Source of the DNA: Brachypterus glaber
Taxonomy: Eukaryota; Arthropoda; Insecta; Coleoptera; Kateretidae
Direction: 5' to 3'
Assembly (NCBI GenBank): GCA_958510825.1
Contig: OY294044.1
Coordinates: 76,616,895-76,680,894 of the forward strand
DNA length: 64,000 nucleotides
Shown here: piece after piece, positions 1 to 64,000 of the stretch
How positions within the stretch are numbered: position 1 is the first letter of the stretch
How the letters are laid out: every line of letters starts with the position of its first letter
Position numbers and translations under genes: made by a program
Notes under the pieces: model-generated
Databases searched by the model: none
What the model saw: the letters and a program-made list of their open reading frames with translations, nothing else
What the model was told of the DNA's origin: nothing

Positions 1-402
1 ATCTGATAAGATATATCAGATATGTGTTTTTTATGTTTTTTCTGAATTTTATGGAATAACATGGAATAGAGAAATTTTGGCGTGGGTTCAGTTTTTCTAG
101 AAATTATCTTTTATTCAATAGAAATAAATGGATAATAGGGTATTTATTTATGCGAAGGATATGAATAAATATTAGCTAATTTTGTAGTTTTGGAGACTAT
201 TTATAATTATTAATTTGTCCAATTGAGATAAATAATAATTTAGTATTTTTTTTGACATATTTGGGAAATTTTCCAAAGTATGCAAAAACTTTGTTGAACA
301 GTGTACACAAAAAAAAATAATTTGTGGTACAGTATAAATATTTTATTATAAAATAAATATTTTGAGTAAATTGAATTTAAATTTTGAAAATAAATATTCA
401 AA

Positions 403-1815
403 ATGGAAGATTTAGATAAAATGGAAATTAGATTTTTGACTGCAGAAATGGTAAATTATGAACTTCGTATAAGACATTTAACAGCAAAAAATAATAGAGC
501 ATCTAGAATTAAAGTTTTAGGTAGAGCCATAGCTAGGGAAGATCCTAAAGTAAAATATGTAGATCCGACTTTTAATTTTAACAGTGAAGTGGAAAATATT
601 AATAGAATTTTAGATAGTATATCTTCAGAAATTGTAGAATATCATGGTGATTATAGTTTAGCTGATTTAAGAAAATTAAAAACTTATTTAGTACATGTAA
701 CAAATCGTCTGCAACGTTTTCCTGAAGTAGAAGAAAATAAAGTTAGACGTATTCAATTTTTAAAAATAACTAAAGCAACTTGTTTAGAAATAGAAGCAGA
801 TATTTTAGATCTTTATGAAAAATCTGGTAAAAATTCAGATCTTACTCAAGTAAATAATAATATTTCATTACATAATAGTACACAGTTTAGTCCTAATGTT
901 TCTAGTAAAAAAGATAATGATTATTTAAAATCAGTACCAGTTTATAAATGGAATATTAATTTTGATGGAAAGTCTAATGTTTTAAATTTTATTGAGCAAG
1001 TTGAATATATGAAAATAAGTAGAAATGTTACAGACGAAATGTTATTTAAATCCGCATATGACTTATTCAAAGAACCAGCATTGTCATGGTTTCTCTCAAT
1101 TAAAGATAATTTAAATTCGTGGTCTCAAATAATTCAAGCATTAAAAAAAGATTTTCTTCCAGCTAACATAGATGATAGAACATGGGATGATATCCGTTCT
1201 AGATATCAAAATCCCGATGAATCTATCGCAATTTTTATAGGTGCTATGGAAACCTTGTTTAAACGTTTAATTCATGCTGCAAGTTTATATACTAGACTTA
1301 AGACGATTAGAGAAAGAATATTACCACATTATTTTACACCATTATCACTTATAGAAATAAATGATTTAGAAGATTTAAAAGACAGTTGTAAAAGAATAGA
1401 TGAAGCTTATCAATTAAAACAAAAGAGCATAGCAGGTAAAAGTGTGGCAAAAAATAAAACAGTTAATAAAGTAAATGTCCTAAGTTCGGATATAAATCAA
1501 AATTTTAGTAGTAAATGTAATTGTAGTCATAATACCACAGTGTCCAAACTTACCCCATCTTCCTCTACTCGTCAAAGTTCAGTATGTAATAGTAGTCAAG
1601 TTTCTCAAATTAGTCAAAGTACCAATCAAAGCTTTAATAATACACAGAATAGTAGTAATAGTAGTAATAATAAAAGTAGACAAGTAATTTGTTATAACTG
1701 TAACCAACCAAATCATATTTTTAGCAAATGTTTAGCTAAAAGAACAAAGTTTTGTTATAAATGTGGATATAAAGATGTAGTTTTTAAAAATTGCCCTTCC
1801 TGTACAAAAAACTAA
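403..1815 (+). CDS. gag: Gag of gypsy copy 1
   Basis: 470-residue Gag that would form the cytoplasmic retrotransposon particle. The first ATG after a long AT-rich leader is used. The C-terminal region is Ser/Asn/Gln rich, followed by a CCHC zinc knuckle (C430, C433, H438, C443). A second knuckle-like motif starts at C451/C454 but has Val459 where the His is expected, then C464; a CPSC follows. The frame ends at TAA 1813-1815, directly behind an A-AAA-AAC heptamer that overlaps the pol frame. In the sister copy one extra A removes this stop and fuses gag to pol. The separate frame here is therefore either a programmed -1 design or a one-base loss. Confidence 0.93.
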   Translation: MEDLDKMEIRFLTAEMVNYELRIRHLTAKNNRASRIKVLGRAIAREDPKVKYVDPTFNFNSEVENINRILDSISSEIVEYHGDYSLADLRKLKTYLVHVTNRLQRFPEVEENKVRRIQFLKITKATCLEIEADILDLYEKSGKNSDLTQVNNNISLHNSTQFSPNVSSKKDNDYLKSVPVYKWNINFDGKSNVLNFIEQVEYMKISRNVTDEMLFKSAYDLFKEPALSWFLSIKDNLNSWSQIIQALKKDFLPANIDDRTWDDIRSRYQNPDESIAIFIGAMETLFKRLIHAASLYTRLKTIRERILPHYFTPLSLIEINDLEDLKDSCKRIDEAYQLKQKSIAGKSVAKNKTVNKVNVLSSDINQNFSSKCNCSHNTTVSKLTPSSSTRQSSVCNSSQVSQISQSTNQSFNNTQNSSNSSNNKSRQVICYNCNQPNHIFSKCLAKRTKFCYKCGYKDVVFKNCPSCTKN

Positions 1816-4800
1816 ATAGGAAAGTGGATGATTTTAGTCGGCATTCACTTAATAAAAAGGCTAAAAATAATAATGACAGTCAGGTAAAAAAGGATAACAA
1901 AACTACTTTTTGTAAAAACATTTATTATAATAAAAATAATATTAATTCTTTACAAAAATCAAGTGTAACAGAAACAAATAAACGCTTTTATTTGAATGAA
2001 TGGAAAGATTGGTTGGATAAAGTTAAAAATTTTTATAAACCGTATAGTTTGTCTATAATTAATAAAAATTCTTTTATTAAATTACCTAGAGATAACCGTC
2101 CATATATTAAAGTAAATATTTTTGATAAAAATATAACAGCTTTGATTGATACAGGTGCAAATTGTTCAGTGGCTGGTGGTCACGCGATTAAAATTTTAGA
2201 GAAGTTTAATTTAAAAATTGATAAATGTCTTATACCGCATGTTACTACAGCGGATAAATCTAAACAGTTAGTAACTGGTGTTGTTTATTTACCTATTAAA
2301 GTAGATAATGAAGTTAAGATTTTACAAGTCTTGGTTGTTCCTTCTTTGGAAACAAATTTTATTTTTGGTGTGAATTTTTTACAATTGTTTTCTATAACTC
2401 TGGATTTTTCTGATGAATCTTGGAATAATAAAATTAATAAATTGAATGTGATCAGTAACAGTGATAGTCAGGATATAAATAAAGATAATTCAGTAGGCTT
2501 ATGTGACTTGACAGACGAACAGAAAAAGATAGCAGATAAATTTGTTAGTTTATTTAAAGAATTATATAGCGAAAAAATAGGTAGAACAAATTTAATAGAA
2601 CATGATATAGATACAGGAAATAATAAACCTTTTAAAATGCGTCAATATCCTTTGTCACCTTATTTAATAGAAATTTTACATAAAGAGTTAGATAAAATGT
2701 TAAAAGATGATATAGTTTCACCATCTTATTCTGATTTTAATTCACCAGTTTTATTAGTAAAAAAAGCTAATGGTACATACCGTTTTTGTTTTGATGGACG
2801 TAAATTAAATTCTATTACAAAAGGTGATTCACATCCTTTACCAAGGATAGACTCCATTTTAAGTTTATTAGGCGATGCAAAATATATATCAAGTATAGAT
2901 TTAAAAAATGCTTTTTGGCAGATTCCACTTACAAAAACTGCTAAAGAAAAAACTGCATTTTCCGTACCTGGTAGGGGACTATTTGAATTTAATGTAATGT
3001 GTTATGGACTCAAAAATGGAACACAAAGTCAGCAAATATTAATGGATAAACTTTTTCCTTTCTCCTTTTATCCAAATATATTTGTTTATATTGACGACAT
3101 TATAATAGTATCAAAAACTTTTGAGGAACATATTAAATTACTTCAAATAGTACATGAAAAATTAAAATCTGCTAATCTTACAATAAATTTTGAAAAAAGT
3201 AATTTTTTTAGAAAATCACTTAAGTATTTAGGTTTTGTAATTGATAATTTTGGTTTAAGAACCGATCCTCAAAAAGTAGAAGCAATAATAAACTATCCTA
3301 GACCAACAAATAGTACAGAGATAAAACGATTTTTAGGTGTAGCTTCGTGGTATCGTAGATTTGTTAGGAATTTTTCAACAATTGTTAGCCCATTAAATTC
3401 ACTTTTGAAGGGCAAAGGTAAAAAACAAGCCATTAGTTGGAATACTGATGCAGAAAAAGCTTTTTTATTGTTAAAGGAATCTTTAATAAATGCTCCAGCT
3501 TTAGCAAGTCCCAATTTTTCTTTACCATTTGTTATACAATGTGATGCTTCTTTAGTTGGCCTCGGTTCCATATTAACACAAACGCAAGATGGTCAAGAAA
3601 AAGTAATAGCTTATGCTAGTAGAGCTTTAACACGTAGTGAAATAAAATATTCTGTAGGTGAAAAGGAATGTTTAGCTGTTTTGTTTGCTATAGATAGGTT
3701 TAGACCATATATTGAAGGTGTTAAATTCACAGTAATTACAGATCATTCTTCATTAAAATATTTGAGTAATATGAAAGATCCCTCTGGTCACTTGGCTAGA
3801 TGGTCATTAAAATTACAGCAATATGATATGGATATTGTATATCGTAGAGGTAAATTAAATGTAGTAGCTGATGGGTTATCCAGAGCTTTTGATAGAATAG
3901 AACCAGAAAAATCAATTTTTCCAGATGTAAATTTAATTAATTTTAATGTAAATGATTATAATAGTGATAAATATTATATTCAGTTGAGGGAAAAAATTAT
4001 TAAGAGTCCAGATTCATATCCGCAATTTAAAGTTATTGATGATAATATTTATAAGTTCATACCGACCAAGACAAAAGTAAAAAGTAATATTATAGAGTGG
4101 AAATTGTTAGTGCCTCAAAAATGTCGTAAACAAGTACTAAAAGAATGTCATGACGATGTATTAGCTTCTCATATGGGATTTTTTAAAACTTTTCATAGAA
4201 TTTCAGAAACATATTTTTGGCCAAAAATGCGTAAAGATATTTTAAAGTATGTAAGATGTTGTAATATTTGTCAATCACAAAAAGTTAGTAATTCTGCACG
4301 TTTTGGATTGATGGGTCGTGAAAAAGAAGTAAATTATCCGTGGCAAGTTATTTCATGCGATTTGCAGGGACCATTTCCCAGAAGTTCTAAAGGTTTTTGT
4401 TATCTTTTAGTTGTGTCAGACTGGTTTACAAAGTATACATTATTACATCCTTTAAGGGAAGCTACTGCAAATGCAATATGTAAATTCATTGAGAATGAAG
4501 TTTTTTTAGTTTACGGAGTCTGTCAATTTTTAATTGTCGATAATGGAAAACAATTTGCTGGTAAAGTTTTTAAAAAATTAGCAGATGAATATAATGTACA
4601 GAAAATTTGGTTTAATGCACTTTACCATAGTCAAAATAATCCGACGGAAAGGCAACATCGCACAATTTCTACTGCTATAAGATCATATATAAAAGATAAT
4701 CAAAAAGAATGGTGTAAAAATTTAGCAAAAATAGGTCTAGCTTTACGAACGTCTGTAAATGAAGTTACGGGGTATACGCCGGCATTTCTTAATTTTGGGA

Positions 4801-5219
4801 GGAATGTACCTATCACAGGAACTTATTATGGCAAAATGACATCAACTGATGGTGTTAAATTAGAACCTTGTGACAGAGACTCGTATAGTCAAGACTTGGG
4901 AAATCTTAAAGAGATTTTTGTTGATGTAAAGAAATATTTACATGAAGCTTATGAACGTAATAAGCGTACTTATGATTTGCGCAAGCGTGAAGTAAATTTT
5001 GAGATAGGTGAAAAAGTTTGGAGACGAAACAAAGTACTCTCAGATGCTAGTAAAAGTTTTGCTGCAAAACTTGCTCCAAAGTACATACTTTTCAAAGTTG
5101 TTGCGAAAAAGTCAAAGTTAGTGTATATTTTGGAAAATGCAGATGGTCATAGAGGCGACTGGCATGTTAAAGATCTAAAGAAATATTTTGGATCGAATAG
5201 TGACATTTCAGTTGGCTAG
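1791..5219 (+). CDS. pol: Pol of gypsy copy 1 (protease-RT-RNase H-integrase)
   Basis: Open frame in -1 relative to gag and overlapping it by 25 nt. The first codon is TTG, so entry is probably by frameshift rather than its own start. Domains in order: aspartic protease LIDTGA (catalytic Asp120); reverse transcriptase with YIDD at 433-436; RNase H with CDASLVGLG (Asp585) and a TDHSSLKYL motif; integrase HHCC zinc finger (H787, H794, then CNIC); integrase core D857, D917, E953, spacing DD35E. The C-terminus ends in a WHVKDLKKY-like tail without a chromodomain. All catalytic residues are present, so the only possible lesion is the gag/pol junction. The 92-residue frame on the opposite strand at 3293-3571 is a shadow. 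Confidence 0.95.
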   Translation: MPFLYKKLNRKVDDFSRHSLNKKAKNNNDSQVKKDNKTTFCKNIYYNKNNINSLQKSSVTETNKRFYLNEWKDWLDKVKNFYKPYSLSIINKNSFIKLPRDNRPYIKVNIFDKNITALIDTGANCSVAGGHAIKILEKFNLKIDKCLIPHVTTADKSKQLVTGVVYLPIKVDNEVKILQVLVVPSLETNFIFGVNFLQLFSITLDFSDESWNNKINKLNVISNSDSQDINKDNSVGLCDLTDEQKKIADKFVSLFKELYSEKIGRTNLIEHDIDTGNNKPFKMRQYPLSPYLIEILHKELDKMLKDDIVSPSYSDFNSPVLLVKKANGTYRFCFDGRKLNSITKGDSHPLPRIDSILSLLGDAKYISSIDLKNAFWQIPLTKTAKEKTAFSVPGRGLFEFNVMCYGLKNGTQSQQILMDKLFPFSFYPNIFVYIDDIIIVSKTFEEHIKLLQIVHEKLKSANLTINFEKSNFFRKSLKYLGFVIDNFGLRTDPQKVEAIINYPRPTNSTEIKRFLGVASWYRRFVRNFSTIVSPLNSLLKGKGKKQAISWNTDAEKAFLLLKESLINAPALASPNFSLPFVIQCDASLVGLGSILTQTQDGQEKVIAYASRALTRSEIKYSVGEKECLAVLFAIDRFRPYIEGVKFTVITDHSSLKYLSNMKDPSGHLARWSLKLQQYDMDIVYRRGKLNVVADGLSRAFDRIEPEKSIFPDVNLINFNVNDYNSDKYYIQLREKIIKSPDSYPQFKVIDDNIYKFIPTKTKVKSNIIEWKLLVPQKCRKQVLKECHDDVLASHMGFFKTFHRISETYFWPKMRKDILKYVRCCNICQSQKVSNSARFGLMGREKEVNYPWQVISCDLQGPFPRSSKGFCYLLVVSDWFTKYTLLHPLREATANAICKFIENEVFLVYGVCQFLIVDNGKQFAGKVFKKLADEYNVQKIWFNALYHSQNNPTERQHRTISTAIRSYIKDNQKEWCKNLAKIGLALRTSVNEVTGYTPAFLNFGRNVPITGTYYGKMTSTDGVKLEPCDRDSYSQDLGNLKEIFVDVKKYLHEAYERNKRTYDLRKREVNFEIGEKVWRRNKVLSDASKSFAAKLAPKYILFKVVAKKSKLVYILENADGHRGDWHVKDLKKYFGSNSDISVG
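1806..1812 (+). promoter_or_regulatory. A-AAA-AAC slippery heptamer at gag/pol junction
   Basis: The heptamer is in the correct X-XXY-YYZ phase relative to gag (1806 is codon position 3) and is followed at once by TAA. A -1 slip continues into the pol frame. The sister copy has seven A instead of six and one long frame. Function is inferred from the motif; no downstream pseudoknot was modelled. Confidence 0.5.
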
Positions 5220-5442
5220 ATTTGATTAAATAAGAATATTTTCTTAGTATCATTCAGAATGATATTTAAAAAATATCAATGTATTGAAAATATTTAAAGG
5301 GTACCCAAAACTTTTGTATATAGTAAAAAAAAAAAAATATATAAATATATTTTTTGTAGAAGAGAATTCTGGTGCACACAGTCAAGTCTTATTTCTATTT
5401 TTTTATCTTGATAAAACTTAGCTAAAAAGAAAAACAAAATTA

Positions 5443-5493
5443 ATTATGACAATTACCTGATTATGACAATTACCTGATTATGACAATTACCTG
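5443..5493 (+). repeat. 17-bp tandem repeat in gypsy 3' UTR, 3 units
   Basis: Three direct units of attatgacaattacctg between pol and the LTR. The minus-strand copy has only two units, so this minisatellite varies between family members. Confidence 0.9.
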
Positions 5494-5739
5494 TTTATGA
5501 AACACACCGATAAAGTCCCAAAATTATGTTCTACATAAGAGTAGGCGAATGATACACGTAGTTATCAAGCTTAGCTATTGTTAATTATCAAGTAGTATTT
5601 CAAATGATTTACAAAAAGTATTGTATTTTTTGTTGATTTATTAAATAAAATATAGTATATATTTTAGCTATTTAAGTTAAATAGTTATAGAGTTTGGTAT
5701 AAAAATATTTTTTGTATATTAAATATTTTTATTATTTTT

Positions 5740-5751
5740 GGAGGGGGCATG
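5740..5751 (+). other. Polypurine tract of gypsy copy 1
   Basis: GGAGGGGGCATG lies immediately before the LTR start TGTAACGA. It is the likely plus-strand primer site, and the same sequence borders the LTR of copy 2. Confidence 0.8.
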
Positions 5752-7837
5752 TGTAACGATATAAATCGTCACTTTGTAATATAGCAAGGGTTAATTAAAC
5801 TATTCGTTTACTTACGTTATAATTTATGTTTATTTTGTATATAAATAGTTACGTACGTACAGAACTATTTTGTATCTGGGACTAATTTGTAGCAGGAACT
5901 GAATTCTAACCATATAAGTCTCTATTCCATAGTTCTACCTGAAAATAACATAAAGAAAACATAATTAGAATATGATTTTTAATAATAAAGAATCATATGA
6001 CTTATTTCTCTATAATACATTTGTCTATGGACTTACCTGGTTTTTATATGTTTCAGAGTCTATTGAGGGTTGGATTTCACTGGCTTTCATCTGTAGCTTG
6101 TTTCTCCTGGAAAGTTTCGTATGATTATTTCTTCGGGATAATCCAGAATTTGTTGAAAATAGTTTGCTGGAACTGCTCACTTAGATTCAGTATTTTGTTT
6201 ATACTTAGCTCACAGGACACTTAGTATTCTGTTCGTATTTTTATTAGTTTTGCTGATAAACAATAAGTATTGTTTATATTTGTTTCTTAGAGTAATATTT
6301 TGAGGTTAGATATCACTAATACGGATTTATTAGGAAATAGTCTTTTTGGTTATTATCTTTGATGTAGTTTCAGTTACCTTTATTAGGAATCCTATACGGT
6401 AAAACTGTAGTTGATAATGACTTGCATAGATGTCGCTAATAGTTCAGAAATAGGATTTTATTTACCTGAAGGGTTCATACCGGTTGATAAGGTCGATTTT
6501 CGCTCTTTTCTTGATGAACTCTGTACAATGGTGGTGTCATTTTGACGAGTGTTTATTTTCTGTAATCATCGAAGTAATCCTTCATGTATTTTTATTTAAA
6601 GTTAGTGAAAATGAATATTTAAACAATGCGGAAGATATTATAACTGTTATTTTCTACAATTATGCATTTATAACGTTTCGATGGACATCGAAGACTTAGA
6701 ATGACATGTAAGTTAAGTTTTTCTGTTTCTTAGAATATTTCTGAGATATAATTATTGTTTTAGCACCATTAATTAAGCACAATCACTAGACCATTAATTA
6801 ATTACCATTTCTATACCATTAATATGGAATTACATTAATTTAAGTTGAAGTTTATTTTGGTATATTTGATATACAAGTTCTCCGCATGGAGTGATGTTCT
6901 GTTGGAACATGGTTCTGTATTTTTCGGCATAGATAAATTCTATATGACCGTCTAGCAGACAATTTTATATTGGACATAATTTTCAAAAGCATATTTAATC
7001 CCGGACAACATTTTCAATCGTACATTTTATCCTGGAAGATAATTTTTCCAAAGTAGATGGGACAGCCTATATTTTTTTTTCTTTCATTTGAGAAATGAAT
7101 TCATCAGCATAGGGGAGACTTGCACAGATGGAGACGATGGAATTCATACCTCATGGATTTTGCAGAAACCAGCTAAGTACTCATTCTGAAAACTTTTGAA
7201 AGCAATATTTCATATTTTTAAATTCTTTTATTTCAATATTCTTATAACTGTAAACTTTATCAGATCTGATATAGTATTGATTAATACTATATGCCCTTCT
7301 GGCTTTTGTTCATTTTTAGGTACTTATTTTTTTAAAACATTTAATCTCATTTATTAATTATTAAATATCATACTTTTGATTAAATGATTTCTAATTTAAG
7401 CATGACTTTTATACACTGCAAGAAATGATTGTTGTTTACATACATTTCTTGGTGCTTGCTGAACTTCATGTTTTCTTTATACATTTAAGTCAATGATTTC
7501 TGAATTTAGTAATTTTTATTAAGATTTCTTTAATTATATCTTAATATAATTACACATATTTTTTATATATATTAATACATTACTTGATGTGCTTTCATTA
7601 AGTTTATTTATAATAAATTTCTCAAATGAATTATCTTATTTTATTTAAGGGTTATATTTTCTCAAACTGAAAAGCTTAAGTATTTACACTAGGTTGTTAC
7701 TTACCTAAAGGAGTAAAAGCTAAAGTAACTGGCGCCCCTAACAACATTAATCAATTCTTTCTATTTTTCCCTTGCCCATACCCATTGCTCCGCTGTCAAA
7801 ACTAGCCGTTGGCAGTGAACGTATTAATTACGGTACA
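5752..7837 (+). repeat. 3' LTR of gypsy copy 1 (2086 bp)
   Basis: Begins TGTAACGA and ends GGTACA, i.e. TG...CA, and aligns end to end with the 2091-bp LTRs of copy 2. Unusually long for a gypsy element. It holds short frames (5997-6224 and 6484-6699) whose counterparts in copy 2 are in shifted frames because of small indels, so I do not call them genes. Confidence 0.93.
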
Positions 7838-8224
7838 CACCAACTAATGAAAGGTTAAATAATTTTATTTTTATTGAGGTCGTAGGAAAAATATTGTACT
7901 TGTCAAAGAGTATATTTCTCGCATTCGCGACGTTTCCGCACTCGACGCTGAGCGGCTTGTGATAAACAATCGTTCATGCGAAAAACGTCACTTTCCGAAC
8001 ACGTTATGTGATATACAATTATTTTTTTATGTGTAGGTCCTACACCGTAGGACCTACACTATAGGATTAATTAAATTACTTTTATCCAATACATACAGAT
8101 AATAAGACAATTACCAGCTTTATTTTAAATAGATAAACTCAATAATAACCCCCTCGTGGCATTTACATTATTGAGTGGATATTTATTAATTTTACCCACT
8201 CAACTGTCACTTGTCAAATTATTT
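7838..8224. other. Non-coding gap with a 29-bp palindrome
   Basis: No gene seen. It contains a near-perfect hairpin at 8033-8061 (gtgtaggtcctac, 3-nt loop, and complement) and a CG-rich patch around 7920-8010. Confidence 0.6.
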
Positions 8225-8682
8225 TCTTGTAAATGTCATTAAAAGAACCCCGCACAAAACCCCGTGTTTTTGGCCTTCGGCTATATTTGCTGGTAATTAT
8301 ATATTTTTTTAACCTTCATGTCCTTAGTAATTAACCAAAATTTCAGCCTAATTGTACGTACAGTTTTCGAGATATCGAGCTTTAAAATTGGTAATTTATA
8401 ATTCAGGAAAATTTTACACCTGTTAAATTTTTTTAAATAATTAGAAGTACCTGTATTTGAGTATTTGACAAAAAGACGTCATGTCATGTCAATTTTTAAA
8501 TATATATTTTTTAATGAAATTGTGATGTAAGAAGCAAAATTGTTATTAGAATTATGGCTGTAAAGAGATATGAAGGAGAGGAGAAACTATGGAAATGGAG
8601 TGGAGCGCGAAGAAAGTAATTTATAAATTTTATGTAAAAATCAATCAAAATTGGAACTGCAGTTTTTTTTTTCAAAATTAAT

Positions 8683-8725
8683 GGAGAGCCCCTAGCACAA
8701 GCCAAGAGCTTATTTGGGGCTCCCC
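8683..8725 (+). repeat. GGAGAGCCCC...GGGGCTCCCC palindromic block
   Basis: Short inverted repeat around the central ctagcacaagccaagagctt. The same block occurs inverted at 63104-63147, and its right half at 43985-44000. It is probably the conserved end of a dispersed non-autonomous element. Confidence 0.6.
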
Positions 8726-9229
8726 ATGCCTATGTAACACTATAAGAAATAAACAAAGTATGTAGGTATTTCTAATTATTTATTTATTGACATATGTAAG
8801 AACATATATTCATATAATAGAAAAATAATGCTTTTTTTCCTATTTACTTTTTACTGTCGCAACTAGAATTTTGTTACGTATCCATTTCTCACATTATATA
8901 TATATTTTTTAATTATCTTTAAGCATTTATTACAATTAAAAGTCAATAAATAAAAAAAACTCATGTAATTTTGACTTTATCGATAAGATATATTCATATG
9001 AAATAGGTTTTGTAGTTATACTTGAAATTTTCAATTATGGCGCGTTATTCCGACAAGCCTATTTGAACCTATTCTTCTCCAGCCAAACTTTATTTTTAAA
9101 ATAAAAGGATAAAATCTTTTATAGATAAAAACAAGTAAGTAACTAGAAATTTTATTTAAAAATAACATTAGACGGTTTCGGTATTTTATTAGTGGGTACA
9201 TAATTAAAAATGTTTATTTGCACGTTTAT

Positions 9230-9323
9230 CACGTTTCATCCACGTCGAAAAGATCACGTTTCATCCACGTCAAAAAGAACACGTTTCATTCACGTCGAAA
9301 AGATCACGTTTCATCCACGTCGA
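9230..9323 (+). repeat. 25-bp tandem repeat, 3.8 units, rich in CACGT
   Basis: Consecutive 25-bp units starting cacgtttcatccacgtcg with 1-3 differences. More CACGT/ACGTG words follow up to 9415, where a short ccaggca...tgcctgg inverted pair closes the block. Confidence 0.85.
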
Positions 9324-10276
9324 CTTATTCACGTGATTTTAACGTCAATAAAACGTCATTTGGAAACGTGATTCCAGGCATCGGGTGACGTTTTTTTCAC
9401 GTTTCTGTAACGTGATTTGGTTGCCTGGGATAATAAATTTTAAAAATGCTAATTATTAATTTTGGTTTAATATTAAAAAAACAGAAAATCTAACGGCTAG
9501 AATTTCATAATTTTGATATACTTTATAGTTTTTAAGTTACTGAATAAAAATAATTGAAAGCGAAGCTTATTAGAGAACTCAGAGTCCTTCTGTTTGGGCA
9601 TGATGGGGGTAAACCACATCAAAATAAATTAACTCGATTCAATCAGCTAAAAATTTTAAATTCTCGTTAAATCTTACAAATAAATAGAATTTTAGAAAAG
9701 GTATTGCTAAAGTAGAGTAGGTAAATCAACTAAAGAGCCTACATTGGCATAGTGGAGCAAGGGGCATGAAACGTTGAACTGTTATAAAATAACTTATTTC
9801 TGTATTTAAGATAATCGCAGTATGGCTTGCAATGGAGGCAGTTAAACCAAGTTAACCAGGTTCTCAAAAGTAATTTAAGCCTATAGATAGGCTAATTACT
9901 TAAATGTTTAAAATAAGAATAAGAATCTAGAATAATTGAAAGCGAAGCTTATTAGAGTACTCAAAGTCCTTTTGTTTGGGCATGATTGGGGTAAACCACA
10001 TAAAAATAGTTTAACTCGATTTAATCAGCTGGATAGAAACTGGATAATTGGATAAAACCCAGGGTGTAAGACTTCCTATAGGAAGATACCTATAGTTGCA
10101 AAATATATTCCTCAAACCAATGAACCAAAGATCCGATATTCCTTATTACCAAATTATATTATAACTAATTTTATTAAGATAGAGCACACAAAGGTGAAGC
10201 ATTTAACTAGTTTTTTATTAACTTTTGGATTCATATTTTTATTTCCTTTTAAACATTAGGTACCCCTTTTTCTACC

Positions 10277-10415
10277 CAGGGGCGGATTTATTTCATTGTA
10301 AGGGGACCATCCATAAGGAAAAAAATTGCACATTCACCAAAAATATAATTTTGAAGGTATTTCTAATAAATCTCACTGGGGGTGCGGGGGGCATGCCCCC
10401 CTAAATCCGCCCATG
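10277..10415. mobile_element. hAT-like MITE, 139 bp
   Basis: Terminal inverted repeats CAGGGGCGGATTTA and TAAATCCGCCCATG differ at one base. Flanking octamers TTTCTACC and TTCCTACA match at 6 of 8 positions, compatible with a decayed 8-bp hAT duplication. Non-coding; sits in the loop of the 8.2-11.2 kb foldback. Confidence 0.65.
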
Positions 10416-11215
10416 TTCCTACAACGCTTAAATCACTTTTGAGAAACTAGTTAACTTGGTTTAACTCCCTCCATTGCAAGCCATACTGCGATTATCTTAA
10501 ACACAGAAATAAGTAATTTTATAACAGTTCAACGTTTTGTGCCCTTTGCTCCACTATGCCAATGTAGGCTCTATAGTTGGTTTACCTACTTTACTTTAGC
10601 AATACCTTTTCTAAAATTATATTTATTTGTAAGATTTAGCGAGAATTCAAAACTTTTAGCTGATCGAATCGGGTTAATTTATTTTGATGTGGATTAACCC
10701 CATCAAGCCCAAACAGAAGGACGTTGAGTACTCTAATAAGCTTCGATTTCAATTATTTTTATTCAGTAACTCAAAAACTATAAAAAATATAAAAATTATG
10801 AAATTCTAGCCGTTATATTTTCAGTTTTTTAATATTAAACCAAAATTAATAATTAGCATTTTTAATATTTATTATATCGCCTGTTTTGGGCTATTGCCGC
10901 GGAAAAGGGAAACACTCTGTGGCCAATGTTATAACACATTTAAATAAAGCATTTAAACACCTTCAATTTGCACCATTAAGATTAATCATACATAAAAAAC
11001 TGACATTAAAAAAGCACAAGATTTTAACAGGTGTAAAATTTTCCTGAATTCTAAATCACCAATTTTAAAGCTCGATATCTCAAAAACTGTACATACAATT
11101 AAGCTGAAATTCTGGTCAATTACTAAGGACATGAAGGTTAATAAAATATATAACTTCCAGCAAATTTAGCCGAAGGCCAAAAACACGGGGTTTGGTGCGG
11201 GGTTCTTTTTAATAA

Positions 11216-11874
11216 AAATATGAATTTCTAAGCTATTTATTGGATTAAACCTTGTATGGCACTCATGGGTAAATCGATATTGCCTAGCAGGTTAATTTTC
11301 TCATGGCCAATATCTTACTTTACCCACTAGTGCCATAAATAACTATTGTACATACTTAAAATAAAGCCTCGGCTTACGAATAATTTCCTGTCCAAACTAA
11401 AATCTTCGGGGATGTCATGAAATAGTTTATATATAATTTCACATTTGGAAGAATCACACGGGTTATCTGTTTCATATATGTCCAAAATCTCTAAAAATAA
11501 GAGTTATACCATGCAGTCCAAAAGCCACTACCCCCTTTTAACTTTTAAAAGAGTTAAGATATTGAAAGACTTAAATAAGACAACCAGAACTATTTATTCA
11601 AATAAGTTTGGTATTTTTAGCGCTTAAATTGTGGGCAGGGAGGGCATGAGGGGATTTTTTTTTAATATAAAGGGGGATCGTGTGATACACCATTTTAAAG
11701 CTTATAAAATTCTCTATTTAAAAATATATTTTTTATTTTTTTTTAACAATTTTTTGGGGTTTTAAATAAGGTTGAAAATGGGTACTTTCGTCAAAATTTC
11801 TTTAAAAAAATCATTTTTTTTTTGAAAAATTAATTATTTTGGTGTTTCAAAAACGTAAATTATACTTTTAAAAT
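11216..11874. other. Non-coding spacer with a degenerate repeat
   Basis: No gene seen. A small hairpin lies at about 11258-11335 (tggcactcatgggtaaa and its complement). The stretch 11640-11860 resembles 57370-57720 inside a mariner-type MITE, so it is a decayed relative. Confidence 0.5.
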
Positions 11875-11884
11875 AATTTTAATT

Positions 11885-12186
11885 GATATAAACAACTTTC
11901 ACTTTCGGGTTTAGACCGTGTTAATGGATTTTCACTTTCCGACGTTTCGTCTCTTACTACTAGAGACATCTTCAGGGATTAATCTGAAACTAAGTTTCGA
12001 ATCAACTTGTGTCACTATTTATGACGAGTTGTGGTTATTCACCCGTGACGACCTTTTTCCTATCAAAGACTTCCATATTGCAGGTAAGTGGTAACCAGTG
12101 TCCCGATTGATATTGTTAGGATGCTTGATGATTTCTATCGATTCCCGTATCTTCCTTGGCATTTTTCTGTTTTCTGTTAATATTTG
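11885..12186 (-). repeat. Left inverted arm of the Penelope-like element
   Basis: Reverse complement of 13023-13324 over 302 bp, with no mismatch noticed by eye. The first 14 residues of the open frame starting at 12156 are read from this arm and are not genuine protein. Confidence 0.9.
11930..11989 (-). ncRNA. Type I hammerhead ribozyme, Penelope left arm
   Basis: Exact mirror of the motif at 13220-13279, so it would be active only in antisense transcripts of the element. It has CUGAAGA, a 6-bp stem II, GAAA and the CGUC cleavage region. Confidence 0.75.
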
Positions 12187-12189
12187 CTT

Positions 12190-13190
12190 TCATGGAATAC
12201 TTCGAGGAAAAAGCTATTGAGTCATTTCCATTAAAACCTAAAATTTGGCGCAGATACGTAGACGATGTCTATGCTATTTGGCCCCATGGCATGGAAAGCC
12301 TTCAAGGTTTTCTAAATCACCTCAATTCCCAACATAAATCTATACGGTTTACGATGGAAATTGAGAACAACGGATCACTTCCCTTTTTGGACGTTTTGGT
12401 TTACAAAACGGAAAATGGCTCAATAGGACACTCGGTATACAGGAAGAAAACCCACACTGACAGATACCTAAACGCATTTTCACATCACCATCCCTCTCAA
12501 AAACGCTCGGTAGTTAATTCACTTGTTCATAGGGCTTTCATGATTTCAGACAAGAATTCCCTAGACACAGAACTCCTTAAACTAACCAAAGCCTTGACCA
12601 TGAACGGTTATACCAAAAAAGACATTAATAAGACCATATACAAATACAGAAATCCCAGACCCAAACAACAGGACAATAGTGACAATGACAGACAGACACA
12701 AGTTATACTTCCCTATGTAAGCGGTATCACGGATAAAATAGGTAAACTTTTGAAGAAGTCAAATATTAAGCCTATATTTCGGTCCAACCAAAAATTAGGT
12801 CAATGTTTGACTTCAACAAAAGACAAAATACCCCTGAGTTCAGAAGGCGTATATAAAATACCCTGCTCCTGTGGTACGGTTTACATAGGTGAAACTAAGA
12901 GAAAAATTTCTACAAGACTTCAAGAGCATGAGCGCAATATAAGAAAGAAACAAATTTCCTTATCGGCAGTAGCCGAACATGTACATGAAACAGGTCATAA
13001 AATCAATTTGTCTGAAACAAAACAAATATTAACAGAAAACAGAAAAATGCCAAGGAAGATACGGGAATCGATAGAAATCATCAAGCATCCTAACAATATC
13101 AATCGGGACACTGGTTACCACTTACCTGCAATATGGAAGTCTTTGATAGGAAAAAGGTCGTCACGGGTGAATAACCACAACTCGTCATAA
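12190..13190 (+). pseudogene. Penelope-like reverse transcriptase/GIY-YIG endonuclease, 5'-truncated
   Basis: An open frame runs from 12156, but element-specific protein starts near 12190 (MEYFEEKA). It keeps the end of the RT palm with RYVDDVYAIW (YVDD at residues 34-37 of the open frame), the thumb-like region, a linker, and a C-terminal GIY-YIG domain (GVYKIPCSCGTVYIGE at about residues 231-246, followed by Arg and the STRLQEHERN helix). The function in intact relatives is target-primed reverse transcription with the GIY-YIG nuclease nicking DNA. Fingers and most of the palm are missing, so the enzyme cannot work. The remaining frame has no stop, which suggests a fairly recent insertion. 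Confidence 0.9.
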
Positions 13191-13324
13191 ATAGTGACAC
13201 AAGTTGATTCGAAACTTAGTTTCAGATTAATCCCTGAAGATGTCTCTAGTAGTAAGAGACGAAACGTCGGAAAGTGAAAATCCATTAACACGGTCTAAAC
13301 CCGAAAGTGAAAGTTGTTTATATC
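13023..13324 (+). repeat. Right inverted arm of the Penelope-like element
   Basis: Covers the last codons of the GIY-YIG frame, the stop at 13188-13190, and the 3' non-coding tail with the hammerhead. The element tail continues to about 13352 before the target duplication. Confidence 0.9.
13220..13279 (+). ncRNA. Type I hammerhead ribozyme, Penelope 3' region
   Basis: CUGAAGA at 13234-13240; stem II GUCUCU/AGAGAC (13242-13247 with 13255-13260) with a 7-nt loop and one unpaired U before it; GAAA 13261-13264; ACGU can form a very short or intermolecular stem III; predicted cleavage after C13268. Stem I pairs UCC with GGA and, beyond an internal loop, UUUCA (13220-13224) with UGAAA (13275-13279). 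Hammerheads are known in Penelope-like elements; activity here is untested. Confidence 0.82.
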
Positions 13325-13560
13325 TTAATGGCCGTGAAAGCTTAAAATCTAAAATTTTAATTGATATAAATATAAATTAACAAAAAAAAAATCTGAAAGT
13401 GGTTTAAACATTGCAGGCAAAAATGCTCGTTTATATCTCGTAAACTGTAGGTAGGTAAGCGACAATATAGGTCCTTTTCTGGCTGTGGTCCACATATATT
13501 TATGCCACGGTGTTTGTGTAGATATTATGCATGCAGTACAGAATATTGTAAGGTTCTTAC

Positions 13561-13724
13561 CATCTGCTGTATTCTCTCCTGCTTTATACGAGTATTTTCT
13601 TGGCACTCTATTAAAACTGAGATGTGACAAATCCTTAAACTCTGGCTTTTGGTAAACATACATTATTTTCAGAAATCGATCGCAGAAATATATACAGCCC
13701 GATGTGTCACCCAATACTAAATTT
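13561..13724 (-). CDS. CFAP251: CFAP251-like exon (last one visible)
   Basis: 164 nt. It begins with one base completing a Glu codon and encodes NLVLGDTSGCIYFCDRFLK followed by a VYQKPEFKDLSHLSF block, i.e. a WD40 blade edge with the family's GD..G.I.F.D pattern. The acceptor is TTTTTTAG; the donor is GATG followed by GTAAGAA. It ends one base into a codon. The open frame runs on through the donor, so intron retention is possible, but the read-through sequence does not look like a WD40 blade. Confidence 0.72.
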
Positions 13725-13812
13725 CTAAAAAAATATGAAAAAAAAATAATAAATGGAAAGTCTGTAGATTTATAGTTAGGGGAGTAATGATCACTGAGGA
13801 TAACCAACAATT

Positions 13813-15366
13813 ACACTGGTCGACAAATCTGAAGATTTCTCTAACTGAGATTCCAGACATAGGTTTATACTAATTTTGGGTCGCTGAATCCAAATCCGAA
13901 GGCCGTTTGTCTCCATCACCCTCAGATTTTTTTATATCATAAAAAAAGTTAAAATTAGGAAAATCGATTTTGTGTAATTACAAGAAAATGCTTTGACTTA
14001 TCACATTAAAATTAAGTACGGTTAATAGTGGTAATATAAGTTATTTATTCCCCTACTTACCCAAAAATACAATTGTGTGTATGTCAGAGGCGTGCGTTCT
14101 AAAGTGTTTCTGTAATATATTTCTCCAACTAAATTTATGTTTAAGAATTTTACAATTTCGATAAAAAATTATTGTTTATTGATTAATTTTACGTAAAAAA
14201 CATATTGGACCTTTTGATCAAGGGTCAATAGTTTTCGAGAAAAATAGGTTTAAACATATCTCTGCACGTTCCACTAAGAAAAAAACTGCTGCCAACAAGA
14301 TAATACTTTCTCCTATAGGTCTAGGTTTATTAAAATAAAAATAAAAATAAATAAATAAATTAAAAAAAAAAGATATATTTTTTTCCGAAAAAAGTCTATT
14401 TTTTCGTTTTAACGAAAAATAAATTGAAAAAAAAAAATTTAACCCCATTTTACCTCCTTACCCCACCCCGATTTTTATAAAAACAAAATATCCTAGCCAC
14501 ACAAAAAAAGGTCAATAGTTTTTTTTTTCCTATGTATTTTGAGGCGCTGAATCCGAATTTGAAGTCAAAATAGCATCTTATCCAATTAGTTTTCCAGGTG
14601 ATGTGCTATTTTGACCTCAAATTCGGATTCAGCGCCTCAAAATACATAGGAAAAAAAATTTTGACCTTTTTTTGTGTGGCTAGGATATTTTTTTTTTTTT
14701 GATAAAAATCGGGGTGGGGTAAGGGGGTAAAATGGGGTTAAAACTTTTTTTTATTTTTTTTTTCAATTTATTTTTCGTTAAAACGAAAAAAGACACTTTT
14801 TTGGAATTTTTTTTTTTAATTTATTTATTTATTTTTATTTTTATTTTAATAAACCTAGACATATAGGAGAAAGTATTATCTTGTTGACAGCAGTTTTTTC
14901 TTAGCGGAACTTAGTGGAGATATGTTTAAACCTATTTTTCTCGAAAACTATTGACCTTTGATCAAAAGGTCCAATATGTTTTTTACGTAAAATTAATCAA
15001 TAAATAATAATTTTTTATCGAAATTGTAAAATTCTTAAACATAAATTTTGTTGGAGAAACATATTACAGAAACACTTTAGAACGCACGCCTCTGACATAC
15101 ACACAATTGTATTTTTGGGTAAGTAGGGGAATAAATAACTTATATTACCACTATTAACCGTACTTAATTTTAATGTGATAAGTCAAAGCATTTTCTTGTA
15201 ATTACACAAAATCGATTTCCCTAATTTTAACTTTTTTTATGATATAAAAAAATCTGAGGGTGATGGAGACAAACGGCCTTCGGATTTGTATTTAGCGACC
15301 CAAAATTAGTATAAACCTATGTCTGGAATCCCAGTTAGAGAAATGTTCAGATTTGTCGACCAGTGT
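13813..15366. repeat. 1.55-kb near-perfect palindrome
   Basis: Arms of about 760 bp meet around 14590 with a loop of roughly 25-30 nt; the outer ends are acactggtcgac and its complement. Each arm contains an inverted copy of the left part of the TACTTTCCCC repeat family seen at 49896 and 59264 (the aataatactttctcctata block at 14301 and its mirror near 14862). The arms differ by only scattered bases and A/T-run lengths. No coding frame is convincing; it lies in the intron between 13724 and 16901. Confidence 0.9.
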
Positions 15367-15741
15367 TATCTATACCACGAACCTAGAATAATACTATACT
15401 GTCCCAAAACTGCCGGACAGATAGAGTGACCCTAAAGTGTTTAAACTAAAAATTACAATAATATAATCAAAACTGTGAAATTATAATTATTCAATAAAAT
15501 ACGATGTAATAATTAATTAAACACGATTTTAAGGGTGTCTTACTGAAAGTTCAAGTAAATCGGCAAAGGAAATTTAATTGTGTGGTACCATGGTATCATT
15601 AACTCGTACTGACGTAGTCACTTACCCAAGCTCTGGTAATATCTATTCCACAATATTTTTTTTTTGTGTAAGTATTTAAAAATACACTGAAAAAAGGTAT
15701 GGTTTGGCATACAGATCCATATTTAAATACGGACCAACTAT

Positions 15742-16650
15742 TTTTATTATTATTATTATTATTAGTACAAAAAGGCAGAGGCATTAATGCCTATTATGCC
15801 CAAGTATTATTACAAATATAAATAGATAATATGAAATATAAAAATTGAAACATTTAATATAAAATAAAAGTTTGGTGTCTACCATCATAATGATTTTTAA
15901 AAGAATTTACTGATGAGGCGGAGATAGTTGATTCAGTTAGAGAGTTCCAGGAGCTAAAGACACGATTAGGTAGAAAATATTGTCTGATAGTGGTAAAAAA
16001 AAGTTCACGTGAAAGTTTTTATGTATGACCACGTCTGGTATTGTCCAAATTACGAGTAAAAAGTTTATTTAAATCCACTGAAAAGTCACAATTTAAGATA
16101 AGGTAAGTGTAGATAAGGTCCCCACGACTTCTTCTTTTGGAAAGACGGGGTAAACCAAGGCGTAAGAGTCTTTGTTTATAATCGAGGTGCCTTAATGAAT
16201 AAACCATTGTTGTGGCGCGATGCTGCACATTTTCAATTAATTTGATGTCTTTAATGTAATACGGATTCCGCACTACCACTGCATACATATAATTTCTTAA
16301 ATGGCTTAATTTCAAGTGATTCAAATGCTTTCGATAGTAGGAAAATTTTAGAGTTCGCACATTTAACTATGTTCAAGATGTGTTTTGACCACTTTAAATC
16401 TTTTGAGATTGTTAATCCTAAATTAATTTATTCACTGACCTTAGTGAGCAGGGAGTTTACCAAAAAATAAATTAACTTGAGGGTTATTATTACCAATGTG
16501 CAGTACTGAACATTATTCCACATTTAGGGATAACTCCCAAGCTTCACACCAATCGAATATTCTGTTAGGATCATATTAAAGGGTTGCAGAGTCAATAAAA
16601 GGGTTTCCATATATTCTGGAGTCATCAGCAAAGAACAAGTAATCAGACAT
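15742..16650 (-). pseudogene. Decayed non-LTR retrotransposon (Jockey/CR1-type) RT C-terminal part
   Basis: The minus-strand frame 16360-16019 encodes the typical RT thumb/C-terminal block (IKLIENVQHRAT, YKQRLLRLGLPRLSKRRSRGDLI). Upstream in other frames are FFADD (complement of 16621-16635) and a TISKDLKWSKHI-like block, so at least two frameshifts or stops separate the catalytic box from the tail. The 3' end is a TAA-repeat tail at 15742-15764. 5'-truncated and non-functional. It is in the same orientation as the host gene, within the intron between exons 16901 and 13724. Confidence 0.85.
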
Positions 16651-16659
16651 GCTGCATCC

Positions 16660-16870
16660 AGAAATCTGGTAAGGGCAACAACACAACTTGTTGAAGTCAC
16701 CAGAAACAAAACTTAGATTTTAATAATCGGTTTTAACCGATTGTTGTACCTAAATGCACAACAGCAGCGCTTGCCACATTTCTGGATTTCAGGTTGCAGC
16801 AACCAGAAAAATAGTTGTTCATTATTTAACTATTAATTTTGTTGCCCCAGCCAGATCTTTTTTCTTCAGT
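16660..16870. repeat. CTGGT/ACCAG repeat family, inverted pair
   Basis: A minus-oriented block (ccagaaatctggtaagggc) followed by a plus-oriented block (ggttgcagcaaccagaaaaa). The same words recur at 22425-22560, 42010-42170, 42515-42650 and 44500-44610. Non-coding; abuts the exon donor region at 16901. Confidence 0.65.
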
Positions 16871-16900
16871 AAAATAAAAAATATATGTAAAAAAACTTAC

Positions 16901-17033
16901 TCATCCAATGCCACCACACTATAAATGGGGAGCCGACTAAATTTGACAGCTTTTAAGAAAAATTTGTTGTTGTTGTGATTTACTCCGTCCCATGGTTCAA
17001 GATACAATTTAGTTGAAAACACTGCTATACAAC
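16901..17033 (-). CDS. CFAP251: CFAP251-like exon
   Basis: 133 nt, phases 2 and 2. It encodes CIAVFSTKLYLEPWDG, an Asn-rich loop, then LKAVKFSRLPIYSVVALDE, matching the end of the first propeller where the ortholog moves from one blade to the next. Acceptor TATTTTTAG, donor GATGA followed by GTAAGTTT. The first two bases complete a Gly with the single G left by the 19292 exon, and the last two pair with the A starting the 13724 exon to give Glu. Confidence 0.75.
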
Positions 17034-17462
17034 CTAAAAATACATATTTATTATGTTATACTCATCACATAGTTCCAGCTAGCTATACTCGTGTCAATCT
17101 ATGACGTCACAGATCGTAAATTAAAAAGCACTCTGTAGTGTAACTAAAACTTATTTATTAAGACCTAATACATTATTATTATATAAAAAATGTATATAAA
17201 CAAAAATCATTTATTACATCTTAAGAAATAAGTTTCAATTACCCTACAGAGTGGTATTTAGTTTACTCGCTGTGACGTCAGTCTCATTCTCAGATTAACA
17301 CGAGTATAGAAGACTATAATAACAATTATATAGACGTTTTCTTTTCAAACTCATGGAAACATTTAATTGTTTCCATGCGGATTCAAAATGAGTGTTTGGA
17401 CAACACGCATAGGGTTTTCTGAGTGTCTCGATATTCGAGGCAATAAATAGTTTGATATTGCC

Positions 17463-18305
17463 TTAACCCGTTCGCTCCTGTAGGGACATATATGTCCCAG
17501 CAGATGTTCAAAAATCCCCTGCTAAGACAGGTAGTCCTATCTACAAAAAAATCACTTTTTGAGATCAGCACACCATTGTATTGCTTTACATTAGCCTCAT
17601 GTGCCTACTAAAAAGAAATGTCCTATCTAAAACTCAAATCCTAAAAATTAGCCTAAGGCGTTTGTACAAACGTACAAACAATTGTCCTATGTAGAAAATT
17701 TTCAATGTTTTCTAAATAAAATTGTCCTAACTAGTCCTTACTAGACGAATAAGACAGGACTAGGACTAACTTTACAGATCTAGTTATTTGGACTTTTTGG
17801 ATCATTTTGTCCTAACTTTCTCAGATAGAAAAAATGCATTTAGTATGACAACTTTTTTTTTGATGACAAAAAAATATTTTTTTTTAAAGGATATCACGTA
17901 TTTTTGATTTAAAATAAAGCAGAACCCAACACCATATTTATTTAAACATGTTTTCAAAAAGTGCAAACAAAAACAATAAAACTGGACATTGTGATATCAA
18001 TACTTAACTATAAGTTACTCAGTGTGTCAAATTTACGTATTTCCTTTTTTGTCGGATTCTTATGTAGAATTTTTTTTTACATAAGAATCCGATGGTTTTT
18101 TAATTTGACACACTAACTGTTTTTTTTTGTGCAGGGTCACGTATTATTTTATATTGGGAAAATCATATCCCACTTAGTTTTTGTAAAAGATAATTAAAAA
18201 AAAATAAATTTTACTTGTTTCTTATTTTTGATACCATTTCATTTTATATACATAAATATATTTTTTCGAAATTGAAAGAAAACCAATCCGGAGCGAAAGG
18301 GTTAA
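17463..18305. mobile_element. piggyBac-like MITE with TTAA target duplication
   Basis: TTAA at 17463-17466 and 18302-18305 flank terminal inverted repeats CCCGTTCGCTCC and (complement) CCCTTTCGCTCC, one mismatch. The 835-bp interior is non-coding and holds many GTCCTA words at 17545-17820 and a strong hairpin at 18019-18116 (gtgtgtcaaat... and complement around an 8-T loop). Confidence 0.82.
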
Positions 18306-18383
18306 ACATTTCTTATCCATTACCTTCTTGTCTTGTCTACCGAGAGTCTGGACCAATAATTTTTTATCTCGTCTCGCGAGCAG

Positions 18384-19291
18384 GGCCGGATTCAGGGGGG
18401 AGGTAAGGGGGGAGATTCCCCGGGGCCCGGGCATACAGGGGGGCCCCGGTTTAAATCTTTTTTTTCAGAGGTGAGGACCTTTTGGAAAAATGGGGGGCCT
18501 GGAAATAAAGTTTCTCTGGCGCCCGGGCTGGCTTTGTCCGGCAGTTTGCGAGAAATGATTTTTATAACATTCTGCAGGGTTCGTTGACCATATCACGCGT
18601 GAAAACATCCCCACAGTTATTCAGACAAGTATTTATTATTGACCATGATTCTTTATTTGTGAAGGGTTTTACGAGAACCTAAAAATCGAGATTTAAGATT
18701 GTAACTTAAAACATCAAGAGAAAAAAGAGTCGCAACATTACTCTTGTCTTGTTTCGACTTTTTAAACTACAAACTTGAAGAGTGCAACTAACATAAGGGC
18801 CTAACCCACAAAATTATTATTTTACAGGAGAAGCAAAAATTGCATTATTTTTTTTTTCCAATGATATTTATTCTTAATATTAATTTGATTTTAATAGTGT
18901 TTGACTTTTTACATCGTTTTATGTAAATTTCAACAAAAAAAACTTGAAATAAGGCCCTAAACAATACCCTTAATTATCAAAAGAGCCTAACCCACACGTT
19001 TAGCCTTATCTACCTGTTTATTATAAGAAGTTTTTTTTATAAAATCTTGTCTTTTCTAGTTTTAAATAGGTTCATAACCTTTTTAAAATAAGAATAGATA
19101 ACGGTAAATATTTGGGTGGGGCAAAAAAACAAATTATTAAAATTTGCACCCCTAATCTTATTTTCCAATGGAAGTTTTAGTAACATATTAGGAATTTTTA
19201 TTAACTAGAGCGATAAAGTACGTTAAGTAGTACCCATTTCTCGTGAAACCCTACACATGCAGTCCTGGTCGATGCTAAATTACTCAAGTAC
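18384..19291. other. Non-coding; GC-rich repeat at its start
   Basis: 18384-18545 is unusually GC-rich (ggggcccgggc, gcgcccgggct) with weak inverted ends (gagcagggccgg and ccggcagtttgc), probably an old dispersed repeat. From 18546 to 19291 I see nothing beyond AT-rich intron sequence. Confidence 0.45.
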
Positions 19292-19418
19292 CTTTTTCGC
19301 TTGAAACGTAAGTTCTATGAACTCTATCCAAATACGTCCCTGATGTAAATTTGCCTATCTTCGATTTCTGCATTATATTTGGTGGATCATATACTATTAG
19401 CTTTTTACCTTCTACATT
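19292..19418 (-). CDS. CFAP251: CFAP251-like exon
   Basis: 127 nt beginning in phase 0. It encodes NVEGKKLIVYDPP, MQKSKIGKFTSGTYLDRVH and RTYVSSEK, and leaves one G that is completed to Gly by the next exon. The IGKFTSGTYLD and YVSSEKG blocks correspond to the VGKFSQSIFHL and ATMEG region of CFAP251. Acceptor TTTCTTTAAG is fair; donor AAAG followed by GTACTTGA is weak, so the 3' border is the least certain of the set. Confidence 0.68.
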
Positions 19419-21007
19419 CTTAAAGAAAATTTTAATTATTGTAGTTTTATTTTGCTTTTATTGTGGTATGACATTGTTTTGTATAAAAATTAATAATATA
19501 ATAATAATAACCCTTAATAAAGCGTTATAAACTATGAACTCAGACATTTAATTGGGCCGCATTAAGCAGAAACCTACCAACTCACATTGTGAGATGATAG
19601 TAGGTTAGGGAAAATATATGTACTAATATTAAAAAAAATATATATAAAACTATATTTTTTTTTTTAAATGTCATGATTCTGGCATATGAACTATTGATAA
19701 GTAAGGTTAAAAAGCCAACCGATATTTTTCTACTGCACATAGCTATAATTATATATTGTTTTGTAAATTGTTGAACCTAAATCTTAGAAAAATTCGAAGT
19801 AAATATATTATCTAAGTTCCGGCTTCTTTCAAAATTATTAGTGTTAAACAATATATTTTTTGCACGACCAAGACTAAAACCTAATTTTACGCTTTCATTT
19901 TCGGGACTAAACTTGCCGTTTTTCTCCCTAGGGAATAAAAATCACGGCAACCTTGATAATATTAAAATATTATACTTACTATGTGCTTTGCTAGTTCCAA
20001 AATTAGGTTTGGTGGTGTTTAGTAATAAATTAGCGAGTCAAACCAATTTATTTGATTTTAACAAAGAAAACCTTTAAAAATAACATTGTTATAACAATTT
20101 ATACATAACTTAAAATTTATCATCTTCGTCCATTTTTTTGACGTTTGTGTCAACCATATTAAAAAACAATTGAAATCGCGATAGCCATGAAACTGACTTT
20201 TCGCAATTTACAGGCATCTTGATTAAATTACGAAAATAAAACAACCGATTTTAGACGCGTGGTTTTTAATTTTAAGTTTATCTACCTACCTAAATTATGT
20301 TGGGTCCTGCAAAAAATAGTGTATATACCTCAGGACTAAACTTGGCTGTTTTAGTCCCTTGCATTTCTGTTTCCCTCGCTCGCTACGCTCGCTCAGGAAA
20401 CACTAATGCAGCGGGACTAAAACAGTCAGTTTAGTCCCTTGGTATATAAATAACTATTTGGAGATAATCCTGCTGAAAATAAGGGATTTAAAAAACATAT
20501 AAAACGACTTAACCCCACTTAAAACAACAAATATTATTTGTTGTAAGTTAAAGCAGATTACTATAAACATTTTAGTTTATTATCTTCAGTAGAAGTGGTA
20601 AACTTTTGATGTTTGTTTGTTTGTCCTTTAGCAAATACTTTTGTTTTATATAATTTTATACATATTGCGGCACAATTTTCGCAAAATATTGAAATCCTTG
20701 TGGCACTAACCCTTGCTTTGTAACTGGCCGTTGATAAAAAAATCATCCTAGACCCAGTATATCACCGGTGGTACACTGAAAATAGTTTAAAGCATAAACA
20801 AGCATTTTTATCGGGTGACAAACAACTCTACTCTCAATTTTGCTACTCCCTAATATCCCTACTCCGTAATATCCTTGCTCCAAATCAACTCTAATTCATA
20901 ACATAACTACTTCCCAGTAACCCTACCAATAACAAAACTCCGCACTATATGCACTTGAGTAGTCAATTAATAAGTCAATTAATCTTTCTTCTAGTACTGT
21001 AAAACCT
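19419..21007. other. Intron sequence with a hairpin MITE
   Basis: No exon recognised. A hairpin element lies at 20322-20448 (see separate entry). A minus-strand frame at 20561-20746 has a fair acceptor but no family resemblance and breaks the exon phase, so it is not called. Confidence 0.5.
20322..20448. repeat. 127-bp hairpin MITE
   Basis: Arms tatatacc-ggactaaac-tgttttagtccc-tgcatt-tgtttcc and complements surround a ctcgctcgctacgctcgctc loop. The loop itself is palindromic. Confidence 0.8.
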
Positions 21008-21785
21008 CCCAGGTAGCAAGGGATGTTATATTACAAGAAATTAACATCACTTTTGGGTGTATTTTTAAACTAAATCATAACATCACATAATATTGAAAAA
21101 TAACATGTTTTTAACATCACATTTGCAACGTAACACGTGTGACGTGACAACCATGTTATTTAATAACAAATATTTAGCAACGCTGTGAATATATCGCATG
21201 TCACATATTAACGTGGCTTTCACGTAAATGTCATGTTATTTTGCTTCTTACCGACGTTCGAAGCAAAAAAATCGATATAAGATGATGTTGGTAGAGTAAA
21301 TTATTATAAGGAAATTGTATACACATTATACGATTTCCAATGGATAGGGGGCTCTGCCGGGCTTCTCAAGACCACGGACACGGATTAAAGGAATTTATTC
21401 TCCGCTTAATCTGCAATTTCGTATTTAGAATCTATCTGTTTCAATCTGTGATTGTTTCAATTAATGATTGATTTTAAACCCGATTTTTTATAGGGTTATA
21501 GCGTTTTTAATGGTTTTAATTTAGAAAAAGCTAATATCCTAGAATATTATTTAAATATTAAAGTACCAGTAACGGCATCCATAAGATATTAGATATAACA
21601 GGAATGTGGATTTATGATGTCACAAACACGTTATTTTCGGGATGTCATTGTGTGATGTTATTAGGGGCGGACTTAGGACATCCCCACCATGCTACATTCT
21701 TGTTAAATGAGACTACAATCTTAACATCACATGTCACATATTAACGTGACTTTCACGTGAATGTCATGTTATTTTGCTACCTGGG
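21008..21785. mobile_element. 778-bp TIR element, copy A (CCCAGGTAGCAA ends)
   Basis: Starts CCCAGGTAGCAA and ends TTGCTACCTGGG (12-bp TIR), flanked on both sides by ct. A second copy of 779 bp at 61513-62291 is about 97 percent identical by eye. A subterminal block of about 50 bp (acatattaacgtg...ttattttgct) is repeated directly at 21197-21247 and 21730-21780, and ACGTGA/TCACGT words are frequent. No transposase; non-autonomous. Superfamily not assigned. Confidence 0.88.
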
Positions 21786-23338
21786 CTTGCAACTTGGCCC
21801 AGGTAAATGTGGTTTATTGCTAATAAGATTTTTGTAAAAAAATCGGTAAAAGTATTTAAGCAAAATGATTGATTCCAGTTTCAAGTTAATCAAGTCAAAG
21901 TGTATAATTTCTAGCTTAATTATAATTACGAGAAAAAAAGAATAAGAAAGGGGTGGGTAAAGTTGGTTGGCAAGGTTTTACGGTAGATTATTATATTTTT
22001 TCCTTTACGTAAACATCTAGTATTCTTGTCACCCCCCCCCCCAATTAATTTGAAACCTAAACATCAATTATTCTAACAAATATGTGGGTTCAATTCTATA
22101 TTTTATTGAAATGTTTTATCACATGTAAGGTTATTTTAATGAAATCAGTACACCTCCAGGAATTAAATTTAAAATTTTATTCTTACTGTCAAATTGAATT
22201 AAAGCAACCCAAAAAAGCACATTACCAATTTATAAATTTAACTATTGTAGAGGCCATACCGGGCCCGCTATTTTAAATTTTTTACTTTTAATGCAATATT
22301 GGGTTTTAGAATTCTAAAATACCTCCCTACACCAATTTTTATACCTGTAGCGTAAACAGCCGAATTAATGCCATTTTTGGGTATCGCCCGGACCATAGTG
22401 CACTCTAGAGTGTGAGACAACTATGTTTCGATTTTTTCTGGTAACCACAAGTTGTGTTGTTGCCCTTACCAGATTTCTGGTTGCAGCCACCAGAAAAATT
22501 TTTGTTTCGTATTTAACTACTGATCTGGTTGGCACAACCAGTTCTTTTTTCATTGTTTGTATTGCTTTCCCATATTGAAAATTTTCAAAATGTTGGAAAG
22601 CCTCGTGCAAAAATTTTCAATTTTTTTTTTGCGTATTTTTGCGTTTTATGACGTTTTATGTCTATATAGATCAATTTCAAGTAGAAAAAAAGTCCGGGAA
22701 ATCTTGTGGGCACGATAACTTAAGAACGCTTTAAGCTAGAGACTTGAAATTTCACATACTGGTATATTAGTGTTCTAGCTCGGGATTGTCTTTGGTGAGC
22801 ATTGGGGAAAAATGCATTTTTTGCTGAAAGAGAAGCTGATAATAAAACAGTTCTAACTGCACCCCCTAAGACGTGGTGGATAGTTTTCGTGAAAATTGGT
22901 ATATTTTTAAGGTTACTAAAAGTAAATCTATTAATAAAAAATCCATTTTACGCGCGGAAATGGGAAACCTGTTTTACTGGGCAGTGTATTTTTTATTTAA
23001 GTTATAAATTTAATAAAATTTTATTGAAATAAAATACATTATAATCTAAAATTAATTAATTTATCAATGGTAATAATACCTTCCAAAATAATATACATAA
23101 TACAAGTTATAGCTTGATGTCAAGTTTATGTTTTCTAGTAAATATGGTAATATTAAATTATAACTAAAGTAAAATTACCCTATCTATTATTTGTTATTTT
23201 CTACATTATTTATTATAGTGTAGAACCCATAAATTTTCCTAGCCATAGGCGCACCTTTTATAGGTATGTAGTAAACAATCTCTTTCAGCTTTATTAAGGG
23301 TTAATAATATCAATTATTATTTAATTATAAATATTTAC
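21786..23338. other. Intron sequence with one CTGGT repeat
   Basis: A CTGGT-family copy lies at 22425-22560 and a 10-C run near 22030. Frames at 22082-22276 and 22802-23032 show no recognisable protein features. Otherwise nothing. Confidence 0.5.
22425..22560 (+). repeat. CTGGT/ACCAG repeat family copy
   Basis: Contains cttaccagatttctggttgc and ccaccagaaaaat followed by tttaactactgatctggttg, the same order as at 42515-42650. Confidence 0.65.
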
Positions 23339-23451
23339 CCAATCCATGAACACGGATGCGTGTTCAAATACAATCATGATATTTTCTTGTATATGGGGAT
23401 TATAGCAGACTTTTTTTGGCATCCCCAACTTTTTTGGAAGCTCCACTCTGT
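23339..23451 (-). CDS. CFAP251: CFAP251-like exon
   Basis: 113 nt; AC completes Asp with the G left by the previous exon. It encodes RVELPKKLGMPKKVCYNPH and ENIMIVFEHASVFMDW, matching the LELP...G.Q..V.FNP...LVSNS...YYAW segment of CFAP251. Acceptor TTATTTCAG; donor ATTGG followed by GTAAATAT. Ends in phase 0. Confidence 0.78.
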
Positions 23452-24848
23452 CTGAAATAAATCTAATTAATACTAGGGTCCCTCGATCAGTTATAACTTA
23501 GTCACACCTCCCTTGAACAAAACTTTAGTTCAAAATAATGTTAAAGATATTAAATCCTATAAGCTAAATGTGGGTACTTTACATTAACAGTAAGTAAGCA
23601 GTTACATCCAAGCTCTTCCTAAGATAATGGAAAAATTCTTCAGGATAGTCCTACATCATTAGCAATGGTATTTCATAAATTAAATTAGATATTTCTTCTA
23701 ATACTTTTTGCACATATTCTAAATTTGTTACCAAAAAGTATATTTTAAGTAAAGTTTAAGTACATGTAATATTTTTATTAAAAGACGTAAAACCATCTAA
23801 AAATAACTTAAAAGTTTAGTTTTGCTTTTCAAGACTGTAATAAAAATACAAACATATTTTAAGAATGTTTTTAAAAAGATTACGTATTAATTTTGCTACC
23901 TAAAGAATAAAAACAAAAAAATATCAAACTTTGTTGGATATGGCATATATGCCAAATTTAAAATAATGTTAAAATAATAAATTTCTAACATTATTTTTAA
24001 CGCATTTAAGTAAACAACAAAGTTGTTATACTTTGCAAAAAGCTGCACAAAAAGTTATATATTTTTTCAAATTATTTTCTAAAGAAATTTTACCATTATC
24101 TTGAGAACAGAACCAGCTAGGATTTTACTATTTACTTTTCTGTAAAGTGCTCACCTTTAGCTTGGAAGATCGAGCAACAGTCCTTTTGAACTAAAGGTTA
24201 GAGGATATTTATTTTTATTTTTATTTATTTATTTATTTATTAGCATAGCTATTTCAATTTACAATGTTTATATTATATATTCCATTACAAAAACTTAATT
24301 TATTTGTGTATCTTATTACTAGTTAATACTTAATAGTTTATTTTTACAAATTTCGATAATTTTCTTTTAAATAAAACATACCTATTTGAAGTGTTTTGAT
24401 GGTTAGCCGTTTGGGTTTTTGGAAATTTTTGTCTGATGAAGCCTAAACTGACCAATCACTAAAAAGCACTAACAAACCAACTAAAAAAAATGTTTAAAAT
24501 AAAGCAACAACCGATTAGGTGACCATAATTAATATTTTATAAGGTCTATTTATGCTAAAATTGAATTTACTAAATAAGTAGTGGGTAATAAGTACTTATA
24601 AATTTTAGCTCAGCCAATAACAACAATTAAAAAAAAAGTTAAAAAAAGAAATTTATCCACGGCCGTGATTTATGGGCCTATTAATTACGGGTCTGTAGAA
24701 CATTTTAAGAGCTGAAAGTATCAAATATATGCCTGAAGATAGTTTGATTTGTCTAATTTAAGATGGTTTTCGCAGAATTTGAATATCTCTTTTATTTTTC
24801 GAGAAAATCGCTGGGTAAATAGAGTTGGGACACCCGGTATAAAGTCTG
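23452..24848. other. Intron sequence, no element recognised
   Basis: AT-rich, with an ATTT-type microsatellite at 24210-24240 and nothing else that I can name. Confidence 0.5.
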
Positions 24849-25043
24849 TTTCATCAAGCAAGAGAGTAAATTAAAAATCGCACAGTGAATATTTTCAAAA
24901 CAAATTCGAATATTGCATGTGCGAATATACTGCATAGTTTTTTTTATAATACATAACTATATTCTATACACAAACATATACTAAAAACCTGTTGTAAAAA
25001 TATTTACTGTGCGATTATTAATTTACTCTCTTACTTGATGAAA
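24849..25043. repeat. 195-bp foldback MITE
   Basis: Ends tttcatcaagcaagagag and ctctcttacttgatgaaa pair with one mismatch. The arms continue through atcgcacagtgaatattt and its complement, about 50 bp each. Confidence 0.82.
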
Positions 25044-25710
25044 ATTTTTTAAAAGAAAATGCGCATCGGGAAGACGCAATTTTTCTGAAAATTCTCATAT
25101 TTAATTAAAATACAATTGTTTTGTAAAATTTTATAGTGCTATAAGGCCTTAAGGAGTAATAAATTTCTTGATTAAAATTTTAGCCACATATTCAATTAGA
25201 CTGGAAGCAATACAATTTTTTTCTAAAACCGACTAATAGCATTAGTTGCTTAAGATTTAAGTTAAAAAAGAAGAACCAACATTATTAAATTTTGGTAACG
25301 AATTTATTCACGTCCACGTTAAAAGAGCAATGGCTAGTTTTTGCTCGAATTTAACTAGACATTAATTATTTATCACTGAAGTGCGCATGCTTACCAAGTA
25401 AGTATCTTGTACTAAGTTAATATACATATAGTCTGACACGGTGAGAAAGCTACGAAGAGGGGTGCTAGCAGCAAAAAATGCTTAGACTAAAGCGGGTTCG
25501 ACGTGAACGTGTTTTTAGTTAGATTTTATATTCAAGTATATTGCTTAATAATTTTTTGCCCCATTCTTTTGATAGCTTTAAAACCATGTGTGAAACAATA
25601 TTCACTGTAAAAAATCTTATCTTACGCATTTACTTGATTTAAATCGCATTTTTATCTGACACATTCAGAGTTCCTTTTGGGTCAAGAAAGCATAAAAAAA
25701 AACATCCTAC

Positions 25711-25871
25711 CATCTGGTTTATCATGTCCATAAGTCCAAAGCCAAAAATCCAAAATATAGTTCTCATTTTCTTCAGATTCACCGATCGAGATTATATATC
25801 GCGCATTATCGCTGATAGATGACAATACATATCCATTTGGATAGATATCAAAAAGTGTCCTTACCGGTTTG
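25711..25871 (-). CDS. CFAP251: CFAP251-like exon
   Basis: 161 nt. The first base completes Cys; it then encodes KPVRTLFDIYPNGYVLSSI, SDNARYIISIGESEENENY and LDFWLWTYGHDKPD. This is a full WD40 blade in the HTIFDSCPEG.... SDAKYLATISD...V.IWKWT pattern of CFAP251. Acceptor TATTTGTAG, donor CAGATG followed by GTAGGATG. The open frame extends past the donor only by chance. Confidence 0.8.
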
Positions 25872-26051
25872 CTACAAATACAGGGTGAAATGTATTTAAA
25901 AATTTGTGGTAATTTTACAAAAAAAAAAACAAAAATCAAATATGACCCAACTTCCAAGAGATAATATGAATATAACATTTTGGTACCCAGTTCTAAACTA
26001 TTGTATAAAAACTAGGTCAGTTCAATCAAGACACTAGAGCGTTGGAAGTAT

Positions 26052-26681
26052 ACTCGGCGCATTATCTATCTGAGTAACAAATTGGATCAAGGAAGCTATG
26101 ATTAGTGGTTTAAAAATGACTTTTAGTAATATTTTTGTAGCCCATTTTGCTTTTGATAATTTTTAACATTTAGGTTAAATTGACCCTCATTTTACGTCTT
26201 ACAAATAATAACAAAATCTGTTTAAAAAGTAAAACTTTGTTCAAAATTATAATAAAAGTAAGTTTTTATTCATAATGTAAGGTCCCAGAATGACTAAAAA
26301 CTAATAAATAAATAAATAAATAAATAAATATAAACTTAAATTTAACATTACCTGAATAAAATTACGGACCAGTATTATTTTAACCAAAAAAATCTCTGTT
26401 ATAGTGTTTACTTTAAAAATTTATAGAGCACTGCATTATATTACTTCATTTAAACAAAATGTTTATAGATTGATGCTTTAGTTTTCTTTTTATGCACTTT
26501 TTTTGTTATTTCTTCTTGCTAAAGCAAATTATTTGGATTTTTTTATAAATGTCAAAATAATGTCTTGATTGACAATAAATTTTAAACAAGATGAAAACCT
26601 TACATAAGGAACTAAATATATTCTGCCAACCAAATAACAAGAAACAAATGACCATAAACTCAGATAGATAATGCGCGGAGT
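26052..26681. repeat. 24-bp inverted pair 580 bp apart
   Basis: actcggcgcattatctatct at 26052 and its complement at 26658-26681 match 23 of 24. No coding sequence between. Possibly the ends of a non-autonomous element, but no target duplication was identified. Confidence 0.45.
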
Positions 26682-26743
26682 TTTAGTAGTACTATTTTTC
26701 CCTACGTGGAGGGTTCAACCGCTTGTCGAATTTGCCAAATTTC

Positions 26744-29425
26744 TATATGGGTATTTCTGTACGAATCCATACCACCTTGGTGATTGAATGTCACGGATTT
26801 TCGTTAAACTTTTTTTATATTAGCACCACTCTAATACTAAAAGCCTTATGCAAAAAAAAGAATTTAAAAAAAATTTTTGGCTGAGATATGATTTTTTTAA
26901 AATTTTGTAATTTTTCAATTTTTGACGATAAAGAAAACAGCTTTATTTTAAATTTATTACTATAAGTCTGACAATTTTAATCCAAATTTGATGAAATTTG
27001 GTGCACCCATGTAAACTTAGATGACAATCTTGAATTTTTTATAATTTTTTTTAATAGTGGGTTTCTGCTCTTCTTCTTCTTCTTCAAAAATATTTTTTTA
27101 CGTTTTTTTATAACTATGTTTAACCCGATTTTTCGTAAAGTGCCCCCCCTACGATTTTTCTCAAATTCTGGTCAAATGTACTTCTAAGTGTCCATTTTTC
27201 AATGACGTAAAATTTATTCTGGGCAAATTAGGTTTACTATATATTTTAGCCATTTTAAATTTTTACGACAATGAGGAATTGTGCTGGAAATAGCTGTTTT
27301 ACAAAAAAAGGCACATATTATTTTTTATATGTTTTTAATAGTTTAGGTCAAATGCTTCATTTTAAGATAAAAACAAAATAATTAATTGTTGGTTTTTTTC
27401 AAAAAAGGCGTAAGTCCACAATTTTATTACTTTTTTTTTCTATGTATTATGTAGGCGTTTTTTTCTGGTGTAAACGTTAGCTTACTTTAAATACTAAGTC
27501 TTTAACACCAAAACGTATTTTTATTTTTTTTAAACACAATATGTTTTTTGTTTTGTTTTTGATCTTAAAAATGCCTGAAAGTTGGTAAATTGTCAGTAAG
27601 AAACTTTTTTTTTGTTATAAATCTTTTTTTAATTCGCAGCTCAGAGAAAAGTTTTCTATGCCGGGGATAAATCCTTAATAAAAATTAATTTAAAAAATAT
27701 TGATTTATTTAACATACTAATTCTTTATTTACAATTTATTTATGTCTTATTATTTAACTTTAATTATTATACAAAGCTTATCAAAATCTTTTTTGTTTTA
27801 CTTCTGCGTTCCCTTTTGTAAAATTGTATAGCGGTTGTGCTTGAAAAAACAAAAACTAAATTTTGTTGGCCCCTTATGGAAAATTGTCAGATAACTGACA
27901 GAACCAAATTAAAACTAATTTTACCTATTACTTTTACCTTTTTGTGTTAAAATATGTTTAGAAGCGAAAAAAAAAATTGCGTATTATCCAAGGACGAGAA
28001 ATAATGTTGCTCGGTCGCATGCAGAGATTGAGATATATTCCTCGTCCTTGGATCATACGCTATTTTTTTTTCGCTTCTAAACATATTTTAACACAAAAAG
28101 GTAAAAGTAATAGGTAAAATTAGTTTTAATTTGGTTCTGTCAGTTATCTGACAATTTTCCATAAGGGGCCAACAAAATTTTGTTTTTGTTTTTTCAAGCA
28201 CAACCGCTATACAATTTTACAAAAGGGAACGCAGAAGTAAAACAAAAGACAAACTGTTAACAAAATTATCACTTTTAACTTAACAGTTCTAACCGAACAA
28301 TGTCACTTTGGAATACAAGCAAATAAAAAAATAGTTCATTATATTTTAGCGATGGATGCGCTTCACAAAAATTTAAAAGATTTTGATAAGCTTTGTATAA
28401 TAATTAAATTTAAATAATAAGACATAAATAAATTGTAAATAGAGAATTAGTATGTTAAATAAATCAATATTTTTTAAATTAATTTTTATTAAGGATTTAT
28501 CCCCGGCATAGAAAACTTTTCTCTGAGCTGCGAATTAAAAAAAGATTTATAACAAAAAAAAAGTTTCTTACTGACAATTTACCAACTTTCAGGCATTTTT
28601 AAGATCAAAAACAAAACAAAAAAACATATTGTGTTTAAAAAAAATAAAAATACGTTTTGGTGTTAAAGACTTAGTATTTAAAGTAAGCTAACGTTTACAC
28701 CAGAAAAAAACGCCTACATAATACATAGAAAAAAAAAGTAATAAAATTGTGGACTTACGCCTTTTTTGAAAAAAACCAACAATTAATTATTTTGTTTTTG
28801 TCTTAAAATGAAGCATTTGACCTAAACTATTAAAAACATATAAAAAATAATATGTGCCTTTTTTTGTAAAACAGCTATTTCCAGCACAATTCCTCATTGT
28901 CGTAAAAATTTAAAATGGCTAAAATATATAGTAAACCTAATTTGCCCAGAATAAATTTTACGTCATTGAAAAATGGACACTTAGAAGTACATTTGACCAG
29001 AATTTGAGAAAAATCGTAGGGGGGGCACTTTACGAAAAATCGGGTTAAACATAGTTATAAAAAAACGTAAAAAAATATTTTTGAAGAAGAAGAAGAAGAG
29101 CAGAAAAGCACTATTAAAAAAAATTATAAAAAATTCAAGATTGTCATCTAAGTTTACATGGGTGCACCAAATTTCATCAAATTTGGATTAAAATTGTCAG
29201 ACTTATAGTAATAAATTGAAAATAAAGCTGTTTTCTTTATCGTCAAAAATTGAAAAATTACAAAATTTTAAAAAAATCATATCTCAGCCAAAAAATTTTT
29301 TTAAATTCTTTTTTTTTGCATAAGGCTTTTAGTATTAGAGTGGTGCTAATATAAAAAAAGTTTAACGAAAATCCGTGACATTCAATCACCAAGGTGGTAT
29401 GGATTCGTACAGAAATACCCATATA
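26744..29425. repeat. 2.7-kb giant foldback
   Basis: Left arm 26744-27999 and right arm 28042-29425 are near-exact inverted copies around a 42-bp loop at 28000-28041. The right arm is 128 bp longer because of a block at about 28247-28377 (gacaaactgttaacaaaa...) that is absent from the left. Outer ends are tatatgggtatttctgtac and its complement. No frame of useful length. It ends 300 bp from the exon at 29727-29830. Confidence 0.92.
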
Positions 29426-29726
29426 CAACAATAACGTGAATTAGCGATATTATGTTCAGAAATTTACATAGAAGGAAAAAACGGCGAAAATACATACAGA
29501 CATTTTTTAATACCCATTTTTTAACATTTCGTTGAAGTTTCAGGACATTTTAATTCAGAAAATATAAAAAAATGTCAAAACTGAACTAGGTAAGTAAAAG
29601 CCGGTTAAGCATTTCCAAATTTCCTCACTATATCAAAACTTTTTATTGGGATATGGAAAAAAGCAATAATAAAACCTACTTCAGTAAAAAATAACAAATA
29701 AAAATGTGTGCCTTAAAAGTTATTAC

Positions 29727-29830
29727 CAAGAATTTACGTCCCATACGATAAGACAACAATTTTCTCCATAGTCTGACGTTAACAACCATTTACCATCTAT
29801 ACTTGAACAGATTGAATTTATTTTGTTTTG
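29727..29830 (-). CDS. CFAP251: CFAP251-like exon
   Basis: 104 nt starting in phase 0. It encodes QNKINSICSSIDGKWLLTSD and then YGENCCLIVWDVNS plus two bases of Cys. This is a textbook WD40 blade (INSI...DGKWL.TSD....LIVWD). Acceptor TTGTTTTCCAG, donor TCTTG followed by GTAATAAC. With the preceding exon it forms the GH...WD signature of one repeat. Confidence 0.82.
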
Positions 29831-30434
29831 CTGGAAAACAAAGTAGGAGCAGTTATTTTTCAATTATGTTACAGTGTTAAAAAAAATCAGTAGTAGTAGT
29901 ATTAATGCTAGAAAGATCTAAGGTAGTTGATCTGTATGGTTCGGAAATGTGTGATTACAGGGTGATCAGTAACTGCCATGCCAAAATTTAAGAGGTGATT
30001 TTACATCCAAAAATATGAAAAAAACTTTCTATAAAGGTTGGTCGGTTAATGAGCCCTAAGAGAGCTACGGCCCTTCGAAGATGACATATTGAATGGGGAA
30101 CAGAAAAACGTATCAACAAAATTTTAATGCTGCAGGATGATTCTTCATTTAAAACTGATCAAAAAAGTATTCTTCACCAAAACACCTAAATTTAATATTA
30201 AAGGAGTAATAGTCTTTTACAAAGTAACGTTTTTGGTGGCTCCTACAGTGTTACACTATATGACATTTTTTTTTAAAAGTGCACATAAAAAAGTTTGGGG
30301 AAAAAATGTGTTAAGCCTAGTACATTTTTCCGTCTAGGGACACCTTTGGATAAATAAAAAAAAAATTAACGAAAACATAATGCCCTTATTAATACTAGTA
30401 TACATGCAAAAGCTAGTCGCTCTAGCTTAAAGGT
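29831..30434. other. Intron flank of gypsy copy 2
   Basis: 30006-30065 is an inverted relative of 40612-40673 on the other side of the gypsy insertion (ctataaaggttggtc and gagccctaag blocks). Nothing coding. Confidence 0.55.
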
Positions 30435-32525
30435 TGTACCGTAATTAATACGTTCACTGCCAACGGCTAGTTTTGACAGCGGAGCAATGGGTATGGGCAA
30501 GGGAAAAATAGAAAGAATTGATTAATGTTGTTAGGGGCGCCAGTTACTTTAGCTTTTACTCCTTTAGGTAAGTAACAACCTAGTGTAAATACTTAAGTTT
30601 TTCAGTTTGAGAAAATATAACCTCTAAATAAAATAAGATAATTCATTTGAGAAATTTATTATAAATAAACTTAATGAAAGCACATCAAGTAATGTATTAA
30701 TATATATAAAAAATATGTGTAATTATATTAAGATATAATCAAAGAAATCTTAATAAAAATTACTAAATTCAGAAATCATTGACTTAAATGTATAAAGAAA
30801 ACATGAAGTTCAGCAAGCACCAAGAAATGTATGTAAACAACAATCATTTCTTGCAGTGTATAAAAGTCATGCTTAAATTAGAAATCATTTAATCAAAAGT
30901 ATGATATTTAATAATTAATAAATGAGATTAAATGTTTTAAAAAAAAATAAGTACCTAAAAATGAACAAAAGCCAGAAGGGCATATAGTATTAATCAATAC
31001 TATATCAGATCTGATAAAGTTTACAGTTATAAGAATATTGAAATAAAAGAATTTAAAAATATGAAATATTGCTTTCAAAAGTTTTCAGAATGAGTACTTA
31101 GCTGGTTTCTGCAAAATCCATGAGGTATGAATTCCATCGTCTCCATCTGTGCAAGTCTCCCCTAGGCTGATGAATTCATTTCTCAAATGAAAGAAAAAAA
31201 TATAGGCTGTCCCATCTACTTTGGAAAAATTATCTTCCAGGATAAAATGTACGATTGAAAATGTTGTCCGGGATTAAATATGCTTTTGAAAATTATGTCC
31301 AATATAAAATTGTCTGCTAGACGGTCATATAGAATTTATCTATGCCGAAAAATACAGAACCATGTTCCAACAGAACATCACTCCATGCGGAGAACTTGTA
31401 TATCAAATATACCAAAATAAACTTCAACTTAAATTAATGTAATTCCATATTAATGGTATAGAAATGGTAATTAATTAATGGTCTAGTGATTGTGCTTAAT
31501 TAATGGTGCTAAAACAATAATTATATCTCAGAAATATTCTAAGAAACAGAAAAACTTAACTTACGTCTCATTCTAAGTCTTCGATGTCCATCGAAACGTC
31601 TTAAATGCGTAATTGTAAAAAAATAACAGTTACAATATCTTCCGCATTGTTTAAATATTCATTTTCACTAACTTTAAATAAAAATACATGAAGGATTACT
31701 TCGATGATTACAGAAAATAAACACTCGTCAAAATGAGACCACCATTGTACAGAGTTCATCAAGAAAGAGCGAAAATCGACCTTATCAACCGGTATGAACC
31801 CTTCAGGTGAATAAAATCCTATTTCTGAACTATTAGCGACATCTATGCAAGTCATTATCAACTACAGTTTTACCGTATAGGATTCCTAATAAAGGTAACT
31901 GAAACGACACCAAAAATAATAACTAATTAAAAGAATGTTTCCTAATAAATCTGTATTAGTGATATCTAACCTCAAAATATTACTCTAAGAAACAAATATA
32001 AACAATACTTATTGTTTATCAGCAAAACTAATAAAAATACGAACAGAATACTAAGTGTCCTGTGAACTAAGTATAAACAAAATACTGAATCTAAGTGAGC
32101 AGTTCCAGCAAACTATTTTCAACAAATTCTGGATTATCCCGAAGGGATAATCATACACAACTTTCCACAAGAGAGACAAGCTACAAATGAAAGCCAGTGA
32201 AATCCAACCCTCAATAGACTCTGAAACATATAAAAACCAGGTAAGTCCATAGACAAATGCACTATAGAGAAATAAGTCATATGATTCTTTATTATTAAAA
32301 ATCATATTCTAATTATGTTTTCTTTATGTTATTTTCAGGTAGAACTATGGAATAGAGACTCATATGGTTAGAATTCAGTTCCTGTTACAAAATAGTCCCA
32401 GATACAAAACAGCTCTGTACGTACGTAACCATTTATATACAAAACAAACATAAATTATAACGTAAGTAAACGAATAGTTTAATTAACCCTTGCTATATTA
32501 CAAAGTGACGATTTATGTCGTTACA
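30435..32525 (-). repeat. 3' LTR of gypsy copy 2
   Basis: 2091 bp, TGTAACGA to GGTACA on the minus strand. Minus-strand short frames at 31601-31861 and 32051-32305 are identical in the other LTR but are broken by small indels in copy 1. Confidence 0.95.
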
Positions 32526-32537
32526 CATGCCCCCTCC
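32526..32537 (-). other. Polypurine tract of gypsy copy 2
   Basis: Minus strand GGAGGGGGCATG directly abuts the 3' LTR. Confidence 0.8.
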
Positions 32538-33038
32538 AAAAATAATAAAAATATTTAATATACAAAAAATATTTTTATACCAAACTCTATAACTATTTAA
32601 CTTAAATAGCTAAAATATATACTATATTTTATTTAATAAATCAACAAAAAATTACAATACTTTATGTAAATCATTTGAAATACTACTTGATAATTAACAA
32701 TAGCTAAGCTTGATAACTACGTGTATCATCCGCCTACTCTTATGTAGAACATAATTTTGGGACTTTATCGGTGTGTGTCATAAACAGGTAATTGTCATAA
32801 TCAGGTAATTGTCATAATTAATTTTGTTTTTCTTTTTAGCTAAGTTTTATCAAGATAAAAAAATAGAAATAAGACTTGACTACGCGCATCAGAATCCTCT
32901 TCTACAAAAAATATATTTATATATATTTTTTTTACTATATACAAAAGTTTTGGGTACCCATTAAATATTTTCAATACATTGATATTTTTTAAATATCATT
33001 CTGAATGATACTAAGAATATATTCTTATTTAATAAAAT

Positions 33039-36000
33039 CTAGCCAACTGAAATGTCACTATTCGATCCAAAATATTTCTTTAGATCTTTAACATGCCAGT
33101 CGCCTCTATGACCATCTGCATTTTCCAAAATATACACTAACTTTGACTTTTTCGCAACAACTTTGCAAAGTATGTACTTTGGAGCAAGTTTTGCAGCAAA
33201 ACTTTTACTAGCATCTGAGAGTACTTTGTTTCGTCTCCAAACTTTTTCACCTATCTCAAAATTTACTTCACGCTTGCGCAAATCATAAGTACGCTTATTA
33301 CGTTCATAAGCTTCATGTAAATATTTCTTTACATCAACAAAAATCTCTTTAAGATTTCCCAAGTCTTGGCTATACGAGTCTCTGTCACAAGGTTCTAATT
33401 TAACACCATCAGTTGATGTCATTTTGCCATAATAAGTTCCTGTGATAGGTACATTCCTCCCAAAATTAAGAAATGCCGGCGTATACCCCGTAACTTCATT
33501 TACAGACGTTCGTAAAGCTAGACCTATTTTTGCTAAATTTTTACACCATTCTTTTTGATTATCTTTTATATATGATCTTATAGCAGTAGAAATTGTGCGA
33601 TGTTGCCTTTCCGTCGGATTATTTTGACTATGGTAAAGTGCATTAAACCAAATTTTCTGTACATTATATTCATCTGCTAATTTTTTAAAAACTTTACCAG
33701 CAAATTGTTTTCCATTATCGACAATTAAAAATTGACAGACTCCGTAAACTAAAAAAACTTCATTCTCAATGAATTTACATATTGCATTTGCAGTAGCTTC
33801 CCTTAAAGGATGTAATAATGTATACTTTGTAAACCAGTCTGACACAACTAAAAGATAACAAAAACCTTTAGAACTTCTGGGAAATGGTCCCTGCAAATCG
33901 CATGAAATAACTTGCCACGGATAATTTACTTCTTTTTCACGACCCATCAATCCAAAACGTGCAGAATTACTAACTTTTTGTGATTGACAAATATTACAAC
34001 ATCTTACATATTTTAAAATATCTTTACGCATTTTTGGCCAAAAATATGTTTCTGAAATTCTATGAAAAGTTTTAAAAAATCCCATATGAGAAGCTAATAC
34101 ATCGTCATGACATTCTTTTAGTACTTGTTTACGACATTTTTGAGGCACTAACAATTTCCACTCTATAATATTACTTTTTACTTTTGTCTTGGTCGGTATG
34201 AACTTATAAATATTATCATCAATAACTTTAAATTGCGGATATGAATCTGGACTCTTAATAATTTTTTCCCTCAACTGAATATAATATTTATCACTATTAT
34301 AATCATTTACATTAAAATTAATTAAATTTACATCTGGAAAAATTGATTTTTCTGGTTCTATTCTATCAAAAGCTCTGGATAACCCATCAGCTACTACATT
34401 TAATTTACCTCTACGATATACAATATCCATATCATATTGCTGTAATTTTAATGACCATCTAGCCAAGCGACCAGAGGGATCTTTCATATTACTCAAATAT
34501 TTTAATGAAGAATGATCTGTAATTACTGTGAATTTAACACCTTCAATATATGGTCTAAACCTATCTATAGCAAACAAAACAGCTAAACATTCCTTTTCAC
34601 CTACAGAATATTTTATTTCACTACGTGTTAAAGCTCTACTAGCATAAGCTATTACTTTTTCTTGACCATCTTGCGTTTGTGTTAATATGGAACCGAGGCC
34701 AACTAAAGAAGCATCACATTGTATAACAAATGGTAAAGAAAAATTGGGACTTGCTAAAGCTGGAGCATTTATTAAAGATTCCTTCAACAATAAAAAAGCT
34801 TTTTCTGCATCAGTATTCCAACTAATGGCTTGTTTTTTACCTTTGCCCTTTAAAAGTGAATTTAATGGACTAACAATTGTTGAAAAATTCCTAACAAATC
34901 TACGATACCACGAAGCTACACCTAAAAATCGTTTTATTTCTGTACTATTTGTTGGTCTAGGATAGTTTATTATTGCTTCTACTTTTTGCGGATCGGTTCT
35001 TAAACCAAAATTATCAATTACAAAACCTAAATACTTAAGTGATTTTCTAAAAAAATTACTTTTTTCAAAATTTATTGTAAGATTAGCAGATTTTAATTTT
35101 TCATGTACTATTTGAAGTAATTTAATATGTTCCTCAAAAGTTTTTGATACTATTATAATGTCGTCAATATAAACAAATATATTTGGATAAAAGGAGAAAG
35201 GAAAAAGTTTATCCATTAATCTTTGCTGACTTTGTGTTCCATTTTTGAGTCCATAACACATTACATTAAATTCAAATAGTCCCCTACCAGGTACGGAAAA
35301 TGCAGTTTTTTCTTTAGCAGTTTTTGTAAGTGGAATCTGCCAAAAAGCATTTTTTAAATCTATACTTGATATATATTTTGAATCGCCTAATAAACTTAAA
35401 ATGGAGTCTATCCTTGGTAAAGGATGTGAATCACCTTTTGTAATAGAATTTAATTTACGTCCATCAAAACAAAAACGGTATGTACCATTAGCTTTTTTTA
35501 CTAATAAAACTGGTGAATTAAAATCAGAATAAGATGGTGAAACTATATCATCTTTAAACATTTTATCTAACCCTTTATGTAAAATTTCTATTAAATAAGG
35601 TGACAAAGGATATTGACGCATTTTAAAAGGTTTATTATTTCCTGTATCTATATCATGTTCTATTAAATTTGTTCTACCTATTTTTTCGCTATATAATTCT
35701 TTAAATAAACTAACAAATTTATCTGCTATCTTTTTCTGTTCGTCTGTCAAGTCACATAAGCCTACTGAATTATCTTTATTTATATCCTGACTATCACTGT
35801 TACTGATCACATTCAAATTATTAATTTTATTATTCCAAGATTCATCAGAAAAATCCAGAGTCATAGAAAACAATTGTAAAAAATTCACACCAAAAATAAA
35901 ATTTGTTTCCAAAGAAGGAACAACCAAGACTTGTAAAATCTTAACTTCATCATCCACCTTAATAGGTAAATAAACAACACCAGTTACTAACTGTTTAGAT

Positions 36001-37856
36001 TTATCAGCTGTAGTAACATGCGGTATAAGACATTTATCAATTTTTAAATTAAATTTTTCTAAAATTTTAATCGCGTGACCACCAGCCACTGAACAATTTG
36101 CACCTGTATCAATCAAAGCTGTTATATTTTTATCAAAAATATTTACTTTAATATATGGACGGTTATCTCTAGGTAATTTAATAAAAGAATTTTTATTAAT
36201 TACAGACAAACTATACGGTTTATAAAAATTTTTAACTTTATCCAACCAATCTTTCCATTCATTCAAATAAAATCGTTTATTTGTTTCTGTTACACTTGAT
36301 TTTTGTAAAGAATTGATATTATTTTTATTATAATAAATGTTTTTACAAAAAGTAGTTTTGTTATCCTTTTTTACCTGACTGTCATTATTATTTTTAGCCT
36401 TTTTATAAAGTGAATGCCGACTAAAATCATCCACTTTCCTATTTAGTTTTTTTGTACAGGAAGGGCAATTTTTAAAAACTACATCTTTATATCCACATTT
36501 ATAACAAAACTTTGTTCTTTTAGCTAAACATTTGCTAAAAATATGATTTGGTTGGTTACAGTTATAACAAATTATTTGTCTACTTTTATTATTACTACTA
36601 TTACTACTATTCTGTGTATTATTAAAGCTTTGATTGGTACTTTGACTAATTTGAGAAACTTGACTACTATTACATACTGAACTTTGACGAGTAGAGGAAG
36701 ATGGGGTAAGTTTGGACACTGTGGTATTATGACTACAATTACATTTACTACTAAAATTTTGATTTATATCCGAACTTAGGACATTTACTTTATTAACTGC
36801 TATATTTTTTGCCACACTTTTACCTGCTATGCTCTTTTGTTTTAATTGATAAGCTTCATCTATTCTTTTACAACTGTCTTTTAAATCTTCTAAATCATTT
36901 ATTTCTATAAGTGATAATGGTGTAAAATAATGTGGTAATATTCTTTCTCTAATCGTCTTTAGTCTAGTATATAAACTTGCAGCATGAATTAAACGTTTAA
37001 ACAAGGTTTCCATAGCACCTATAAAAATTGCGATAGATTCATCGGGATTTTGATATCTAGAACGGATATCATCCCATGTTCTATCATCTATGTTAGCTGG
37101 AAGAAAATCTTTTTTTAATGCTTGAATTATTTGAGACCATGAATTTAAATTATCTTTAATTGAGAGAAACCATGACAATGCTGGTTCTTTGAATAAGTCA
37201 TATGCGGATTTAAATAACATTTCGTCTGTAACATTTCTACTTATTTTCATATATTCAACTTGCTCAATAAAATTTAATACATTAGACTTTCCATCAAAAT
37301 TAATATTCCATTTATAAACTGGTACTGATTTTAAATAATCATTATCTTTTTTACTAGAAACATTAGGACTAAACTGTGTACTATTATGTAATGAAATATT
37401 ATTATTTACTTGAGTAAGATCTGAATTTTTACCAGATTTTTTATAAAGATCTAAAATATCTGCTTCTATTTCTAAACAAGTTGCTTTTGTTATTTCTAAA
37501 AATTGAATACGCCTAACTTTATTTTCTTCTACTTCAGGAAAACGTTGCAGACGATTTGTTACATGTACTAAATAAGTTTTTAATTTTCTTAAATCAGCTA
37601 AACTATAATCACCATGATATTCTACAATTTCTGAAGATATACTATCTAAAATTCTATTAATATTTTCCACTTCACTGTTAAAATTAAAAGTCGGATCTAC
37701 ATATTTTACTTTAGGATCTTCCCTAGCTATGGCTCTACCTAAAACTTTAATTCTAGATGCTCTATTATTTTTTGCTGTTAAATGTCTTATACGAAGTTCA
37801 TAATTTACCATTTCTGCAGTCAAAAATCTAATTTCCATTTTATCTAAATCTTCCAT
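33039..37856 (-). CDS. gag-pol: Gag-Pol polyprotein of gypsy copy 2 (single frame)
   Basis: 1605 residues. Gag occupies about 1-468 with a CCHC knuckle at 430-443 and a second degenerate one. Protease Asp is at about 583, RT YIDD at about 896-899, RNase H Asp at about 1048, integrase triad at about D1320, D1380 and E1416. Relative to copy 1 a run of seven A (not six) at the gag/pol junction keeps gag and pol in one frame. Fourteen to sixteen substitutions separate the copies, including R in QQRLMD and G in HKGLDK near the RT. No stop or lost catalytic residue, so it could encode active proteins; a fused frame would, however, give Gag and Pol in equal amounts. Confidence 0.96.
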   Translation of the reverse strand: MEDLDKMEIRFLTAEMVNYELRIRHLTAKNNRASRIKVLGRAIAREDPKVKYVDPTFNFNSEVENINRILDSISSEIVEYHGDYSLADLRKLKTYLVHVTNRLQRFPEVEENKVRRIQFLEITKATCLEIEADILDLYKKSGKNSDLTQVNNNISLHNSTQFSPNVSSKKDNDYLKSVPVYKWNINFDGKSNVLNFIEQVEYMKISRNVTDEMLFKSAYDLFKEPALSWFLSIKDNLNSWSQIIQALKKDFLPANIDDRTWDDIRSRYQNPDESIAIFIGAMETLFKRLIHAASLYTRLKTIRERILPHYFTPLSLIEINDLEDLKDSCKRIDEAYQLKQKSIAGKSVAKNIAVNKVNVLSSDINQNFSSKCNCSHNTTVSKLTPSSSTRQSSVCNSSQVSQISQSTNQSFNNTQNSSNSSNNKSRQIICYNCNQPNHIFSKCLAKRTKFCYKCGYKDVVFKNCPSCTKKLNRKVDDFSRHSLYKKAKNNNDSQVKKDNKTTFCKNIYYNKNNINSLQKSSVTETNKRFYLNEWKDWLDKVKNFYKPYSLSVINKNSFIKLPRDNRPYIKVNIFDKNITALIDTGANCSVAGGHAIKILEKFNLKIDKCLIPHVTTADKSKQLVTGVVYLPIKVDDEVKILQVLVVPSLETNFIFGVNFLQLFSMTLDFSDESWNNKINNLNVISNSDSQDINKDNSVGLCDLTDEQKKIADKFVSLFKELYSEKIGRTNLIEHDIDTGNNKPFKMRQYPLSPYLIEILHKGLDKMFKDDIVSPSYSDFNSPVLLVKKANGTYRFCFDGRKLNSITKGDSHPLPRIDSILSLLGDSKYISSIDLKNAFWQIPLTKTAKEKTAFSVPGRGLFEFNVMCYGLKNGTQSQQRLMDKLFPFSFYPNIFVYIDDIIIVSKTFEEHIKLLQIVHEKLKSANLTINFEKSNFFRKSLKYLGFVIDNFGLRTDPQKVEAIINYPRPTNSTEIKRFLGVASWYRRFVRNFSTIVSPLNSLLKGKGKKQAISWNTDAEKAFLLLKESLINAPALASPNFSLPFVIQCDASLVGLGSILTQTQDGQEKVIAYASRALTRSEIKYSVGEKECLAVLFAIDRFRPYIEGVKFTVITDHSSLKYLSNMKDPSGRLARWSLKLQQYDMDIVYRRGKLNVVADGLSRAFDRIEPEKSIFPDVNLINFNVNDYNSDKYYIQLREKIIKSPDSYPQFKVIDDNIYKFIPTKTKVKSNIIEWKLLVPQKCRKQVLKECHDDVLASHMGFFKTFHRISETYFWPKMRKDILKYVRCCNICQSQKVSNSARFGLMGREKEVNYPWQVISCDLQGPFPRSSKGFCYLLVVSDWFTKYTLLHPLREATANAICKFIENEVFLVYGVCQFLIVDNGKQFAGKVFKKLADEYNVQKIWFNALYHSQNNPTERQHRTISTAIRSYIKDNQKEWCKNLAKIGLALRTSVNEVTGYTPAFLNFGRNVPITGTYYGKMTSTDGVKLEPCDRDSYSQDLGNLKEIFVDVKKYLHEAYERNKRTYDLRKREVNFEIGEKVWRRNKVLSDASKSFAAKLAPKYILCKVVAKKSKLVYILENADGHRGDWHVKDLKKYFGSNSDISVG

Positions 37857-38435
37857 TTTGAATAATTATTTTCAAAATTTAAATTCAATTTACTCAAAAT
37901 ATTTATTTTATAATAAAATATTTATACTGTACCACAAATTATTTTTTTTTTTGTGTACACTGCTCAACAAAGTTTTTGCATACTTTGGAAAATTTCCCAA
38001 ATATGTCAAAAAAATACTAAATTATTATTTATCTCAATTGGACAAATTAATAATTATAAATAGTCTCCAAAACTACAAAATTAGCTAATATTTATTCATA
38101 TCCTTCGCATAAATAAATACCCTATTATCCATTTATTTCTATTGAATAAAAGATAATTTCTAGAAAAACTGAACCAACGCCAAAATTTCTCTATTCCATG
38201 TTATTCCATAAAATTCAGAATAAACATAAAAAACACATATCTGATATATCTTATCAGATTAACTCTAATTTGACTTAATTTTCAACAAAAAATATTTTAT
38301 TCAACAGTTATATGTAGTTTTTCTCAAAATGAACTTTAAGTTACACTGAAAAAAATAAGCTTTAGATTTTTATAAAAAATACACTGAGAAAAATGGAGTA
38401 AAATTAAAAAAACAAGTGTTCTATCTATCCAAATA

Positions 38436-38450
38436 CCACGTTGGGCGCCA
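38436..38450 (-). other. Primer binding site, tRNA-Lys type
   Basis: Minus strand TGGCGCCCAACGTGG begins 7 nt after the 5' LTR. It matches the complement of the 3' end of tRNA-Lys (CUU type) over 15 nt. Confidence 0.75.
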
Positions 38451-38457
38451 ATATTAG

Positions 38458-40548
38458 TGTACCGTAATTAATACGTTCACTGCCAACGGCTAGTTTTGAC
38501 AGCGGAGCAATGGGTATGGGCAAGGGAAAAATAGAAAGAATTGATTAATGTTGTTAGGGGCGCCAGTTACTTTAGCTTTTACTCCTTTAGGTAAGTAACA
38601 ACCTAGTGTAAATACTTAAGTTTTTCAGTTTGAGAAAATATAACCTCTAAATAAAATAAGATAATTCATTTGAGAAATTTATTATAAATAAACTTAATGA
38701 AAGCACATCAAGTAATGTATTAATATATATAAAAAATATGTGTAATTATATTAAGATATAATCAAAGAAATCTTAATAAAAATTACTAAATTCAGAAATC
38801 ATTGACTTAAATGTATAAAGAAAACATGAAGTTCAGCAAGCACCAAGAAATGTATGTAAACAACAATCATTTCTTGCAGTGTATAAAAGTCATGCTTAAA
38901 TTAGAAATCATTTAATCAAAAGTATGATATTTAATAATTAATAAATGAGATTAAATGTTTTAAAAAAAAATAAGTACCTAAAAATGAACAAAAGCCAGAA
39001 GGGCATATAGTATTAATCAATACTATATCAGATCTGATAAAGTTTACAGTTATAAGAATATTGAAATAAAAGAATTTAAAAATATGAAATATTGCTTTCA
39101 AAAGTTTTCAGAATGAGTACTTAGCTGGTTTCTGCAAAATCCATGAGGTATGAATTCCATCGTCTCCATCTGTGCAAGTCTCCCCTAGGCTGATGAATTC
39201 ATTTCTCAAATGAAAGAAAAAAATATAGGCTGTCCCATCTACTTTGGAAAAATTATCTTCCAGGATAAAATGTACGATTGAAAATGTTGTCCGGGATTAA
39301 ATATGCTTTTGAAAATTATGTCCAATATAAAATTGTCTGCTAGACGGTCATATAGAATTTATCTATGCCGAAAAATACAGAACCATGTTCCAACAGAACA
39401 TCACTCCATGCGGAGAACTTGTATATCAAATATACCAAAATAAACTTCAACTTAAATTAATGTAATTCCATATTAATGGTATAGAAATGGTAATTAATTA
39501 ATGGTCTAGTGATTGTGCTTAATTAATGGTGCTAAAACAATAATTATATCTCAGAAATATTCTAAGAAACAGAAAAACTTAACTTACGTCTCATTCTAAG
39601 TCTTCGATGTCCATCGAAACGTCTTAAATGCGTAATTGTAAAAAAATAACAGTTACAATATCTTCCGCATTGTTTAAATATTCATTTTCACTAACTTTAA
39701 ATAAAAATACATGAAGGATTACTTCGATGATTACAGAAAATAAACACTCGTCAAAATGAGACCACCATTGTACAGAGTTCATCAAGAAAGAGCGAAAATC
39801 GACCTTATCAACCGGTATGAACCCTTCAGGTGAATAAAATCCTATTTCTGAACTATTAGCGACATCTATGCAAGTCATTATCAACTACAGTTTTACCGTA
39901 TAGGATTCCTAATAAAGGTAACTGAAACGACACCAAAAATAATAACTAATTAAAAGAATGTTTCCTAATAAATCTGTATTAGTGATATCTAACCTCAAAA
40001 TATTACTCTAAGAAACAAATATAAACAATACTTATTGTTTATCAGCAAAACTAATAAAAATACGAACAGAATACTAAGTGTCCTGTGAACTAAGTATAAA
40101 CAAAATACTGAATCTAAGTGAGCAGTTCCAGCAAACTATTTTCAACAAATTCTGGATTATCCCGAAGGGATAATCATACACAACTTTCCACAAGAGAGAC
40201 AAGCTACAAATGAAAGCCAGTGAAATCCAACCCTCAATAGACTCTGAAACATATAAAAACCAGGTAAGTCCATAGACAAATGCACTATAGAGAAATAAGT
40301 CATATGATTCTTTATTATTAAAAATCATATTCTAATTATGTTTTCTTTATGTTATTTTCAGGTAGAACTATGGAATAGAGACTCATATGGTTAGAATTCA
40401 GTTCCTGTTACAAAATAGTCCCAGATACAAAACAGCTCTGTACGTACGTAACCATTTATATACAAAACAAACATAAATTATAACGTAAGTAAACGAATAG
40501 TTTAATTAACCCTTGCTATATTACAAAGTGACGATTTATGTCGTTACA
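38458..40548 (-). repeat. 5' LTR of gypsy copy 2
   Basis: 2091 bp; same length and apparently same sequence as 30435-32525. Should hold the promoter and polyadenylation signals, which I did not localise. Confidence 0.95.
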
Positions 40549-40691
40549 AGGTTACCAGAGTTATTAACTAAAAAGCTGTTTTTTATTACAATTTTAACGG
40601 GGCTGGGGAGCTATCCCTTAGGGCTCATTTGGGGACCAACCTTTATAGGAACTTTTTTTGATATTTTTCGTTGCAAAACAAAACTGTTAAA

Positions 40692-40962
40692 ATTTGTTTG
40701 TTTGTTTGTTTGTTTAACCTCGTACTATTCTACTTAATTAAGTATCCCCTAAGTCCAGGACTTGTGTGGGCTAGTAGTAGAGGGAACCACCGGCTTATAC
40801 TGACTTTCGAACCAGTTTCTAGGGAGTGTCCGTTTCACTCATCGCCTTCGCCAAATTTCAATTATTATTTAACTGAAAAAGGCAAATCGGCGCCAGTGAG
40901 AATCGATCCTACTATAGTAGGCTTGCTATACATACGCGCTAGCCACTACGCTATGCCTCCCA
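40692..40962 (-). mobile_element. tRNA-derived SINE
   Basis: On the minus strand a tRNA-like head starts near 40962, with box A TAGCGTAGTGGCTAGCGC (40936-40953) and box B GGATCGATTCTC (40898-40909). A body follows, ending in an AAAC-repeat tail (40693-40716). The 10-bp repeat TAAAATTTGT at 40688-40697 and 40963-40972 is the probable target duplication. The overlapping open frames are not genes. Confidence 0.8.
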
Positions 40963-40972
40963 TAAAATTTGT

Positions 40973-42009
40973 GTTTGTACTCTATTATTTTAAAATTGTC
41001 ATTAAGACATTCACTGCTACCTTATTATCTGGTTGCATAGTCGGGTGCTAAAATATTTTTTGTTTATAATTTTCTCTTTGAAACTGATGTCTGGCTCCTA
41101 TGAGAGTCGTGCACGCTGTGCCAAGGACGGGGCCTACTCTCAAGAGAGTCATCCGCAGTGAAAGTGTTAAGAATGTCAAAGATGACAAGGCAGTAGACCC
41201 TAGACCATATAAACTTCCGCTAAGGAAAAATCACCTTTAGATATTGAGCAAGTAAGTAGTGCAGAGTAGAGTTTTTGTGGAGTATAGATTTTATGGAGCA
41301 GGGATGTTATGGAATAGAGATGTTGTGGAGCAGAGAAACGTGGAGTAGAGATGTTAAAATGTCATTGCAAAAAGTAATTATTTTTAACCCCTGTTAACCC
41401 AGTGTTAGATCGCTTATGGTAAATAAAATGTCGGTCCACGAGGTCGTAGGTTTATTCAGTAAAACAATTGGCTGTGGTAGTTTATTGGTGCGGATAAATA
41501 TTACTAGCTGCAGGGTAACTCTTCAGAGGTATGGTCCAAGACTTTTATAAATATCGGTAAACTAAACAAAAAGAAGGAAACTAATTAGGTTTAATTAAAA
41601 TATAAATATGCTTTGACTTACCTAAACACCAGGATAATATTTAATATATGATAAATACTTTATCCCAGAGGATGGTTAGAATAAAGATAGATTTAAGTTC
41701 GAACTGTTTCACCGGAAGAGAAAAAGCAAAATGGCGCACAGGAAGTCAGTAACCTACAAGTCCCTTGGCCGACTTGTAGTTTAGTGGGTCAAAAATCCCT
41801 ACAATCAAAGTCAAGGACATACCTCTGGGGAGTTTTTCACAGATGACAAACAGATAAACAAAAGGGGAAAATGGTATTGAAAATATTTAAATAATTTCAC
41901 TACAACCCTTTATCCCACTCGGTCTTTAGCTCAAAGCTAAAGAGATGTTGTGGAGTCGAGAAATGTGGAGTAGAGATTTTAAAATTCCTTTGCAATAGCT
42001 TGCTTATTA
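40973..42009. other. Intron sequence with a direct repeat pair
   Basis: About 55 bp around agagatgttgtggag at 41310-41375 recurs in direct orientation at 41940-41990. Between them is non-coding sequence. The nearby tggagcag/tggaatag words hint at older short tandem structure. Confidence 0.5.
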
Positions 42010-42650
42010 TTGATTCACTAAACAAAAACTGGTTAGGGCAACCAGATCAATACTTAAAAACGAATCAACTTTTTTTCTGTCTGCTGCTACCACAAATCTG
42101 GTAAGGGCAACATCACAAACTGTTGTGCTTACCAGATCCTTTGATGTTTTGTTTCTGGAAAGCAAAAAAAAATTGTGTTTATTTATTTATTTATTTATTT
42201 AATTAGGGTTACAAACAAGAACCAGCCCAAAGGTAGTAACCTCTTAGAAATAACAATGTAACGTCATGCTTAAAATACGTCAATTATACAGTGTAAGAAA
42301 GAAAAGTAATTTATAAATTGTTTACAGAGCGTTTTAAATACTTTTTCAAGGCGCTCAAAGAAATATTGAACATGTCTATATCTGAACAATGAACATTTGA
42401 GGACCTTAACATCCTGCAAATGGGGGAGTTATCGGTATAATTTGTTCTTCTGTTTGGTAGCACAAACAAATTGTAATTTCTGACATTTGCCAATGGAACA
42501 TGTATATTTATTTTTGATAATAATTCTGGGCTTTTGTGTTGTTGACCTTACCAGATTTTTGGTTGCAGCAACCAGAAAAATGGTTGATCTATATTCAACT
42601 ATTGATCTGGTTACACCAACTAGATTGTTTCTTCAGTGTTGTCAACTTCT
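42010..42650. repeat. CTGGT-family foldback interrupted by a LINE tail
   Basis: 42010-42170 and 42515-42650 are inverted copies of the CTGGT repeat (ttaccagattt, gcagcaaccagaaaaa, tattgatctggtt). The LINE fragment 42177-42493 lies between them. Confidence 0.65.
42177..42493 (-). pseudogene. LINE 3'-terminal fragment
   Basis: The minus-strand frame 42493-42311 (RNYNLFVLPNRRTNY, SPICRMLRS, NISLSALKKYLKR) resembles the extreme C-terminus of Jockey/CR1-type RTs. It is followed by a short 3' UTR and an AAAT-repeat tail at 42179-42203. Strong 5' truncation; non-functional. Confidence 0.6.
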
Positions 42651-42929
42651 TTTGACAATCACAACTTTTCAGGATAATTGCTTTAAGTATAGTAACTGAA
42701 TATTAAGTTAATTATTAACAGTGTATTGTAAAGTTTCTTTTCATGCGAAAGGTTCCAAATTGACTGATTTTTATTTCTATATTGCTACAGATCCCGGCGT
42801 AAAAAATGAGATATGAAAAATGGTAACGTTTGAATTAGGTTTTAAACATTTGTTAATCTAGAAGGTTTATGACAGTTAGTGTCTATATTGTCAGTTAAAA
42901 GCAGAAATAAAATAAAATAAATTTAAATT

Positions 42930-43922
42930 ATGCCTAGACAATTAAATGAGACCCAAAGAGCTATAATAGCCGCACATTTGGAAAATGGGAAAACCAGGTA
43001 TCTGATGAATTTGGAATTCACCGAAGCACCATAGGGAGAATAGAAAAGAAGTGGGAAACAGAACGAACAGCTGCAAGACAAAGGGGATTAGGAAGACCAC
43101 GAAAAACAACAGAGGAGCAGGATGAATCATTCTTGGATGTTCTGAGAGATGATCCATTTAAAACTACCCCTCAAGCTATGGTAGAAGTCAATTTTATAGC
43201 TTCAGACCGAACAGCCCGCAGAAGAATTGAGAATTCTGAAATGAAATGTAGGACTGCTGCTAAAAAGCCATTGTTATCAGATGATCACAAGGGGTCTAGG
43301 ATGGTATTTGCCCTAAACCACACGGATGCAAATTTTTGGCAAAACGTGGTGTTTTCTGATGAAAAAACCTTTAAATCATCTTCCGATGGTAAAATTAAGG
43401 TATATCGGCCACATAATACGCGTTATAATGAGCGTTATACTCGAAAAGTTCGCGCTTCAAGATTTTCAGTAAATACCTGGGCTTGGATAAGCAATCAAGG
43501 TCCCGGTGCACTGGTTATTCTAGAAGGAAACCTTAATGGAGAATCTTACTGCAGAATTCTTGAAGAAGCAATGCTACCATCAGTTAATCAAGTATTTCCC
43601 AATAACAACTTTATATTCCAACAAGATAACTGCTCAGTGCACATGTCAAACTCTGTGCAAAGATGCCTCAGACGCCATAATGTCCACGTATTACCATGGC
43701 CATCTCATAGCCCAGATCTTAATCCTATTGAGAATGTTTGGGCATATATGGTTAAGAAAATAAACACAGTTAATTTTAGGCCCAAATAGAGCTCAACTAA
43801 TTGAAGCTATTCGTGAAGCTTGGAATAACTTAACAGTGTAGTATTGCCAAAACCTTGTTAATTCAATGCCAAGAAGAATAAATTTGGTACTAGAAAACAA
43901 TGGAAATCCAACAAGATATTAA
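42930..43922 (+). pseudogene. Tc1-type transposase, frameshifted
   Basis: The reading starts at ATG 42930 (MPRQLNETQRA). A one-base loss near 42991-42995 moves the rest to the frame carrying the HTH (GIHRSTIGRIEKKWE) and GRPRK region. The catalytic part is open to 43789 with D (nt 43358, FSDEKTF), D (43625, FQQDNCSVH) and E (43730, NPIENVW), spacing DD34E as in Tc1. A second frameshift near 43786 and a TAG in the last 40 codons break the C-terminus, which can be followed to TAA at 43920-43922. The intact protein would cut and paste at TA sites. A possible TIR, taaaaaatgagatat, occurs at about 42802 and inverted at 44291-44306, but this is weak. Confidence 0.88.
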
Positions 43923-43967
43923 TTATTATTATTTACATTGTTTTCTAGTACCAAATTTATTCTTCTT
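43871..43967. repeat. 32-bp perfect inverted repeat over the transposase 3' end
   Basis: Arms 43871-43902 and 43936-43967 (aagaagaataaatttggt...) are exact complements with a 33-nt loop; the left arm is coding sequence of the transposase C-terminus. Confidence 0.9.
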
Positions 43968-44332
43968 GACCAGTTTTGTAACTTATTTGGGGCTCTCCAT
44001 GCTTTTGTATTATGATTAAGATTTTTATAGCTCAAAATATTATTTTATACCTATTTTAGTATAAGAATAAATGTTTTTGGGTTTTTGTTTTTAATAAAAA
44101 ATGTATTTTCAGTTTCGTTATTGTTTTTGAGTATATATTAACGTTCAGTCTGGGTTAGTAGTAACAACTATTAGTTGTCAGTCAACCAATCAATTCTTTC
44201 ATAAAAACTAATATTTCATCATAACCTATTTTTTTAAATCCAATTTAATCCAGGAATTATTACTATTAAATGTTAGATCGCAATATGTCAATATCTCATT
44301 TTTTATGAAGGGAACTGTAAGTAAGTACTTAC

Positions 44333-44479
44333 GTGTCCCTCCAGAAACTTCCATTTTTTTTTCTGATAATCATAAATAACACCTATGTGGGAAGCTGTAT
44401 AAAACACTTCATACTCGTCATCTCTAGTCAGGTTGATTATTCCTGTTTCTGCATTAAAACCAAAATTACGATGGATTTT
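44333..44479 (-). CDS. CFAP251: CFAP251-like exon
   Basis: 147 nt, phase 0 at both ends, 49 codons. It encodes KIHRNFGFNAETGIINLTRD, then EYEVFYTASHIGVIYDYQ and KWKFLEGH. This is the first-blade pattern (FG.N....NL....VLFY.A.H..VIY......FLQGH) of CFAP251. Acceptor TGTTTTTAG, donor GACAC followed by GTAAGTACT, a strong site. Confidence 0.8.
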
Positions 44480-44499
44480 CTAAAAACACAAACTATATT

Positions 44500-44610
44500 G
44501 GTTACTTGTTGTGGTTACCAGAAACAAAACTTAGTATTTATTTATCTGGTATGCACAACAATTTGTCTTAAGTTGTTCCGTATTGTCTGGTTTCCCCAAC
44601 GAGATCGTAT
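44500..44610. repeat. CTGGT/ACCAG repeat family, fragment
   Basis: Carries gttgtggttaccagaaac and tatctggtatgcacaac as in the other copies; 20 bp upstream (gene sense) of the exon at 44479. Confidence 0.5.
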
Positions 44611-44768
44611 TTTAGTCTAATTAGGCGATAAAGGCTCTTAATTGATACAAAGAAGTTTTCATTATGGTAATACTTAAAATTTATTACCTTATAAAATTAT
44701 TATTATGAATTGATTATAGTAATTTATTATTCCATCAATTTATTTTCTAATCATCGTACAGAGTGATA

Positions 44769-44813
44769 TTGGTAGACTGACAGTTTCGGGCTGCTGGCCC
44801 TCTTCAGTACCAA
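44769..44813 (-). ncRNA. Type I hammerhead ribozyme, unit 1
   Basis: On the minus strand: stem I UUGGUA/UACCAA (6 bp, 44813-44808 with 44774-44769), CUGAAGA 44807-44801, stem II GGGC/GCCC (44800-44797 with 44791-44788) with a 5-nt loop, GAAA 44787-44784, stem III ACU/AGU with a GUC triloop, and GUC cleavage site ending at 44775. All core positions are present. Confidence 0.85.
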
Positions 44814-45096
44814 GAGTCAACTCTGCACGCTGATTAAGAAAACGTTTTTAGACTTTACTCGCAAAAGGAATATAGCCATTAGATTCTAGATGTAGACAAC
44901 TATTCATACCTCTCCTAATCTGGAGACTTTGAATGGTAGCAAGTTGAAGACTTGTGTGTCTCAAGCACATAGTACCACTAACGGGTGGTTAGACGTAAAT
45001 TTAGTAAGGACAGAAATTTTTAATTTTAAACAAAATTATAAAAATATTAATTTATTATTCCATCAATCTATTTTCTAATCATCGTACAGAGTGATA

Positions 45097-45141
45097 TTGG
45101 TAGACTGACAGTTTCGGGCTGCTGGCCCTCTTCAGTACCAA
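45097..45141 (-). ncRNA. Type I hammerhead ribozyme, unit 2
   Basis: Same sequence as unit 1, displaced by exactly 328 bp. Cleavage at both would release a 328-nt monomer. Confidence 0.85.
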
Positions 45142-45424
45142 GAGTCAACTCTGCACGCTGATTAAGAAAACGTTTTTAGACTTTACTCGCAAAAGGAATA
45201 TAGCCATTAGATTCTAGATGTAGACAACTACTCATACCTCTCCTAATCTGGAGACTTTGAATGGTAGCAAGTTGAAGACTTGTGTGTCTCAAGCACATAG
45301 TACCACTAACGGGTGGTTAGACGTAAATTTAGTAAGGACAGAAATTTTTAATTTTAAACAAAATTATAAAAATATTAATTTATTATTCCATCAATCTATT
45401 TTCTAATCATCGTACAGAGTGATA

Positions 45425-45460
45425 TTGGTAGACTGACAGTTTCGGGCTGCTGGCCCTCTT
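45425..45460 (-). ncRNA. Truncated hammerhead, unit 3
   Basis: Keeps the 3' strand of stem I, the GUC, GAAA and stem II but is cut inside the CUGAAGA box at the inversion junction; should be inactive. Confidence 0.7.
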
Positions 45461-45489
45461 TTTTCTTAAACAGCGTGCAGAGTTGACTC

Positions 45490-45534
45490 TTGGTACTGAA
45501 GAGGGCCAGCAGCCCGAAACTGTCAGTCTACCAA
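45490..45534 (+). ncRNA. Type I hammerhead ribozyme, inverted unit
   Basis: Complete plus-strand copy: CUGAAGA 45496-45502, GGGC/GCCC 45503-45506 with 45512-45515, GAAA 45516-45519, cleavage after C45528, stem I 45490-45495 with 45529-45534. Confidence 0.82.
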
Positions 45535-45765
45535 TATCACTCTGTACGATGATTAGAAAATAGATTGATGGAATAATAAATTAATATTTTTATAATATTG
45601 TTTAAAATTAAAAATTTCTGTCCTTTTGATTATAGTAATTACATAATAATAGTAATTAATTAATTAATTATTAATTAATTATTATTATGAATCACTGACT
45701 TCAGGGAATTTTAAGCACATATACCAGCGCTACAGAGTCTATCTGTTCAAAATAATCGGCTTTTC

Positions 45766-47250
45766 GGTATCGTCTTGTAAATTTCAGGAGGTCGCGACGT
45801 ATCTCAATTTTTTTCGATTTTGAGATTTTGGACTAAGACGCTTTATATTACAATTTACATCTAAAAAATAAGTTTTACCTGCTATTTTTTTTTTAAATAA
45901 CAAAAATATAAGCAAAATAGTAACGTAGTAGATTAGATGATAATAAATTAATACATATTTAAACCTCTTATCTCTTAATTTTGGTTAACTGACTATTTTG
46001 GAACGAACTTTTTGCATTTGGCGACGCTTTTTTGACATGTTATAAAACTTTTTGAAGTTTAAATGTTTCAATAATTAATAGCATTATTATAATAATTAAT
46101 TATATTTTATTTATTATATTAATATTAATATAATAATGTTTCAAAGCTCATATCTTAAAATTTTTTATTAACTTTGAGCATCAAAATGTCGATTGGACTT
46201 TAGGTTTTTATTTGCATTTATTTATTTTATACAGTGCGTGCATTAAGTCTGGAATCACCCGAATAACTTTTTAGTTACAAGTAAAATACAAAAATCCTCA
46301 GACAGGTCGAGTTTTATTTTTAATTTTGCAAATTATGGTGTAATAAAAGTTATTAAAATTTGCACCCCCTTGCACCCTCACCCCCAACTTTTTTTTTCAA
46401 ATAGCAACCTACCCCTTGTGACACTTCGTTAGAAAGGTAATTTAATAAGCTTTCCAATGGTGTATAATAAAGCCTAATTTGGTAAAGGGCTAATGATAAA
46501 ATGCACAATTTAGTTTATTATAAAGACATGTAAAGTATAACTTTAGTTCACTATAAATGTTCAAATTGATGTCCTTCAGCTCTTTGACAGTGGACAGTAA
46601 AAAAACGGGATTAAAATCGATTAAATAGTAAACATAAAATTGGTCAATAAAAAGAAAAAAAATTGCATTTTTCAACAGGGTATAAAATATTACAATAAGT
46701 TTAAAACAACCTTATTTAGATTCTCAGGAAGGTGCCAAGTAGGAAATAGGGCAACAATTACCATATTATGCGTAATATTTCACACAAACAATGTTTAAAT
46801 AAAACATGCGTTTTTTCATAGACCCTTTTACAAATTAGGCTCTATCATACACTGTTGGAAAGCTTATTAAATTACCTTTCCAATGATTATCACAAGGGGT
46901 AGGTTGCTATTTGAAAAAAAAAGTTGGGGGGTGAGGGTGCAAGGGGGTGCCAATTTTGATAACTTTTTTTAGACCAAAATTTGCAGAATTAAAAATATAA
47001 ATCGACCTGTCTGAGGATTTTTGTATTTTACTTGTAACTAAAAAGTTATTCGGGTGATTCCAGACTTAATGCACGCACTGTACACAATAAAATGGTTTAA
47101 GGTAAGTTAATCATTAAAAATGTATTAAGTTTATATTAAAAAAGTACATTTTCAACCTATAAATAATGCGAGAAAGAGTTATTTCTCATTCCTGTAAAGT
47201 GTGTCTTTTTTGAGATAGGACGTCCTGAAATTTACAAGACGGTATGTATC
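45766..47250. repeat. Outer inverted pair around a mariner-type MITE
   Basis: The block cgtcttgtaaatttcagga at about 45773 and its complement at about 47225 (with gagatagg... neighbours) form about 40-bp arms roughly 1.45 kb apart. The MITE at 46230-47082 is between them, so an older element was invaded. Confidence 0.6.
46230..47082. mobile_element. mariner/Tc1-type MITE with long TIRs
   Basis: TA at both edges, then CAGTGCGTGCATTAAGTCTG and its complement. Inverted similarity runs far inward (including the ttgcaccctcacccccaac block), so it is almost a full foldback of 849 bp. No transposase. Confidence 0.85.
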
Positions 47251-47503
47251 TTTCCGCTATAACCTTTTTATTGGGTCGCTCGAAAGTAAATCTTTAAAAA
47301 GGATTGTATACATATTATTCTTTTTATCTTCTTAAGTTTATTTTTCGCATATATTGTATGCATCCCATGGAAGAGACAAAGATGTAATTTAAACAAGGTA
47401 AAACTATATACTGCAAGCCTAATAAGTTCTGTTTTTCTTTTAGTTTTTTTTTTAGTTTTTATATGGCTCCAAATTAAATATTTTATGCCCAGCTAATACT
47501 TAC

Positions 47504-47740
47504 AAATGGTTTAATTTTTCCTGCAATTTTTGGATTGGAAAACAAATCAGGACCAATCTCATTTTTATTTACATTAATTCCGTACTCTTGTAATATTGGT
47601 GTGGTGAAAATATCTTCTTCATCTGAACCTCTTTCTTTTTCTTTACAGGAACTTTTGCCGTCAAAGTAATCTCTTTGGTTATTTGCGCATTCTATTATCA
47701 TTGTCCCTTTACCCAAAGAATTTTGCCTTGAATAAGCCAT
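47504..47740 (-). CDS. CFAP251: CFAP251-like first coding exon
   Basis: 79 codons from ATG 47740-47738 (MAYSRQNSLGKGTMIIE) through an acidic, charged stretch (CKEKERGSDEEDIFTTP) to KIAGKIKPF, then a strong GTAAGTATT donor. The open frame extends 13 residues further upstream (to 47779), but the MAYS start is preferred because the upstream residues are low-complexity. Ends in phase 0, matching the next exon. A possible 5' UTR donor (CAGTTT followed by GTAAGT) near 47780 means the true 5' structure may differ. Confidence 0.7.
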
Positions 47741-47934
47741 TGGAATAGTAAAATAATAAATATAATCATAAAATGTCACTTACAAACTGCTTTTGACAGT
47801 TAAACAATGTGATTTAATTTAATTACTCAGCTCGACAAAAAAAAACCAACAGAAACATGATATCGTTTTCTATAGATAGAATCCGAATCTAATTAAATCT
47901 AATTTTCAAAATTATGAAAAAAAATCCGTTTTTG

Positions 47935-48105
47935 TCTCAATTTTTATTGGCATTAATTCCATACTTTTGTAATGGGTGTGACCAACTAATTTTTTTTATC
48001 TAAACCTTTATCTTTTTCTTTACACGAATTTACTTTTCTTTACAAGAACTAATCTTTTAAATAGTCATCAAGAGCTCCGACAATAACTAACTTTATTATT
48101 ATTCT
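47935..48105 (-). pseudogene. Decayed duplicate of the first coding exon
   Basis: The plus-strand sequence ggcattaattccatactttt through ctttttctttacacgaa resembles 47565-47705 of the exon in the same order, with many substitutions and indels that destroy the frame. It is an old tandem duplication just upstream of the gene's start. Confidence 0.6.
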
Positions 48106-48110
48106 CTCAT

Positions 48111-48280
48111 AAGGGGACGTTCAAGTATCACGTAACGCAAATTGTACCAAAATTCATACACTTCATACCCCGGTTCTCGCATTATTATAGATTATAGAGA
48201 TTTCATATTTTGGCTGCCAAGGTATGAAGTGTATGAATTTTGGTACATTTCGCGTTACGTAATACTTGAACGTTCCCTAA
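48111..48280. repeat. 170-bp foldback MITE
   Basis: Arms of about 60 bp (gacgttcaagtatcacgtaa... and complement) around a 50-bp loop. The cgttcaagtatta and acgtaacg words also occur at 51780-51820. Confidence 0.8.
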
Positions 48281-48289
48281 GCCTACTAT

Positions 48290-49895
48290 CTTCCTTGGGC
48301 TAAATTGCTGAGAAAATCACCATAACCTACCAATTCTGTTTCCACAGTAAGCAATTCATTGTCCATTAGCTGCCCGTCTGGTAGACTCAATAATTAGCAA
48401 GATTGGTCCTCCTGCATATCGCTAAAGCCTCTGGCACACTACGACACAAAGATCTCGTAGTCTCGGCCTTTACCCCTCCCCCGGAATTATAAATTTGACA
48501 AGGAGTGCCTCAAAGGCTCATCTATAAAATCAATAGGCGCATCTTAAAAATCAATAGGTCACCGGTGTCCTAGGAAAAGCCAAAAACCCTCAGCTTGTCC
48601 ATAACGTCCTTCAGCGTCAAAAGCAATAGCTGATCAGTGCGGTTAATTGTCACTCCTCTTTTAAATAAATTATCTTATCTTCTTAAGTTTAAATTTGAAA
48701 CATGTAAATATTTCTTATTTATAAGCTAATCCTTTAGCAAAGATTTAATATTTTTACCTTTAAAAATGTGGAAACACAGGTGGTATTTTTTTTAAATAAA
48801 AAAGGGGTCTTGGGACACTTCAGAGAAAAAAGAAGTTTTTTATTTGATAAAAAAACTAAAACTAATAAAACGATATATTAAGATTTTTTTTAAAGAATTT
48901 TTATCATTTAAAATAACTTAGCTTAAAAGTATAATTTACGGTTTTGCATTATAAAATTAATCGTTAACCTAAAATTGTTTCATTTTTGTGTTAACCAAAA
49001 ATCCCGAATCTTCCCCTTTTAAAATACCAGATTATGCCTCCCGGCAGATATTAAATAAATAAATAAACTATTTATTTTTTATAAATTAGGGTTTTTACTG
49101 GTTAATGTTATAAATAAATATATGAGCTTTTTTATTTATATGATTTTATATTTATGTATACATATTTATACAAAGTGATCCAAGAGGCGGTTGTCCTTCA
49201 GATTTGTGAAAAAAATGGTGGTTAATAAATAATATTGTAATGAAAGTCATGAGCGATCTTCTGTGTCCATTAGAACCCAAAACCAAATCTATTTGAAATT
49301 AGATTAAATAGTTGTTTGGCAAATGATTTATAAATATTTTCGCCTGCAACCCTAGTGTAATTACAAATAATTAGGTCAGAAAGTCACAGAAAAGTATGCG
49401 CGCCGGTCAAAATTTTAATTAAAGGGTTTTATAAAATAATTTGCTTTTTAAATTCTGATGCGTGTCGTCAAAAATTCTAAAAAAACATCGTCTGCAGCGC
49501 AAAACTTGATTAGTAAGAATATGTTATCACAATTTTAATTCATTTCATAAAATAATTTGCGTATAAGTATCAGATTTCTTTAAAAAATCGCATGCAGCGG
49601 CCTACTTACTCTACTCTATTTTTAATATTTTTAATATTTTTAATATTTATACTATTTTCGATTTTTGTAATGTTTAGCCTTCCATAACTTTATTATTTTT
49701 GTGGGAGGTCTTTTTAATTTTAATAGGCCCTTACCAAGATTGATTGTTCCCACTGGTTCAAACTTGTCACGTAACGGGATATACTGAATCAAATCAGGAA
49801 TTCACTTTAATCGGAACGAAAAGTTCGAGGAAAAAAAAACGAACCAATTAGTTGAAATAACCTAAATTTAAAAAATACTGCTGCCAACAAAATAA
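48290..49895. other. No gene recognised; GC-richer patch at 48290-48660
   Basis: 48290-48660 has a higher GC content than its neighbours and may be a LINE remnant (no clear motif). The rest is AT-rich with no structure that I can name beyond short AT repeats near 49620. Confidence 0.4.
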
Positions 49896-50373
49896 TACTT
49901 TCCCCTATTATAGTGCTATAATAGCACTAGGTTCATAAAAATCAAAAACAAAAATTCAAAGAAAAAATAATTTTCTAAAAAAAAAATCAAAAAGTTTTTT
50001 AAAATTTTTTTTTTTCAAAAAAAGTGTTTTCTTAAAACGAAAAATAAACTGAAAAAAATGTGTTTTTGAAAAAAATTGTTCTTACCCCATTTTACCCTTA
50101 CCCCAACCCGATTTTTATGAAAAACAATCCCATCCTAGAACTTTGGATAATCAATATGTGGTCCAAATTTGAAGTCTTTAGCCCGAAGCGTCCTTGAGTT
50201 ATCGTGGTCACAAATTTCCCGAACACACAAACCGACAAACCGACCGACCGACAGAAAAGTTTTTTAAAAAAAAAATCATATTTTTTGGATATAAAATATC
50301 CAGAAACGTAAAAAAAACAATTAAAATTTTTCGAAATTTTTTTACTGACTGAAGACTTTCCTTGGGGAAAGTA
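49896..50373. mobile_element. TACTTTCCCC-ended MITE, copy 1
   Basis: Ends TACTTTCCCC and GGGGAAAGTA. The interior has the ttaccccattttaccctt... and cctagaactttggataatca blocks and an accgaccgaccgac run. A related copy is at 59264-59701, and its left part forms the arms of the palindrome at 13813-15366. Confidence 0.65.
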
Positions 50374-51461
50374 ATAGTTAATATATTAACTAAAAATCCT
50401 ATCGACCATGAACTTGCAATACCTCCTAAGTGTGAAATGTCAAATTTTTCAGGAGCGATGAAAATATTTCAGCAATATAAATAAAGTGGTGTAAGGTTAC
50501 TTATTGTCCCTAAAGATGTTTTAGTCTTTCATTTAAACTATTCCAGCTTATATTGTAGTTATAACTCCTCCTATAGGTATTGGTCAAAAATATCAGTTAG
50601 GAGGTGTTGCATATTCATGAACGATATATGATGTTTTGTTTTGTTTTAAAATGGGACAGTTTATGCTTGCATAAATGTAATAGAAAACTGAAAGAAAATC
50701 CAATATAAAAACTGTTTAGTTTTTCAGTTCGTCACTCTTTTGGACGTCGGATGTACTCAATACAAGGTTGTTTAACATAATTCGAGAATGGAAAACCAAT
50801 AAAGAAAGTAATGGAAAATAGGGCCACGGCCTACTTAATAATTTATTTGTTTATTTAAAGAAGTAGTTGACACGTTTTCCGATAGTAGCACTTTTTAAGT
50901 ACTAAAAATATACAGCATGCACTTATATTAAGGGATGATTAAACATCAAAAATACAAAAAGAAGTTCCTATAAATACAATAAATATGTATATTTCTACAG
51001 GATGATTTTAAAATAGCTACACTACTTTTAGGGGGTGATTCTACAGGGAAAAAAAAGAAAGAGTTCCTCTAAACGTATGTCCAAAAATGACTTGTAAGAG
51101 ATCTACAGTGTAGATTCTACACCCCTTCAAAAGTTCGGTTCGGTTACCGCTCTATGTTTCCATATATTTATTTGAAGCCTTTCGAAATGGAGGTTGCTAT
51201 CACTTTTTTGCGCCAAACTTTATTTTTTGCCTAACTTTATGAATTTTTTTTATTAGAATATGATTTTTCAAGTAAAAACTTTTTGAAAACCAAAATTTAA
51301 ATAATGCAGGTTTAAAAAACATCAAAAACTAAGAAAAAAGTTTTTTTCTTTCTTATTAGCGCCAGCAAAAGCAAAAAATCGCCACAGTTATGCTACTGTA
51401 AAATGTATTCTTTTTGTCAGTGTAATTTAAATTAATTTATGAACTTTCCTTTGTGATTTTC
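50374..51461. other. Non-coding
   Basis: Short stretches resemble the 30.0/40.6-kb repeat (agttcctataaa, gtgattctacaggg). No gene. Confidence 0.45.
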
Positions 51462-52160
51462 AAAATGGTTTAAAGCAGCAGAAATCAAAATACTAAATTC
51501 AGGTATTAAAGATCATAAAAAGCTCATAAAATATGTTTTAACAAATGTTTGGAAGAAAAGGTCTGATTTATTTTAAATTTACTATAAATAAGGGATTTGA
51601 TTACAGCTATTCAAACAAAGCTTATTTTTATTCTTTAAGTATACGAGAAAAAGCACTTTATAAAATGGACAAGGATGATTTAACAATTTATTTAAACCTA
51701 GACTTAAATATAATTAAATTTGTCTGGATGTTTTATATATATTTAACATTTGAATAATTTAGAAAAAAATAGATTAGGGACCGTTCAAGTATTACCGAGT
51801 ACGTAACGAGTATTAAGTAACGCTCCTAGGGGGGTGGGGGTCATTTTGGAATGGTTTAAAGCAGGAGAAAACAAAATACTAAATTCAGGTATTAAAGATC
51901 ATAAAAAGCTCATAAAATATGTTTTAAAGAATGTTTGGAAGAAAAGGTCTGATATATTTTAAATTTACTATAAAGAAGGGATTTGATTACAGCTATTCAA
52001 ACAAAGCTTATTTTTATTCTTTAAATATACGAGAAAAAGCACTTTATAAAATGGACAAGAATGATTTAACAATTTATTTAAACCTACTTAAATATAATTA
52101 AATTTGTCTGGATGTTTTAAATATATTTAACATTTGAATAATTTAGAAAAAAATAGATTA
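51462..52160 (+). repeat. Direct duplication of about 313 bp separated by 71 bp
   Basis: 51462-51776 and 51848-52160 are about 95 percent identical in direct orientation, offset about 386 bp. The spacer (gggaccgttcaagtatta...) resembles the ends of the 48.1-kb foldback MITE. The 70-codon frame in copy 1 is broken in copy 2. Confidence 0.85.
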
Positions 52161-52744
52161 TATGTACTTTAAATCTATTTAATTTTAAAATTTAGTAAAA
52201 AATAACTATATTAGTCAAGTTCCCTAAGCGAATAAAATAACAGTTTTGTTTGTTTATTATTATACTATTCACCGCGCCTAATCGCGCCTACACTAGAATA
52301 GTATTATACGGTAGTTTCGAAAGGCAAAAACTTCTTGGATATAAAGTTTCAAGAAAAAATAAGCAACTTTTTTTTTTAATATCCTTTTGTCCATCCGTTC
52401 GTCCGTTCGTCCGTCCGTCACGTTTTTGTGTGCAGGATAACTCGAGAACGAATAATCTGATTGACTTGAAATTTTCAGATAAATCAAGTTAAATGAGGGG
52501 AAGATCCCTATTGTTTTTGAAAGTTATCCCTCAAAAACAAAAAAGTTAAACAATCTAAAAAAGCTGAAAAAAAAAATCCGATTAACGTAAATTTTTTAGG
52601 AAAAATTACTTTTATTTTAAGTATCAATTCTACCAATTTAAAAAGTACCTAATCTCCCCAAAAACCAAAAAAAAAAGTTATGTTATTATTTTTCTTAATT
52701 TTTATTAATGACTTTTTAAACTGCCTACCACGAGATACTGATTG
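52161..52744. other. Non-coding; GTCC-type microsatellite
   Basis: Degenerate tccgttcgtccgtccgtc run at 52393-52420 followed by gataactcgagaacg, a common insect repeat signature. No gene. Confidence 0.55.
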
Positions 52745-52913
52745 TGTGCATTTTTCTGATGACCGTCAAAGGTAAAGATCTTGGTCAAGTACTAAATTGG
52801 GCTGTGTTGGCAAAATCAAAAGCATCAAACTGGTTTGCCTGCAACGGCCTCTTACTAAACCACTCAAAAACGGAGCTAGTGTTGTTCACACTTGTTCACA
52901 GATTCACAGGGCT

Positions 52914-54226
52914 TTAACCCTCAAGTGCTGTCGTGATATTTTTGGTACATACATTACGTTGTGGGGTTTCAGCGGACCCCATTTTATTTTTACACAGAAG
53001 TTGGAATGGAAAGTCTATTAAAGCAATGTTAACATAAAAAAATATTTAGTTGTAGTATCTTAAGCTTAAAAACCACTTAAAATAAAAACTAAATAAATTT
53101 TAACAAAAAAAATAAACAATATTCAAAGAGTTTACCTAAAACTCGAACTATTTACAGTGCTTTGGTATTTTAATTAAATAAAAAAACCGAGTAAAGGAAC
53201 TTAATTTTTTTTTGTCACTTTTCTTAAGAGGAAGCATAAAACAAAAATAAAAATAAGATAAGCATTAAAATATAAAAAAAACTTTAGATTTTCACAACGA
53301 GTGATTTTAAAGAAATTTCAGTTTTCCAAACACTCTTTACAGACATTGCGACGGACTTCGTGTGGATATGTTGGTCGAAAATGGCACAAACTATACTATT
53401 TTTTGTCTTTTGATCTGGTACACAAATAGCATCGTTTTCGACCAATATTTTCTACCCTGGGTTCTTGATGGGGAACAGGTTTCTTCAAAATCCTTCCTAT
53501 TGTAATTTTTAACTTGGTAACCCTTCATTTGCAAGTCTTTGTTCTAAGTATGGTCGGCATTTGCTCAGCAAGTCCTTTTACAAAGTCAAAGTGTAATATT
53601 GAGAATTATCTCAAAAAGATGAGTGCAAAATATATGACAAAATATTTAAAAGTTTAAAAAATGCCATGGGCTATCTACGGGCACGTCTGCTTGTGAAAAG
53701 GTTACATATTTTTTATCTAAATTGTCTAATCCAACTTTTGTAGTATTATAAAACATAATTATTTCTGGCTTATTTGTAATCTCATCTATGTCTTTTGTGT
53801 CACGTTCAATTTTTAATTCAATATTACCTATATCAGGATCTTCAGCTTTGTTATCTTTTTTTTGTCTTTTTCTCAAAACCACTGTTATGCTGGGGTCTCA
53901 AAATCTAAATGTGTTGCTCTAACTCTCTTTTTAGAAGCTGAAACCATTTTTAAAACCCCTAAAGTGACGAATAATATAAAATGTCAAAAATATATATACT
54001 CACTAAACTTAAGTTAAATACGTTGTGGGGTATGAACAGACCCCAAGTGCTGTTTTCCAACGTAACTAACAGAGTGACCGCGATACACGTACCACTCAAT
54101 GTTTCTCTCACACTGACATGGAGGTACCGGGAGGCTTAACTCAGATCGGTCGCTTACCTAAGTGTGGTGGGAAAAATTAACTTCGCTGGGGTCCGTTTAG
54201 ACCCCACAACAGCAGTTAAGGGTTAA
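52914..54226 (-). mobile_element. piggyBac-like element, decayed, nested in the LINE
   Basis: TTAA at 52914-52917 and 54223-54226. Ends CCCTCAAGTGCTGT and (complement) CCCTTAACTGCTGT match at 12 of 14. Subterminal GGGGTC...GACCCC words occur at both ends and near 54030. The 1305-bp interior holds only the C-terminal part of a transposase, on the minus strand. Confidence 0.82.
53646..53882 (-). pseudogene. piggyBac transposase fragment
   Basis: A 78-codon minus frame contains PEIIMFYNTTKVGLDNLDKK followed by VTFS...PWHF, the well-known YN.TKGG.D.LD...YS...R.P block of piggyBac transposases near the third catalytic Asp and beyond. Cys-rich tail sequence may continue down to about 53330 in other frames. 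The N-terminal two thirds is missing. Confidence 0.75.
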
Positions 54227-54806
54227 AGGCGCAACCAGTGTGAGGCTTTTAGGTGTAACCCTTAATCCAGTTTTAACCTGGAAGCCGCACGCTGATGCTC
54301 TAACATTAAAATTGGCAAAGCAGATATTTTGCTTAGGATCCCTACAAGGTACAGTATCTACCAGTGTTCTGCTAACAGCCTATTATGCACTCATCTAGTC
54401 CATACTGAGTTACGGCATCATCGTCTGGGGGGATTGTGCCGAGAGTGTCAGAATTTTTGGTATGCAGCGAAAAGCGGTCGGGATTGTGGCAGGACTTGGG
54501 TACAGGGATGGATTTAGGGACAAGGATCGCGCTGTCAGGGGTTCTGATATTCACAGCTACAGTACCCGCAGAAATGATGACCTACGACCAAATTGTTACA
54601 GATTGGCAAAGGCTCTTTTACTCTTTTAAGGTTTTTAATAGGTTGCCAGCAGCTGTTCGCAGCCTTTCCGTGGTAAGTTTTGGATAAACCATTAAAACCT
54701 TTTTGTTGTCTAAATCCTATTTCTCCACAGCTGAATTTTTGGAATGTGATTCCATTATTCAGGTGGTCTAGGATTGCTTGGCTTTTTTTTTACTTTTATT
54801 TTTAAC

Positions 54807-55034
54807 TTTTATATTTTTATGTCCTTTTTTGTTTTGGACTTGTTTTGTTTAAAACTATTAAGTACCTGACTTGTGTATAGATGTATTTCTGACACCAATA
54901 AATATGATTTGATTTGATTTATTTATATTTTTATGTCCTTTTTTGTTTTGGACTTGTTTTGTTTAAAACTATTAAGTACCTGACTTGTGTATAGATGTAT
55001 TTCTGACACCAATAAATATGATTTGATTTGATTT
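54807..55034 (+). repeat. 114-bp tandem duplication of a LINE 3' end
   Basis: Two head-to-tail copies, offset 114 bp, each running from tttttatgtccttttttg to accaataaatatgatttg. Confidence 0.92.
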
Positions 55035-55041
55035 ATTCTAC

Positions 55042-55062
55042 TTTTCGGCCTAGGCCGAAAAA

Positions 55063-55152
<90 letters not shown>
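55042..55152. repeat. 20-bp perfect palindrome and TC microsatellite
   Basis: ttttcggcctaggccgaaaa at 55042-55061, followed by about 84 bp of (TC)n. Confidence 0.93.
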
Positions 55153-56016
55153 GCTCCCCAACTCCATCTAATTACTAATTAAATTTTTACACTTTTTAAA
55201 TACCTACTACCATTGTCAATAATAAAAAGGTATCTGGTCTACTGCGGGGATGTTTCGACGCTTGCTACTACGATCAACCAATACTGCAGAATGCCGAGAG
55301 TCTTCACAATCAAGACTCTCGCAAGACAAGACAAGAAATTAATCATCGAGAAATGGTCAAGACAAGATCAACATATTGTTTGTCTCGATAATCGACAATC
55401 TAGACAATAGAGACGATAAGTTCTGTTTATTGACTCTCGTGAAACCCTAAACTTAAGTTGTTATTTTAATTGAAGGTTGAAAAATAGTTATGTGAAGCAA
55501 TTTACTTTGGTAGTTTACCCTATTTTACTAAAATTAATTAACACTTCAAGTATAATTAAACCGCTTGTTTAGACTGCGGACTTAAACCATTAAAAGCTTA
55601 GGTATACAAAACTCTAATTTTAAATTAAAATACTTTTAATTATGCCAGGAAAGGACCTTATTTTTTAGTAAAAAGATTTATATAAATAATTTTGTAGAAA
55701 AGTTTTATTCCAAGTAACGTTTAAATTATCATTTGGGACATTTATGGTAATAAAAAAAGCACGTTTTGAGACAATCGCCTTTTAAGTAATTAAAAAGTGT
55801 ATTTAAAGTGGACAGCTGTACTAGTAGTATTTATTTTCAAATTTTCATTTTTTTTAAGCTAGGCTTAAGCTAAATCATTTTTTAAAGTTTAATAAAAAAA
55901 GTTGTTAAATCCACATCGATGGCAAAGGAGTAAAAGCAACTTTATATTATACAAGTTTCCAACATGCACTTAAAAATTCATTAAAGGGAACCTTTCATTG
56001 AATATGAGAAATTAGT
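55153..56016. other. Non-coding with GTCTTGTCT/AGACAAGAC words
   Basis: 55280-55440 repeats agagtc and acaagacaagac words also found around 18320-18370. No gene seen. Confidence 0.4.
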
Positions 56017-56056
56017 TTTACGAATATTAAATAGTTCTACTATTTAATATTCGTAA
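56017..56056. repeat. Short palindrome at a LINE target site
   Basis: tacgaatattaaatag and its complement around ttcta, directly before the target duplication at 56059. Confidence 0.75.
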
Positions 56057-56058
56057 AT

Positions 56059-56435
56059 TAAATAGTTCTACTCTCAGACAACTTGTAGGGGTCCTCACGG
56101 GCCACTGCAGGCTAAGGAAGCACCTGGCAACAATGCGGATTCTAGAGAGTCCGCTATGCCCAGAGTGCGGAGAGGATGAAACATCCTCTCATTACTTAGC
56201 CGAGTGCGTCAGATACGACAGGATCAGGTTGCAAGTCTTTGAAACTCAAAGACTCAACCAAGAGGAACTGGGCCAATATCCTGACCTTTATTGAAAGGAC
56301 GGGCAGGTTCAAGGAGGACTCAAATTAGTAAATGGCTGGGATTGCCTGGGGTGACAAAAAGGGCCAGAAATGGTCTAGTTGTCCGGCTTTGGCCAACCCA
56401 AAAATTTACTACTACTACTACTAAATAGTTCTACT
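56059..56435 (+). pseudogene. R1/I-type LINE 3' fragment with 14-bp target duplication
   Basis: TAAATAGTTCTACT flanks it (56059-56072 and 56422-56435). The 349-bp insert reads LRQLVGVLTGHCRLRKHLA, then the zinc motif CPECGEDETSHYLAEC and a terminal stop at PDLY. This is the C-terminal CCHC tail of RNase H-bearing LINEs. It has a short 3' UTR and a TAC-repeat tail. 5'-truncated at insertion. Confidence 0.85.
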
Positions 56436-57249
56436 TTTTACGTACATTTAAAGTTATTAAGTATCTGTACATAAGGATATTTCATCAAACATGATTTTTT
56501 GAAATCTGCCCCCCTCTAGTAAAAAATATAAAATTAGGATTAAGTACCTTTCTATAAAAAAATAGGTTTAGACCCACTTCATTTAAAAAGGAAAAAACAA
56601 AAAAATATATATATTTTTTTTATGGGGTAAATTTTTTTTTAACGAAATGACCTTGGTATACCATGCCGTGTAAAATCCACAAATTAAAATATGTTCCAAA
56701 CCTTAGCTTAAAAAAAAAAAACGAAATTTGTACTTTGTAAAAAAACTACCCATGATTCTGCATGTTTACATGTAATTTTATTATTTTTCCTAAGACCTGG
56801 TTAGTGTATAGTGCTCATTTTCCATCCGTTGCCATGACAACAGTCGGGAAGTGAAAATTAGCTGATTTTACATACCTGCTGTCAGAAAACGAGTAAACGT
56901 CAACATAACCTCAAATAGAAAAATTAATTAATAGTCAATTTTTGCGTTTTTTTTTAGATGTTTAGGTGTTAGGTCGTAGGAAAAATAGTATACGCACCTC
57001 GACGCAAACCATTTTCAGTTAATTTTTTATAAGCACTCCCATGCTGTAAAAATAAATTTAAAATTTAAAATGTACAAGTAATATTTGTAAAATTTTATGT
57101 AAAATCTAGTTAATTTAACAAGTATCTGCATTAAATAACGTTTACATGCAGAATCATGATTACTTACACATTATTTTTAAGGTTTTTTACAGTGCTGCTA
57201 CTTGATTTAAAAATAAAATTACATAAACAATTTATAACTTTTATATTTA
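56436..57249. other. Non-coding AT-rich sequence
   Basis: No gene. The gtcgtaggaaaaatagtat block near 56970 resembles sequence at 7880 and 60920. Confidence 0.45.
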
Positions 57250-57955
57250 TACAGCGCGTATCAAAAGTCAGCCCCCCTTTAACTTTTGAACCGTTAGAGA
57301 TATCAACTTGAAATTTGAAACACGTAAATAACATAACCCGAATAATTTTTTGGGTTATATTTCATATAATTAGAGGGCAAAATGGAGACAGGGCTTGCAT
57401 TTTTTTAATGTAAAGGGAAGTCGTGTAATACATCATTTTAAAGCTCATAAAATTATCTATTCAACAATATATTTTCAATTTTTAATATTTTTTATGGTTT
57501 TTATTTAATTTTTTTTTTCTAAAAAATGCGATTTTTTAATTTTTTTTTTTGTAGAATTTTATTTATAACATTAAAAATTAGTTTAAAAGTATTGCTGACG
57601 TATTTGGATCATGAAGTAAACCATTTTTCAAACAATGTTTGATTTTTTTAAGGAAAGCCCAAACGAAAATTCCCATTTTTAACCCTATTTTAAAACCCTA
57701 AAACCTGCTCCAAGAAAATAAAAAAAATGTAGGCAAATAGAGAATTTTATAAGCTTTAAATTGATGTACGACCCTCCTTTCTATTTAAAAAAATATCCCC
57801 CCTTGCCCACTGCCACTATTGTGCCCCCTAAACAAATTAAATGCATACCAAAAAAATATTTGTGTTATGTTATTTTAGGTTTTCAAATTTCAAGTTAATA
57901 TCTTAAGCCGTTCAAAAGTTAAAGGGGGGGGGGCGGACTTTTGATATGCTCTCTA
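57250..57955. mobile_element. mariner-type MITE, 702 bp
   Basis: TA borders and ends CAGCGCGTATCAAAAGTC and (complement) GAGAGCATATCAAAAGTC, continuing through ctttaacttttgaac and caacttgaaatttgaaa in inverted order. No transposase. Confidence 0.72.
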
Positions 57956-58329
57956 CATAGTTATAATTGGTTTATAACTATTACTAATAAGTATTTTTTA
58001 ATAAAAAGTCCAAACGAGATTCCAAGATAAATTTTAGCCTAATGAAATTAACTTTTAATGAGTTAAATCTTTCCTGAGTTATGAAGTAATTAATATTCTA
58101 AAAATACCTATGTAGGTTTGGACTTTTTGCCTATGTAGGCACCTCTTAAAAGTACCCTAGCTTTCTTAAGAAGCGATTTAACAAACGCTAAAGGAAACCT
58201 TTTTTTCACTTTTTGATTTATGTGATATCTAAAATAAATAAATAAATTATTTTAAATTATAATTTTTGAATATCTCTTTTTTTTTGTTAAGGGGTCTTTC
58301 TACCTTAGAAATTATAAAAATATTTTTTT
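57956..58329. other. Non-coding gap
   Basis: Nothing recognised. Confidence 0.5.
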
Positions 58330-58893
58330 TTATATAGAAAGAAAAAAAAATAAAATTGTGAAATTATGTAGGTATGTTTACTTATATTCAAAAAATACAA
58401 ATAAAATTTCGTAGATTTTATAAGTTCCATTTTCTGGCCATATTTTTTTTTTTTGAAAAAACATAAAAAACGGTGGCCGCCAAGATTCCGGCCGTTTGGA
58501 TCGACTAAAAAAAAAAACAAAACGGGATATTGTTCAGTATTGAAGTCGCTATAGCCGTATCTACAAGAAAAAAAAATACCAAAAAATAGCAAAATGGCGG
58601 ACGTTTTTGTTTAAAAATGTTTGAAATTTTTTGAAAAACGCCATTTTGTTATTTTTTTGTCCAAAAAAGTTTCTTCTAGATAGGACTATAGCGACTTCAA
58701 TACTGAATAATATCCCGTTTTGTTTTTTTTTTCAGTCGATCCAAACGGCCGGAATCATGGCGACGACCGTTTTTTGATGTTTTTTTTTGAAGTATGACCC
58801 TTTAAAAATCTAAAAAAAAATTATTTCTATTTTCTGAATATAAGTTAACATACCTACAAAATTTTAAAATGATATCTTTATTCTTTCCATATA
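58330..58893. repeat. 0.56-kb foldback
   Basis: Inverted arms of about 270 bp centred near 58612 with matching blocks taggtatgtt, ggccgtttggatcgact, gatattgttcagtattgaag and their complements. Confidence 0.85.
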
Positions 58894-59263
58894 AATGTTG
58901 TTTCCAAACCACCGTGAACAGTAAAGCTACAACCCAGAAACAAGGCGTTTTCTAGATTTAGTACACATTAACAAAAAGGGTAGATACTATCTACTACAGC
59001 TTAAGTAGATGCTGTGTAAAAAATTGGTCTGGGTGAAATATTAGAGTAGAATAAATTTTATTCTATTGGCGTGCTGCCATATCGCTATTTACGCGACTAC
59101 AATACCTTACAAAGTGGGTTAAACGGGTATATAAAACGATCCGTCTCGATCCAATAAGCGACATTGTCTATGAAAATCAACAAAAACTAAAATATTAAAA
59201 CCCACTCAGACTCATTATCAAACGAAAATACTTCTGCCTACAAAAATACTGCAAACAAAATAA
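58894..59263. other. Non-coding; short block repeated at 61.3 kb
   Basis: aataaattttattctattgg with flanks at 59019-59080 recurs at about 61259-61325. Confidence 0.5.
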
Positions 59264-59701
59264 TTCTTTCCCCTCTAGGCTTAGGTTCATTAAAATTAAA
59301 AACAAAAAAAAATATAAAAAAAATAAATTTAAAAAAAAAAAATCAGTCCTTCAAAAAAAAATTTTTTTTTCAAAAAAAGATTCCTTTTTCGTAAAAATAA
59401 ATTAAAAAATATGTTTTGAATAAAAATTGTTTTTACCCCATTTACCCCCTTACCACAAACCGATATTTACGAAAAACAATTCCAGCCTAGAACTTTGGAT
59501 AATCAACCTATGGTCCAAATTTTGAAGCCTTTAGCCCAAAGCGTTCTTGAGTTATCTTGGTCACAAATTTCCCGGACGCACAGAGAATTTTTTTTTACGG
59601 AAATCATATTTTGGATATAAAACGTCCAGAAACGTAAATAAAATCAATAAAAAATTTTCGAAATTTTTTTTACTAACGCAAGACTTTCCTTGGGAAAAGT
59701 A
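59264..59701. mobile_element. TACTTTCCCC-ended MITE, copy 2
   Basis: Diverged relative of 49896-50373 with ends TTCTTTCCCC and GGGAAAAGTA and the same internal block order. A still more decayed partial copy seems to follow at 59770-60000. Confidence 0.6.
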
Positions 59702-61437
59702 AAATACTTGTCCTAAGTAAAAAAAAAATACTAAAACAAGAAAACAAATAATTTTTAATTATTCTTCTTTTTCTGATAAATAAAAAATGTTTTTTTTAAC
59801 AGTTTTTATTCTCTTTAAGCCGAGCTTTAACTCTTACCTCACCTGGATTTGTCAAAAATAATCCCAGGCTAAAACTTTGGATTAGAAACTAATGTTGGTT
59901 GAAGACTTTAGCTTAAAACGTTTTGAAGTTATCGTGGTCATAAATTTTCCCGGACAGACCGGCAGACAGACCGACAGACTTACTATCTAACAGATTTTTA
60001 TTTTTGCATAAAATACGTCGAAAAATATAAAAAGAAAACGATATAAATGTTTTTAAAAAAATAACAACAATTTAACTTTTTCAGATCAGGGGCCTTGTCG
60101 AAATGTTTATTAAAATGTTTACATTTACTATTTCTATACTACAGTGAGAATATAGTACTAATACGTAAAAATTCATAAGCCCTACGAGGTAAAGACTCTT
60201 TTTGTTTATCTAAAATCGTAATTTTTTTATTTAAATTTAGTGTTTTTTAATACAAAAACCCGGTTGATTTAGCAAAAGTTTGATTTATATATTATTTATT
60301 ATAAAAACACAGCATTTAATTTAAAGCTAGCTAGTTAGCTACTGGTATTTTTTACTTATAATAATCACAATTTTGTTAAATGCAACTACTGCTTAAGCAG
60401 TCATAAAATTTTAAAATATATAAAAAACACCGGTATCTAAACTAGTATCACTTATGATATTACCCCTGAAAATATTCTGTCAATGTGTAAAACCGTTCCT
60501 GAGTTATGAAATGAGAACTATGCCTAAAAAAGGTCCTTAAAAGGGCTCCAGATCTAGACTCTAGACACCTTTAAAAATAAAAAGTGAGTATTAGCTAATT
60601 AGCTAAAAAGTCAGCAAACAACTTAGTTCTAGTTCACTGTGAACTAATTATTATTTATTAATTTTTTTTTCTACTACCTAATTAAGTGCATATTATGTAC
60701 CGTTGTCAAGGCTTGTTAACCATTACAACCAATAAAATCAATGATCTCATTTATTATTGACCGTTGTTAAGCATTGTTTATAGACGACGGTCAATAATGA
60801 AAAAGTTTAAGATAACTACTAACTTTTTTCAACTTACTTGTCAAACTGACAGCTATGTCAAAATAATTTTTACACACTATTTTTAACTGATATTTGGAGT
60901 TGCTAGCTTTAGGCAGTAGAAAAAATAGTATATGCACCACGTATGCGAACTAAGTGTTGTCGACTGATTTATTGCCTCGACTCCGTCTCAGCAAAAAAAC
61001 TTCAGTTTCGAACACTAAAGATTAAGTTCGCATACTAGGTACATAATATACTATTAAAATGATGCACAGTTATGGTTTAGTTCATAATAATATAAACCAG
61101 CATATAACATGTGTAGTCTTGGCTCCTTGCAGCTAAGCCTGACCTACGCTGGCGGTAGAAAAATGCAAATGCGTGAATTTAATTCCATACATAGTAAAAT
61201 GGTCAAAGCTTTCTGAGAAATAATTTCTCTGTGTATATTTAAGTTTAAGGTAAAAAGAAAATGGTCTGAGTGAAAAATTAGGCACAGTAGAGTAAATTTT
61301 ATTCTATTGGCAGATTGCCATTTTGGTATTTTATCTAACTATGCATGAGAGATTTAGAAGTAGGCAAGTCAGCTATAATTTTATTTAATAAATTGATCGT
61401 TAATATAGTTCACAGCGCTTAAGCGCTAGAATAGCTT
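59702..61437. other. Non-coding with small inverted repeats
   Basis: A foldback lies at about 60924-61054 (aatagtatatgcacc...gtatgcgaactaa and complements) and a hairpin at 60750-60800 around ttattattgaccgttgt. No gene. Confidence 0.55.
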
Positions 61438-61512
61438 ATAGTCCAGGGATATAAAACTTTTGCCAGGACACTGGCTCATCCAGAGGTCTGTCAAGTTTTT
61501 CAGGTAACACAA

Positions 61513-62291
61513 CCCAGGTAGCAAGGGATGTTATATTACAAGAAATTAACATCACTTTTGGGTGTATTTTTAAACTAAATCATAACATCACATAATATTG
61601 AAAAATAACATGTATTTAACATCACATTTGCAACGTAACACGTGTGACGTGACAACCATGTTATTTAATAACAAATATTTAGCAACGCTGTGAATATATC
61701 GCATGTCGCATATTAACGTGGCTTTCACGTGAATGTCATGTTATTTTGCTTCTCACCGACGTTCGAAGCAAAAAAATCGATATAAGATGATGTTGATAGA
61801 GTAAATTATTATAAGGAAATTGTATACACATTATATGATTTCCAATGGATAGGGGGCTCTGCTGGGCTTCTCAAGACCACGGACACGGATTAAAGGAATA
61901 TATTCTCCGCTTAATCTGCAATTTCATATTTAGAATCTATCTGTTTCAATCTGTGATTGTTTCAATTACTAATTGATTTTAAATCCGATTTTTTTATAGG
62001 GTTATAGCGTTTTTAATGGTTTTAATTTAGAAAAAGCTAATATCCTAGAATATTATTTAAATATTAAAGTACCAGTAACGGCATCCATAAGATATTAGAT
62101 ATAACAGGAATGTGGATTTATGATGTCACAAACACGTTATTTTCGGGATGTCATTGTGTGATGTTATTAGGGGCGGACTTAGGACATCCCCACCATGCTA
62201 CATTCTTGTTAAATGAGACTACAATCTTAACATCACATGTCACATATTAACGTGACTTTCACGTGAATGTCATGTTATTTTGCTACCTGGG
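61513..62291. mobile_element. 779-bp TIR element, copy B (CCCAGGTAGCAA ends)
   Basis: Same element as 21008-21785, with the same 12-bp TIRs, here flanked by aa on both sides. The undisturbed right arm of the host foldback gives the empty site and has exactly the length expected for a 2-bp target duplication. Confidence 0.9.
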
Positions 62292-63103
62292 AAATGTATA
62301 GAAGCAAAACCTATTTATTTGCTGCGTTGGATTTGGTGTGGTTTTTAAGATATTAACAATTAAAGGTCAGAAAATGTAAATTTTTGCCCATTTTTGCATA
62401 CCAGTAAAAAAGTTGACTTTTTTTATCAACAATCAACCGTCTTGTAGGAAATTAAATTACCTTCAAAATGGCGTTTCTTAAATGTTGATAGGATCATTTG
62501 TTGCTTAGAAAACCCCAAAAAATGATCAAAATTTGCATATTATTTAGTAAACAATAAATTTTGAAAAAATCAACCTACGACTTTGTTATTGTGTAAAAAG
62601 TTGCATCTTATAGTTCTCAATATGTAGTTAAAATTTCAGAACGATTCTTCCCCTTTCAAAAGATACCCGTAGAGTCATTATATCTGCTTTATGGTACGCA
62701 TAATATTATTGCAAAAAAAACATATCTGGGATAAACAATTGCAATTTTGCAAAAACTATTGAATGAATCGTTCTGAAATTTTAACTACATATTGAGTACT
62801 ATAAAACGCAACTTTTTACACAATAAAAAAGTCGTAGCTTGATTTTTTCAAAATTTATTCTTTATTGAATAATATGCAAATTTTGATCGTTTTTTGCAGT
62901 TTTCTAAGCAACAAACGATCCTATTTTAAAAATCTATTTTGAAGTTTTTTTAATTTCCTACAAGATGGTTACTTTGATTGTTGATAAAAAAGTCAACTTT
63001 TTTACTGGTATGCGAAAATGTGCAAAAATAGAAATTCATTGACCTTTATTATTTATTATTTATTATTTATTATTATTTATTTTTGGTGTAGGTACATAGT
63101 CAT

Positions 63104-63147
63104 GGAGAGCCCCAAATAAGCTTTTGGCTTGTGCTAGGGGCTCTCCA
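63104..63147 (-). repeat. GGAGAGCCCC palindromic block, inverted relative to 8683
   Basis: More than 90 percent identical to the reverse complement of 8683-8725, including the core agcacaagcc. Confidence 0.65.
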
Positions 63148-63529
63148 TTGATTTTAAAGTTATAAAAAGTTGTAACTAAGCAGTAAATTTTATAGTTCCA
63201 AATTATTGAAATTATTACCTTCAGTCCATTAAAAGTAATTTTTTTTTATCCAAGCCTAATTTTTCTTAATTTTCATAAACCATAAATTTTGATAAAAAAA
63301 GTTTAAAAATAAATTTTAAGGAATTGTTCATATCTTAATTGTTAATATCTTAAAGACACCACCATCACACCAAATCCACCGCAGAAAATACAAGCTTGTA
63401 TACATCTAAATTACCTGAAAAACCTGACAGACCTCTGGATGAGCCAGTGTCCCCAACAGGGTTTTTTTTTGCTCATATCCCTGAACTATTAATATAATAA
63501 TACAACAGTTTCGAATTGTCCAAAACTAT

Positions 63530-64000
63530 TGTACCGTAATTAATACGTTCACTGCCAACGGCTAGTTTTGACAGCGGAGCAATGGGTATGGGCAAGGGAA
63601 AAATAGAAAGAATTGATTAATGTTGTTAGGGGCGCCAGTTACTTTAGCTTTTACTCCTTTAGGTAAGTAACAACCTAGTGTAAATACTTAAGCTTTTCAG
63701 TTTGAGAAAATATAACCCCTAAATAAAATAAGATAATTCATTTGAGAAATTTATTATAAATAAACTTAATGAAAGCACATCAAGTAATGTATTAATATAT
63801 ATAAAAAATATGTGTAATTATATTAAGATATAATTAAAGAAATCTTAATAAAAACTACTAAATTCAGAAATCATTCGACTTAAATGTATAAAGAAAACAT
63901 GAAGTTCAGCAAGCACCAAGAAATGTATGTAAACAACAATCATTTCTTGCAGTGTATAAAAGTCATGCTTAAATTAGAAATCATTTAATCAAAAGTATGA
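63530..64000 (-). repeat. LTR 3' part of a third gypsy copy
   Basis: 471 bp nearly identical to the start (plus strand) of 30435-32525, cut by the window end. The four bases ahead of it (ctat) are the expected target duplication. Solo LTR or full element cannot be told from here. Confidence 0.93.

Follow-up and report, generated by a model that had tools for sequence, protein, structure and literature searches.

The window, a stretch of 64,000 nt of Brachypterus glaber DNA at 76,616,895-76,680,894 of contig C1, carries at 44725-45625 a 901-bp insert bounded on both sides by an exact 15-bp repeat (TTGATTATAGTAATT), of which no further plus-strand occurrence was found in the window. The insert and its surroundings comprise the following features.

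44333-44479, minus strand: probable coding exon, weakly CFAP251-like, adjoining the insertion (homology and splice sites)
44710-44724, no strand: target-site duplication (TSD), left copy, 15 bp (repeat analysis)
44725-45460, minus strand (the RNA sense): arm started at site A, with its edge about 50 nt past the hammerhead cut
44775-44807, minus strand: complete type I hammerhead core (core pattern)
44775-45102, minus strand: complete 328-bp unit between two cleavage sites
45103-45135, minus strand: complete type I hammerhead core (core pattern)
45103-45430, minus strand: complete 328-bp unit between two cleavage sites
45431-45460, minus strand: cut unit, the last 30 nt before the cleavage site, core incomplete
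45461-45625, plus strand: inverted arm started at site B, with its edge 97 nt past the hammerhead cut
45496-45528, plus strand: complete type I hammerhead core of the inverted arm (core pattern)
45626-45640, no strand: target-site duplication, right copy, 15 bp (repeat analysis)

Read on the minus strand, the insert consists of two full 328-bp units, which differ from each other at 2 positions, followed by a cut third unit, and its right 165 bp are inverted unit sequence (163/165 identical). The layout described in the initial annotation was thus recovered in full: the direct units, the cut and inverted pieces, the four hammerhead cores (three complete, as compared with 0 in 100 shuffles, and the fourth cut) and the exact duplication at both edges. 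Since the bases adjoining the 15-bp repeats differ on both sides, these repeats are not part of a longer duplication, and no direct repeat of at least 13 bp was found between 400 random point pairs within the window. No open reading frame (ORF) of at least 75 aa occurs within the insert, the long direct repeats detected there are the tandem units themselves, and the GC contents of 34.8 and 35.4% lie below the 45-50% limit for metazoan non-LTR retrozymes.

The element had also been placed in an intron. This location is plausible given the exon-like stretch at 44333-44479, which spans 147 bp with consensus splice sites and is separated from the left TSD by about 230 bp, but its likeness to CFAP251 is weak (E 0.026) and no second exon of a CFAP251-like gene was identified. 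Two of the insert hammerheads have the orientation of this gene, so that its pre-mRNA could be cut by them if they are not masked by the inverted arm. Elsewhere in the window we noted two very similar Gypsy-type LTR retrotransposon coding regions, recognized from their translations (394-5219, plus strand, and 33039-37865, minus strand; one is a single 1,608-aa frame and the other is split into two frames), a Tc1/mariner-type transposase (42950-43789, plus strand; DDE_3 and HTH_Tnp_Tc3_2), and a fragment at 53646-53897 (minus strand) that matches the PDB transposase 6x67, which we take to be piggyBac, with E 0.0027.

The hammerhead core reads CUGAAGA, GAAA and GUC, the first segment holding what we take to be residues C3-U4-G5-A6-A7-G8-A9. 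By sequence reading it is accompanied by an inner stem I of 6 bp, a stem II of 4 bp and a stem III of 3 bp with a triloop, and stem I is open, as in a type I hammerhead. The RNA folds better than its shuffles (z -4.4 for the unit and -5.8 for the ribozyme region), and the minimum free energy (MFE) fold pairs part of the core (ACUGA with UCAGU) rather than leaving it open. No Rfam hammerhead model matched over the window at the gathering score, formally the outcome named beforehand as counting against a retrozyme; at E<=10, a search of a 1,151-bp stretch returned no hammerhead either, only foldback noise such as miRNA models. The best match below threshold, obtained with a 91-bp stretch around one core, was RAGATH-1-hammerhead at 21.3 bits (E 0.068; cut-off 56.3). 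The complete type I fold claimed for the element therefore holds for the core and the three helices as read from the sequence, but the Rfam cut-offs were not reached and the MFE fold partly closes the core. By structure, though not by an Rfam model, we classify the ribozyme as a putative type I hammerhead, and in our judgement the core, the three helices and the dispersed copies described below carry more weight than the missing Rfam match. Differences among copies amount to 1.7% in the core and 2.4-2.8% elsewhere in the unit, a conservation too modest to serve as an argument for a ribozyme, and we dropped it as such. The exact core was not found in viral contigs. A genome search with RF00163 matched one other place among the best 73 of 69,482 candidates that were scored. 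This place, at positions 1501-1547 of locus L001, holds a separate hammerhead (CTGATGA; RF00163, 45.8 bits) that does not belong to the retrozyme family.

The element belongs to a large dispersed family. All counts come from this one genome of 648 Mb: the core pattern, with up to 3 mismatches, gave 5,793 matches as compared with 0 for the reversed control, and the 328-bp unit gave at least 96 matches, with 40 of 420 candidates scored. The matches to the 328-bp query were grouped into 38 loci, including that of the window, so that 37 others were analysed; to these we added 20 loci that were the first exact core matches in order on one contig (C1, 1.08-6.26 Mb; loci at 2.157, 4.371 and 5.685-5.688 Mb were omitted). 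The total of 58 loci represents 57 independent ones, as L064 (contig C2) and L065 (contig C106) have flanks that are 99% identical and are one insertion present on two contigs. These two differ by one repeat unit, being alleles or haplotigs with unequal unit numbers, and arrays therefore do change at the DNA level. The unit length of 328 bp is correct at the window locus, but the family norm is 352-354 bp and the 328-bp form is a variant without 26 bp; arms contain up to about 5 units. At unit position 35, which is A or G, A was found in 19 of 96 edge-proximal units and 3 of 59 other units of L032-L068, a skew that we dropped as a signal because the 37 loci had been picked with an A-bearing query and ascertainment probably explains it.

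Target duplications accompany many of these copies. Of the 58 loci, 32 are flanked by a direct repeat of at least 10 bp, as compared with 18 of 1,160 mismatched left/right pairs, and 28 by one of at least 12 bp, as compared with 6 of 1,160. Among the repeats of at least 8 bp, the commonest lengths are 12 bp (14 loci) and 13 bp (8 loci), and 19 of the 58 loci show no repeat of at least 8 bp. The search for other dispersed arrays with duplications, proposed as a check at the outset, thus came out in favour of a retrozyme-type mobile element, as do the unit size, the GC content and the hammerhead core; the family as a whole fits the metazoan non-LTR retrozymes.

The inverted arm of the window copy recurs across the family with a regular geometry. 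Unit positions were counted from the first base after the hammerhead cleavage site. Both edges are fixed in 30 of the 32 loci with a TSD of at least 10 bp, and the remaining two are one-armed. In 29 of these 30, one edge falls at site A, 40-56 nt downstream of the ribozyme cut (46-56 in 28 of the 29), and the opposite edge at site B, 95-101 nt downstream of it; A is the left edge in 15 cases and B in 14. When L064 and L065 are counted once, 28 of 29 independent fixed-edge insertions are A/B, the sole exception being L052 (edges 97 and 344), and neither A/A nor B/B occurs (P = 7e-9 if the types were free; 28 independent insertions). By raw alignment edges, 47 of the 58 loci converge, 11 are one-armed and none diverges. 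The converging loci comprise 35 A/B, 6 B/other, 4 A/other, 2 A/A and 0 B/B; both A/A loci are doubtful (no TSD of 8 bp, poor arms), so that 12 in all have an edge that is doubtful or outside the A and B zones. The 20 loci that were chosen solely for an exact core comprise 15 with converging arms, of which 11 are A/B, and 5 one-armed ones. Arms were joined with a gap limit of 60 bp, which leaves out more distant pieces (e.g., a plus-strand piece in L072), and some of the one-armed loci may thus be two-armed. An inverted arm, a one-ended tail and a TSD were found together in 29 of the 30 fixed-edge loci, and in 35 of 58 by raw edges. Of the 56 target half-sites, 55 have A or T before the cut and 41 have T as the second base past it.

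The geometry of edges and TSDs points to a target cut that leaves 3' overhangs of 12-13 nt, both of which prime reverse transcription; apparently, each of the two target strands served as a primer, with a start site of its own. The inverted unit, a regular feature of the family whose importance the initial annotation overlooked, suggests that entry proceeds by priming on both strands, in the manner of Penelope. Spread of a satellite or foldback DNA element by DNA recombination or a transposase would account for the resemblance of tandem units and inverted arms to foldback elements, and for the array change between L064 and L065. We consider this reading barely tenable, because edges of two types are fixed relative to the ribozyme while unit number and inner ends vary, TSD length is variable, and the insert has no ORF of at least 75 aa.

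The composition of the arms bears on the number of RNA templates. In L065, one arm has two units without the 26 bp, which differ from each other at 5/315 positions, while the 26 bp are present in the other arm, which differs at 9/128, so that two RNA templates served in this insertion; in L040 and L035 the arms are almost identical, and one or two RNAs are possible. These observations can be set against LINE-type target-primed reverse transcription with twin priming, in which synthesis from the second target strand begins within the same RNA and a 5' inversion results. The inversion itself, TSDs of 8-16 bp and short homology at the inversion point would all suit this route. In the twin-priming model, however, a single outer end corresponds to the 3' end of the RNA and the inverted segment lies upstream of it, whereas in this family each outer end has its fixed site, the two being separated by about 47 nt. 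Twin priming is further disfavoured by the ribozyme present in both arms of the window copy and by the different variants in the two arms of L065, and it is in our view improbable.

The inner ends of the arms, unlike the outer ones, are scattered, with only 2 of 56 (28 A/B insertions) falling in the A or B zones. At the junctions of these 28 insertions, as placed by BLAST boundaries, the arms overlap by 1-6 bp in 15, by 0 in 2 and by 34 bp in 1, and are separated by 1-20 extra bases in 10. This distribution matters for a self-priming route, in which the inverted arm is a fold-back of the growing cDNA, formed on an antisense template in the version of PMC3846280, as far as its accessible text sets it out. 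Palindromes are described there at the inverted junction of rotifer Penelope copies, whose inversion the authors attribute by preference to self-priming, and the retrozyme arrangement is likewise head-to-head. Simple fold-back predicts that the two arms share their terminal unit position where they meet, but the inner ends are usually far apart and lie within 10 nt only in L075; the mechanism favoured in PMC3846280 thus misfits the retrozyme because its inner arm ends are unequal. The two different templates in L065 also argue against self-priming, which we regard as very unlikely.

Penelope-like elements (PLEs) with a similar anatomy reside in the same genome, and one lies within the window, with the following features.

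11875-11892, no strand: left copy of the 18-bp direct repeat flanking the PLE; about 8 bp of it also match the element edge
11885-13352, plus strand: PLE with retrozyme-like anatomy (inverted arm 11885-12190, 28-bp one-sided tail 13325-13352)
11941-11975, minus strand: minimal PLE-type hammerhead of the inverted PLE arm
12132-13190, plus strand: PLE C-terminal ORF, with homologs carrying RVT_1 (PF00078) and, in some, GIY-YIG (PF01541)
13234-13268, plus strand: minimal PLE-type hammerhead
13353-13370, no strand: 18-bp direct repeat right of the PLE

A Pfam search with the ORF at 12132-13190 returned no family, and a sequence search with the window PLE found none in PDB; we identify it as a PLE because its homologs carry RVT_1 or GIY-YIG. 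Among the 120 of 2,307 homologs that were listed, many have RVT_1 and three have GIY-YIG (P0032, P0033 and P0065), and a named GIY-YIG protein of Periplaneta and relatives from Anolis are also found. The inverted arm is identical at 305/306 positions, one end is longer by 28 bp, and relative to the cut of the element's own hammerhead the edges are found 48-56 and 84 nt downstream. This PLE is abundant and young, with at least 115 genome matches of 98-100% identity scored out of 7,726 candidates. A 1.6-kb palindrome (13810-15369, 92% self-complementary) lies a few hundred bp to its right. Tandem PLE copies spaced exactly 2,506 bp apart occur at C1:46837767/46840273 and C17:3617822/3620328; they have frames of 650 and 821 aa, a finding in keeping with PLEs.

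Our PLE sample consisted of the window copy and nine others (L090-L098) that had been picked for short frames. The 3' edge of these nine is A (52-55 nt) in 7 and B (84 nt) in 2, and all 4 copies in which both arms are visible (the window copy, L090, L092 with L099, and L096, the last three having B as the left and A as the right edge) have A/B edges at 48-56 and 84 nt with repeats of 16-18 bp. No inverted arm was seen within the analysed stretch in 6 of the 10 copies; in two of these six, L095 and L097, 11 and 12 bp of the 3' flank, respectively, recur upstream, which may mark them as simple insertions with one arm. A second element with a minimal hammerhead, L081/L089, has A at 63 and B at 100, a 37-bp tail and a 13-bp TSD, with its hammerhead core altered in one arm.

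The A/B scar of the retrozymes is therefore that of the resident PLEs, and the anole PLE behaves likewise in vitro in the accessible account (PMC11167929), so that PLE machinery is most likely the mover. The purified anole enzyme is reported there to cut and extend both target strands and to start reverse transcription internally at two adjacent sites, the gap between which is the known 'tail'; its most frequent start lies at ORF +111-118 and its hammerhead cut at +26, which by subtraction puts the start 85-92 nt after the cut. Several observations speak against PLE-driven entry: 11 of the 58 retrozyme loci are one-armed, the 12 converging loci noted above have an edge that is doubtful or outside the A and B zones, and 6 of the 10 PLE copies show no inverted arm. 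The start regions of the window PLE and the retrozyme are no more alike than by chance (score 18; shuffled mean 18.2, with 169 of 300 shuffles as high). As the two share no sequence, the window PLE family need not be the driver; this may be another PLE family, or recognition may be structural. In circular folds, sites A and B are partly unpaired, a result too vague for inference.

Taken together, these data lead us to interpret the element, with a probability of roughly three in four, as a metazoan-type non-LTR retrozyme integrated by a Penelope-like reverse transcriptase/endonuclease. In the proposed order of events, retrozyme transcripts would be cut by their hammerheads and the cut RNA closed into circles of about 328-354 nt. 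A complex, presumably of PLE type, would then cut the target strands 12-13 bp apart, leaving 3' overhangs, and retrozyme RNA would be reverse-transcribed from each target 3' end, starting at A (about 50 nt) on one side and at B (about 97 nt) on the other. The two resulting cDNAs, of up to several units each, would converge and be joined in the middle of the element, often at 1-6 bp of shared sequence, and fill-in of the staggered ends would produce the TSD. The dispersal, the TSDs, the converging arms, the fixed A/B edges and the like anatomy of resident PLE copies are, at the level of sequence, established; the window copy is compatible with a putative 328-nt circular intermediate, although a linear multimer would yield identical DNA.

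Indeed, a PLE-type entry could have used as its template an uncut linear multimer transcribed from an existing array, with the hammerhead having another role or none. The arms span the cleavage site and some hold differing units (L041 and L083), as such a template would allow, and in the available description RNA whose hammerheads are dead is still inserted by the anole PLE in vitro, cleavage being dispensable (PMC11167929). Unit divergence, on the other hand, is 1.4% within an arm (47 pairs), 2.0% between the arms of one insertion (26 pairs) and 3.6% between loci (3,910 pairs), and within the arms of L033, L035 and the window copy it is just 0-0.3%; such near-identity is expected from the copying of one circle. 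In addition, published animal retrozymes do form circles, according to the accessible text of PMC7229834. We therefore consider the linear template possible but rather unlikely.

Integration by PLE machinery from circular RNA, as favoured here, leads to a broader proposal towards which we lean: animal retrozymes would be parasites of PLEs, with the hammerhead and start sites about 50 and 85-100 nt downstream of its cut forming a portable 'ticket' that is shared as geometry and not as sequence. A PLE complex, possibly dimeric, would load one RNA per start site and prime both strands of the staggered cut, each copy receiving one A and one B end. The A/B scar would then be a genomic signature that ties animal retrozymes to PLEs and can be checked in any assembled animal genome. 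For PLE biology, retrozymes offer thousands of small non-coding insertions in which start sites, stagger and joining are measurable, and the set distance of the start sites from the cut suggests a reason why PLEs retain hammerheads.

Among known systems, the plant LTR retrozymes share with the present element a non-autonomous nature, a hammerhead and, in its proposed life cycle, a circular RNA (PMC4918200, as far as available), but they have a type III hammerhead, LTRs and a 4-bp TSD (per the accessible part of PMC7229834); we rejected this class for the window element on account of its open stem I (type I), the lack of visible LTRs and the TSD of mostly 12-13 bp. The W-elements of Schistosoma (PMC8490949) are likewise satellite-like, putatively mobile repeats discussed with hammerhead ribozymes, with a TSD for one of them (W25.2) and inverted repeats mentioned within elements, but in the available portion of that paper they have neither a fixed two-start scar nor a link to PLE integration.

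Penelope/Poseidon-type PLEs, in the accessible text of PMC3846280 and PMC11167929, have in common with the retrozyme an inverted arm, a one-sided tail, a TSD, an AT-rich target and two reverse transcription starts, located about 50 and 85-100 nt past the cut of a hammerhead; a rotifer Penelope exemplar combines an inverted pLTR with a 31-bp one-sided tail and a 9-bp TSD (PMC3846280). PLEs, however, encode a reverse transcriptase and a GIY-YIG endonuclease and have minimal hammerheads, whereas the retrozyme encodes nothing of at least 75 aa and its hammerhead is fuller, helix III having a loop. Lacking such an ORF, the element is not itself a PLE, though it is inserted like one.

The closest counterparts are the metazoan non-LTR retrozymes of Cervera and de la Pena 2020 (PMC7229834), which, in the text available, share the type I hammerhead, tandem units of about 170-400 bp, low GC, a TSD of more than 4 bp, many dispersed copies, the lack of an ORF and the presence of PLEs in the same genome. 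The enzyme that moves retrozymes is left open in the accessible text of that paper and of PMC11722881, the former allowing a LINE or a PLE and calling PLEs a strong candidate. The word 'inverted' is absent from the portion of PMC7229834 at hand, and no converging two-start structure appears in the accessible parts of PMC7761336, PMC11722881, PMC12910113 and PMC11721086. Titles and the opening lines of abstracts, which cover the subscription literature thinly, contained no report of PLE-type integration of retrozymes. Unlike the elements as described in the available text of PMC7229834, most of the insertions sampled here are converging pairs with two fixed start sites. The element is thus a retrozyme of the known metazoan kind, and what is new is its regular A/B converging scar and the match of this scar to the resident PLEs.
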